A DNA stretch of 43,586 nucleotides from Microcaldota archaeon (GTDB lineage Archaea; Micrarchaeota; Micrarchaeia; Micrarchaeales; CABMGC01). Where the stretch lies: assembly GCA_027345185.1 (NCBI GenBank), contig DAHWIK010000022.1:1-43586 (forward strand), given 5' to 3'. The notes under the pieces are model-generated. The model was not told the origin of the DNA. It saw only the letters and a list, made by a program, of their open reading frames with translations, and did no database searches. The position numbers and the translations under genes are program-made. Shown here piece after piece: positions 1 through 43,586 of this stretch (position 1 is its first letter; the number at the start of each line of letters is the position of its first letter).

Positions 1-863
1 AATGGGGAGCAGATAGAACCGTGGACGACAAACCTAGAAGTGGTAAACCATCAAAACTGACACCAGAAGATGACAAAGAAATCAAAGACCTTATAGACAA
101 CAAGAAACCCAAAGATTTCGGGATAAACGCTGCAACTTGGACGACCAGGGAACTGCGAGAATATTTTCTGAAGTCCCATAATAAGGATATTGCTGAAGAA
201 ACCATCAGAGTGCACCTTCGCAAGACAGGTGCAAAGTATGTTAAATCGCAGTTAAGATACAAAGAGGCAGACATGAATAAACAGGTGAAATTTGCCCAAA
301 ATTTTCTCACTCTCTCAACAGAATCCGATTTCACCAAAATAGTATTTATCGACGAGATGTCTGTATCTACATCTGCACATAACGGTTATGGATGGACGTA
401 CAATCAGAGACTTGTGGTTGATGCGCCTCAAAAAGGGGTAGAAAGGGCAAACTACTTCGGCGCGGTGGAGGTCTCAGAAGGCGAGATAATCGAGACTGTA
501 AGGAAGAGCGCAAAGACGCCGTCATTCCTCTTGCTACTTCATAAAATAGACGATAGATATCCTAACGACAAAGTGCTTATATTGATGGATAACAGCGCAG
601 TCCATCACGATAAACGAGTAGCACGGTTCTTCGGTAAAAAGGATCATATGAAACCTCTGTTCCTACCTCCGTATTCACCAGAAATCAATCCAGAGGAATA
701 TGTCCATAATTATTTGAGGAACAAAACACTGAACAACTGCAATTTTATGAGCATAAAACAGATAGGTATAGTGATTGCAAACTTTATCAGGCGGATGGAC
801 CAGAAAATGATAAAGAGTATTGCGCCATTGGCACCTATTGAGGCATTACTTTCGGTCAAATGA
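1..863 (+). CDS. IS630-family DDE transposase, 5' end truncated by the window edge
   Basis: The frame is open to the window edge (WGADRTVDDKPRSGKPSKLT...). DDE-like blocks: VFIDEMSV, LILMDNSAVHHDK, FLPPYSPEINPEEYVHNYLR. Confidence 0.88.
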   Translation, partial: WGADRTVDDKPRSGKPSKLTPEDDKEIKDLIDNKKPKDFGINAATWTTRELREYFLKSHNKDIAEETIRVHLRKTGAKYVKSQLRYKEADMNKQVKFAQNFLTLSTESDFTKIVFIDEMSVSTSAHNGYGWTYNQRLVVDAPQKGVERANYFGAVEVSEGEIIETVRKSAKTPSFLLLLHKIDDRYPNDKVLILMDNSAVHHDKRVARFFGKKDHMKPLFLPPYSPEINPEEYVHNYLRNKTLNNCNFMSIKQIGIVIANFIRRMDQKMIKSIAPLAPIEALLSVK

Positions 864-1135
864 CTGTTGTGGGACTTTCAAGGAAAGCTATAATGTTCGT
901 GGCAAGGTACGGATTTGAGCCTATTGCAACCATGCTCCTTGATTATGGCGCCGACCCTTTCGCAAGAAGCAATTACGGACTGGCTGCCAACGACTTTGCA
1001 AAGGTCGCAGGCCATAGCAGCCTGCTTGGGATAATCCCAAGCGACGATGCCTTTAGGAAGGAATTGCAGCGCGGCTCTGAGGCAATTTCAAGGCTGAGAA
1101 GAGGGATTCATGAACAGCGCATAAAGGTGTTTTGA
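860..1135 (+). pseudogene. Ankyrin-repeat protein fragment, abutting the IS630 transposase
   Basis: Ankyrin-like stretch ARYGFEPIATMLLDYGADPFARSNYGLAANDFAKVAGHSSLLGII. Starts within the stop codon of the transposase, so the 5' end is probably lost. Confidence 0.55.
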
Positions 1136-1148
1136 TGGAGGATAACTA

Positions 1149-1508
1149 ATGCGGGCTGCAATGCATGGAAATCTTGAAACCGTTGTGTTCTTTGTAGAAA
1201 AAGGCGCAAACATTAATGCCAGGGATAATTTTTCCTGGACGCCGCTCATGAATGCCGCAAGCGTTAATGACACTCCCGAACGGCTTGAAATGGTGAAGTT
1301 TCTTGTGGGAAAAGGTGCAGATATAAACGTAATAAACCGCAATGGAATGACCGCATATGAATTGGCGAAGAAGTTGAAGAATGAGAATATTGCAGTATTC
1401 CTATCTTGCGCTGAAACGTCGGTAATGGTGATGGCCGATGCAAGGGTCGCGCTGGGGAGATTGCGGAGAGGGTCTGCTGAAAATGGTGCAAGGAGGATCA
1501 CGGTCTAA
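1149..1508 (+). CDS. Small ankyrin-repeat protein
   Basis: Ankyrin consensus: MRAAMHGNLETVVFFVEKGANINARDNFSWTPLMNAA... and MVKFLVGKGADINVINRNGMTAYELAKK. GGAG lies upstream. Confidence 0.7.
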   Translation: MRAAMHGNLETVVFFVEKGANINARDNFSWTPLMNAASVNDTPERLEMVKFLVGKGADINVINRNGMTAYELAKKLKNENIAVFLSCAETSVMVMADARVALGRLRRGSAENGARRITV

Positions 1509-1608
1509 ACAGCCACTGAATAATGCGTGGATATACTGCGGTGCGAAATCATTTATCAGAATATATAATAAATTATAGCCTTTCAATTAATAGAGTATAT
1601 GGGATTAC

Positions 1609-3198
1609 ATGAATCATAAGTTAGAAACCAGCATACTTAGATTCCTCATCGTATCATGCATGCTGATTGGTATTTCATACGCCTCCTCGTTCCAGTTAAG
1701 TTCTGTTTATCTGAACAACACAGCAAATCCAGGGCATACCCTGCAGCCCAACCAGCCAGAAGCCCAGGGAGTCTGGTCATTTAACGTATCGTTCAACAGC
1801 ACTGGGCAGAACATAAACGCAAGCATAGGGTCAGGAGCAATTAATTATACCGACTCTGCAGGTAGGCAGATAACAGCTTCTTACCCTCTGCGGATATATG
1901 GCACTCTGAGCCAACAGAAGACCTCGTATTACACAGTCAATACGTTCAGGCTTGTGCCGATACAGACAATGTCTTCTTATTATACGGTTGGCACTGTTAC
2001 TCAGAGCGGAATATACCAGAACGCCACTCCTGCCCCGCAGTGCTATCCTACTGGGCTTTACTCGGAGTGGGATCTATACTTAAGCGTTCAGCCGAGCTTC
2101 GGCAGCATAGTAAATAATGTTCCTGTAGGGCGGGTATGCATATACAATGAGACTGTGGGATGGGCAGAGGTGCTTCCTGTGTCCCCTATAGTCCGGCTCT
2201 TTGCGAACATATCACTTTATGCAAACGGTCAGCATGAGGTACTGCAGTTGCCTTATAATAATACACCGGCTATCTCTAGTGACAGGCTTGCAGAGGCATG
2301 GTGGATAAACCAGACAGGCATAGCGCTTGGAGGAACAGCAGCGCCAAATGGCACAGATTATGTAGCACTCAATGACTCTAAGGGGCATTGGTATCTTCAG
2401 AATGCTGGCACATACATGAGGTGGTACACGCAGTATTACAAATTCACTCAGAGCAAAATACCAAACTTCAATCAGCATTTCAATCCGACCAGCCTAGGCA
2501 TAGTTTCCAGTTCGTGCGTTGTTGTATCTGCTACACAACTTACCAACCAGTCAGTCAAAAATGCAGTTAACTGCATGAATACAACAGCTTCAGTTTACTA
2601 TTCGTTGTCGAATCTTCAGGCTGCAGCGCTTATGTATTCGGTGCAGAACCTGTCTGGATATCAATATGAGATAACCAATTTTGACGGAAGCCCTGCATTT
2701 GCAATAAACCTCCCTGCAAGATTCACACCCAATCCTAGGATAAGGTTCGCTCTGAATGGTCAGTTCCTAGGGTTTTCACTTCCTGCAGGAGCCCCGCAGA
2801 TACTCATAGTAAATGCATCTCCTGTCAGCATATCAGGGACAGGAACCTTGACAATGCTCGTTGAGAATTATGGAACAACCCAGGGGCTTTTCAAAGTCTC
2901 GATAAACGACTGCTCTGGAGTATCGGCTGAGCCGGGAGTGAGCTATACTGTTGGATCCGGCCAGGTAGCAAACATAACAACATCATTCACAGCTCCTAAT
3001 GCAAACCTTACCCTGAACGAGCAGTGCGAAGTGCAGATAATGGGGGCAAATGGCGGAGGGAATACAAAGACAGTCGCTCTGGTCTCCCAGACCCCTAATG
3101 AATATCTGCATAATGAACTAGAAGGGGCGCAAAGCGCTTTGTGCGATAGCGACGGGATATTCACAGAATTCCTATGCCAGTATGTAGGGATAGGATAA
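1609..3198 (+). CDS. Secreted, beta-rich surface protein of unknown function with many N-glycosylation sequons
   Basis: N-terminal signal peptide (ILRFLIVSCMLIGISYASS), numerous NxS/T sites, paired Cys, no obvious C-terminal TM helix. Confidence 0.7.
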   Translation: MNHKLETSILRFLIVSCMLIGISYASSFQLSSVYLNNTANPGHTLQPNQPEAQGVWSFNVSFNSTGQNINASIGSGAINYTDSAGRQITASYPLRIYGTLSQQKTSYYTVNTFRLVPIQTMSSYYTVGTVTQSGIYQNATPAPQCYPTGLYSEWDLYLSVQPSFGSIVNNVPVGRVCIYNETVGWAEVLPVSPIVRLFANISLYANGQHEVLQLPYNNTPAISSDRLAEAWWINQTGIALGGTAAPNGTDYVALNDSKGHWYLQNAGTYMRWYTQYYKFTQSKIPNFNQHFNPTSLGIVSSSCVVVSATQLTNQSVKNAVNCMNTTASVYYSLSNLQAAALMYSVQNLSGYQYEITNFDGSPAFAINLPARFTPNPRIRFALNGQFLGFSLPAGAPQILIVNASPVSISGTGTLTMLVENYGTTQGLFKVSINDCSGVSAEPGVSYTVGSGQVANITTSFTAPNANLTLNEQCEVQIMGANGGGNTKTVALVSQTPNEYLHNELEGAQSALCDSDGIFTEFLCQYVGIG

Positions 3199-3203
3199 AG
3201 GAA

Positions 3204-4331
3204 TCAACCAATCTTGTTCTCGAGTCCCTCATTTACGAATTGGCTTATCTTAGCACTGTCTGTTATGAGCGGCGTTGATTTAAGCATCTCCTGGTAGGTC
3301 CACTGTGGACCGAATATTACCCTTAGGTCATTTATTGTGAATCCGGGATTCCTCTCCCTGCACAGCTCCAATATGTCATTCACTAATATGTCCGGGGGCG
3401 TAGGGCCCTTTGGCGCACCTGATTCAATCATGTCTCCGTTCAATGCAGTCCTGAGCACCCATATTCCCCTGTTGTCAGTGCTGTATTCGGATTCGGAGTC
3501 TATGAACTCTAAATCAAGGCATTGGCCTCCTTCGAAGATTAGCCTCATGCGCTTCCGCTCATGCTGTATCTTAAGTCCCAACCCTACACGTATGTCTGCC
3601 ATTGCTCCTTCCTTGAAGAATGCACCTGATATCTTGACCCGCGCGTGAACCCCTGTCGGATCGCCGACAACATATGCCGGATTTGCAACATACGGATGCA
3701 TCTCCTTTAGCTCGAATCTCTCAGCAATAGCACCCTTGTAATAAGTCTCGAAGGGGTGTATTAGGTCCATGAACACCCCTCCGTTCTTCATCTGGAATAG
3801 CCACAGCCTCCTTCTGTCAACGTTGGGGTGTTCGGGCTCAAAGAACGTGAACGATGTGGCGACTATCTTGCCGTACTCTTTTGTCATCCTCTTGAGCATC
3901 TCGACAAGCCCGATGGTAAGCAGCTTGTGTGCATAGTGAAGATGAAGGTACGATTTGTTCTGCAGGCCGTTCTTCTCTATGTAATCAAGAACGCCCTCAA
4001 ACTCCTGCTTGTTGCCTCCGAAGGTCTTCTCTGTCAGCACTATCTTCCCCTTTGAAAGGGATTGCATAGTCTGCTGCGCGTGGAACTCGTTTGGATCAGA
4101 GACATGCACTATGTCCAGCCCCTCAAAGAATCCTTCGGGAATAGTCGTATTGCCATTTATCTGGTAGTAATTCGACTCTGGAACGTTTAGGTTGGCAAGC
4201 CTATCCTTTTTTGATTCAACGGCGCTAGCCCCTGCAACCTTGAGCAGCTTTATCTCGTTGGTCTTGACCATTCCGGCGTACAGCCTCTCGAACCAATGCC
4301 CCATACCTATAACTCCGAGATTATATGCCAT
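3204..4331 (-). CDS. Gfo/Idh/MocA-family NAD(P)-dependent oxidoreductase
   Basis: N-terminal Rossmann motif (LGVIGMGHWFERLYAGM), EKTFGG-type motif, length 375 aa. Confidence 0.8.
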   Translation of the reverse strand: MAYNLGVIGMGHWFERLYAGMVKTNEIKLLKVAGASAVESKKDRLANLNVPESNYYQINGNTTIPEGFFEGLDIVHVSDPNEFHAQQTMQSLSKGKIVLTEKTFGGNKQEFEGVLDYIEKNGLQNKSYLHLHYAHKLLTIGLVEMLKRMTKEYGKIVATSFTFFEPEHPNVDRRRLWLFQMKNGGVFMDLIHPFETYYKGAIAERFELKEMHPYVANPAYVVGDPTGVHARVKISGAFFKEGAMADIRVGLGLKIQHERKRMRLIFEGGQCLDLEFIDSESEYSTDNRGIWVLRTALNGDMIESGAPKGPTPPDILVNDILELCRERNPGFTINDLRVIFGPQWTYQEMLKSTPLITDSAKISQFVNEGLENKIG

Positions 4332-5271
4332 GCAGTCTCTCCTTCTTCACTTCGTGTCCTCCAAATTCGTGCCTCAAAGACGCAATGACCCTCTTGCTGA
4401 ACTTCTTTGCGTCACGGGATTCGAAACGTTCGTACAGAGATGTGGTTATTGCACTGAAAGGTATATTGTAATCTACAGCCTCCTTGACCGACCACTTGCC
4501 CTCTCCTGTGTCTTCAACATACGGGGCTATCGAATCAAGATGAGGGTCTAGCTCCAGAGCTTTTGATGCGAGCTCAATTAGGTATCCGCGTATCACGGAT
4601 CCGTTGTTCCACAACTCGGTGAGTTTCTTGAGATTTATGTTCTTATATGGACCGTTCTCAACAAGGTCAAGACCCTCAGCTATAGACTGCATCATCCCGT
4701 ACTCTATGGCATTGTGAACCATCTTAGTGAAGTGACCTGTCCCGCTCTCTCCTGTGTAAAGGTATCCTTTGGGAACGCTTAAGTCCTTGAATATATGCTC
4801 TGACCTATTGAACGCATTCTTGTCTCCTCCGATCATTATCGACATTCCGTTCAGCGCGCCGCTAGGCCCTCCGCTGCACCCAGCGTCCAGATATGATATT
4901 CCCATCTTTGCAAGCTCTGCGTTTAGTATTACTGCGTCTTTGTAGTAAGAGTTTGAGCCATCTATTATCGTATCACCTTTCTTGCAATGTGAAGCAAGCT
5001 CACGTATTATGCTTACGGTGATATCCCCTGATGTCAGCATGACCCAAACGGTCCTTGGTCCCTTCAAGTATGCAGCAAGTTCCTTGACTGACTTGGCCTT
5101 CCTTGCGCCTTTTGAGGCAACATCGTTTAGAGGCCCCGTGGATCTGTTGTACGCAGTAACAGAATAGCCCTTACTTAGCATCTGCAAAGCAATATTCTTC
5201 CCCATCTTTCCTAGGCCGACGATCCCTATCTCTTTTCCTGCCACTAAATCCCCAGTACAGGATTGTATCAT
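4321..5271 (-). CDS. gnd: 6-phosphogluconate dehydrogenase (decarboxylating), short form
   Basis: IGIVGLGKMGKNIALQML, IIDGSNSYYKDA, YLDAGCSGGPSGA, KMVHNAIEYGMMQSIAEG. The true start may be internal (about 5241). Confidence 0.9.
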   Translation of the reverse strand: MIQSCTGDLVAGKEIGIVGLGKMGKNIALQMLSKGYSVTAYNRSTGPLNDVASKGARKAKSVKELAAYLKGPRTVWVMLTSGDITVSIIRELASHCKKGDTIIDGSNSYYKDAVILNAELAKMGISYLDAGCSGGPSGALNGMSIMIGGDKNAFNRSEHIFKDLSVPKGYLYTGESGTGHFTKMVHNAIEYGMMQSIAEGLDLVENGPYKNINLKKLTELWNNGSVIRGYLIELASKALELDPHLDSIAPYVEDTGEGKWSVKEAVDYNIPFSAITTSLYERFESRDAKKFSKRVIASLRHEFGGHEVKKERLHGI

Positions 5272-5313
5272 GGATTAAAAGTTATAAATATGTGATCTTT
5301 CATCTTTTATGAC

Positions 5314-5874
5314 ATGCTAAAATCAGCGCCAAAAAAGTATGGGCCTGCAAATGAACCAGAATTGATGGGCTATCTGGCCGGTGAGCTTACCGAAAAGGCG
5401 ATTAGCATGAAGCTTTCTGCTATTTTAGGCTGCAGGTATACGCTGATTAATGGGCATGCGCCTTTCACCGCACCCAACTTCGGAGAATACAGAGGTATGA
5501 CCCCTAAGAATCTGGACGTAGTCCAAATAGATGCCAGGACTGGCAATGTGGCTGCCATATATGAGGTTAAGAGCACGACAACAGATAAGGTAGAGTTTAA
5601 TGTGAACGGCCAGTCTGGTATATTCATGGCCCATGCCGCAGAGCTGGGAATACCTACATTCCTTGTTGTGGTGCGGATGGACCGCAGTATCAGCGAGGAT
5701 GTTCTGAGAAAGGAGCTATCAACAGGCAAAGTGGTTATAAACCCAGAAGCATATCTGTCAGAAGTCAACCATCTGTTGAAAACTTCACGTGTAGAGCTAT
5801 ATGACTCGGCTCGGTTTATGGTTGAAGGCGGAAAGTTTCTGGTTTCTGGAGTCCCGAAGTCATTGGAGTCCTGA
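5314..5874 (+). CDS. Putative PD-(D/E)xK-like nuclease-fold protein
   Basis: NLDVVQIDARTGNVAAIYEVKSTTT resembles a D...ExK core; otherwise unknown. Confidence 0.5.
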   Translation: MLKSAPKKYGPANEPELMGYLAGELTEKAISMKLSAILGCRYTLINGHAPFTAPNFGEYRGMTPKNLDVVQIDARTGNVAAIYEVKSTTTDKVEFNVNGQSGIFMAHAAELGIPTFLVVVRMDRSISEDVLRKELSTGKVVINPEAYLSEVNHLLKTSRVELYDSARFMVEGGKFLVSGVPKSLES

Positions 5875-5876
5875 CA

Positions 5877-6305
5877 TTATTGAACTATCTCTACATTTCC
5901 GTCAATTAAATGAGCAAGCATAAATCCTGAGTCAGGAGTGCAAGAAAGAACCTGCCGCTGTATCTGGTCTCTGCAGTTGCTTAATATTTTTATCTTGGTT
6001 TTCCTGTTTTTAAGGATATTATTCTGTTCGGACAGGTTTGCATGATAAATAATGCCAAATTCCGATGAGCGGTCTTTTATCTGAACTGCTCCGCTGGCAT
6101 CCACTCCGTTAGTTATAAGTAATTTCAACAGCTCTTCTTCTGATGCAAGTTCATTCTGGCTGCTGATCCTCTCAGAACCGGTAGCTTCGGCCGACTTTAT
6201 CGTTATCTTTGGAACATTGATTCGTATTCTCTTTGCAAATATCAGGAATCCAATGGCAAATAGTATCTCTGGCACACTAACTAGGAGCTGGTATGCGAAG
6301 TTCAT
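5877..6305 (-). CDS. Small membrane-anchored protein, last gene of the T4SS-like operon
   Basis: N-terminal TM helix (LLVSVPEILFAIGFLIFA). Its start overlaps the stop of the upstream gene. Confidence 0.55.
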   Translation of the reverse strand: MNFAYQLLVSVPEILFAIGFLIFAKRIRINVPKITIKSAEATGSERISSQNELASEEELLKLLITNGVDASGAVQIKDRSSEFGIIYHANLSEQNNILKNRKTKIKILSNCRDQIQRQVLSCTPDSGFMLAHLIDGNVEIVQ

Positions 6306-6976
6306 GCCCTCACTATCTCAAGATTCCCGTTCCTCAAGCTTATGAACCTGTATCCCCTGCTTCTCAGCTCGTTTATTGCCTCTGCAATGGTCTCTTGGGT
6401 CACTCCAAGCTCCCTTGATATCGCTGTATGGTCGAACCCGTTGCCATATTTGCAGAGCATTAGGGTTGAAACAGTAGAAATAAGTCTTGACTTGAGCTCA
6501 TTTGAGTATTTTTCAAGCCTATTCCTCTGTCCAAGTAGTTCTATGACGCGTTTTGAAAGTATGATATCGGCTCTGCGGTTGAAATTGCTGGCCCTGTTCT
6601 CGTGAATTAATATATCGCTGTTTGAAAGGAGATACGTCAGGTATGGAAGCAGGCCCCGTAAATCTATCTCATAGTCCTCTGACAATGCAATGGAAACGCT
6701 CATCAGCCTGAGCACCGATTCTTTCATGAAATATGTTGGTGAAGATGTTGAATTGGTGGTCATTGTTATCCTGTCCTTCTCCAATTCAAGCACATGGAAC
6801 CTGTCGGCCTGCGTTTCATACCCTATAAGGTAAGTTATCCTGGTCCCTGTGGCCACTTGCTTGATGGCTGGATAGCAGGATATCCTTGATTTTACACTTG
6901 GCATGCTGGTTTTAATTCTTGCCTCAAGTCTTATCCTGCTTGAGAAATAGATCTTTCCCTTGTTTTTCGTATTCAT
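6302..6976 (-). CDS. Winged-helix/HTH protein encoded in the T4SS-like operon
   Basis: C-terminal HTH: DHTAISRELGVTQETIAEAINELRSRGYRFISLRNGNLEIVRA. 4-nt overlap with the ATPase gene. Confidence 0.6.
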   Translation of the reverse strand: MNTKNKGKIYFSSRIRLEARIKTSMPSVKSRISCYPAIKQVATGTRITYLIGYETQADRFHVLELEKDRITMTTNSTSSPTYFMKESVLRLMSVSIALSEDYEIDLRGLLPYLTYLLSNSDILIHENRASNFNRRADIILSKRVIELLGQRNRLEKYSNELKSRLISTVSTLMLCKYGNGFDHTAISRELGVTQETIAEAINELRSRGYRFISLRNGNLEIVRA

Positions 6977-8070
6977 GCACCAATATTGCTTATTGCTATG
7001 GAGAAGGCGTCGGCTATGCTTGAGTTGCTGAATCCGATTTTCTGTAGTCTCAGCAGTATGCCGCGCCTGTCTGCACCGTTTTCAATCAGTTTCGCCACTA
7101 GGTCAGGTAGAGTTATGCAGTTTTCCTTGACCTTATCCTTTACATGAACCAATTTACCCCTTCCGCACAGTGAAGCAACCATTTCGTCGAATTCTGTCAC
7201 GCTTATTCCAATCTCCATTCCAGCACCTGTTCTAATTCTTATCGTATTGGTGTCCCGTATCCCTATAACTTTGCGTATGGTGAATGCTGACCTTACACCG
7301 GATTTGTGAAGCTGAATTACAAAGCAGCTGCCAAGGTCAAGATCTTGTATGCTTTTGAGCTCCTTCTCCGACAGGTTGAAGTTTTTTGACAGAGTCTCAA
7401 GGCTTTTGATGTTTGTTGTCTTGAATATGAAGATCGTGGCCATGTTTGATAGGATGTTTGCGCTTGTGTCGTGCAGGAGCTGGGATGACGTTATCAGGCC
7501 AACGCCATATTTTCTGCCCTCCCTTATGATTGTCTCGAGCCCCTTGTTCTTTTCTATGAGCTTCCATGCCTCGTCGATCAGTATCATCAGCCTGTTCCTC
7601 TGCTTGTAGCCTCTCTTTCTCATCAGTTCTGCGGCCTTGTCGAAAATCTCTGATGCCTTTGCCACCTTTTCACTTTCTGATAGCCCATGCAGGTCTATGT
7701 GCATCACGCCTTGGCCCTCTCCAAAAAGCCCTTCCAGACCTGGTGAATTTATGACCTGAAGGCTTGATGCGGCTTCAAGGTATTCTCCTGTAAAATCGAT
7801 AAGCAGCACGTTTGAGCTTGAAAACATGTACATGCGTGCGAAAAGGCTTTTTGCAAGATAGGTCTTTCCTCCACCGGTCATTCCACATATCAATATGTGC
7901 GGATTCAGCAGGTTTCTGAAATCTATGAATGCGGGCATGTTTAAATGGCTGGTATTTCCCAGCAGGGTCCCATCTTCAGAGCTTCTGGCGCTGGTTTCCA
8001 GGTCCGGCTCTGGAGATATTGGCATATATATCAAATTGGCAACGCTTTCTGAGCTTATCAGGTCTAGCAA
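6973..8070 (-). CDS. VirB4/TraC/HerA-like conjugation-type ATPase (C-terminal motor half)
   Basis: Walker A ICGMTGGGKTYLAKS, LLIDFTGEY, Walker B RLMILIDEAWKLI, GVGLITSSQ. TTG start directly after an in-frame TGA. Confidence 0.85.
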   Translation of the reverse strand: MLDLISSESVANLIYMPISPEPDLETSARSSEDGTLLGNTSHLNMPAFIDFRNLLNPHILICGMTGGGKTYLAKSLFARMYMFSSSNVLLIDFTGEYLEAASSLQVINSPGLEGLFGEGQGVMHIDLHGLSESEKVAKASEIFDKAAELMRKRGYKQRNRLMILIDEAWKLIEKNKGLETIIREGRKYGVGLITSSQLLHDTSANILSNMATIFIFKTTNIKSLETLSKNFNLSEKELKSIQDLDLGSCFVIQLHKSGVRSAFTIRKVIGIRDTNTIRIRTGAGMEIGISVTEFDEMVASLCGRGKLVHVKDKVKENCITLPDLVAKLIENGADRRGILLRLQKIGFSNSSIADAFSIAISNIGA

Positions 8071-8793
8071 TCAAACACCGCTATAGTCCAGGAGAGCCTC
8101 CCCCCTAAGGATATCGTAATCGAGCCCAAGGGACGCTGAGAACTTGTTGGCGAGTATCTCTATGTTTTTGGCTGAATAGGCTTCAGCATCGTTCTGGTCA
8201 TCCGAGGTGCTTATGGACTTTATCCTTATTACGAATTGGAAGGATTTGCCAGAGGATGCAAGGCTTGATATATCGCCGTTTATTAGGTCTATCTGGCGCT
8301 TCAGGAAGCTCGCTTTGTCATAGGACTTCTCCCCTATCCTTGAGAGGGCTATTTCCTTCATCCTCAGCTTCGCCCTGAGATTATCCAATATCTTTGTCTT
8401 GTCTGCCTCTGACAGCTCAACCGAGAACTCGAAACGCTCGTTCAGGCTGTCGAGAAGATCCTTCAATGAGTGGCTCTTCACCTCGGAGCCGGCCCTTGGC
8501 TTCAGCAGCGCTATGGATATTGCCCTGAATAATTCGCCCTCCTTGCGCGATATTGAAACCAGATTCGTGCTTATCCTGTAATTTCCGGAGAGCATGACTA
8601 TCTTTGATCTTTTAATCAGGAGATTATTGATTATGTGACCTGAATGCAGCATAATGACGGCAAAAAGCAGGAGCAGGGCTGAGGCAAGCAGTATTGCAGG
8701 ATTGGAAAGGATAAGAGCGGTGATAAAAATCGCCGCAGATAGCGCATATGCCATGTAGAAATTGTTCTTGTTGTCTTGATTTGCGGTTTGCAT
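8071..8793 (-). CDS. Membrane protein resembling a PrgI/VirB4 N-terminal domain
   Basis: Two hydrophobic N-terminal helices followed by a soluble alpha/beta region; contiguous and in frame with the downstream ATPase ORF. Confidence 0.55.
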   Translation of the reverse strand: MQTANQDNKNNFYMAYALSAAIFITALILSNPAILLASALLLLFAVIMLHSGHIINNLLIKRSKIVMLSGNYRISTNLVSISRKEGELFRAISIALLKPRAGSEVKSHSLKDLLDSLNERFEFSVELSEADKTKILDNLRAKLRMKEIALSRIGEKSYDKASFLKRQIDLINGDISSLASSGKSFQFVIRIKSISTSDDQNDAEAYSAKNIEILANKFSASLGLDYDILRGEALLDYSGV

Positions 8794-8794
8794 G

Positions 8795-9823
8795 CTAAAT
8801 CATCTCGAATATGTTGAATGTCATCTCTGAGCCCAGCAAGGCTGCTGTCTCCTTTATGGATATTGATGTTATGACGACGCTGAATGCTGGGAGTATAAAG
8901 GCCGCCATGATGAAGTATGAGATGTAGTCCATTATGGCGCTGATCAGGTTGGATACCTGCCCGGAGATTGATGAAAGTAAGGAGGAGATTCCAGACATTA
9001 TTGAACCGGTGTCATTTGAATTGGGATCCAAGCCTACGACATATGAGTTCAGTCCGGAAGCGGAGCTCGACAGGCTGACTATCGTCGAGTTGCTCAGGCT
9101 TGCCTGGTATGAGCTTATTATCGAGGCGTTCAGCACGTATGTCAGCGGAAACACCACATAAAGTCCGACGACTGACCCGAGCAGAAACCCTCCAATCTGC
9201 CTGGTCGGATAAAATGTCCTGAGTATGAGCCCAAGAGGCAGTATGACCGTGGTTGCTGAGGCGGCTATTGCCGTGAGTATGGATGACTGCACAAGCACGC
9301 TTATCGATACTGTCGTGAGTGTCTTTATGAAGAACTGTATCTGGTTCAGGACAGGCTGGAGGACCTGAGTCAGTGAAAAACTTACTACAATGATACTTAT
9401 CTTCAGGGAGGAGAGAAGGCCCAGTACAGTATTCAGCGATAGCAAGCTTATTATCAGGCCGGTTGACTGGGACAGGATCGATGCATGTTGCACCCCATCC
9501 AGGAAATAGCCTCCTCCGGAAAGGTAGCCGCTCGCAAAGCAGATCGCAGCGTTTGAACTGAGATATGTTGGGCATTGCACGGATGTACTATTGAATGTGG
9601 CGGAATTTATTATCGATGTTATTATTCCTGATGGCAGGAAGAGCGCTGCCATTCCGCCAATCAGCAGCCCGTTGACCAGGCACTGGTTAAGCTCATCCCT
9701 TCCAAACTCCTTCAGCCTCCTGTTGCTTGTTGCATAGCCGATGCCTACCGAAATACCTCCTATCGAGATCATTATTGCAAGGACGCTGACCGCAATGGAG
9801 AATCCGTATCCGCCTGAGAGCAT
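8795..9823 (-). CDS. Polytopic membrane protein, VirB6/TrbL/CedA-like
   Basis: Multiple TM segments across 342 aa; sits between the pilin-like and VirB4-like genes. Confidence 0.6.
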   Translation of the reverse strand: MLSGGYGFSIAVSVLAIMISIGGISVGIGYATSNRRLKEFGRDELNQCLVNGLLIGGMAALFLPSGIITSIINSATFNSTSVQCPTYLSSNAAICFASGYLSGGGYFLDGVQHASILSQSTGLIISLLSLNTVLGLLSSLKISIIVVSFSLTQVLQPVLNQIQFFIKTLTTVSISVLVQSSILTAIAASATTVILPLGLILRTFYPTRQIGGFLLGSVVGLYVVFPLTYVLNASIISSYQASLSNSTIVSLSSSASGLNSYVVGLDPNSNDTGSIMSGISSLLSSISGQVSNLISAIMDYISYFIMAAFILPAFSVVITSISIKETAALLGSEMTFNIFEMI

Positions 9824-9829
9824 TTTAGA

Positions 9830-10210
9830 TCACGTTACGTTTGCTGGTGTGCTATTTGACAGCAGGTGTGTCGATGCCAGTGCAAAGCTGTTCGCTGTAA
9901 CTGAGAGGACTGCTACAACCACAGCGCCCATTATCATGTCACCCGCAGTTGTATGGAAGCTCGCGCGCTGATGCGCAGGGAAGAGTTGACCTATCGCGTA
10001 AAGCAGGCCTGCTATTATGAACAGTATTGCACTCAGTATGGGACCTATGTGGGTCAGGAGGTCCTGTACGTAGGTTAGGGTCGAGATTATGTCGAGTGTT
10101 GCGAAACTCTGGGCGCCTACAAGCCTAGGCAGCAATATGGCAGCAGCACAGATTGACAGTATCGTTTTCATCTTGGAGTAGTCGTATTTTCCCAGATCCA
10201 TTCGTATCAT
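9830..10210 (-). CDS. VirB2/CedA1-like pilin candidate: signal peptide plus two TM helices
   Basis: KTILSICAAAILLPRLVGAQ signal peptide, then two hydrophobic helices separated by a short polar loop (AHQRASFHTTAGD). The likely start is the internal Met at about 10171. Confidence 0.6.
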   Translation of the reverse strand: MIRMDLGKYDYSKMKTILSICAAAILLPRLVGAQSFATLDIISTLTYVQDLLTHIGPILSAILFIIAGLLYAIGQLFPAHQRASFHTTAGDMIMGAVVVAVLSVTANSFALASTHLLSNSTPANVT

Positions 10211-10218
10211 CTTTTACT

Positions 10219-10240
10219 TAAGTATATGATTATATACTTA
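10219..10240. promoter_or_regulatory. Inverted repeat TAAGTATAT-GATT-ATATACTTA upstream of the pilin-like operon
   Basis: Perfect 9-bp arms with a 4-nt spacer, just upstream of the operon's first gene. Confidence 0.45.
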
Positions 10241-10454
10241 GATAAATATTTAAGGCTTGCTGTTTGGATAAGCATGCGGTTTGTGCTGGTTTTGGCCTGG
10301 CAAGCACCAGTATATTGGCCTTTATAGCAGATCTAGAAAGCAATACAACACATTGTCGAGTAAGAAGTGTAGTATTATAATCCTGTCTTGCTATAATCAT
10401 CAATCGTAGCTTTGTTAGATTCGACATCTACTTGCTACGGAAATGAAGACAAGA

Positions 10455-10468
10455 AAGCCTTTTAAAAC
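10455..10468 (+). promoter_or_regulatory. Putative BRE/TATA box for the 5S rRNA
   Basis: AAAGCCTTTTAAAAC lies about 20-30 nt upstream of the 5S 5' end. Confidence 0.5.
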
Positions 10469-10486
10469 TATTAGTGCCATATACTT

Positions 10487-10605
10487 ATGTCAAACGGCCA
10501 TAGGAGCGGGGAAACGCCCGAACTCATTCCGAACTCGGAAGCTAAGACCGCTTACGATATGAAATACTGCGCTTATGCGTGGGAAAGCATATTGCTGTTT
10601 GGCAT
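10487..10605 (+). rRNA. rrf: 5S ribosomal RNA
   Basis: Core GGCCATAGGAGCGGGGAAACGCCCGAACTCATTCCGAACTCGGAAGCTAAG. Helix I closes perfectly (ATGTCAAAC / GTTTGGCAT). T-tract follows. Confidence 0.96.
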
Positions 10606-11627
10606 TATTTTTTCCTGTTGTACAACTGCCCTATCGCAGAGAGCATTGTTTCGGTATACTCATTGTCAGGTATGACCCCTCCGTAAGTGGTTATCGCTTC
10701 CTTGGCCTTGTTTGAGTAGTCCTCTGCTATTGACCTTGCGTAGTCTATTCCGCCGTACTTGTCTACAAGTTCGACCAGGAAGTTTATCTCGTCTTGTGTC
10801 TTCTGTTCCCTCCTCTTTGAATATATTGAGTCGACCTTTGCCTTTTCATCCGCAGTGGCACTTGAATAGGAGTGCAACATTATCAGGGTAAGCTTGCCCT
10901 CATACAGGTCTCCGTACCTCTTCTTACCAAACTCCTTATCGTCTGCAGTCATGTCCAGTATATCATCCACTATCTGAAACGACATTCCTGCAGGCTCACC
11001 TATAGTCTTCATCAGGTTGACTGTGCCTCCATCCCTCCCTGAGATCATCACGCCGATCTGCATGGGCCCGTATACTGAATAATAGCATGTCTTACCGTGC
11101 ACTATCCTGAAATAGAGGTCCTCTGTGGCCTTGGAGAGATTCCTGACGTTGAACATGAAGTTGGTCTCAAGATACTGTCCCTCAACCGTGTATTCAAGCA
11201 TCTCATAGAACTTCTCATATATCCTGTTTCCCTGGTCAATACCCATCTTGATGAGGTTGTCCTTTAGCATCCTCCACATTGCAATGTGTGCGGCGTCTCC
11301 AGCGTTTATGGCTATCTCGTTCCCATAGATCTTCTGTAACGCAGGCTTTCCTCGCCTAAGGTCAGAGTTGTCCTCTACGTCATCATGGATTAGTATCCAG
11401 TCCTCTGACAGCTGCATTGCTGCAGCAGGAAGCAATAATTTTTCTCTTGTTGCACCGAACATCTCCCCTGCAAGGAGGAGAAGCCCTGGTCTCCTGTAGT
11501 TTCCCTTCCTTTCGCTGTACTCCCTGACTATCTTGTAATGCTCTGAAGGCTCCTTGATTGGAAGATACTCCATTATCTTTGCATATATGTCGTCCCTGTA
11601 TCCGTCTACGTACTCCTTGAAGTCCAT
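10605..11627 (-). CDS. idsA: Polyprenyl (geranylgeranyl) diphosphate synthase
   Basis: IHDDVEDNSDLRRGKPA and FQIVDDILDMTAD Asp-rich motifs. Start taken at MDFKEY rather than the longer ORF, which overlaps the upstream gene. Confidence 0.9.
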   Translation of the reverse strand: MDFKEYVDGYRDDIYAKIMEYLPIKEPSEHYKIVREYSERKGNYRRPGLLLLAGEMFGATREKLLLPAAAMQLSEDWILIHDDVEDNSDLRRGKPALQKIYGNEIAINAGDAAHIAMWRMLKDNLIKMGIDQGNRIYEKFYEMLEYTVEGQYLETNFMFNVRNLSKATEDLYFRIVHGKTCYYSVYGPMQIGVMISGRDGGTVNLMKTIGEPAGMSFQIVDDILDMTADDKEFGKKRYGDLYEGKLTLIMLHSYSSATADEKAKVDSIYSKRREQKTQDEINFLVELVDKYGGIDYARSIAEDYSNKAKEAITTYGGVIPDNEYTETMLSAIGQLYNRKK

Positions 11628-11631
11628 TGGA

Positions 11632-12294
11632 TTACCTTGCAGTTTTGCTGTAGTACCTGCAATATGATTTAACCGGACATTCATTACATAAAGGTTTTGT
11701 TTTGCAGTATGCTTTCCCAAGCTCTACGAACTGGGCATGGAAATCCTTGTAGAGTTCAAGGTCGTCTGGTATGGTTCCGGATATGTCGAATCTAAGCTCG
11801 TCGTACTCTATATCCGGATCGCTTCCGTATATTCTGCTCGCTATCCTCTTAGTATAAGAGTCTATTACGAACATCGGCTTGCCTGCAGCGTAAAGTATTA
11901 TTGAGTCGGCAGTCTCCTTGCCTATCCCTTTTATCGAGAGCAGCTCCTCCCTCAGCTCGCCTGTGTCATTTGATAGCATCTGGTCAAGGGACGAGTAGTT
12001 TGAGAATATGTACCTTGCAAAACCCTTGAGCCTTGCAGCCTTCTGCTTGTAGAATCCTGAAGGCCGTATGAAACGCTCGAGCGAATTTACGTTAATCGTG
12101 CTGATCTTCTTCAGATTCAGGCATTTTGCTGACCTGAGGTTTGATATTGCCTTCTCTACGTTCTTCCATGAGGCCTGCTGCGTGAGTATAGCTCCAATTA
12201 TTATCTCGTCCCTGGTTTCCCCTGGCCACCAGTCTAGATAGCCAAAGCGTTCCCTAAGCTTTGCATACAGTACTGGAATTGGGAGTGCTTTCAT
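11632..12294 (-). CDS. nth: Endonuclease III-like HhH-GPD DNA glycosylase with Fe-S cluster motif
   Basis: LLSIKGIGKETADSIILYAAGKPMFVIDSYTKRI (HhH-GPD) and CKTKPLCNECPVKSYC. Confidence 0.88.
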   Translation of the reverse strand: MKALPIPVLYAKLRERFGYLDWWPGETRDEIIIGAILTQQASWKNVEKAISNLRSAKCLNLKKISTINVNSLERFIRPSGFYKQKAARLKGFARYIFSNYSSLDQMLSNDTGELREELLSIKGIGKETADSIILYAAGKPMFVIDSYTKRIASRIYGSDPDIEYDELRFDISGTIPDDLELYKDFHAQFVELGKAYCKTKPLCNECPVKSYCRYYSKTAR

Positions 12295-12307
12295 CCAAGC
12301 ACCATGA

Positions 12308-12775
12308 TCACACCTTAAGCTCTCCGCTGTTTATCTTTGCTATCGTCTCCCTTGCGCTTACACCGTCGCATGTTATGTTCATGCTCTTGCAGGTTCCCAA
12401 TACCTGCTTCACCCTTGAAGATAGAGTATTTCCATAAAGCGAGGCCTTCTTTGCCTCTGCTATTTTCTTTACTTGATCAAGCGTTATGTTTCCAGCTATC
12501 TCTTCCTTTACTTTTCCTCCCTTCTCGAGCCCGAGCTCCTTGAGTATGAGAGCGCTTGTGGTAGGCGATCCGACCTCCACCTTGAACTCCTTTGTCTCCT
12601 TTGTCACTGTGACCTTTACGGGGATCTTTATCCCGGCGAATGCCTTGGTCTTCTCGTTTATCTCTGCGACTATGTTTGCAGTATTAACTCCGAGTGGCCC
12701 TAGCGCAGGACCGAACGGTGGCCCAGATGTTGCCTTTCCCCCTTCTATGAGTCCATTAACTACTACTTCTGTCAT
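12308..12775 (-). CDS. rpl11: 50S ribosomal protein L11
   Basis: GLIEGGKATSGPPFGPALGPLGVNTANIVAEINEKT. Confidence 0.97.
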   Translation of the reverse strand: MTEVVVNGLIEGGKATSGPPFGPALGPLGVNTANIVAEINEKTKAFAGIKIPVKVTVTKETKEFKVEVGSPTTSALILKELGLEKGGKVKEEIAGNITLDQVKKIAEAKKASLYGNTLSSRVKQVLGTCKSMNITCDGVSARETIAKINSGELKV

Positions 12776-12779
12776 TATT

Positions 12780-13229
12780 TCATCCCTTTTCTGCTTTTTG
12801 AATTATCCTTGCCATGTTGGCCTTTGTTGTCACTGGTATTGGAACTGCAACATCCATAAGCTCTACGGTTATCTCGTCCTTTCCGCTGTCTATCTTTATG
12901 ACCTTAGCCTTATATCCCTTGAACGGGCCTGCGAAGAACTCTATTGTGTCGCTGACCGATATCTCCTGTGTGCTCTGCTTGGAGGCAAGAACCTTGTCTA
13001 GATCAGCTTCGTCAAGAGGTTTTGCGAGCATACCTTTGACGTGGGGTTCGTTGAGTATGAGATCCCTGCACGCGATCTCGCTTGCAGCCTCGACTATCAG
13101 ATATCCGCGCATGCCGAAGGGCATTATTATTGAATGGATATCGGTGTTTCCCTTTGAGACCTTGTTTTGGAGTATGTCTGCGGTAATCTTCTCCTGGCTT
13201 GCGGTTACTCTTACGATGAAGTATACCAA
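12780..13229 (-). CDS. spt5: Transcription elongation factor Spt5 (NusG-like, NGN+KOW)
   Basis: DTIEFFAGPFKGYKAKVIKID KOW motif; located next to L11. Confidence 0.92.
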   Translation of the reverse strand: MVYFIVRVTASQEKITADILQNKVSKGNTDIHSIIMPFGMRGYLIVEAASEIACRDLILNEPHVKGMLAKPLDEADLDKVLASKQSTQEISVSDTIEFFAGPFKGYKAKVIKIDSGKDEITVELMDVAVPIPVTTKANMARIIQKAEKG

Positions 13230-13266
13230 TTTATCACTTTTTATGCTTTTTTGTCAATATCAGTCT

Positions 13267-14292
13267 ATGCTTGGAGTCAGGGTGCGCAAAGCCGGCGCGG
13301 AAAAGATAAAAAAGTACCTCGCAAGGCAGAAACTAATGGATATTAATTACAGATTAATTAGTTCTAACGAATTTATATACTTTCCCATCAGCAACCCAGA
13401 CTCTCGGAACAGGCGCTTTCTGTCGATCCAAAAGGCGGAAATTGTAGATATGAAATTCGATAAAACTTCCGTGCAGCCAAGCTACAGGGAGAGACTCAGG
13501 AAGGCGCTTGGGAAGGGGTACGATGATACAGTAAAGAGCTATGATGTTATTGGGGATATGGCGTTGATAGACGCTAATAATGCAGTAACCGCGAGGAAGA
13601 CGGCCAAGGTCATAATGGGCCTGAACAAGAATGTGAAGACAGTGCTGTCAAAAGGAGGACCTGTAAGCGGAAGATACAGGATAAGGAAATACAAGTATGT
13701 TGCAGGGAAGAGGAAGTACGACACCGTTTACAATGAGAATGGATGTTCATTCAAGATTGATGTACGCAAGTCATTCATATCTACAAGGCTTGCTTATGAG
13801 AGGAATAGGGTGTCAGAACTCGCCAAGGACGGCGAAAATGTGGCAGTAATGTTCGCCGGAGCCGGACCGTTTGCAATAGAGATCGCCAAGAGGCATAAAA
13901 ATGCAAGGGTTCTTGCAATTGAGCTCAACAGGCAGGCCTACAAGTACATGCTTGAGAACATAAAACTGAACAGGGAGAAGAACGTCGATGCGCAGCTGGG
14001 GGATGTGAATATGCTTGCACCAAAGTATCCGAAATTTGCTGACAGGATAATCATGCCACTTCCAAAGAGCTCTTATGAATTCCTTGGTTCTGTGCTGAAG
14101 ATGGCAAAAAACGGATGCATGGTGCATTATTACGCGTTTGGAAAGAGCGACTCGGCGTTTGAGGATATAATATCTGAGCTGAAGGGGTTCTTCAGGAAGA
14201 ATGGCAGGAGGATAAAGATAATCTTCAAGAGGGTTGTCAAGACATACTCGGCCGGCGAGATAGAAGTAGTTATAGACTTCAGGATTCACTGA
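13267..14292 (+). CDS. trm5: Trm5-family tRNA methyltransferase (class I SAM-dependent)
   Basis: RVSELAKDGENVAVMFAGAGPFAIEIAKRH, VLAIELNRQAYKYMLENIKLN, DRIIMPLPKSSYEFL. Start MLGVRVRKAG chosen inside the longer ORF. Confidence 0.88.
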   Translation: MLGVRVRKAGAEKIKKYLARQKLMDINYRLISSNEFIYFPISNPDSRNRRFLSIQKAEIVDMKFDKTSVQPSYRERLRKALGKGYDDTVKSYDVIGDMALIDANNAVTARKTAKVIMGLNKNVKTVLSKGGPVSGRYRIRKYKYVAGKRKYDTVYNENGCSFKIDVRKSFISTRLAYERNRVSELAKDGENVAVMFAGAGPFAIEIAKRHKNARVLAIELNRQAYKYMLENIKLNREKNVDAQLGDVNMLAPKYPKFADRIIMPLPKSSYEFLGSVLKMAKNGCMVHYYAFGKSDSAFEDIISELKGFFRKNGRRIKIIFKRVVKTYSAGEIEVVIDFRIH

Positions 14293-14305
14293 CTAATTCA
14301 GAAGA

Positions 14306-14671
14306 TTATTTGTATATCGAGTGGTACACATTGTTAGTGTCGTCCGTTATGACTATGCACTCTCCTTCGCATTCGACAAGGCATGCTTGGCAGAGTATGC
14401 ATGATGGACCGTTGACTGCCACGGACAGACCTCCACTTCCAGCTTCGTGCTTCTCGGCGAAGTGCTTGTGGCCGTCCTGCACGTTTGCCCATTTTGCAGT
14501 GGTCTCAGGAGTGTGCATACCCTTCCATTTGAATTCTTCTGGCGCATGGTCGTTGTTTACATCAGGCGAATTGAGGTCCTTCATTTCGAATACTGCTACT
14601 GGGCAGACATCGAAGCAGTGTGAGCACCCTGTGCATTTTGTTTTTTCTACATACACATCCATTATCAGCAC
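14306..14671 (-). CDS. Ferredoxin with two 4Fe-4S motifs and a His-rich inserted loop
   Basis: CTGCSHCFDVCP and CILCQACLVECEG. The loop between them contains HAPEEFKWKGMHTPETTAKWANVQDGHKHFAEKHEAG. Confidence 0.85.
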   Translation of the reverse strand: MLIMDVYVEKTKCTGCSHCFDVCPVAVFEMKDLNSPDVNNDHAPEEFKWKGMHTPETTAKWANVQDGHKHFAEKHEAGSGGLSVAVNGPSCILCQACLVECEGECIVITDDTNNVYHSIYK

Positions 14672-14735
14672 CAGACTACTATTCTTTAGGATATTATATA
14701 AATATTGCTGTGGCTTTTGGCGATCCGCGATTAGT

Positions 14736-15582
14736 TTATACTATGAAATCAATGGTTTCCCCGTGTTTCGTCTTTTCAAGAGTCTTTGAAAGGGTCTCGC
14801 GCTCCTGCCCGTTCTTGAAATATCTGCCCGCACCCGCATATGCGTTTAGCGATGGCAGGAGCCGTTCCAGGCCACACCAGGCATTATGCCATATCTTATG
14901 AGTGTCTGTGACGTGGGGATGCTGAAGGACATATTCTGGTTGTGCCTCTCTTATTAGCTCCTTGAAATCCGACTTGATGCCCCTGCGCCACTCTCCTGCC
15001 CTTTCAAAGCCGCGATTGTTGAATATGTTCAGGTCATGGCATCCGAGTATCGCCACTTTGCCGAAATCCGAGTCAAGGAAGTGCGAGCTTAGATCTGAGA
15101 CCCTTGTCAGCGAGCCTTCCTGACCAGAAGTAGGATAGGATTTTCCAGTCCGGCGGTATTCACCAGTGGATAGATCCACGAATGCGACCAATTCTGTATG
15201 CGCCTGTGAGATGTGGGTCTGGGACGTGGACACCTGTGATTTCGATTAATCCGCTCCGAATGAGATGTAGGTCGTGTGCTGCCTCAATGCCCTGACTAAA
15301 TCGTCAGTTAGAAGATTGTCCACTGCACATGCGGCAACGCTTATCAGATCTTTCATTGTCTTTGCATGTAGATCCTTGTTCTCCTTAGGCCCCATTGCAG
15401 CGAATCTTTCAGGCATATCGAAGGCGACAAAGCCTCCGCAGGTTATAAGAAATTTTGTCCTCACATCTCTTGGATAGCTTTCGGCTGCAGAATAAAGGAC
15501 ATCCCTAGCTGCACCAATATCGCCGCTCCAAGGTCTGCATATGATTATCCTTCCTATTGGGGTTTATCATCATATCTGACAT
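14736..15582 (-). pseudogene. Interrupted gene of unknown function (frameshift in a C-run plus in-frame TAA)
   Basis: ORFs 15246-15464 and 14736-15233 share one frame split by a TAA. One extra C in the CCCC run (minus strand of 15559-15562) joins an upstream ATG start: MSDMMINP+PIGRIIICRPWSGDIGAARDVLYSAAESYPRDVRTKFLITCGG... Confidence 0.7.
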
Positions 15583-15691
15583 AGACGCCAGACCCACTGG
15601 AATTAATTTTAGTGTTTTGTTTCTGCGTCAGGGACTTGCCACGTATCAAATAGGTATTTTACTAAAATGGCCCCATATTTAAAGACTAACC

Positions 15692-16699
15692 TTAGTTGCG
15701 CCTGAGCAGGCCTTTATGCAACCTTGAGAGTGCATCCCTTCCTCTTATTATCGCTTCGGAAGGATCCTTTCTGTCTATCTTCTCCTCAAGTTCAGCTATT
15801 TTTGACCCTGCAGCATTATCATTTGAAAGAATGTAGCGCCTGTCCTGCGCGTATGGATCGTTTATTCTTACCTTCCTCCAATCCATATACAGATTCTGCA
15901 CTGATTTTACCTTTTCGATCAGTTCCTTTGCCCAATCCTTGGCTCCGGCCTTCTCCAACTCCTGTGCAGCTACAAATAAGTACGTTGCAGCCCTATCGAA
16001 CCTGCCTTGATCTCCCTGCAGCACCAGCAGAAGACCCTTTAATTCGCGGTCTAATATCACCTTGAGCGCGTGATCGTCTATCTTTGGTGTCGAAAACCTT
16101 GATATGTGGGAATCTATGTAGTTGTTTACCTGCTCTATGTCAGAGGTGCTTAGGCTTGACAGGCCTCTAATCAGCCTTGCGTCCTCCTTCAGTTCGAAAT
16201 GGATGTCTCCATTACCGCCATAGGTGCTCTTCATTATGGCATAGCTCTCCTCGGCCTTCTTTATGAGCGCATTTGCCCACTTGATATTCTGCGTGTTTAG
16301 CTCTCTTGAGAATAGAACTGAATCGGCTGCACCTACATACCAATGCCGCTGCATACCTGACCTGTTGAGATTTTCGAAGTACGACGCAAATGTCAGGTGC
16401 CATATAACGTTAACCATGGACCTTTCGTCTGTGAAGTCGACCCTATGGCTATAGAATGCCTTCCTTGCATATACTTTGGCTGCAGACGCTGCCGCTATTC
16501 TCCTTTCTTCTGGAACGTCTGGGATGTTCCATGGCTGGCGGCTCCTGTATGCGTCGTCTATCTCCTTGAGTGCGCTATCTATTACCTTTTCGATGACTAG
16601 CCTTGGGACTGTTATTGGCTTAGTAGAGGGATATGGGCATACGGTGGCCTTGAGCAAAGCTGCTGATGTCGCTGATGCATTTGCTTTTTGCATTGACAT
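15692..16699 (-). CDS. Conserved hypothetical helical protein downstream of the ribosomal stalk genes
   Basis: Intact 335-aa ORF in the same orientation as L12, about 50 nt downstream. Confidence 0.7.
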   Translation of the reverse strand: MSMQKANASATSAALLKATVCPYPSTKPITVPRLVIEKVIDSALKEIDDAYRSRQPWNIPDVPEERRIAAASAAKVYARKAFYSHRVDFTDERSMVNVIWHLTFASYFENLNRSGMQRHWYVGAADSVLFSRELNTQNIKWANALIKKAEESYAIMKSTYGGNGDIHFELKEDARLIRGLSSLSTSDIEQVNNYIDSHISRFSTPKIDDHALKVILDRELKGLLLVLQGDQGRFDRAATYLFVAAQELEKAGAKDWAKELIEKVKSVQNLYMDWRKVRINDPYAQDRRYILSNDNAAGSKIAELEEKIDRKDPSEAIIRGRDALSRLHKGLLRRN

Positions 16700-16747
16700 G
16701 AGACTACCTAGCAGTAGCTACGGGCTTTGCGCGCCGGATATGCGCGT

Positions 16748-17047
16748 TTAGCCGAATAGGCTTGCTAATCCTCCTGCTGCCTGCTCTTCGCTTACCTTCT
16801 CTTCTACAGCTTCCTGCTTCTTGGCTGCTGGGGCTGCGCCTGCCGCTTGGGCCGGTGCAGCTACCTGGACATTCTGGGCGTTCTTTATAACGTCCTTTAT
16901 GTTTACCTCCTTGAGCGAGTTTGCCACTGTCTTTGCCATCGCCTCGTCAGGCGCAAGGCCTGCTGCCTTCACAACGTCTGCAAGGCTCTTCTCGCTTATC
17001 TCTTTTCCTGCCGCGTCCAAGAGAAGTGCTGCGTATATGTACTCCAT
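16748..17047 (-). CDS. rpl12: 50S ribosomal protein P1/L12
   Basis: MEYIYAALLLDAAGKEISEKSLADVVKAAG... Ala-rich hinge ... EEQAAGGLASLFG. Confidence 0.97.
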   Translation of the reverse strand: MEYIYAALLLDAAGKEISEKSLADVVKAAGLAPDEAMAKTVANSLKEVNIKDVIKNAQNVQVAAPAQAAGAAPAAKKQEAVEEKVSEEQAAGGLASLFG

Positions 17048-17073
17048 CGTTTCACCATTTATTCAGTATGATT

Positions 17074-17961
17074 TTACTTTGCCTGTTCCTCAGCCTTAGG
17101 CTCCTCTGCCTTTGACGCCCCGAGCCTGACCATTCCGTTAAGGCTTAGCGCCTCCCTGACCGCCCTTGCTATGAGCTTATCCGTTATGCCTGGCTCGTAT
17201 ATCTCCGCTTCTAATCCTAGACCAAGCGCTGAGAGGTATGCCCTCCTTATGAATGTGCCAGCATTATACCTTGTCACTAATCCGATCTGCGTCGCAAGCG
17301 CATTTGCCTGCAGGAAATTGCGCGTTGCCTCGTTTGTCACGAACTGCGTATCCACTGCTAGAGTCACCTCGTTGAAAAGCAGGTCTCCTTGAACCACTGC
17401 CTTGAGCTTAGTGCCTGCCTCGAATGGCATCACATCTAGCATCTTTAGCGCCTTTGATATGGCAGTGCTTATCTTCTCACCCTTCTTGACAAGCGTCTTG
17501 CTCTTCGATATCACGACCTTTCCCTTGACGATCTGCACGTCTATTCCAGCGGCCTTCATGTCGGTGACTGCCTGACCTGGGGCGATGCTGGTCTCCCCTG
17601 ACTCTATATCTATGTCGCTGGGCGAGACCTGGTTCGGCTTTGCTATTAGCCTCATCTTGTTTGCCGATATTATTGCGTTGAGCTCGCTAGGCTCCTTGTT
17701 TGACAGGAGAATTGCGAAGTTTCCGGTAGTGTACGGCGCAAGCTTTGCAAGCCTTGGATCACTCTCAAGCAACCTTGTTGCAAGGCTTCTCCTCATTACA
17801 AGGAACTTGACCTCTGGTTTCATCTTGTTCCTTACTCGCTGCACCAAGGTGTCAGGCACCGATTCAAGAGACATTACGCCTACTGTCTTGTAGCTCTTGA
17901 GCTCCTTGGCAATCTTCTTGACGTACTCTACCTTTTCGGCTTTTAACATCATGAATATCAC
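17074..17961 (-). CDS. rpl10: Acidic ribosomal protein P0/L10
   Basis: EKVEYVKKIAKELKSYKTVGVMSLESVPDTLVQRVRNKM; L1-L10-L12 gene order. Confidence 0.96.
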   Translation of the reverse strand: MIFMMLKAEKVEYVKKIAKELKSYKTVGVMSLESVPDTLVQRVRNKMKPEVKFLVMRRSLATRLLESDPRLAKLAPYTTGNFAILLSNKEPSELNAIISANKMRLIAKPNQVSPSDIDIESGETSIAPGQAVTDMKAAGIDVQIVKGKVVISKSKTLVKKGEKISTAISKALKMLDVMPFEAGTKLKAVVQGDLLFNEVTLAVDTQFVTNEATRNFLQANALATQIGLVTRYNAGTFIRRAYLSALGLGLEAEIYEPGITDKLIARAVREALSLNGMVRLGASKAEEPKAEEQAK

Positions 17962-18593
17962 ACTACCCTGAGCGGCTTGCTCATTGTAAGCTTAACATAA
18001 GCGGACCTTATGTGGCTCCCCCCAACCTTCTTCGTGACGGTGTTCAGCACTTCCCTTACATTATCATATATCTTAGCTGGCTCCATCTCCTCATTGCCGA
18101 CTATGCAGTGGACTGTTGGGAGGTTCTTTCCCCTGTTCTTTATGCTAATCCTCTTGTTGAGCTCAATTGCAAGGTTAGCCATGCTTGCGTTGCTTCCAAC
18201 GAGCGGCTTTGGCATCTTGTTCCTTGGACCTAGAAATTGGCCCAGATTCTTTGCAACGAGCGGCATTAGATTAGGCTGGGCCATCAGTTCGTAATCAAGC
18301 AGCGAGTTGAGCCTTGCCGGATCCTTTGATATCTTCTCTATCTCAGCGCCGTCTATGACCTCTACGCCATTCTTCCTAGCCTCCTCAAGCACGGCGCGGT
18401 CTGTTGCGAAAACACCTATCTTCATGGTCTTTCCCTTTCCGTTCGGCAGTATTATCTCGATATTGACCCTGTTGTCCTGCTTGGAGAAGTCTATGCCCTT
18501 GAAATTTATAGCAAGTTCCACAGTCTGCTTGAACTTCCTCTGGCCCTTATTCTCGGCTATGAACTTGTTGAATGCCTCTAAGTCTTCTACCAT
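17958..18593 (-). CDS. rpl1: 50S ribosomal protein L1
   Basis: FKQTVELAINFKGIDFSKQDNRVNIEIILPNGKGK and LGPRNKMPKPL. Confidence 0.96.
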   Translation of the reverse strand: MVEDLEAFNKFIAENKGQRKFKQTVELAINFKGIDFSKQDNRVNIEIILPNGKGKTMKIGVFATDRAVLEEARKNGVEVIDGAEIEKISKDPARLNSLLDYELMAQPNLMPLVAKNLGQFLGPRNKMPKPLVGSNASMANLAIELNKRISIKNRGKNLPTVHCIVGNEEMEPAKIYDNVREVLNTVTKKVGGSHIRSAYVKLTMSKPLRVV

Positions 18594-18727
18594 AATTATC
18601 CCTCCTGCATAATGCAGTAGTTGCGGGAAAATACGCTGTGATTTACATTATTCCTTATCAATATAAAAGCTTTCCTGTTCACATTGCCAACTTTTTAATA
18701 TGATTGCGGTTGTATTACAGTGATTCA

Positions 18728-19291
18728 ATGTCAAATCATGCCGGACTGGCAACTAGGGTAAAGGACGTGGAGGCACTGAGAGATCTTGATGTTTTAGTCA
18801 GATCCGCGGTTGTGGGAAACGATCTCTATATCAGGCATATTAATCCGGTTGGAACATATGGCGGATTTGTGGCCAAGACTGCAAAAGTCACTGCGGATTC
18901 CTTTGTTGGGATACGGGCCTTGGTTCTTGGCAGGGCTGTCGTAATAGAAGGCTCTAACCTCACTGGAAAATCAACTGTGAAAGACTACGCAAAGGTGATA
19001 AATTCAACTCTTGCTGGAAGTCCTGAGGTCAAGGAGGACGCCAAGGTGATAAAGTCGCAGGTGTTGATGGAATGCGTTGTTGCTGGAAATTCGGTAGTAG
19101 TGGATTCAACAATATCCTTCAATGCATATGTCGCCGGATCGCTGGTTGAGAAGTCGCATATAGGAGAAGGCCGTTTCCTTGTGGATATTTCTGTGAAGAA
19201 TAACATATTTGAAGGATACGTAAGGAAAGGATCTGGTGGAAAATCCTTGGTATATGGAGACTTGTGGACGCCGCTCAGGAGAATTGAGTGA
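18728..19291 (+). CDS. Putative left-handed beta-helix / hexapeptide-repeat-like protein
   Basis: Periodic short repeats (AKVTADSFVGIRALVLGRAVVIEGSNLTGKSTVKDYAKVINSTLAG...VKEDAKVIKSQVLMECVVAGNSVVVDSTISFNAYV). Start at ATG, downstream of the TTTTTAATAT box. Confidence 0.5.
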   Translation: MSNHAGLATRVKDVEALRDLDVLVRSAVVGNDLYIRHINPVGTYGGFVAKTAKVTADSFVGIRALVLGRAVVIEGSNLTGKSTVKDYAKVINSTLAGSPEVKEDAKVIKSQVLMECVVAGNSVVVDSTISFNAYVAGSLVEKSHIGEGRFLVDISVKNNIFEGYVRKGSGGKSLVYGDLWTPLRRIE

Positions 19292-19456
19292 GAAACCCAG
19301 GCTCTTGCAGGTATTCTGGATGTTATTTTTGTCTGGGCAGGGATTTGCCAAATTATATACGATTTTCGTAATTGATTTGCGTTTCGCACAGAATATTTAA
19401 ATATAACTACAAACGAGATATTTTCTATTACCGTGGTGTGATCTGGGGATTTGAGG

Positions 19457-21637
19457 ATGGTAGATGTTAAGATGGTTACTGCAAGAAGGGATGTGGTTGC
19501 TGCTGAAAGGTCGGTAGTCAACGGACCGCCAGCCACTAGAAGCGAGGATGCAAGCATGGTGATGCACGGTACTGTCGTGAAGGATCCTTACAGATGGTTG
19601 AATAATTCTGATAGCCCTGAAGTCAGGAGATGGGTGGTTGAGCAGAACAATAACTCGCGCAGATACTTTGACAGCTCTGAAGTGAGAGACCACATACACA
19701 GAAGGCTGGAGGAGCTTGAGAGCGGCCCTGAAGTCGGAACGCCGATACCCATGGCCACAAAACTACCTTCTGGAAAACTCAGGTATTTCATGTTCAGGCG
19801 GCTTGAAGGAGACGAATACAAGGTTTTGTATTATATGGATGGCCTTGACGGAAAGCCCAAGGTGGCAATAGACCCGAGCAAGCTTAGCAGGGATGGCAAG
19901 GACTCCATGATAGACTGGTTCCCGTACGATGATGGAAGCAAGATTGCATTTACAGTATCGCATCGCGGAAGCGACGTGACGACCATCAAGGTAATTGACC
20001 TTGGAACTGGAAAGATCCTAAAGGATAAGATAGAGAAGGTCACTTTTGCGTCGGTTGAGTGGACTAATGATGGTGATGGATTCTATTACAGCCTGTGGCC
20101 AGACCTAAAGAACTATCCTGATGCAAAGAGGTTCAACCACGTCTACTACCATAAACTGGGAACCTCGCAGGAAAGAGACAAGGGCATATTCGGCAAGGGA
20201 CTGGGCGCTGACAAGAGCTGCTATGTAGATATGGATGCAGCAGGAAGGAACCTATTCATCTACGTATCGGACAATGTGAATAACGATCTCTATTACAAAA
20301 AACTCAGCAAGAATGCAAATCCTGAAATAAGAGTGCTCATAAAAGACAAGGAGGCGTCGTTCTCAGTAGTTGACATAGTAGGCAATACTGCGTACGTGCT
20401 GACAAATTATGATGCCCAGAACTATAGAGTCATAAGCTTTAACCTTGACAGCCCAGCTGAAAAGAACTGGAAGACTGTAATAAAGGAGTCAGACATGCCA
20501 ATTGAGAGCCTGATAAGTCATGGAAGCAGGATTACTGTAAAATACCTTAGGGACGGATACTCTGAGATAAGTGTCTTCTCCTTGACAGGAAGGCGGCTAG
20601 CCGATATCGATCTCCCTATAGAAGGCTCGGCGACACTGCCCTTTGCAGGTTGGGGCAATACAGGCTATTTTCACATGGGATCGCTGGTTTCTTCAGAGGC
20701 AGATTACAAGTTGAATTACGCCCATTACACTATAGAGAAATTACAACGGTCTAACATCATTGAGCCAAACAGGATAGACATGAGCAAGTACGAGATGAAG
20801 CAGGTGTGGTGCAAATCTAAGGACGGGACAGATTTTCCAATGTTCATGGTCAGTAAAAAAGGGGTCAAGAGGAACGGCAACAACCCAGTTCTGCTCTATG
20901 GATACGGAGGATTCAACCTTGCCAGCGAGCCGGACTTCAATCGTTCGATAATACCCTTTCTCGAGGACGGCGGAGTCTATGTCATAGCGAACATCAGGGG
21001 AGGCGGGGAGTATGGGACGGGTTGGTACGAGGCTGGAATTGGCAAGAACAAGCAGAACTCCTATGACGATTTCATATCTGCGGCTGAATGGCTAATAAAA
21101 AACAACTACACAAACAGCAACAGGCTCGGTATAACTGGTCGAAGCAACGGCGGTCTCCTTACTGCTGCAGTAGTGGCGCAGAGGCCTGACCTATTCAAAG
21201 CAGTGGTGTCAGAGATGCCCTTGACAGACATTATCAGTGCAGACAGGTTCGACATAGGACCGCTCTGCAAAAAGGAGTACGGAGACCCGGCTATTCCAGA
21301 GGAATTTGTGTATATGATAAAATATTCTCCGTATCACAACATAAAGCCAGGAATCCAGTATCCTTCTGTTTTGGTGATCGGAGGCGAGAACGACACGCGA
21401 TGCGATCCGTTGCACGCTAGAAAGTTCGCTGCGATAGTGCAGAATTCCACTACATCCAGCAATCCGGTGCTTCTTCTCATGCAGAGAGACATAGGCCACG
21501 GCGGATCCACAATGCCTGTGAGAAAGAGCCAGCAGCTTGAATGGACCACAGACTGGCTCACCTTCATATACGAGGAACTGGGAATGGTAGCAGAAGTGAA
21601 TAAAAGACAGTTAGAGGAGCTTAAGCGCGCCGGTTAG
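19457..21637 (+). CDS. Prolyl oligopeptidase (S9A family)
   Basis: DPYRWLNNSDSPEVRRWVVEQN, GRSNGGLLTAAV (catalytic Ser), GGENDTRCDPLHARKF (Asp), DIGHGGS (His). Confidence 0.94.
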   Translation: MVDVKMVTARRDVVAAERSVVNGPPATRSEDASMVMHGTVVKDPYRWLNNSDSPEVRRWVVEQNNNSRRYFDSSEVRDHIHRRLEELESGPEVGTPIPMATKLPSGKLRYFMFRRLEGDEYKVLYYMDGLDGKPKVAIDPSKLSRDGKDSMIDWFPYDDGSKIAFTVSHRGSDVTTIKVIDLGTGKILKDKIEKVTFASVEWTNDGDGFYYSLWPDLKNYPDAKRFNHVYYHKLGTSQERDKGIFGKGLGADKSCYVDMDAAGRNLFIYVSDNVNNDLYYKKLSKNANPEIRVLIKDKEASFSVVDIVGNTAYVLTNYDAQNYRVISFNLDSPAEKNWKTVIKESDMPIESLISHGSRITVKYLRDGYSEISVFSLTGRRLADIDLPIEGSATLPFAGWGNTGYFHMGSLVSSEADYKLNYAHYTIEKLQRSNIIEPNRIDMSKYEMKQVWCKSKDGTDFPMFMVSKKGVKRNGNNPVLLYGYGGFNLASEPDFNRSIIPFLEDGGVYVIANIRGGGEYGTGWYEAGIGKNKQNSYDDFISAAEWLIKNNYTNSNRLGITGRSNGGLLTAAVVAQRPDLFKAVVSEMPLTDIISADRFDIGPLCKKEYGDPAIPEEFVYMIKYSPYHNIKPGIQYPSVLVIGGENDTRCDPLHARKFAAIVQNSTTSSNPVLLLMQRDIGHGGSTMPVRKSQQLEWTTDWLTFIYEELGMVAEVNKRQLEELKRAG

Positions 21638-21976
21638 AATATCCAGATCCTTTCCCTTCCACGGACCTATGCCTAATGCAGTCATGGTCCCTCTGGGGAG
21701 CTGTGTCAACCCGGCATCAGAGACAAGGGCGCAGGGAATTCCCTTGTACTTGAAGGCTTCTGCAAGCCGCTTCATCTTCTCCTCGTCGTCTATCTTAAGG
21801 ATTATCTTCTTCTCACCTTCTTTGATCCACCGTTCAGCTACATCCTTGTGCACCTTCACTGTCTCTAGATAGCTCATGAGCGATGCGTGAGCTCCCTGGG
21901 CTACTGTCTTTCCAGTGCCCATGTCAAGGTCCTTCCTTATTATTATCACTTGCTTGAGTTCTTCTTCGTCCATCAT
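21611..21976 (-). CDS. pth2: Peptidyl-tRNA hydrolase (Pth2 family)
   Basis: KQVIIIRKDLDMGTGKTVAQGAHASLMSY, ALVSDAGLTQLPRGTMTALGIGP. Overlaps the 3' end of the convergent peptidase gene. Confidence 0.95.
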   Translation of the reverse strand: MMDEEELKQVIIIRKDLDMGTGKTVAQGAHASLMSYLETVKVHKDVAERWIKEGEKKIILKIDDEEKMKRLAEAFKYKGIPCALVSDAGLTQLPRGTMTALGIGPWKGKDLDILTGALKLL

Positions 21977-22098
21977 GACACCTTTGCCGCGGTTCTCGGA
22001 ATTCCGCGCATAAGCTTGCATAGCAGTGGTGCATTTTCATTTATTATCCTTCTTGCAATATCTTCAGGATCTATGAGTCTAGAATGCAACACTTTCAT
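21973..22098 (-). CDS. Small ORF of 41 aa, overlapping both neighbours
   Basis: MKVLHSRLIDPEDIARRIINENAPLLCKLMRGIPRTAAKVS. Start overlaps the upstream stop (ATGA) and the stop overlaps the pth2 start. Not in the supplied ORF list. Confidence 0.5.
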   Translation of the reverse strand: MKVLHSRLIDPEDIARRIINENAPLLCKLMRGIPRTAAKVS

Positions 22099-22337
22099 AT
22101 CATCTTGAGCTTCTGCTTCGCGCGCTCTATCTCCTTCTGGGCCTTGTGCATATGCTCTGCTACTATGTCGAGGTTCTCCAGAAGGCCATCCTCTAGGTCT
22201 GTCTTTGCCTTCCTTGCAATCCTCTTAGCTACAACGCCGCGCAGTGTCTTCTCATGCGTCTTGAGCTGCCTTGAAATAGTCTCCAGCATGTGATAGTCCT
22301 TCAGGACTTCTCCGCTTCCGGTTCTCTTTTTCGTCAT
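22095..22337 (-). CDS. Small charged helical protein
   Basis: 80-aa ORF, strongly basic and helical, first gene of a coupled trio with pth2. Confidence 0.6.
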   Translation of the reverse strand: MTKKRTGSGEVLKDYHMLETISRQLKTHEKTLRGVVAKRIARKAKTDLEDGLLENLDIVAEHMHKAQKEIERAKQKLKMI

Positions 22338-22426
22338 TCAAATCAACTTTTCAGGAGGTTTTGGACATAAATATATCTCCTGCAAGCTATTTATTGGTTA
22401 CATGGCCTAATAGATAAGGGGCTAGC

Positions 22427-23629
22427 ATGTCATCTCCTAATGCGGACAATGGAGCCGGCCTTGTAAACGGTTTGATTTCTGGTTTTTACAAAACAGCCAC
22501 TGGACTTGCACCGGACAGGATAGCTGAGCGTGAGTTCGGAGTGGGTAATTTTGACGTTAAGATCTCTCAGAGGCACATGTCCTTCAGGAACGAGCACGAC
22601 CTCAGGGGCTACCTATCGGCAAACGCCATACCTTATGTATCGTCTTCATCTGCATACTACAAATTCCCCACAGGAAGGCCCATGGAGAGGAAGGGCTGGA
22701 TGGGGTCTGAACTCGTTTTTGACCTTGACGTTACAGACATGGATTTGCCATGCCAGATCAAGCATGGAAAGTCGTGGGTGTGCAGCGTCTGTCTTGAAGA
22801 GATAAAGAAGGAAACGATAAAGCTTGTATATGATTTCCTTGTGGCTGATTTCGGGTTCTCTGAAAAGGAGATCGACGTGAATTTCAGCGGAAACCGTGGG
22901 TATCACGTCCATGTGAAGAACAAGGACGTGCTTATGCTTGATGCTGCAGCAAGGAAACAGGTAACAGAATACATATCGGGCGTGGGAATAGACTTTGACA
23001 AGTTCTTCATGCAGACCAGCAATATCTGGGACAAGGAAACCTACAATATGAAGAAGATGAAAATGGTAACCGGCCCAAATCCCAAGGAGAAGGGGTGGGG
23101 AGGGAAGATAGCCAGAAACTTCATCTCTAGTCTGGATGCAGGCCCTAGCGCGCTTGAGCGGATGGACATTGACGCAGAAACTGCGAAGAAGCTCTACAGG
23201 AACAAGATCCTGATAGAAAGGGGCATCGGCGCAGGAAGCTGGGATTTCGGGCGTGGAATCAGCGTGAAGAAGATGGTGGAGATGTGCCGTAAGATGGTGC
23301 AGAACCAGGCGATAGTGCAGAGCGACAGGATAGATCGGAACGTCACAAACGACCCGACGCACCTCCTAAGGCTGCCAAACTCGATACATGGAGGTACGGG
23401 CCTGATCGCTAGGAAGCTTGCAGCCCCCAAGGAGCTATACAGGTTCGATCCGCTGAGTGAAGGCATAGCATTCAGGAAGGGATTCGTTAAGATAAATGCC
23501 AATACTGGCTATGAGCTCAGGATGGCAGGGCAGAAGTTCGGTCCGTACGCAGGTGAGATAAAGGTGCCCACATACGTTGGAGTATACCTTTATCTGCGCG
23601 GACTTGCCAAGATAATAAACTTTATTTAG
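22427..23629 (+). CDS. priS: DNA primase small subunit PriS
   Basis: SELVFDLDVTDMD, FSGNRGYHVHV, HLLRLPNSIHGGTGL. Confidence 0.94.
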   Translation: MSSPNADNGAGLVNGLISGFYKTATGLAPDRIAEREFGVGNFDVKISQRHMSFRNEHDLRGYLSANAIPYVSSSSAYYKFPTGRPMERKGWMGSELVFDLDVTDMDLPCQIKHGKSWVCSVCLEEIKKETIKLVYDFLVADFGFSEKEIDVNFSGNRGYHVHVKNKDVLMLDAAARKQVTEYISGVGIDFDKFFMQTSNIWDKETYNMKKMKMVTGPNPKEKGWGGKIARNFISSLDAGPSALERMDIDAETAKKLYRNKILIERGIGAGSWDFGRGISVKKMVEMCRKMVQNQAIVQSDRIDRNVTNDPTHLLRLPNSIHGGTGLIARKLAAPKELYRFDPLSEGIAFRKGFVKINANTGYELRMAGQKFGPYAGEIKVPTYVGVYLYLRGLAKIINFI

Positions 23630-23675
23630 TTTTGCTTTGAATATAATGTTACAATGATTTATTCATGGTGAATTT

Positions 23676-24194
23676 ATGGGCGCTTACAAGCAGATAAACG
23701 AGACATTGCAAAAGGAATACAAGGAACGAGGCGTAGTACTGAAGTCGAGGCTCGTCGACTGGAGATCGGCTCCGCCAATAGTCAGGGTTAACCGTCCCAC
23801 AAACCTAGCGAGGGCAAGGGAGCTTGGATACAAGGCGAAACAGGGAGTGATATTGGCAAGAATAAGGATAAACAAGGGACTCAGCAAGAGGGAGAAGGCA
23901 AGGAAGGGAAGGAAGCCCTCAAAGAACGGAAGGTTCTTCGCCATGACAAAATCATTGCAGGCAATAGCAGAGGAGAGGGCTTCAAGGAAGTTCATAAACT
24001 GCGAGGTAGTAAACTCATACTACGTGGGGGAGGACGGATCGCACAAGTTCTTCGAGGCCATACTTGTTGACAAGGAGCATCCTGTGATAAAGAGCGACAG
24101 GCTCTACTCTGACGTAATCAGCAGAAAGTCAAGGGCATTTCGGGGACTGACTAGGGCCGGAAGGGAGCACCGGGACGCCATACAGGGAAGATAA
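23676..24194 (+). CDS. rpl15e: 50S ribosomal protein L15e
   Basis: MGAYKQINETLQKEYKERG...RPTNLARARELGYKAKQGVILARIRINKG. Confidence 0.96.
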   Translation: MGAYKQINETLQKEYKERGVVLKSRLVDWRSAPPIVRVNRPTNLARARELGYKAKQGVILARIRINKGLSKREKARKGRKPSKNGRFFAMTKSLQAIAEERASRKFINCEVVNSYYVGEDGSHKFFEAILVDKEHPVIKSDRLYSDVISRKSRAFRGLTRAGREHRDAIQGR

Positions 24195-24197
24195 GGT

Positions 24198-24431
24198 GTG
24201 CAGTTGCCAAAATCAGAAATATACATAGAGCTAGACGGCCCAAAGGACTATTTAGAGATACTCGATGGGGAGAAGTTTAGGAACAGCAAGGTGCAGATAA
24301 ATGTCGATGGAAAGAAGCTCAGGATAAAGATAGACTCCGAAAACCCTAAGGCTCTCATATCGGCAATCGGAAACGTGGCAAAACAGATACGTATAATAGA
24401 GCAGACTGCAGAACTTTTCAAGGATAAATAG
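24198..24431 (+). CDS. Pcc1-like KEOPS subunit candidate
   Basis: 77 aa with the Pcc1-like pattern KLRIKIDSENPKALISAIGNVAKQIRIIEQT; located between rpl15e and pelA. Confidence 0.6.
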   Translation: MQLPKSEIYIELDGPKDYLEILDGEKFRNSKVQINVDGKKLRIKIDSENPKALISAIGNVAKQIRIIEQTAELFKDK

Positions 24432-24496
24432 CTAGCTGTTGCTCTGGCTTATGTCTGATTTTTTAACTTTCTTGTCTATCCTTTAATTGTGTAAGA

Positions 24497-25516
24497 ATGC
24501 GCATAATAAGATTGAACGGAGTTACCAACTTCCTGAAACTTGAGCCGGACAACATAGACGACCTCTACCTTCTTGCAATGATAATATCGAAGAATGACGT
24601 GGTCGAGGCGCACAGCACCCGCAGGTTCAGGGCCCACGAAGGCGACAAGGGAGAGCAGAAGGACGTTACCATAAGGGTGAATGTTGAGAGGAGCGAGATA
24701 GACAAAAATGCAGGCATGCTGAGGGTTTCTGGAAAGATAGTATACGGGCACCCTGAGGAATATGTGACTATGGGGAGCTACCACACGCTCAACATAGCCG
24801 CAAGGGACATAATAGATGTACAGAAGCCCGAGTGGAAGGGCTATATAATTAAGCGGCTAAAGCAGGCAGTTGCCGATTCTAAGAAGCCGAGGCTGGGAGT
24901 CATAGTGCTTGATGATGAGAAGGCGCTTGTCTCCTACATAAAAGGCTATGGGATTGAGCCCGTGTCAGAGCTTTACAGCCGGCTGAGCAAGAGGATGAAG
25001 ATGAAGGACTTTGAGGCCAGGAAGGAGGAGTACTTCGGGGAGGTTGTAGCTGCTGTGGCGAATATGTCAGTTGATATAGTTGTTATAGCTGGACCGGGCT
25101 TTACAAAGGACGACATAAAGAAGTACATAGAAGATAAGGGAAAGGAGATAAAGAAGCAACTAGTCTACGCCTCAGCAAGCGATGCGGAAAGGTCTGGAAT
25201 ACGAGAGGTCATGCAGAGCACTGCAGTCACAAAGGTCCTGGAAAACGAACATGTCAAGAGGGAATTCGGATACATAAACAGGCTGCTGCTCGAGGTGCGC
25301 GCCGGAGTGGCTTCCTATGGTACGGATAGGCTGCTCGACTCGCTGGACAGGAAGGCAGTTTCCGCAGTGCTTGTCAATGACGACATAATAAACGATGAAA
25401 GGGTCAAGCTGGTGCTCGACAAGGCGGACAAGATGGGCATAAAGATAGAGATATTCAATTCGGATGACGATGCAGGACGGCAGCTGAAGAACTTCTCAGG
25501 CATAGCCGCAGTATAA
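24497..25516 (+). CDS. pelA: Pelota (mRNA surveillance factor aPelota)
   Basis: MRIIRLNGVTNFLKLEPDNIDDLYLLAMIISKNDVVEAHSTRRF, IVIAGPGFTKDDIKKYI. Confidence 0.95.
   Translation: MRIIRLNGVTNFLKLEPDNIDDLYLLAMIISKNDVVEAHSTRRFRAHEGDKGEQKDVTIRVNVERSEIDKNAGMLRVSGKIVYGHPEEYVTMGSYHTLNIAARDIIDVQKPEWKGYIIKRLKQAVADSKKPRLGVIVLDDEKALVSYIKGYGIEPVSELYSRLSKRMKMKDFEARKEEYFGEVVAAVANMSVDIVVIAGPGFTKDDIKKYIEDKGKEIKKQLVYASASDAERSGIREVMQSTAVTKVLENEHVKREFGYINRLLLEVRAGVASYGTDRLLDSLDRKAVSAVLVNDDIINDERVKLVLDKADKMGIKIEIFNSDDDAGRQLKNFSGIAAV
25310..25516 (+). repeat. Copy 1 of a 207-bp direct repeat (pelA 3' end)
   Basis: Matches 26968-27174 with 14 mismatches by eye, all in the 5' part; the final ~95 bp are identical. 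Confidence 0.95.
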
Positions 25517-25610
25517 CTTTGCAGGGATAGACGTTGGGAGATTTGCAGTAAATTGCTACCAATATTTTGATACCGTTTGTGGGATTTTGTATCTTTACAT
25601 TTATATAGCC

Positions 25611-26789
25611 CTACTGCTTCAAAGTAGATATCAGCTCGGAGATGTCCGTAAACTTTATGATGCAACTGCCGACTTTTATCCTTGATTTTAATCCTTCATT
25701 GAATACCACAAAGCCGCGCTTTGGGGCATATGTCGCTATGAACGAGTGCATGCTCCTCTCAACCTGACTTCCGTTTGCCTTTACTTTCACTTCGATAGGT
25801 ATTATTTCACTTCCTTTCTGGACTACGAAATCTACCTCGGCCCTGCCCTTTGTCTGCCAGTATCTTACATTCGCTCCTGATTTTATCAGCTCTGTGAGGA
25901 CATAGTTCTCAAACAGCTTCCCTTTTATTTCAGGGCTTATACTGAATTCGTTGGCTATGGCATTCCTCAATCCGGTGTCAATAAAATAAATTTTGGGCTG
26001 TTTCAAAACCTCTTTGAGCTTATTCCTGTAAAATGGTTGTATGCGAACTATCAAATAACTCTTTTCCATTGCATCCATGTATTTTTTAACTGATTGGAAA
26101 GACATTCCTAGATCATTGCATATATTGCCGTATATAACAACATTGCCGATGTAATGTGAAAGGTATGCGGATAATCTTTCCAGTGAACTTATGTCTTCTA
26201 TTTGGAAAGTCCTGGCCATATCTTTAAGTGTAATTGTTTCGGCAAGGCCCCTTAGAAGAAGTTCCTTGTCCTGTCTTTCTGGTTCAAGGACAACTTTTGG
26301 ATATCCCCCATATACCATATGCTCCTCAACGGCTCTAAGTTGTATTTTTTCTGTAACCTCTCTGATATTTTTTGTTGCAAGGAACTCTCCTAATGAAAAT
26401 GGGTAGATTCTTATTACCTCGGCCCTACCTACAAGCCATGAAAGAACCTCTTTACCCAGAGTCAATTGCGATGAGGACGTTACCCAGAGCCTCTTGCCAG
26501 AGTCAGCCAAATACTTTAGCTTCATTCCAGGATCTTTACCGTATTGGACTTCATCCAGTATGGTAACCGCTTCTCCACGAACATATTGATTCTCAAATCC
26601 CTTTATGTCTCTATCGAAAAGATCCTTTACATCTGGATCGTCAAAGGAAATGTACTGCGCTCCTACCTTTTTTGATTGCTCCTTTAGGAAAGTGGTCTTT
26701 CCGGCCTGTCGAGGCCCTACCACCACCACTATATTATTAAGCCTTGCAGCAGAATTGAATTGCTTGGTTATATCGCGGCTTATGTACAT
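25611..26789 (-). CDS. AAA ATPase with DUF4143-type C-terminus
   Basis: VVVVGPRQAGKTTFLKEQ, AVTILDEVQYGKDPG, C-terminal LFENYVLTELIKSGANVRYWQTKGRAEVDFVVQKGSEIIPIEVKVK. Confidence 0.92.
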   Translation of the reverse strand: MYISRDITKQFNSAARLNNIVVVVGPRQAGKTTFLKEQSKKVGAQYISFDDPDVKDLFDRDIKGFENQYVRGEAVTILDEVQYGKDPGMKLKYLADSGKRLWVTSSSQLTLGKEVLSWLVGRAEVIRIYPFSLGEFLATKNIREVTEKIQLRAVEEHMVYGGYPKVVLEPERQDKELLLRGLAETITLKDMARTFQIEDISSLERLSAYLSHYIGNVVIYGNICNDLGMSFQSVKKYMDAMEKSYLIVRIQPFYRNKLKEVLKQPKIYFIDTGLRNAIANEFSISPEIKGKLFENYVLTELIKSGANVRYWQTKGRAEVDFVVQKGSEIIPIEVKVKANGSQVERSMHSFIATYAPKRGFVVFNEGLKSRIKVGSCIIKFTDISELISTLKQ

Positions 26790-26967
26790 AATTCTAATTG
26801 TGGTTCTATATTTATATACTTTTCTACTTTTATTAACTTATAATTTAAGATTAGTACAACTAAAATTAACTTCAAATTTAGAATTAGTTTGGTATGTCTG
26901 TGCTTCTACTCTGTTGCACCAATTCCGATTATGGCGTCAGACGCGGCTCGGGAACGGCTAGGAGACA

Positions 26968-27174
26968 GCTTCCTACGGAACCGAAATGCTGCTCGCATCG
27001 TTGGACAGGAAGGCAGTTTCCGCAGTGCTTGTCAATGATGACATAATAAACGATGAACGAGTCAAGCATGTGCTCGACAAGGCAGACAAGATGGGCATAA
27101 AGATAGAGATATTCAATTCGGATGACGATGCAGGACGGCAGCTGAAGAACTTCTCAGGCATAGCCGCAGTATAA
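26968..27174 (+). pseudogene. Duplicated 3' remnant of pelA (copy 2 of the direct repeat)
   Basis: MLLASLDRKAVSAVLVNDDIINDERVKHVLDKADKMGIKIEIFNSDDDAGRQLKNFSGIAAV, nearly identical to the Pelota C-terminus. Confidence 0.93.
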
Positions 27175-27176
27175 GG

Positions 27177-30100
27177 TCAGGCTACAGATCCGAAGCTTAC
27201 TGAAGGCATTATCCCGCTTGGCGGGTAGTCGCGGGTGAGAAGCCACTGGAGATTTGCTATTGTAGATGCTGCTGTGGATGAATATATGTAGAAACCTAAA
27301 TATCCAGAAGTTAATGCTGTTGTTGAAACAGTTTCGGTAGTTCCGTCAAATGTTGCCGATAATCCACTTGGAGTTTGAATAAAACTATCAATTGAGGTAT
27401 ATTGAGATACATAGTTTAAATTACCATCAGCAATTGTTGTGCTACCTTCAATAATGCCTGGAGCTTCATTAGCAAGATTAAGTATTCTTGCCCAATAATT
27501 TGTTCCGACACCTCCCGTATTTTGGCTTGTTGATGTGCTGCTATCCAAGACTAAGCCCCATTGCTCGTTACTATTTGTGTCTGTGCTGACGCCATAATAA
27601 GTTTCGTCAGCTTCAAGTATTACAGGGGATGAAGTCTGTGAGGTTGTAAGGATATAAAAAGGTGTGCCTGTTGTGGTTGCTGCTACGCTTAATCCATTAT
27701 TTTGTGTAAGTGTCACTCCAGATATAGTAGAAATACGGCTATCTAATGTAGTTCCAGCAAAATTATAATAATTACTGAACACGCTCGCACCGTTGTCGTA
27801 TTCTGCATATGTTGAGCTGAGCTGCGGGGCTTCGCCAGTAGGACCAGAAGCAGACATCACGCTTGATGACATGAAGTTCATGTACAACGTAAGTGTGTTG
27901 CTTCCATAAGTGCCAGATATGCTTACCGGTATGCTAAGCCATACATTTGTAGTAGTAGATGCGTTGTACGCGCCGCTCTCGATCCATGCCTGGACAGGCA
28001 CCCCGCCCTGATATGCTGGAGAGCCTATTGTGAATTCAATGTTTGACCACTGAGAATTTATATAGGCAGCATAAGTGCTGGTAGGTACGGTAATCAGCTC
28101 CTGAAAGCCAGAAGGCAGTTGATTCTGAGTTGGATTGGTTATTGTTATGGGGACATATGCTTGTCCAAGCGGCGGATTAAGTGGTGGTGGAGGAGTATAG
28201 GTATTGCTGCCTGTGCCGAAGCTCACTGAAGGCATCACCCCGTTTGGAGGGTAGGCGCGGGTGCGGACGTATTGGAAGGTAGTAGAACCTGCAATATCAT
28301 CAATAAATAAGTCTATATATGCACTTCCGATTGTTGGCTGGGTGCTGGTGCCTCCCTGTTGAGTAGTTATATAATTCCAAAATGCTTCGTTGCTTCCAGT
28401 AGCTTGCCAACTTCCGCTCACTATTCCGGGGGTTGTTATTGCTGTACCCACATAGCCGGTGGGTACACCGTTGCTGATAGTTCTTATCTTTAATTTGCCA
28501 CCATTATAACCAAATCCAACGGTATTGATATTGCCCCATCCATCAGAACCCGATGTGCCTAATGATACTGCCCACTGAATATTCTGGTCTGCGCCTCCAC
28601 CTGATGTAGTTTGCAATGCTTCTACTATCTGCCCAACAGGATTATAGGTAGAGGTTGAATAGACGTGTTCATAGTAGCCTGCACCTCCTGTTGTTATAGT
28701 TAGGGTTATGCCATTTGAAACGGTGTAGGAGCCACCTGTGCCAGCAAGTTGATTGTTAAATGTCGAGGGCAATGTTGTTCCAGCGAAGCTCCAGTACTTC
28801 GTAAATACGCTCGCCCCGTTGTCATACTGGGCGTATGTGCTGCTGAGCTGCGGAGCCTCTCCTGTGGGGCCTGATGCAGACATGACGTTTGCAGCCATCA
28901 TGTCCATGTATATCGTGAGGCTGCCCTGCGCAGGCAGGCCGTTAGGGAGGTTGACCCAGACATTGGTCGCTGAAGCAGTATTGCTGGGGTTGCTCTCCAC
29001 CCAAGCCTGCAGTATTGTTCCAGTTGCCGACTTTCCAGTTGTAAATTCCACATTTGACCATTGTGAGTTTATGTACTGCGAGTATGTGCTGGATGGCACT
29101 GTTATGAGCTGCTGGAAGGGCGCAGGAGTGGCGCTTGCCTGCGAGTTGGTCAGCGTTATCGGCACATAGTAAAGTACCATCGTGTTGGTTGGGGTGAGAG
29201 CGCCCACTGTAGATGTCGTTTGGGCGTATGCCCTAGCGCGCATCCAGTTTATGTTTTCGTTCCACGGATAGCTTGATAAAGTGTCGCCAATCAAACCGAG
29301 ATACAAGTTTGTGGATGAGGAGAGGGGATTGACAGAGGGAGTGCCAGAATATCCTCCCGAGTATAGCTGCGGAGATATGTATCCAGTGTATGATGAAGCA
29401 TCACTGCCAAAATAAGTAGTGCTGCCATAATTCCAATTTGTGTTTGCAGTACCCTGCGGATTAAGATTGACACTGTGAGTTCCTCCTGAAAGATAGTCAT
29501 TAGTGAAATAGGTGGAGCCGAAACCCATATCTACAGATTGGGCATTGGTAATGCTGGTCGCTGTCGGATTGTTTACAATAGAAACATAACCCATATCCGA
29601 AGGGTTGTTCAAGTTCTGTGCATTGGTTTCTGCAATAATGGCCTCATTGGGCATTGCAGTAGCAAAAGACATTCCGTACCAAGAAACTGAACCGTATCCT
29701 GCAATGTTTATCGCAGATACGGTGCCAGACGCCGAACCAGGATAGGGAACACCTGTTGATTGTGATATTGTTATCCCGGAAGGTGCATTAAAGTTTGATA
29801 GGGAGGTGTCCCCATTGAAGTAAGATAAAAATACCAACGCGCCGTTGTCGTATTGGCCGTACGTTGGGCTGAGCTGCGGGGCCTCACCCGTATAGCTTGT
29901 GGTTGAAGACATAATGTTTGATGGCATAAAGTTCATGTACACAGTTACCGAACTGCTTGCAGGTATGGCTTTGGTCAGTTTGAGCCATACTACGGTAGAT
30001 GTGGCGGTGTTGGATGCGCCGCTCTCAACCCAAGCGTATATAGGGGTGCCTCCCGAGTATGCCGGTGAGTTGTAGGTGAACTCAACGTTCTGCCAACCGG

Positions 30101-30812
30101 AGTTTATCTCGTTTGCGCCATCATATGAAAAGCTCGGTATTGTTACCATAGCCTGGTACGGCGTTGGTGTCGGCGAGGTTCCGGAATTTGATATTGTTAT
30201 AGGAACGTAGTATGCAGGTACTGTTGTGGTTGACATGGAAGTCGGCGGAGGGCTTGCCGAGACTGTTGTTGCTGGCTGCTGGTTTGCATATATTATGAAT
30301 GTGCCCGTATAGTGCTCGGTCAGGAAACCACACTGGGCTGAAAATTTGCTTACTCCTGAGTTGCATGACTGAACGAATACGACGAATTGCCCCACGACCT
30401 CCTTCCCCACATGCACTGCGCCGTTGGGTATTGCTGCAGAGCATAGGGTGTTTCCCCCGGGGAAGACTATTGTATTTCCTGCAGGATAGGCGGTGTCATT
30501 GGTGCATGTGCCGTAGATCGGCGGACCGCTTACACCGCTTATAATCACATTCACACCGATCACATTGGCTGGCGAGCTTCCTGAATTTGACAGGTATATG
30601 AAGACGTTTGCGGTGTTGGTAATGGTGTTGGAATAGTATTGTATGTTGTAGCAGTCTATGCTTCCGTATGCGTTGCATGTAGATGGCTCTATCTGGGATG
30701 TCGGGGTGGCGAAATAGAATATTGTGATAAGCACTATTGCAGCCAAGGCTATCATGAATCCATAAGTGGTAAGCATCTCGAGCGCTGATTGAAGCCTTTT
30801 ATTGCTATTCAT
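27177..30812 (-). CDS. Large surface adhesin-like protein with three DUF2341-type repeats and a pilin-like N-terminus
   Basis: Start MNSNKRLQSALEMLTTYGFMIALAAIVLITIFYF. Three repeats of YVPITI..., QW.NVEF, YM.FM...VMS, TGEAPQLS.TY.QYDNGA.VF. Confidence 0.85.
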   Translation of the reverse strand: MNSNKRLQSALEMLTTYGFMIALAAIVLITIFYFATPTSQIEPSTCNAYGSIDCYNIQYYSNTITNTANVFIYLSNSGSSPANVIGVNVIISGVSGPPIYGTCTNDTAYPAGNTIVFPGGNTLCSAAIPNGAVHVGKEVVGQFVVFVQSCNSGVSKFSAQCGFLTEHYTGTFIIYANQQPATTVSASPPPTSMSTTTVPAYYVPITISNSGTSPTPTPYQAMVTIPSFSYDGANEINSGWQNVEFTYNSPAYSGGTPIYAWVESGASNTATSTVVWLKLTKAIPASSSVTVYMNFMPSNIMSSTTSYTGEAPQLSPTYGQYDNGALVFLSYFNGDTSLSNFNAPSGITISQSTGVPYPGSASGTVSAINIAGYGSVSWYGMSFATAMPNEAIIAETNAQNLNNPSDMGYVSIVNNPTATSITNAQSVDMGFGSTYFTNDYLSGGTHSVNLNPQGTANTNWNYGSTTYFGSDASSYTGYISPQLYSGGYSGTPSVNPLSSSTNLYLGLIGDTLSSYPWNENINWMRARAYAQTTSTVGALTPTNTMVLYYVPITLTNSQASATPAPFQQLITVPSSTYSQYINSQWSNVEFTTGKSATGTILQAWVESNPSNTASATNVWVNLPNGLPAQGSLTIYMDMMAANVMSASGPTGEAPQLSSTYAQYDNGASVFTKYWSFAGTTLPSTFNNQLAGTGGSYTVSNGITLTITTGGAGYYEHVYSTSTYNPVGQIVEALQTTSGGGADQNIQWAVSLGTSGSDGWGNINTVGFGYNGGKLKIRTISNGVPTGYVGTAITTPGIVSGSWQATGSNEAFWNYITTQQGGTSTQPTIGSAYIDLFIDDIAGSTTFQYVRTRAYPPNGVMPSVSFGTGSNTYTPPPPLNPPLGQAYVPITITNPTQNQLPSGFQELITVPTSTYAAYINSQWSNIEFTIGSPAYQGGVPVQAWIESGAYNASTTTNVWLSIPVSISGTYGSNTLTLYMNFMSSSVMSASGPTGEAPQLSSTYAEYDNGASVFSNYYNFAGTTLDSRISTISGVTLTQNNGLSVAATTTGTPFYILTTSQTSSPVILEADETYYGVSTDTNSNEQWGLVLDSSTSTSQNTGGVGTNYWARILNLANEAPGIIEGSTTIADGNLNYVSQYTSIDSFIQTPSGLSATFDGTTETVSTTALTSGYLGFYIYSSTAASTIANLQWLLTRDYPPSGIMPSVSFGSVA

Positions 30813-30863
30813 CCAATTAGCCACTATATAATGGACGGGATTAAATTTAATTAAGTTGCGTGT

Positions 30864-31664
30864 ATGTACAACTTTGTCGGATTGCGAAGCAAAAAGAGGC
30901 TTGGTCAGGTATTCCTTGTTAACGAAAAGGTGGCGAGCATTGAGGCAGCACACGCCACTGGAAAGACTGTCCTTGAGATAGGACCTGGACCTGGAATCCT
31001 TACACGCGCGCTGTGCAATGAGGCAAGGAAGGTCATTGCAGTTGAAAAGGACTTCAGGATCTACAGCATGCTTAAGCATGAACGGATAGCAAGGAACCTT
31101 GTGCTTATAAACAAGGACTTCCTTGATGCCACAGACTCTGAGATAGGCCTGAACAAGATAGACATAGTCATAGCGAACATACCGTATTACCTGTCAAGCA
31201 GCGTCATAGGATGGCTTTCAGAGAAGCACATGCAGGCCGTGCTATGCCTGCAGAAGGAGTTCGTCGAGCATATGCTTGCACCTCCCAACACGCGCAGCTA
31301 CTCAAAGCTTAGCGTTATCACGGCCCTGCTTTTCAGGGTCACAAAGATAATAAGCGTGCCTAAGGGAAACTTCAGGCCCATGCCCAAAGTCGACTCTGTA
31401 GTAATATATATTAAGCCCATAAGGGAACCGCTGGCTGAAAGGGAAGCAGAGCTTATAGGGCTGATCATGCAGCACAAAAAGAAGACTGTCAGGAACGCCA
31501 TAATTGACTCCAGGTCTCGATTTAATTTTGGCAGGGATGAGCTGGCCAGGATTGCGGAGAAGGTATCGCATAGCGAGCAGCGGGTGTTCAAGCTGGAGCC
31601 TGCGGAGATATTCAAGATCGCAAAAGAGCTTGAATCATTTCTAGATAACTACAATAAATATTAG
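30864..31664 (+). CDS. ksgA: rRNA adenine dimethyltransferase KsgA/Dim1
   Basis: SKKRLGQVFLVNEKV, VLEIGPGPGILTRAL, IVIANIPYYLSSSVI. Confidence 0.95.
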   Translation: MYNFVGLRSKKRLGQVFLVNEKVASIEAAHATGKTVLEIGPGPGILTRALCNEARKVIAVEKDFRIYSMLKHERIARNLVLINKDFLDATDSEIGLNKIDIVIANIPYYLSSSVIGWLSEKHMQAVLCLQKEFVEHMLAPPNTRSYSKLSVITALLFRVTKIISVPKGNFRPMPKVDSVVIYIKPIREPLAEREAELIGLIMQHKKKTVRNAIIDSRSRFNFGRDELARIAEKVSHSEQRVFKLEPAEIFKIAKELESFLDNYNKY

Positions 31665-31672
31665 TCCTAGTT

Positions 31673-32437
31673 TCAAGATTGCTTGATTGCACCTATCACA
31701 TATTCCCCTATTGCTTTAAAATCAGGTACGGTCTTCATCAGGACCGATAATTCGCTGTCCCACACATCTTTCAGCGATTTGACATTTCTTACGAATTCGG
31801 ACTTCGAGAATTTTTTATTATGATATTCCAGCTTTTTATTTATATATTCGGCATTGATTGATGCGCCCTTATGCAAGAGAAAGTAGAGGTCATACAGGTC
31901 TCTTGCCTTTTGCCTAGTAAGAATGGTGCGCATTTTCTCGGCAAGCATCTCGTCAAGGGACATGACGTTTGAAAAATACGGACTTATGTCTTTGAATATT
32001 GGGGTGATGAGCAAAACGTCCGGCTTCTTGATTATTTCCTCCCTGGTGCTTATCTCAACCAGTATTGTTTGTGTGGATTGGGGCCTCACGAATAGAGGGC
32101 CTTCGATTTTGAGCTTGTACGTTACGCAGATGTCCTTTATCTCTTTTTTATATTCAGACCTGTAGAAACTATTTATACCATTAAGACCACGCTCTATGCG
32201 TTCAAATACGCCGCTGCCGGCCTCCTTAATCTGATCTGAATTGGCGGTAAAGTCCAAGTCCTCTGAGAATCTGTTCAGAGCGTATGCCTTCTGGAGAGCA
32301 GTACCTCCCTTGAAAACAAGTTCGCTTGATACATTGGCATATATTTGGAACAAAACTATGTGCTGCAGGTAGTCCTTCTCTACCTGATATCTGTTGTACT
32401 GACCCACATACTCCAATATCTCGTCTCTTCTAAGCAT
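31673..32437 (-). CDS. AbiEii-type nucleotidyltransferase toxin
   Basis: VFKGGTALQKAYALNRFSEDLDFTA, LDEMLAEKMRTILTRQKARDLYDLYFLL. Confidence 0.92.
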   Translation of the reverse strand: MLRRDEILEYVGQYNRYQVEKDYLQHIVLFQIYANVSSELVFKGGTALQKAYALNRFSEDLDFTANSDQIKEAGSGVFERIERGLNGINSFYRSEYKKEIKDICVTYKLKIEGPLFVRPQSTQTILVEISTREEIIKKPDVLLITPIFKDISPYFSNVMSLDEMLAEKMRTILTRQKARDLYDLYFLLHKGASINAEYINKKLEYHNKKFSKSEFVRNVKSLKDVWDSELSVLMKTVPDFKAIGEYVIGAIKQS

Positions 32438-33101
32438 GTTTTACCCTCCATTTTGTATTTATTTTTTTTCCTGGTGAAATAACTGCGTATCGCGATGACC
32501 GGTGTGTGATGAGGCTACTTGCATCAAAGCCGGAAGATTCAAGCAAAAAACCAAGCTTGTTTATCAGGATCTTGGAATCCATGTTTATAGCATAGCTCTT
32601 AAGCTTTTCGATATCTGCATCTTCGATATTCTTGAAAGCCTCGGCAACATAAGAGTAATCCAAACCTTCATACAAGGAGTCTATGATGGCCTTCTCTGGG
32701 CATGCTACGTTGGCGCCATCGTCATTTTTATAACCGAAAACACGGTTCCTAGAAAATTTTATGAATTTTATTGAATATCCGTCAAAATTGATCACTTTGT
32801 GCTGCCTCGTGGCTACCACGTATACGACATTGGGCATCTGCGTGACAAGGTTATAATAACGGAGTGCGGATAGAAGACTTACGTATGACGGGTATATTAT
32901 ATTTGATGCAATGACGTAGATGCTTGCCTCCTTGAGGCAGTACTTGCCGCGCTCTATGCGCTTAAACATCTTATTTTTTGATAATAACAGGGAGAGGTAT
33001 TTTCTTGGTTTGCCAGTAATTTTGGCAATATCTTTTAGAGTGAACACGCTTTTGTTATAATTTTGCAGTATCTCTGCAATTTCCAAGCCCCTCATGAACA
33101 T
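32430..33101 (-). CDS. AbiEi-type HTH antitoxin
   Basis: N-terminal wHTH (FTLKDIAKITGKPRKYLSLLLSKNKMFKRIERGKYCL), overlaps the AbiEii ORF, YVVATRQHKVINFDGYSIKFIKF, CPEKAIIDSLY. Confidence 0.87.
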   Translation of the reverse strand: MFMRGLEIAEILQNYNKSVFTLKDIAKITGKPRKYLSLLLSKNKMFKRIERGKYCLKEASIYVIASNIIYPSYVSLLSALRYYNLVTQMPNVVYVVATRQHKVINFDGYSIKFIKFSRNRVFGYKNDDGANVACPEKAIIDSLYEGLDYSYVAEAFKNIEDADIEKLKSYAINMDSKILINKLGFLLESSGFDASSLITHRSSRYAVISPGKKINTKWRVKHA

Positions 33102-33115
33102 ATTTGTAACAAATA

Positions 33116-33153
33116 TATATTTAAATCTATACTCTTATATAGATTTAAATATA
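33116..33153. promoter_or_regulatory. 16-bp perfect inverted repeat, candidate AbiEi operator
   Basis: TATATTTAAATCTATA-CTCTTA-TATAGATTTAAATATA, immediately upstream of the abiEi-like start. Confidence 0.6.
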
Positions 33154-33242
33154 CAAAAGTATAAATTAAGCAACAGCTGGCCTGGATGTGCGCTTGTCTG
33201 GATTGGACCGGACAAAAATTTCAAATGGCGTTTGGGATCAAT

Positions 33243-33902
33243 TTACTGAAATGAGTACTTGGGTTCGCCAGCCTCCTTGAGGATTATGCCGTTCTTGACG
33301 TTTTTCAGGAATTTCTCCTCGGCCTCCTTTGATCCCTCCTTTCCAAGAAGCGCCCTGTAGTGCATTGGCGCGATCTTCTCTGCCTTAATTGATTTTGACG
33401 CAGATATAACTTCGTCAACGTCCATAACGTACGTGCCTCCCATTGGAAGTAGGGCAAGGCCCGTAACTATTTTGCCCATCTCTTTTATAAGGTCGGTGTC
33501 GCCTGCATGATATACCTTAGTGCCATTTATGTCAAGCACATAGCCCACCCACCCGTTCTCCTTTGGATGATAGTGTATCCTGTTCTCCACGATATTGTAT
33601 GCTGGGACGGTATCGAAATCGACTCCGTTGAAGGAATAGTGCTTGTTCGGTTCGACGCCCACAATATCACCAACAGGAACTTTGTCAACGCTGTCTTTTG
33701 GGACGAATATCCTTGTCTTTTGCCCTGCTATTAGCTTTATATCTACGGCGCTGAGATGGTCGAAATGCGGGTGCGTTATCAGTATGACGTCTGCATGTTC
33801 CTTTGTGTCTCTTACATTGAATGGATCTATGTAGACGTTCTTTCCATTGAGAGTAAGGAGAAAGCTTGCGTGACCTAGCCATTTTACAAAACTCAAATCC
33901 AT
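33243..33902 (-). CDS. UPF0173-type metallo-beta-lactamase fold hydrolase
   Basis: WLGHASFLLTLNGKNVYIDPF, LITHPHFDHLSAVD, YHAGDTDLIKEM. Confidence 0.9.
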   Translation of the reverse strand: MDLSFVKWLGHASFLLTLNGKNVYIDPFNVRDTKEHADVILITHPHFDHLSAVDIKLIAGQKTRIFVPKDSVDKVPVGDIVGVEPNKHYSFNGVDFDTVPAYNIVENRIHYHPKENGWVGYVLDINGTKVYHAGDTDLIKEMGKIVTGLALLPMGGTYVMDVDEVISASKSIKAEKIAPMHYRALLGKEGSKEAEEKFLKNVKNGIILKEAGEPKYSFQ

Positions 33903-33927
33903 AGTTATGAATTGGCATTATGTCTTT

Positions 33928-36348
33928 TTATCCTTTTCCAGTTTTTGGTTTTATCTTTGTTATGGCGGCTTTTCCAAGGCTGACCTTTAAGACATCGCAT
34001 ATTATGAAGAATACAAATGCTGTTGCCAATATGAAAGCTATGAGGCCAGGATTTACTGCGTGTGTGAGGATTCCGAGATATGATATCGTAAGCGCAACTA
34101 TAACGCTTGCAGTAGAAGAAACAATTAATGGCAGGCTTGGCGCAGATTTAAAGAACCAGCTTTTTTCCCTGGCACTGAACACGGTAAACTGTTCGCTCAC
34201 ATTCAGCATTAGGAACCCTGCAGTCTCCAACTCCGGCACAGTTGCGTGGAAGATCCCAAGACCTACTGGAACAAGCAATACGGCTTCCACAACCAAAGGC
34301 ATGGCGAATACCGCTGCTGATTTGAATATTCCTCTTATGTTCCATAAGTCGGGATTTATCGAATAGTGGGCGTTGTCTGTTGCAATGGCAAGATTGACTA
34401 TGTCGTTGGTAAAGATAAGCATTATCAGAAGCAGAGCGGTTATTGGTATGAACCCGTATGCTATGAAAATTATAAATATAAATGAGAGTATCTGCATTAC
34501 CCTTGCGACCTTGACTGTAGTGTATGTAAGCATTCTCTGGAAAATCATCCTGCTTTCCTTTACCGCGTCGACTATCACCCGTATTCCGCTCTGAGTAAGC
34601 ACCATCGTTGCCGAATTTTTTGCTACGTCTGTGGCATTTTCTACAGCTATTCCAACCTCTGCCTGCTTCAGCGCCGGTGCATCATTCACGCCGTCGCCGG
34701 TCATTCCGACAACATAGCCATTATCCTGAAGCGCCTTTACAAGGTTGTACTTGTCTTCTGGGTATACTCCTGCGAATCCGTCTGCAGCAATGGCCTCTTT
34801 TATGCCTTCCTTACCGTTGACTAGGTTTATTTTGCCCATATCAACTATCTTGCTTCCGATGCCAACCTCTTTGGCTATTTCGGTTGCAACTGGAACATTG
34901 TCACCGGTTATCATCTTTATTGATATTCCAAGACTGAGCAGATCGCTTATAAGGCTTGCAGAGTCTTTTCTTGGCCGGTCATAAAGAGCTATTATACCTT
35001 TTACTTCCCATTTTCCTTTCTGGTTGGTCGCAGCAACTGCCAGTGTCCTATATCCGTTTTTGGAGAACCTCGATACTGATGTGTTTAGTTTCCTTAGCTC
35101 CTCGCTGCTCGGATGACATATGCCAAATATGACTGCTGGTGCACCTTTGGCCACTTTGTAAGTGGATTTTCCTTGCATGATAACTGCCTCTGTCCTTTTT
35201 ATGGAAGGATCAAATGGCGTAAAGCGCACCTGCGCGCCTAAGCCAATGTGCATTGACTTGGCATGGTCAAGTATCGCATTGTCTATGGGGTCATTGTCCT
35301 CATGCCTTGACGCCTCGGCGGCGTATCTGATTACATCATTGGCTTTGCATCCAGTTCCCAGAATATCCTTGACGGTTATGTTGTTCTCCGTTATAGTGCC
35401 AGTCTTGTCCATGCACAATAGATCCATTATGGCAATCTCTTCTATTGCAGAAAGTTTTGTTACAAGCACGAATTTTTTGGCGAGCTTTTCAGTGCCCAGG
35501 GCAAACGATACTGTAAATGCTGCTGGAAGGGCCACTGGAACTGATGCAACGAACACCACAAGGAGAAAGACGACCAGGTTGCCCAAAGGCATGTGGATCG
35601 ATGCAATTCCGTATAGGAAGAGCGCGATTATTACTGCAATGTCAATGCCTATCAGATACTTTACAACACCGAATATCTCAGACTGGAGATGGGATTTCGA
35701 CTTTGCATACTGCACGAGCTTTGCGGTCTTGCCGTACAGGGAGCTGTATCCTGTTGCATATACAAGACAGGTAGCCTCGCCTTTCCTTATTATCGTGCCG
35801 CTGTATATGACGTCTCCGATTTTCTTTATGGACGGAAGTGACTCTCCGGTAACAACTGATTGATCTGCTTCGATCTCACTTCCAGATATTACCTTTGAAT
35901 CTGCAGGGACTATGTCTCCTGCGCGAACCCGTATTATATCACCTCGGACCAGCATCCTTGAGGGGATTAGCTTCCACTCGGATGACCTGAGCACCTTGGA
36001 ATTGATTGAAAGCCGACTCTTCAACAGCTCAATTGATCTGTCAGCCTTGTACTCCTCTGCAAAGCTCACTATGGCATTGAAAACAAGGAGGGCGGATATT
36101 ACATACATATCCTGAAGATTGCCAATCAGGTAAGTTATGATTATTATAAGCCACAATATCATCGGTATAGGACCATAGAACTTGCTGATGAACTTCAGGA
36201 TATTGCTCTTCTTTCTTTCCTTTATCTCATTATTTCCGTATTTGCTTATTCGCCTTGCGGCTTCTGCTTCGGATATTCCAGATAGTGATGACTCAGTATG
36301 CTTGAGGGCGTATTCTATTGTATAATCTTCAAACGGGTCCTTAGGCAT
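33928..36348 (-). CDS. P-type ATPase, plasma-membrane H+-ATPase-like
   Basis: LLCMDKTGTITENNITV, VVTGESLP, MTGDGVNDAPALKQAEVGIAV, MITGDNVPVATEIAKEVGIG. Confidence 0.92.
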   Translation of the reverse strand: MPKDPFEDYTIEYALKHTESSLSGISEAEAARRISKYGNNEIKERKKSNILKFISKFYGPIPMILWLIIIITYLIGNLQDMYVISALLVFNAIVSFAEEYKADRSIELLKSRLSINSKVLRSSEWKLIPSRMLVRGDIIRVRAGDIVPADSKVISGSEIEADQSVVTGESLPSIKKIGDVIYSGTIIRKGEATCLVYATGYSSLYGKTAKLVQYAKSKSHLQSEIFGVVKYLIGIDIAVIIALFLYGIASIHMPLGNLVVFLLVVFVASVPVALPAAFTVSFALGTEKLAKKFVLVTKLSAIEEIAIMDLLCMDKTGTITENNITVKDILGTGCKANDVIRYAAEASRHEDNDPIDNAILDHAKSMHIGLGAQVRFTPFDPSIKRTEAVIMQGKSTYKVAKGAPAVIFGICHPSSEELRKLNTSVSRFSKNGYRTLAVAATNQKGKWEVKGIIALYDRPRKDSASLISDLLSLGISIKMITGDNVPVATEIAKEVGIGSKIVDMGKINLVNGKEGIKEAIAADGFAGVYPEDKYNLVKALQDNGYVVGMTGDGVNDAPALKQAEVGIAVENATDVAKNSATMVLTQSGIRVIVDAVKESRMIFQRMLTYTTVKVARVMQILSFIFIIFIAYGFIPITALLLIMLIFTNDIVNLAIATDNAHYSINPDLWNIRGIFKSAAVFAMPLVVEAVLLVPVGLGIFHATVPELETAGFLMLNVSEQFTVFSAREKSWFFKSAPSLPLIVSSTASVIVALTISYLGILTHAVNPGLIAFILATAFVFFIICDVLKVSLGKAAITKIKPKTGKG

Positions 36349-36464
36349 TCAAAACTCCCCAGTATGAGTTTATATATTGGGCCGAATTGCTTTATATACT
36401 GTGTATGAAGATTAGGTGGCTTGATTGCTTAATGGTATTTAAACTTTAATGGATAGAGTAATCC

Positions 36465-37352
36465 ATGTTCATTTTGGGAGGTACGGCAAGCAATGGAATA
36501 GACATCCATATAGCTAGGTCACTTGGAGCGGATCTGGGCAAAGTCGAGACAACAAAATTTCCTGATGGTGAGATAAAGGTCAGGGTGCCGGAGATAAATG
36601 ACAACAGGATAGCGATTGTACAATCGACATACTATCCGCAGGAGAAGAATCTCTTCGAGCTCCTGTTGGCTGCATACGCGCTGAAGGAGAAGAATGCGCA
36701 GGTGACTGCAGTAATACCGTATCTGGCATATGCGAGGCAGAACAGGAGCTTCTATCCTGGTGAAGCGACAAGCGTGAACCTAGTACTTGATATGCTAAGA
36801 TGCGCAGGGGTAAGCTCGCTTGTAACTGTGAATCCCCACAGGAGCGGGCCGTTGATGTATTTTGGCGGAAAGATAGGCATAACAAATGCTGAGATCACAT
36901 TGGCTGGCTGGGTAAAGGAACATCTCTCCAGCCCGCTGGTGCTTGCACCTGACAAGGGAAGTCTGGATATGGCCAAGGGCGCGTCATCGGTAATGAAATG
37001 CGACTACACATACATTGAAAAGCACAGAGACACTTATGGCACTGTAAGCATAGAGAAGGCTCATGGAGGAGACTTCAGGGGAAAGGACGTGGTCATATTC
37101 GATGACATAATAAGCACCGGAAGCACCATAGAGCAGGCCACAAGATACGCCTATTCAGAGGGTGCGGCTACAGTCTCAGCAGCCGGAATACACCTGGTCA
37201 TGGCTGGAGGGGCAGTTGAGAAGCTTAAGAATGCAGGGGTGCAAAGGATATTCGGCACAAATACCATACCATGCGAAAAGGCGGAGATAGTGGACGTCTC
37301 TGAGGACATAGCAGAGAGCATACGTAAGCTTTCAAGAGAGATTGGCTCCTGA
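36465..37352 (+). CDS. prs: Ribose-phosphate pyrophosphokinase
   Basis: FPDGEIKVRVPE, YLAYARQNRSFYPGEA, DVVIFDDIISTGSTIEQA. Confidence 0.95.
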   Translation: MFILGGTASNGIDIHIARSLGADLGKVETTKFPDGEIKVRVPEINDNRIAIVQSTYYPQEKNLFELLLAAYALKEKNAQVTAVIPYLAYARQNRSFYPGEATSVNLVLDMLRCAGVSSLVTVNPHRSGPLMYFGGKIGITNAEITLAGWVKEHLSSPLVLAPDKGSLDMAKGASSVMKCDYTYIEKHRDTYGTVSIEKAHGGDFRGKDVVIFDDIISTGSTIEQATRYAYSEGAATVSAAGIHLVMAGGAVEKLKNAGVQRIFGTNTIPCEKAEIVDVSEDIAESIRKLSREIGS

Positions 37353-37360
37353 GCTGCTAT

Positions 37361-39088
37361 TCACTTCTGCGTGAATATGAACTCTTTCTGCTCTTTTTTA
37401 TCCAGTATGCAATATCCGAAGCGTTCGAACTGGATTATTTCGTGCTCGTTTAGCTTGTTAACGTAGTCTTCGGCATACCCTTTCACTGTCTTGAGGCTGT
37501 CGTGATTGAACTGGCCCTTGTCGTCAACAGGGTTCTCTGGGATGAGTACAGTGCATTCTGTGTAGTTTGCTGCTGGCACCCATTGGATGACCTTGTTCCT
37601 GGAGGATCCTTCGGATTTATACGATGTTATAGCTTCGGATTTCTTAGATGCTATTTTTATGTCCATTAAGTCCTTCAGCCTGATTGTTTCCTCCTCATTC
37701 ATGCTCTGCGCATCATCTTTTGCTATGAAGAATGTGTCACTCACAGAGTATTCCCTGAATCCGAAGTCCTTTGATGGATGCAGCCTGATCTTGACATCTG
37801 CTGGATCTGCGCCCTTTACTGTAACTTTCACCGGATCGCTTACGAAGAAGAGGTGCTTTGATGCTGGATCTATGATCTTCTTGTTCTCGGCAAGGAGCGC
37901 GTCTATGCTTACAATTCCGTCAGTCTTTGTCATGCCTAACTTGAGCACGAAATTTCTTATCGCATCCGGGGTTATGCCCCTCTTGCGCAGCGCTACTATA
38001 GTCACGAGCCTTGGATCGTCGAAACCCTTTATATTTCCCTCCTTTATCAGGGCATTCAACTCCCTTTTGTGAGTGATGTTGTCCTTTATCACCAGTCTCG
38101 AGAATGAATGTATTCTTGGTACGCGGAGGTTGAGTTTTTCAAGTATGATCTTTCCGAGGTCGTCACGAAGTTCAAACTCCTTGCTGCGCAGAACATCGGT
38201 GACTCCGTGGATTGAATCCATTATCGGGGTGTTTAGGTCGTATGTTGGCCATACCCTGTATTTTTTTCCCTGCCTGTAATGGGCTGCATCTTTCACCCTG
38301 AGAAGCGTAGGATCCCTTAGCGCCGTGTTGTCAGCTGACATGTCCCCCTTGAAGCGTATTATTATCTCATTTTCCCCATATCTTCCATTCAGCATCTCGC
38401 CGAACTCCTTTGCGTTTGAACTGGGATCGGCATACCTGTGTTCGCACTCCCTCTTGTTGAACCTGTCCTCCTTTATCTTTTCCGCTGTGCATTTGCATGC
38501 ATAGGCGTCACCGTTCAGCAGCAGGACCCTTGCACAATCATATATCTTGTCCATGTAGTCGCTTGCGTAGTATTCTTCGTCGAATTTTATGCGGAGCCAC
38601 TTAAGTACGTCGTGGAATTTGTCGACGAACTCCTGCTTGTCTTTCTCCGGATTCGTATCGTCGAAATAAAGGAACAGCTTGCCACTGTACTTTTCCGCGA
38701 ATTTGCTTTCCAGGAAGACAGCCTTCGCATGGCCTATGTGCATGTATCCATTTGGAGCCGGAGGATACCTTGTGACAAAGCCTCCTGCAGCAGCTCCCTC
38801 AAGCTCCATATTAGGCTTTGCTGTCTTCTCAAGCTTTATCCTCTGCTCGCTCTCGAATTCGGAGGCGTATTTAGAGTATTCTGATTGCATTGCCCCCTTT
38901 TCTAGGGAATTGACCTCTGCTACTATCTTCGCCACTTCGCGCGCGAGCAATTTTATGTCAGATTTGTGCTCGGGGTAGAGAGATATTACTTTGTTTAGTA
39001 CAGCACCTTCGTGTGCCTTGCCGTAATCTACAGCGTTTTTGAGCGCATACTTCCTTATGGCACCGATTACTTCGCTGTTTATTGACAT
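37361..39088 (-). CDS. gltX: Glutamyl-tRNA synthetase (archaeal type)
   Basis: FVTRYPPAPNGYMHIGHAKAVFLE, LYFDDTNPEKDKQEFVD, long archaeal N-terminal extension. Confidence 0.94.
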   Translation of the reverse strand: MSINSEVIGAIRKYALKNAVDYGKAHEGAVLNKVISLYPEHKSDIKLLAREVAKIVAEVNSLEKGAMQSEYSKYASEFESEQRIKLEKTAKPNMELEGAAAGGFVTRYPPAPNGYMHIGHAKAVFLESKFAEKYSGKLFLYFDDTNPEKDKQEFVDKFHDVLKWLRIKFDEEYYASDYMDKIYDCARVLLLNGDAYACKCTAEKIKEDRFNKRECEHRYADPSSNAKEFGEMLNGRYGENEIIIRFKGDMSADNTALRDPTLLRVKDAAHYRQGKKYRVWPTYDLNTPIMDSIHGVTDVLRSKEFELRDDLGKIILEKLNLRVPRIHSFSRLVIKDNITHKRELNALIKEGNIKGFDDPRLVTIVALRKRGITPDAIRNFVLKLGMTKTDGIVSIDALLAENKKIIDPASKHLFFVSDPVKVTVKGADPADVKIRLHPSKDFGFREYSVSDTFFIAKDDAQSMNEEETIRLKDLMDIKIASKKSEAITSYKSEGSSRNKVIQWVPAANYTECTVLIPENPVDDKGQFNHDSLKTVKGYAEDYVNKLNEHEIIQFERFGYCILDKKEQKEFIFTQK

Positions 39089-39093
39089 ATGAT

Positions 39094-39702
39094 CTACTTT
39101 ACCACTACGATGTTGATTGGCCCATACACAGTCTCATTTGCGGTGATCAGCGTTGATAGCTTAACCCTAACTGGCTTGCCTACCGTATAATTAATCGGCA
39201 ATAATATTGAGGCATTGCTGTCAACCTTGGGCACCTGCACGCCCACCTTCTGAGTCCCTACCGTCAGGTTGATTATGCCTGGAAGCTTGACAAGGATTGT
39301 TGCCAGCACGGAGGTGCAGTTGTATATTGTCGAATTAAGCTTGCTGCTTACGAATGAGTATACCTGGTATGCACTCATGTTGCCAGGTTCCACTGATATG
39401 TCCCTACCAGAGCTGTAGAAGTTGAATACGGAGTTGTTGTTTTCAAGAACAGTCAGGTTCTCCGAAATCGCGTTGTTTGCAAGGCTCCTTATTGCAGGGC
39501 TCTTGCATGTGAGATTGAAGTAGAGCGAGGATCCGTATCCCACAACCTTTGCCTCTGCAAAACCCTGCGCGAAGTAGGTTGATGGTATTGTCGTGGTTGC
39601 AGACTGCTGTGAATTGTAGTTTGTCAGTGATATGTAGGAGCTTATGAATATCAGGCCTATGAAGAATGCAAGAGCAAGTTGTGCGAGCGCCTTTTTTTCC
39701 AT
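39094..39702 (-). CDS. Membrane-anchored extracytoplasmic protein of unknown function
   Basis: N-terminal TM (ALAQLALAFFIGLIFISSYISL), many NxS/T sequons. Confidence 0.6.
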   Translation of the reverse strand: MEKKALAQLALAFFIGLIFISSYISLTNYNSQQSATTTIPSTYFAQGFAEAKVVGYGSSLYFNLTCKSPAIRSLANNAISENLTVLENNNSVFNFYSSGRDISVEPGNMSAYQVYSFVSSKLNSTIYNCTSVLATILVKLPGIINLTVGTQKVGVQVPKVDSNASILLPINYTVGKPVRVKLSTLITANETVYGPINIVVVK

Positions 39703-39730
39703 GGTAATCACAAGCTTTTTAACGATTAGT

Positions 39731-41112
39731 GACATCCCCCAACGACTGAAGGTCGTTGGCTTCCAATGGTGCTTTTTGATTGGTCATCTTGAAACACCAA
39801 GTGTAGTTCCTGATTCAACGATCCTGCTTGCAGACTCCTTTTGAGGCGCAGAGGCAGAATCTCCGGAGGCGTGACTTCCCCCTTGTCCAGAGGTAGCTCT
39901 TTTGAGTATGTTCTTTGAGGCATTCAAGTCCCTGTCAATATTCAATCCGCATTTTCCGCAGTTGAATGTCCTTTCTGACAAAGGCATTTCCTGAACGTTT
40001 CCGCATTCACTGCACGTCTTCGACGTATTCTGGGGGTTCACTCCCACTGCCACGCAACCAGCACTCTCAGCCTTGTATTGCAGCATTTGGGCGAAATTTC
40101 CCCAAGAGGATTCGCTGATGGACTTCGCAAGATGGCGATTCCTCACCATGTTTGCGATCCTGAGTTCCTCGTATGCAATGAATGAGTATGAATGGACAAG
40201 ATAGTATGAGAGTTTATGCAGATTGTCTTCCCTGATTCGTGAAATATGCTCCGAATATCTGGCGAACCTGAATGCTGACTTCTTTCGATTCTTTGAGCCT
40301 TTTTTCCTCCTTGAAATCGACTTCTGTAATCTACGGAGTGTTTTGCGTTCTTTATTTGAGACGTCCTTATTTTGAAGGACTTTGCCGTCAGAAAGAGCTG
40401 CGTAGTTTGTGATCCCCAAGTCTATTCCAACGGCTTCCTTTCCGTTCGTGAATGGGACTATGTCTTCCTTTTCAACTGAGATTGTGACATACCATTCCCC
40501 TGATTTGGTCTTCTTTACAGAGAGGGTTTTTATTTTCCCTTCAATTTCCCTGTGGTTCACGAAGTTTATCATGCCTACTTTTGATAGGCCAATTCTCTTC
40601 CTCTCTATTTTGAAGCCTGACTGGGGATATGTCAATGACGATACGAAATTCCTGAAACGCGGGAATCCGACTTTTACTTTCTTTCCCCCGCGTTTTTCCT
40701 TTGCCCTCCTGAAAAAGTTTTTGTACGCTTTTGAGAGCCTGTCAGGAACATTCTGCAATACCTGAGAATAGACTCCATTGTATTCTGAATGTTCTTTCTT
40801 GAATTTTGTAACCCATTTAACCATGTCATATTTTGTGAAGGTCTTTCCAGTATCCCTGAAATGCTCCTTTGCCTTTTCGAGGAGATGATTGTAGAGTTCT
40901 TTGCAGAGAAGCATCTGTCGGTTTAGAATAGCCTTTTGCTCCTTTGAAGGATATGCCCTGAATTTATATGTCTTTTTCAAGATGACCATTTTTATTACGC
41001 CGTTAAAATTTATATGTATTTTGTTGTCGCATTCGCTTTCGTCTATAAGAACTCGTCCGTAAAGACGAGTTCTCATACCAACATCCCACCTCTGAAGGAG
41101 GCGGGTTTTCCC
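39731..41112 (-). mobile_element. IS200/IS605-family tnpB-only element
   Basis: tnpB plus matching end hairpins: CCAACGAC-TGAAG-GTCGTTGG at 39739-39759 and CCCACCTC-TGAAG-GAGGCGGG at 41085-41105, each preceded by ACATCCC. No tnpA in the window. Boundaries approximate. Confidence 0.8.
39784..40989 (-). CDS. tnpB: TnpB RNA-guided nuclease
   Basis: AVGIDLGITNYAALSDG, FIAYEELRIANM, CSECGNVQ...FNCGKCGLNIDRDLNASKNIL: RuvC residues and zinc finger intact. Confidence 0.94.
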   Translation of the reverse strand: MVILKKTYKFRAYPSKEQKAILNRQMLLCKELYNHLLEKAKEHFRDTGKTFTKYDMVKWVTKFKKEHSEYNGVYSQVLQNVPDRLSKAYKNFFRRAKEKRGGKKVKVGFPRFRNFVSSLTYPQSGFKIERKRIGLSKVGMINFVNHREIEGKIKTLSVKKTKSGEWYVTISVEKEDIVPFTNGKEAVGIDLGITNYAALSDGKVLQNKDVSNKERKTLRRLQKSISRRKKGSKNRKKSAFRFARYSEHISRIREDNLHKLSYYLVHSYSFIAYEELRIANMVRNRHLAKSISESSWGNFAQMLQYKAESAGCVAVGVNPQNTSKTCSECGNVQEMPLSERTFNCGKCGLNIDRDLNASKNILKRATSGQGGSHASGDSASAPQKESASRIVESGTTLGVSR

Positions 41113-41158
41113 GCTATGATTTTATAAATATGCATATAAATTATTATTATGTGATGCC

Positions 41159-41869
41159 ATGAGCTTTAATGATGGAGATTTTGTCAAGGTGGAGTATACT
41201 GCGCGGAGAGCTTCGGACAATTCGCTTGTATTCACGACAGTCGAGAAGGTTGCGAAGGACGAGAATGCCTACAACAGCGAGACAAAGTATGGCCCGCAGC
41301 TGGTAGTAATTGGGAAGCAGAGCGCGCTCAGGGGAGTGGAGAGTGCTGTGAAGGGCATGAATGTTGGAGAGAGCAAGAAAGCCACATTGACACCTGCAGA
41401 CGCCTTTGGTGACAGGAACGAGCAGCTGGTCAACGTCATGAGGATATCAGAATTCAGGGAGAAGGACATAAACCCCTATCCTGGAATGCAGGTGAACATA
41501 GACGGCAGTATTGCCACGGTAAAGAGCGTTAATTCTGGGAGGGTCGTAGTAGACCTGAACCACCCGCTCGCAGGAGAGACCCTTCTGTATGACATAAAGG
41601 TTACAGAGAAGCTTGAGAGCGATTCGGACAAGGTAAAGGCACTTGCGGACCATTATTCTCTGAAGCCTGATTCTGTTGCAGTAACTGCAGGAGTAGCTCG
41701 AGTTGGCTTCGGCGAGAAGGTTGAGAAGAACACAGAGTACCTTGTAAACAAGGCAGCATTCGCTGAAGGGGTGTTGAAGTACCTAGACAGGGTGCAGAAA
41801 GTCGTATTCGAAGAAGAATATGTAAGAAAGGCCGAAAAAGCCGATAAGGAAGCTGTGGAGAAGGCTTAA
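41159..41869 (+). CDS. FKBP-type peptidyl-prolyl isomerase (SlyD-like)
   Basis: FNDGDFVKVEYTARR, LRGVESAVKGMNVGESKKATLTPADAFGDRNEQLV. Confidence 0.9.
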   Translation: MSFNDGDFVKVEYTARRASDNSLVFTTVEKVAKDENAYNSETKYGPQLVVIGKQSALRGVESAVKGMNVGESKKATLTPADAFGDRNEQLVNVMRISEFREKDINPYPGMQVNIDGSIATVKSVNSGRVVVDLNHPLAGETLLYDIKVTEKLESDSDKVKALADHYSLKPDSVAVTAGVARVGFGEKVEKNTEYLVNKAAFAEGVLKYLDRVQKVVFEEEYVRKAEKADKEAVEKA

Positions 41870-42066
41870 TCGTTTATGTTAAGTGCGTAGACACCATTAA
41901 CTTTTATTCCCAGCTTCTTTGCAACGTCTGATTTCTCGACGTTGAGCACCACTACCTGACCAAGCCATTTGGTGGTAAGATTCTGCTGGCCGCAAAGCGG
42001 GCATGTGTTTCCCTGTGCTATTATCAGTTTATCGGTTCTGCACGCGTATTCTGCCATCCATATCAT
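41866..42066 (-). CDS. spt4: Spt4 / RNA polymerase subunit E''
   Basis: YACRTDKLI..GNTCPLCGQQNLTTKWLGQVVVLNVEKSDVAKKLGIKVNGVYAL; located next to rpoE'. Confidence 0.9.
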   Translation of the reverse strand: MIWMAEYACRTDKLIIAQGNTCPLCGQQNLTTKWLGQVVVLNVEKSDVAKKLGIKVNGVYALNIND

Positions 42067-42666
42067 CTATTTCCTTTGCTTCGGCCTTGGTCTTCCTTCG
42101 CCGCGCTTGTACTCTCTCTTTGGCTCCTTTGTCCATTCTGGCTTGCCAAGACCGTCAGGTCTCATTGTAAGCGCTATCTTTGCATCCTTTATGCCTCCCT
42201 TGAGGCTTATCGAAGAGACCTTTGCAAAGACCTTGTCCCCCTTCTTCAGGCTTCTTCCAGTGTTCTTCGATACGAACGCACTTGATTTCTTGTCATAGCT
42301 TATGAAGTCACTTGTTATCTGTGACAGATGCACTAGGCCGTCAAGCGGTCCCAACCTTACGAAGCATCCGAAGTCCGCAAGCTCTGATACCTCTCCGGCA
42401 ACTATTTCGTCTATGTCAAGGTTGAATACGAGGGCGTCGAACTTTGCCTCGTGCCTTGTTGATGGGTCTCCAGGCATTATCATTCCGTCGCTTACGTCCC
42501 TTACGTTGAATACTGCCACGATTATGCCCAGCTCCTTGTCAAGGGTTCTCTCGTACTTCTTCCTCAGAGCCTCTAACGCCGTCTTATTGACATCCTGGCC
42601 GAAGTTTGCAGGCGATATGCTTATCGTGTCCTCTATAGTGTGTATATAGTACAAATTGTGCACCAC
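42067..42666 (-). CDS. rpoE: RNA polymerase subunit E' (Rpb7-like)
   Basis: S1 domain (VAGEVSELADFGCFVRLGPLDGLVHLSQI); N-terminal DTISISPANFGQDVNKTALEALRKKYE. Confidence 0.94.
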   Translation of the reverse strand: MVHNLYYIHTIEDTISISPANFGQDVNKTALEALRKKYERTLDKELGIIVAVFNVRDVSDGMIMPGDPSTRHEAKFDALVFNLDIDEIVAGEVSELADFGCFVRLGPLDGLVHLSQITSDFISYDKKSSAFVSKNTGRSLKKGDKVFAKVSSISLKGGIKDAKIALTMRPDGLGKPEWTKEPKREYKRGEGRPRPKQRK

Positions 42667-42855
42667 TAAGAATATTAGATAAAATTATTATCAAAAGCAA
42701 GATATATTAGCATTTCTGTTTAGCGACACCTGTAGTCCGTTGAAAATGTTTTCCATTCCTCGTCAGACGTATCCTAAAATTCCACAAATATGAAAGACAT
42801 GTAAATTCTGAGATTTATTGCCTACTGAAGCGTGTAACCCCAATAGGCGACAACC

Positions 42856-43302
42856 GTGAATATAATAAAGAAGATAAGGAATAAAATTGGTGAGGTTTGG
42901 GCCGCGGCAAGTTTGATTGCGTGCGGACTGGGACATAAATACGAAAACGGTAGATTGGTGGGCAGACAGATTACAGCAATTTCGATTGAAAACCTTCTTG
43001 GTTGTAGCGACAAAGAATTACCAGATAGACTAGAAGATAATGGACTACTGCAGAATTTAGGATACAAAAAGAAACCAGAATCATCAATTTTCTCTCGTGT
43101 GAGGAAAGATGTAGGTTCCGCCGCAATAATGGAAGTGAATCAATTCATTATTCAACGGCTGTACAGGAACAGGACGGTGCGACTCCTTGCAATTGATAGC
43201 AAGTTCATACAAACAGTCTCAAAGGAGGATTTGCAGGCACTATTTGGATATTTTACCACTCCGAAAAGAGACCAGACAAAAGACATAGAATTGCGCTGGT
43301 AA
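42856..43302 (+). pseudogene. Truncated DDE transposase (N-terminal part only)
   Basis: GCSDKELPDRLEDNGLLQNLGYKKKPESSIFSRVRKDVG...VRLLAIDSKFI. The ORF ends before any later catalytic block. Confidence 0.55.
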
Positions 43303-43369
43303 AATCCTTTTGGCGGATTGATTCAGAGAAGAGGGTTAGAATGAAATATCATTTTGGCGGAGTTAAGAT

Positions 43370-43586
43370 CTAAATATCAGATTTTCCATCTGTGTCTCCG
43401 GAGGGAAGCGTGCGTGAATGAGCTTCGTTTCTGGTATTCCCTGCACCTATCCTCCTTTTGATCTGCTGATTCTTCCTCCTTCTTTTTGTTTCCCTGTACA
43501 GGATGTACAGCAGTATGAGCAGCAACAGCAAAAGCAGAAGTATTGGCCATATGCCGTGAGATACTGCAGCTGAAACTAGCCCGGAC
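43370..43586 (-). CDS. C-terminal part of a membrane-anchored protein, continuing beyond the window
   Basis: Open to the window edge: SGLVSAAVSHGIWPILLLLLLLLILLYILYRETKRRRKNQQIKRRIGAGNTRNEAHSRTLPSGDTDGKSDI*. TM helix plus basic stop-transfer; not in the ORF list because its start lies outside. Confidence 0.65.
   Translation of the reverse strand, partial: SGLVSAAVSHGIWPILLLLLLLLILLYILYRETKRRRKNQQIKRRIGAGNTRNEAHSRTLPSGDTDGKSDI

What the first reader, a model, noticed from the sequence alone, without database searches (positions are those of the whole stretch)
5877..10210. Compact six-gene operon resembling a minimal archaeal DNA-transfer (Ced/Ted or VirB2-VirB6-VirB4) system
Sequence shows six same-strand genes with overlapping or near-touching ends: a short signal-peptide/two-TM pilin candidate, a polytopic membrane protein, a two-TM membrane protein, a VirB4/HerA-type ATPase, a wHTH protein and a small membrane protein. 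The pilin + VirB6-like + VirB4-like combination is the core of the CedA1/CedA/CedB DNA importers and of conjugation machines. No relaxase, coupling ATPase or integrase is recognisable nearby, which suggests a chromosomal DNA-import or cell-contact apparatus rather than an integrative element (inference).
Basis: partly seen in the sequence, partly recalled or inferred. Interest (0 to 1): 0.8.

Follow-up and report, generated by a model that had tools for sequence, protein, structure and literature searches.

The report
Micrarchaeal DNA-transfer-like machine, co-regulated with pili
A tiny symbiotic archaeon, and most of its relatives examined, carries on its chromosome a gene set related to the machines that bacteria use to pass DNA from cell to cell, and it shares its control switch with a set of pilus genes, which suggests (but does not prove) that these archaea exchange or take up DNA in a regulated way.

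Summary
The six overlapping minus-strand genes at 5877-10210 are real, and their order is conserved throughout Candidatus Micrarchaeota. They encode a VirB2/TrbC-type pilin, a polytopic VirB6-position protein, and a VirB4 split into two polypeptides: a two-TM protein whose soluble part folds like the VirB4 N-terminal domain, and a HerA/VirB4 ATPase. A winged-helix protein and a one-TM protein follow. In 22 of 40 relatives the operon continues with a second HerA-type ATPase (about 735 aa); in this genome that gene lies on another contig, so the operon is not 'minimal'. The one relaxase family tested is absent from 98 genomes, no plasmid or viral copy was found, and divergence tracks a housekeeping gene: a chromosomal system.

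New evidence: a palindrome, TWTACTTAAGTAWA, usually paired 19-20 bp apart, lies in this operon's promoter and in that of one type IV pilus operon across genera (37/40 and 27/30 promoters versus 5/279 controls). This parallels the co-induced Ups pili and Ced DNA importer of Sulfolobales. A paralogous locus carries six tandem VirB6-position proteins.

Best reading: a domesticated type IV secretion machine for regulated DNA exchange or uptake. Direction and substrate are inferred; VirB6 homology is not demonstrated.

The parts
9830..10210 (-). Pilin candidate, VirB2/TrbC/T4SS_pilin type (126 aa; likely true start at 10201, 123 aa); signal peptide plus two TM helices
   Evidence: TrbC E 3.6e-5, just under the Pfam cut-off; family-wide TrbC 25/36, T4SS_pilin 23/36; alignment
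8795..9823 (-). Polytopic membrane protein (342 aa, 6 TM), VirB6/CedA position; pore role inferred
   Evidence: Conserved in 39/40 loci; AF2 model pLDDT 80; no VirB6 match
8071..8793 (-). Two-TM hairpin (VirB3-like position) plus VirB4 N-terminal domain (240 aa)
   Evidence: AF2 pLDDT 88.9; 11 best PDB fold hits are from the R388 T4SS inner-membrane/VirB4 structures, best E 3.9e-4
6973..8070 (-). HerA/VirB4-type ATPase lacking the VirB4 N-terminal domain (365 aa, TTG start)
   Evidence: DUF87 1.4e-13, AAA_10 7e-12; CedB 2.8e-14 but 52.7 of 700 bits required; PDB HerA 1.7e-23 and VirB4 4e-11 by family profile
6302..6976 (-). Protein with C-terminal winged helix-turn-helix (224 aa), conserved component
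   Evidence: HTH models E 0.003-0.008, below cut-offs; conserved in 39/40 loci and, diverged, in the paralogous C47 locus
5877..6305 (-). Small one-TM protein (142 aa), conserved last gene of the window part of the operon
   Evidence: Recognisable in 31/40 loci
10213..10226 (.). Operator-like palindrome TTTACTTAAGTATA, 12 nt upstream of the likely start codon
   Evidence: One of two exact genome-wide sites; conserved across genera
10233..10246 (.). Second, weaker copy (2 mismatches), 20 bp from the first
   Evidence: second copies at 19-20 bp in 27 of 34 promoters with a second copy
10243..10252 (-). TATA-like box TAAATATTTA
   Evidence: Read from sequence; similar AT-rich box at the same position in relatives

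Best explanation
The operon encodes a chromosomal, domesticated type IV secretion (T4SS) machine of Micrarchaeota, comparable to the crenarchaeal Ced/Ted DNA-exchange systems but with its own architecture. The pilin would build a conjugative-type pilus or conduit; the 342-aa protein would form the membrane pore. The VirB4 motor is split into a membrane-anchored N-terminal-domain subunit and a separate ATPase subunit. A second HerA-family ATPase, in this genome encoded on contig C4, would complete it. A regulator binding the paired palindrome would switch this operon together with one type IV pilus operon, as Ups pili and Ced are co-induced in Sulfolobales, so that cells attach by pili and then move DNA. 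Shown here: gene order, conservation, pilin and ATPase families, VirB4-NTD fold, second ATPase, lack of the one relaxase family tested, shared promoter element. Inferred: pore role of the 342-aa protein, hetero-assembly of the split VirB4, that the substrate is DNA, direction of transfer, identity of the regulator.
For: Gene order conserved in 39/40 loci and across the phylum. Pilin family. VirB4-NTD fold. ATPase family. Second ATPase in 71/98 relatives and in this genome. Palindrome in 37/40 T4SS-operon and 27/30 pilus-operon promoters versus 5/279 controls (Fisher 2e-39 and 2e-30). 37 of 51 exact sites in the 98-genome search lie at these two operons, the second ATPase or diverged pilus ATPases (hand classification). 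Relaxase PF03432 0/98. Divergence tracks aRF1, rho 0.88. Published precedent of Ups/Ced co-regulation.
Against: No VirB6 homology detectable for the 342-aa protein. No experiment on substrate or direction. The pilus operon and its operator persist in genomes where this operon was not found (G037, G059), so the pairing is not obligatory. In this genome no operator was found at the detached second-ATPase genes. Only one relaxase family was searched.
Confidence: 0.6

Rival explanations
1. The same machine is a T4SS that delivers proteins, or forms a contact conduit, towards the archaeal host (a symbiosis apparatus) and does not carry DNA; it would work like the relaxase-less T4SS of Patescibacteria.
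For: Cultivated Micrarchaeota are host-dependent (PMC11291902); relaxase-less chromosomal T4SS are widespread in epibiotic Patescibacteria and essential for epibiotic growth in Saccharimonadia (PMC12102498); pili also serve attachment; no relaxase here.
Against: No effector candidates identified; promoter pairing with pili parallels Ups/Ced; ATPases are of the DNA-translocase HerA family, although VirB4 also serves protein export.
Confidence: 0.25
2. Natural-transformation machine: the pilus operon captures free DNA and the T4SS-like pore imports it, without cell-cell contact.
For: Shared operator with a type IV pilus operon, as pili and uptake are paired in competent bacteria; H. pylori ComB is a T4SS used for uptake (mentioned in PMC11868833).
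Against: Uptake partners such as ComEC or DprA were not looked for; a conjugative-type pilin suggests cell-cell contact rather than capture of free DNA.
Confidence: 0.1
3. Remnant of an integrative conjugative element rather than a host system.
For: Components are of conjugation type; ATPases align with those of the Sulfolobus conjugative plasmid pNOB8.
Against: Vertical divergence, conserved locus in most of two families, no relaxase, no copies found in plasmids or viral contigs.
Confidence: 0.04

Closest known systems
Ced system (CedA, CedA1, CedA2, CedB, CedD, CedE) with Ups pili, Sulfolobales
   Same: Pilin + polytopic membrane protein + HerA/VirB4 ATPase, two HerA-family ATPases, VirB4 N-terminal domain distributed over proteins, chromosomal, no relaxase, promoter element shared with a type IV pilus operon (PMC11868833, PMC9738581)
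   Different: Not sequence members: CedB model 52.7 of 700 bits. VirB4 NTD is a separate polypeptide with a TM hairpin; conserved winged-helix and one-TM genes; a different, palindromic promoter element; DNA import untested
Ted system (TedA, TedB, TedC), Thermoproteales
   Same: VirB2 pilin with signal peptide, VirB6-position and VirB4-type components clustered on the chromosome (PMC9905601)
   Different: Ted loci commonly carry MinD/ParA-type and HerA genes; here VirB4 is split and there is a second large ATPase
Patescibacteria T4SS (MPF-FATA related)
   Same: Chromosomal, relaxase-less T4SS conserved in tiny episymbionts (PMC12102498)
   Different: Bacterial, single-chain VirB4; no shared operator with pili reported in the parts read
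pNOB8-type Sulfolobus conjugative plasmids
   Same: The ATPase aligns with its 630-aa DUF87 protein (hhalign probability 98.6) and the second ATPase with its 1025-aa DUF87 protein (94.5)
   Different: Pilin and membrane protein align only weakly (probability about 3); pNOB8 is mobile and carries an integrase
Nanohaloarchaeal VirB4-type ATPases next to giant adhesins
   Same: DPANN, VirB4-family ATPases proposed for host interaction (PMC10266531)
   Different: ATPase domain fused to Ig-like adhesin; no pilin/membrane/NTD operon described there

Membership tests
T4SS-derived machines (Ced/Ted class) | VirB2/CedA1/TedC-type pilin | tested here: met
   TrbC in 25/36 and T4SS_pilin in 23/36 members, best E 5e-7; window protein itself slightly under the TrbC cut-off
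T4SS-derived machines (Ced/Ted class) | VirB6/CedA/TedA-type polytopic pore protein | tested here: inconclusive
   Six TMs and conserved position, but no match to VirB6 by sequence or fold
T4SS-derived machines (Ced/Ted class) | VirB4/CedB/TedB-type ATPase with VirB4 N-terminal domain | tested here: met
   HerA/VirB4 ATPase core and VirB4-NTD fold, on two separate polypeptides
Ced system proper | CedB equivalog score (NCBIfam NF041017 cut-off 700 bits) | tested here: not met
   52.7 bits as a protein, 31 bits in the genome search; the S. acidocaldarius control is positive
Ced system proper | Co-regulation with a type IV pilus operon through a shared promoter element | tested here: met
   Shared palindrome; the element is not ANTTTC and induction itself was not tested
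Ced system proper | DNA import; induction by DNA damage | not testable with these tools
   Needs experiments in co-culture
Conjugative/integrative element | Relaxase | tested here: not met
   PF03432 0/98 genomes, control positive in Lactococcus; other relaxase families not searched
Conjugative/integrative element | Mobility: patchy non-vertical distribution, plasmid or viral carriers | tested here: not met
   Divergence tracks aRF1; no plasmid hits; second ATPase absent from viral contigs
Conjugative/integrative element | VirD4-type coupling ATPase | tested here: inconclusive
   The second ATPase matches TrwB_AAD_bind at 8.6e-7 as well as DUF87 but lacks predicted TM helices

The most novel reading that the evidence does not exclude
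Micrarchaeota possess a phylum-wide, vertically inherited DNA-exchange regulon: a split-VirB4 T4SS-like machine and a type IV pilus switched together by one paired palindrome, plus a paralogous T4SS-like locus with six tandem VirB6-position proteins. It would move DNA between these ectosymbionts, or between them and their Thermoplasmatales hosts, and so account for the gene flow reported between them.
Probability: 0.35. Interest if true: 0.9.

Novelty: new variant of a known kind. Interest (0 to 1): 0.77.

Why it matters
No T4SS or Ced-like system of Micrarchaeota was found in the open-licence papers searched. The 2025 Ced paper states that VirB3 and VirB8 homologues are absent in archaea (PMC11868833); here a hairpin in the VirB3 position is fused to a VirB4 N-terminal domain and separated from the ATPase. 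The shared operator shows a pairing of pilus and DNA-transfer-type genes outside Crenarchaeota and makes the function directly testable in existing co-cultures. How DPANN symbionts exchange DNA with hosts is open: for Mia14, exchange through pili or conjugative elements was only speculated (PMC5498576).

Tried and rejected
Homology of pilin and 342-aa protein (as reported for CedA1/CedA): hhalign probability 0.7, rejected. VirB4-NTD protein against the second ATPase: probability 0.2, no relation seen. 342-aa protein against PDB by fold and sequence, Pfam, NCBIfam and pNOB8 proteins: nothing significant. Viral-contig scan with the 342-aa family alignment: not conserved enough to run. Operator at the detached second-ATPase genes of this genome: none within 2 mismatches, although G055 has one. 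Operator at the paralogous C47 locus: none within 2 mismatches in the stretches read. Idea that the pilus and T4SS operons always co-occur: rejected. The strict CedB label: rejected on score.

Full report
OBSERVATION. A 5S rRNA gene lies upstream of the operon (10490-10603, plus strand), and the operon ends against a convergent 186-aa ORF (5314-5874). The window is one contig (C32) of a 0.92-Mb, 83%-complete genome. Close relatives are titled Candidatus Micrarchaeota; a few carry the label Marsarchaeota.

CONSERVATION. The ATPase was searched in 98 genomes. I fetched 40 loci, called genes and built iterative profiles. Pilin, 342-aa protein, 240-aa protein and ATPase are present in this order in 39 of 40; the remaining contig starts inside the operon. 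The winged-helix protein is found in 39 and the one-TM protein is recognisable in 31. The same core is seen in most of 80 named contigs, including the complete ARM-1 genome. By hand tally, 73 genomes of the set, and 36 of the 49 relatives at least 90% complete, have this ATPase. Identity to the window ATPase follows identity of aRF1 (Spearman 0.88, 56 genomes), so inheritance is mainly vertical.

THE OPERON IS LONGER IN RELATIVES. In 22 of 40 loci the six genes are followed by a 697-812-aa second HerA-family ATPase, usually after small two- or three-TM proteins. It is found in 71 of 98 genomes. This genome has it on contig C4 (3698-5896) with small membrane proteins in front; two members of the same genus (G001, G009) keep it attached. 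So the window shows part of a split operon, not a minimal system.

WHAT THE PROTEINS ARE. Pilin: TrbC in 25/36 and T4SS_pilin in 23/36 members. 240-aa protein: confident AF2 model (pLDDT 88.9); the 11 best PDB fold hits are R388 T4SS entries containing TrwK/VirB4, with probability 0.96-1.00 and best E 3.9e-4. TM-scores over the whole query are modest (0.35-0.42), as expected for a domain match. The protein combines a two-TM hairpin, where VirB3 sits, with the VirB4 N-terminal domain. ATPase: HerA/VirB4 core without that domain, so VirB4 appears split. In Sulfolobales, CedB and CedD each carry part of a VirB4 N-terminal domain (PMC11868833), a related but different arrangement. The 342-aa protein has six TMs and two highly conserved cysteines but no VirB6 match by any test. 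Its pore role is inference.

A PARALOGOUS LOCUS. On contig C47 (4936-22214) the genome has six consecutive polytopic proteins related to the 342-aa family (hhalign 93-98%; HMM E 1e-9 to 1e-17), a 755-aa basic protein, two VirB4-NTD-like proteins (HMM 1e-13 and 4e-20), a 501-aa ATPase, a 98-aa homologue of the ATPase C-terminus, and a 246-aa homologue of the winged-helix protein. Similar loci occur in other Micrarchaeota, including G059, in which the window-type operon was not found.

SHARED PROMOTER ELEMENT. The stretch between a TATA-like box and the start codon contains a palindrome, TWTACTTAAGTAWA, with a second weaker copy 20 bp upstream; in relatives second copies sit 19-20 bp away in 27 of 34 cases. 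Without mismatch it occurs at two places in this genome: here and at C28:6908-6921. The C28 site lies just upstream of a type IV pilus operon: a T2SSE ATPase (2e-19), two four-TM TadC-position proteins (one with a weak, sub-threshold T2SSF match) and a protein with a class III signal peptide match slightly under the cut-off. In relatives, 37 of 40 T4SS-operon promoters and 27 of 30 pilus-operon promoters have the element within two mismatches, against 5 of 279 other promoters (Fisher 2e-39 and 2e-30; related genomes are not independent, so these p-values overstate). In the 98-genome search I count 51 exact sites; the reversed-pattern control has 2. Classified by hand, 18 lie at the T4SS operon, 16 at the pilus ATPase, 1 at a detached second ATPase (G055), 2 at diverged pilus-ATPase genes (one beside the second ATPase), 2 at TnpB genes and 12 elsewhere. 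A divergent 109-aa winged-helix-like gene beside the pilus operon has a match in 27 of 30 loci, at 67-94% identity among relatives, and is the best candidate regulator. That is inference; Pfam has no match for it.

INTERPRETATION. In Sulfolobales, Ups type IV pili and the Ced importer are co-induced by DNA damage, under Orc1-2 acting at ANTTTC elements (PMC9738581; PMC11868833). The Micrarchaeal arrangement shows the same pairing with different sequences and a different element. Together with the lack of the tested relaxase family, vertical inheritance and absence from plasmid and viral collections at the sensitivity used, the best reading is a domesticated T4SS for regulated DNA exchange or uptake. 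Protein delivery to the archaeal host is the main rival, since relaxase-less T4SS occur in Patescibacteria epibionts (PMC12102498). Sequence alone cannot tell import from export.

LITERATURE. Searches for Micrarchaeota with T4SS, VirB or DNA uptake, and for DPANN with VirB4, found no description of this system. Nanohaloarchaea carry VirB4-type ATPases fused to giant adhesins (PMC10266531). The Mia14 paper reports two type IV pili systems and gene exchange with Thermoplasmatales, and speculates on pili or conjugative elements as the route (PMC5498576). Only open-licence papers were searchable, so a description in a subscription journal may have been missed.

Noticed in passing
G000:C47:4936-22214 (L185, L183): Paralogous T4SS-like locus: six tandem proteins related to the 342-aa family, two VirB4-NTD-like proteins, a 501-aa ATPase, a winged-helix homologue, a 755-aa basic protein and an 816-aa surface-type protein; the many tandem VirB6-position genes recall the duplicated virB6 genes of Rickettsiales (from memory).
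   Followed up: partly
G000:C28:6430-11998 (L201): Type IV pilus operon sharing the palindrome with the window operon, with a divergent, highly conserved 109-aa winged-helix-like gene next to it (candidate regulator).
   Followed up: partly
G000:C4:2949-5896 (L181): Detached tail of the operon: small membrane proteins and the second HerA-family ATPase, preceded by a small 90-aa ORF.
   Followed up: partly
L277 (G010:C34) and G004:C26: Diverged pilus-type (T2SSE) ATPase genes directly beside the second HerA-family ATPase, a physical link between the two gene sets.
   Followed up: partly
L262 and L270 (G006, G007): Exact copies of the palindrome 10 nt upstream of TnpB-like genes; probably mobile or chance, unexplained.
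   Followed up: no
window 26962-27171 (+): Partial duplicate of the aRF1 gene (C-terminal 70 residues, 91% identical to the full gene at 24497-25516).
   Followed up: no
window 31673-33101 (-): AbiEii/AbiEi-type toxin-antitoxin pair.
   Followed up: no
window 21-863 (+) and 39784-41076 (-): DDE transposase and IS605-type TnpB genes.
   Followed up: no
window 27177-31079 (-): 1300-aa ORF with a DUF2341 match, probably a surface protein.
   Followed up: no

What the first reader, a model, noticed from the sequence alone, without database searches (positions are those of the whole stretch)
25310..27174. 207-bp duplication of the pelA 3' end flanking a DUF4143 ATPase gene
Intact pelA ends at 25516. 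A second copy of its last 207 bp (14 mismatches, all toward the 5' side; the last ~95 bp identical) ends at 27174, exactly 1658 bp away, with the ATPase gene between. This looks like insertion of a segment carrying its own pelA tail, which preserves the target gene, analogous to integration at tRNA 3' ends. Divergence concentrated at one end suggests a crossover between non-identical alleles.
Basis: partly seen in the sequence, partly recalled or inferred. Interest (0 to 1): 0.7.

Follow-up and report, generated by a model that had tools for sequence, protein, structure and literature searches.

The report
Integrase-less cassette inserted behind pelA
A small piece of DNA with one defence-type ATPase gene has inserted itself at the end of a conserved archaeal gene while bringing its own copy of that gene's end, and dozens of similar one- and two-gene cassettes do the same at tRNA and housekeeping genes across this group of archaea.

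Summary
Confirmed. The last 207 bp of pelA (25310-25516) recur at 26968-27174, flanking an AAA_14/DUF4143 ATPase gene. All 14 mismatches lie upstream of a final 90-bp identical block. The copies differ mostly at synonymous sites (pN/pS 0.17), so the second tail is an imported functional pelA allele, not a decaying duplicate. Congeners without the ATPase have pelA directly next to the DUF2341 gene: an empty site.

It is not a one-off. In this Micrarchaeota family, 38 of 74 DUF4143 genes lie between direct repeats, against 0 of 152 control genes. AbiE toxin-antitoxin modules do so in 16 of 39 cases, against 0 of 299. Targets are 3' ends of tRNA genes (3' end facing the cassette in 15/15) and of housekeeping genes (hjc, GTP cyclohydrolase II, AdoMet synthetase). 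Near-identical cassettes in different genera share sharp ends that coincide with the repeats, and form tandem arrays at tRNA-Asn.

Cassettes carry no integrase. Most likely they integrate by Campbell-type recombination with a recombinase supplied in trans: the genome has six tyrosine recombinase genes, five beside tRNAs. Recombinase-free homologous integration remains possible. New variant of a known kind.

The parts
24497..25516 (+). pelA (Pelota, 339 aa), the intact target gene
   Evidence: Pfam eRF1_1/2/3; orthologues in 56 of 60 relatives
25310..25516 (+). repeat copy 1: the 3' end of intact pelA (attL-like)
   Evidence: 207-bp direct repeat, 93%
25427..25516 (+). 90-bp block identical in both copies; inferred crossover zone
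   Evidence: last mismatch at 25426; the crossover itself is inferred
25517..27174 (.). inserted cassette, 1658 bp (phase arbitrary within the identical block): ATPase gene plus a donor pelA tail
   Evidence: spacing 1658; empty site in congeners
25611..26789 (-). AAA_14/DUF4143 ATPase with PD-(D/E)XK-like nuclease domain (PADLOC PDC-S01), 392 aa; the cargo
   Evidence: Pfam and PADLOC; Walker A/B and nuclease residues invariant in 36 homologues; model pLDDT 92
26968..27174 (+). repeat copy 2: promoterless pelA tail (attR-like); 5' part from a donor allele, 3' part presumably native
   Evidence: pN/pS 0.17
27085..27174 (+). identical block in copy 2
27177..31079 (-). DUF2341 surface-type protein gene, native neighbour of pelA
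   Evidence: Pfam DUF2341; adjacent to pelA in G005 and G010

Best explanation
The 1658-bp segment is a mobile cassette made of one DUF4143 ATPase gene plus a piece of the 3' end of pelA from another lineage. A circular form recombined once with the chromosome inside the identical 3' part of pelA (Campbell-type integration). The resident gene kept its 5' part and took the cassette's equivalent 3' part, so pelA stays intact. The displaced tail now lies beyond the ATPase. The cassette codes for no recombinase. The most likely agent is a tyrosine recombinase supplied in trans by other elements of the cell. Shown: the repeat, the empty site, the allelic origin of copy 2, the recurrence of the pattern, transfer of the same cassettes between genera with ends at the repeats, and the absence of an integrase from the cassettes. 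Inferred: the circle, the crossover and the identity of the recombinase. I put integration of a tail-carrying cassette at about 0.9 and a trans-acting tyrosine recombinase at about 0.5 to 0.6.
For: Repeat and mosaic. Empty site in G005 and G010. Recurrence in the family: 38/74 DUF4143 genes spanned by a direct repeat of at least 35 bits against 0/152 controls, Fisher P 8e-23; AbiE 16/39 against 0/299, P 4e-17. Rest of the phylum: 13/42 against 2/163. Polarity: in 15/15 tRNA cases the tRNA 3' end faces the cassette; in the loci read, 36 of 74 tRNAs have a tail copy, nearly all on their 3' side. Protein targets: pelA, Hjc, GTP cyclohydrolase II, AdoMet synthetase, OGG glycosylase, a ParA-type ATPase, an aaRS; over 15 coding tails pN/pS is 0.24. 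Cassette ends: near-identical cassettes in different genera lose similarity at the same point in the repeats. Arrays at tRNA-Asn with full sites between cassettes and a half-site at the tRNA. Recombinases: six PF00589 genes in the genome, five beside tRNAs, one overlapping tRNA-Asn; the tRNA-Asn site that holds DUF4143 arrays in G034, G094, G095 and G096 is followed by an integrase gene in G097.
Against: No recombinase is known to act on pelA here. The 207-bp tail is longer than a normal att site. 36 of 74 DUF4143 genes have no detectable repeat, perhaps because tails are short or decayed. Some draft genomes with cassettes show no PF00589 match (G028, G029, G082, G020, G026), though they are incomplete. 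Circles could not be looked for. The nucleotide-level empty-site test at L202 was inconclusive.
Confidence: 0.62

Rival explanations
1. Portable homology without a dedicated recombinase: the cassette circle integrates by the cell's own homologous recombination through its gene tail, and leaves the same way. Toxin-antitoxin or defence cargo ensures that it is kept.
For: Tails of any gene type and from 21 to 415 bp serve; several genomes with cassettes have no integrase match; specificity follows the tail carried (AbiE at tRNA-Leu, others at protein genes).
Against: Many tRNA tails are only 24-35 bp and exact to the tRNA 3' end, short for homologous recombination. The tRNA-Asn site has inverted arms around a fixed breakpoint, typical of a tyrosine recombinase.
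Confidence: 0.25
2. One-off import: linear donor DNA carrying pelA' and the ATPase recombined into pelA on one side and joined illegitimately on the other, leaving the native pelA tail behind.
For: Explains the diverged second tail and the crossover in this locus alone.
Against: Does not explain dozens of cassettes with the same anatomy, 3'-end polarity and sharp conserved ends.
Confidence: 0.06
3. The DUF4143 protein, an AAA+ ATPase with a nuclease domain, is itself the recombinase of a one-gene transposable element.
For: It is the only gene in many units; Walker and nuclease residues are invariant.
Against: AbiE cassettes with no DUF4143 have the same anatomy. G013, 97% complete with no DUF4143 gene, has an AbiE unit with 98% identical repeats. 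The fold matches STAND/AAA+ ATPases such as Sso1545, not a recombinase.
Confidence: 0.04
4. Local duplication or target-site duplication: copy 2 arose from this genome's own pelA during insertion and has decayed since.
For: Long direct repeats flank an insertion.
Against: A decaying copy should show pN/pS near 1; it is 0.17 here and 0.24 over 15 coding tails. Mismatches are confined to the 5' part.
Confidence: 0.02
5. Assembly or binning artefact.
For: The genome is a 49-contig draft of 83% completeness.
Against: The same anatomy occurs in single-contig and three-contig genomes (G048, G040) and in many independent assemblies.
Confidence: 0.01

Closest known systems
Integrative elements at the 3' ends of tRNA or protein genes (tyrosine integrases; archaeal examples in PMC4158269 and work cited there)
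   Same: Direct repeat formed by the 3' end of the target gene, target kept intact, 3'-end polarity, tandem accretion, inverted arms at the tRNA-Asn site
   Different: Those elements usually code for an integrase and many genes. These are 1.4-1.9-kb units with one ATPase gene or one AbiE pair and no integrase; several targets are housekeeping protein genes with long tails
dif (pdif) modules of Acinetobacter plasmids (PMC13141974, PMC12907356)
   Same: Small modules, often toxin-antitoxin genes, with no recombinase of their own; moved by XerC/XerD in trans
   Different: Modules there are bounded by one common XerC/D site, which as far as I know alternates in orientation. Here the repeats are direct and differ with the target gene
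Integron gene cassettes (from general knowledge)
   Same: One- or two-gene units, a recombination site close to the stop codon, arrays, recombinase in trans
   Different: No common attC-like site across cassettes and no integron integrase found; sites are 3' ends of host genes
Phage satellites such as P4- and PICI-type islands (from general knowledge)
   Same: Elements that borrow functions in trans and sit at attachment sites
   Different: Satellites carry their own integrase and regulators and are much larger
AAA_14/DUF4143 ATPases (PADLOC candidate PDC-S01) and AbiE type IV toxin-antitoxin systems
   Same: The cargo belongs to these families
   Different: I found no paper linking them to gene-tail cassettes: one paper in the library mentions DUF4143 at all

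Membership tests
Site-specific integrative element at a gene 3' end | Flanked by direct repeats that contain the 3' end of the target gene | tested here: met
Site-specific integrative element at a gene 3' end | Target gene remains intact | tested here: met
   pelA full length with all three eRF1 domains
Site-specific integrative element at a gene 3' end | Empty site in relatives | tested here: met
   pelA directly beside DUF2341 in G005 and G010
Site-specific integrative element at a gene 3' end | Codes for its own integrase | tested here: not met
   only the ATPase ORF in 25517-27174 apart from short overlapping ORFs; integrase in 4 of about 180 loci surveyed
Site-specific integrative element at a gene 3' end | Short defined crossover core with recombinase arms | tested here: inconclusive
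   seen at tRNA-Asn sites; at pelA only a 90-bp identical block
Site-specific integrative element at a gene 3' end | Excised circular form | not testable with these tools
   no reads
Integron gene cassette | Common attC-type site in all cassettes | tested here: not met
   repeats differ by target gene
Integron gene cassette | Integron integrase | not tested
   PF00589 genes exist but were not subtyped
dif module | Bounded by XerC/XerD sites | tested here: not met
   boundaries are target-gene tails in direct orientation
Transposon with target-site duplication | Short identical duplication made at insertion, of local origin | tested here: not met
   diverged tail with pN/pS 0.17
AAA_14/DUF4143 ATPase (PDC-S01) | Pfam and PADLOC profiles and active-site residues | tested here: met
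AAA_14/DUF4143 ATPase (PDC-S01) | Anti-phage activity | not testable with these tools
   PDC-S01 is itself only a candidate system

The most novel reading that the evidence does not exclude
Micrarchaeota have a cassette system distinct from integrons and dif modules: one- or two-gene defence and toxin-antitoxin modules carry the 3' end of a tRNA or housekeeping gene as a portable address, are moved between genera by recombinases supplied in trans, and pile up in tandem arrays at those genes.
Probability: 0.5. Interest if true: 0.85.

Novelty: new variant of a known kind. Interest (0 to 1): 0.68.

Why it matters
It gives an anatomy, and a testable route, for how single defence and toxin-antitoxin modules spread among tiny-genome archaea that have few visible mobile elements. 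It names two cargo families (DUF4143 ATPases and AbiE) that travel as units, explains why they sit next to tRNA genes and conserved genes, and gives a signature (gene tail beside the module's stop codon) by which other cargo can be found. Because each cassette brings a foreign tail of a conserved gene, it also rewrites the C-terminus of the host protein slightly at each insertion.

Tried and rejected
DUF4143 as recombinase: rejected because AbiE cassettes share the anatomy without it and the fold is STAND/AAA+. Integron-type arrays with one common site: suggested by a hairpin repeat shared by six loci, but that repeat turned out to be the tRNA-Asn 3' end plus an attP-like arm. Integrases inside the arrays: the 400-440-aa neighbours are a citrate transporter, a Na/H exchanger, a beta-helix protein and an unknown. 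Empty-site composites for L202 and L131: L202 flank not conserved in its genus; the L131 distal flank is a multi-copy repeat, probably an IS end. Close relatives of the ATPase in viral contigs: none; on plasmids only distant homologues below 30% identity. Solved structures by sequence: none. AbiE in the window (31673-33101): no flanking repeat. Literature: no paper combining DUF4143 with integrase and archaea.

Full report
The observation. The window is contig 32 of a 923-kb, 49-contig Micrarchaeota genome (the related loci are titled Candidatus Micrarchaeota archaeon). The last 207 bp of pelA (25310-25516) recur at 26968-27174 with 14 mismatches, 1658 bp apart. All mismatches lie between 25318 and 25426, and the last 90 bp are identical; scattering 14 mismatches at random gives such a terminal run with P = 1.6e-4. 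Copy 2 keeps the reading frame and stop codon. Changes are 9 synonymous and 5 non-synonymous, pN/pS 0.17. A copy without promoter or start would be expected to decay neutrally, so its divergence was gathered in a working pelA, before it came here. There is no third copy in the genome.

The cargo. The only substantial ORF inside is an AAA_14 + DUF4143 protein, close to the PADLOC candidate defence family PDC-S01. Among 36 homologues the Walker A and B residues and two residues of a PD-(D/E)XK-like nuclease motif are invariant. The predicted structure (pLDDT 92) resembles the archaeal ATPase Sso1545 and other AAA+/STAND proteins, not a recombinase.

The empty site. In congeners G005 and G010 the pelA stop codon is followed after about 25-40 bp by the convergent DUF2341 gene and there is no ATPase; G003 likewise has a convergent DUF2341-type gene after pelA. 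In the window DUF2341 begins 2 bp after the second pelA tail.

The pattern is general. I fetched DUF4143 genes across the family and asked whether a direct repeat (35 bits or more, within 2 kb on each side) spans the gene. It does for 38 of 74, against 0 of 152 other genes from the same loci (Fisher P 8e-23). An unbiased scan of the same DNA showed further intervals bounded by such repeats; many hold a pair of genes of about 200 and 250 aa, which are AbiEi/AbiEii type IV toxin-antitoxin systems. A survey of AbiE gave 16 of 39 (with no DUF4143 nearby) against 0 of 299 controls (P 4e-17). Outside the family, in the rest of the phylum, DUF4143 scored 13 of 42 against 2 of 163 controls. Controls were genes of the same loci at a distance from the cassettes, so a general excess of repeats in accessory islands is not fully excluded by the counts alone. 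The following points do that better.

What the repeats are. In 15 family cases the repeat is the 3' part of a tRNA gene (Leu, Pro, Val, Arg, Ala, Glu, Phe, Cys, Gly), and in all 15 the tRNA 3' end faces the cassette. In others it is the 3' end of a protein gene: pelA, hjc, GTP cyclohydrolase II, AdoMet synthetase, an OGG-type glycosylase, a ParA-type ATPase, an aminoacyl-tRNA synthetase, a PEP-utilising enzyme and LamG surface proteins. In 15 coding tails the copies encode nearly the same C-termini, with 88.5 synonymous and 73.5 non-synonymous changes, pN/pS 0.24. One copy lies close to the stop codon of the cargo gene: the median gap is 28 bp, against 172 bp on the other side.

Cassettes move as units. 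ATPases 88-98% identical occur in different genera whose pelA proteins are much less alike. Aligning their surroundings shows that similarity starts and stops at the repeats, at the same base in several pairs. Six loci share a repeat with a hairpin; it is the 3' end of tRNA-Asn with an added arm. Full sites separate cassettes and a 22-bp half-site lies at the tRNA itself. The arms GCGCATC and GATGCGC around the breakpoint form an inverted repeat, as is usual for tyrosine recombinases (the latter from general knowledge).

Who moves them. The cassettes hold no integrase: 4 of the roughly 180 loci surveyed hold one. The window's genome has six PF00589 genes; five lie beside a tRNA and one overlaps tRNA-Asn. 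At the tRNA-Asn gene that holds DUF4143 arrays in G034, G094, G095 and G096, genome G097 has an integrase gene about 0.5 kb downstream. I therefore favour recombinases supplied in trans. It is not proven: some draft genomes with cassettes show no PF00589 match, and long tails such as pelA's could serve for homologous recombination. DUF4143 is unlikely to be the recombinase, because AbiE cassettes exist without it, even in G013, which has none.

Mechanism in this locus. Most likely a circle with the ATPase gene and a pelA tail from a related lineage recombined once within the last 90 bp of pelA. This left a complete pelA, the ATPase, and a displaced tail whose 5' part is the donor's. Shown: repeat, mosaic, empty site, recurrence. 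Inferred: circle, crossover, recombinase.

Known or new. Integration at tRNA and gene 3' ends with restoration of the target is well known, and archaeal examples carry an integrase (PMC4158269). Recombinase-less modules moved in trans are known as dif modules and integron cassettes. What I did not find described is a class of integrase-less one- or two-gene defence and toxin-antitoxin cassettes, each bearing the tail of a tRNA or housekeeping gene, in archaea. The library searched lacks most subscription journals and all bioRxiv preprints, so absence there is weak evidence.

Noticed in passing
window 31673-33101 (-): An AbiEii/AbiEi toxin-antitoxin pair lies four kilobases from the ATPase; no flanking repeat was found.
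   Followed up: yes
window 27190-29961: The DUF2341 gene contains diverged internal repeats with a period of about 1026 bp.
   Followed up: no
L010 7021-7148 (G007): In a close relative the contig ends 128 bp after pelA in a hairpin (CCCACGCCTAAAGGCGTGGG) that looks like an IS200/IS605 end, so a different insertion may occupy the same site.
   Followed up: no
L231 1405-2364 and 2306-2379 (G000 contig 17): A tyrosine recombinase ORF begins inside the tRNA-Asn gene of the window's own genome.
   Followed up: partly
L137 8431-12007: A DUF4143 gene and an AbiE pair stand in tandem with the same 60-bp repeat between and beside them.
   Followed up: partly
L132 10411-11718, L080 4055-5441: Repeat-bounded intervals also hold an endonuclease/exonuclease/phosphatase protein and a methyltransferase, so other cargo may travel the same way.
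   Followed up: no
L163, L166, L176, L182, L114: AbiE cassettes favour tRNA-Leu; two subfamilies use it in opposite orientation.
   Followed up: partly
G011 (search hits): One congener has 9 to 11 DUF4143 genes while five congeners have none.
   Followed up: no
L071 4444-4683 and 4880-5116: Two adjacent paralogous genes of 94-99 aa, 84% alike in DNA, sit beside the closest congeneric relative of the window ATPase.
   Followed up: no
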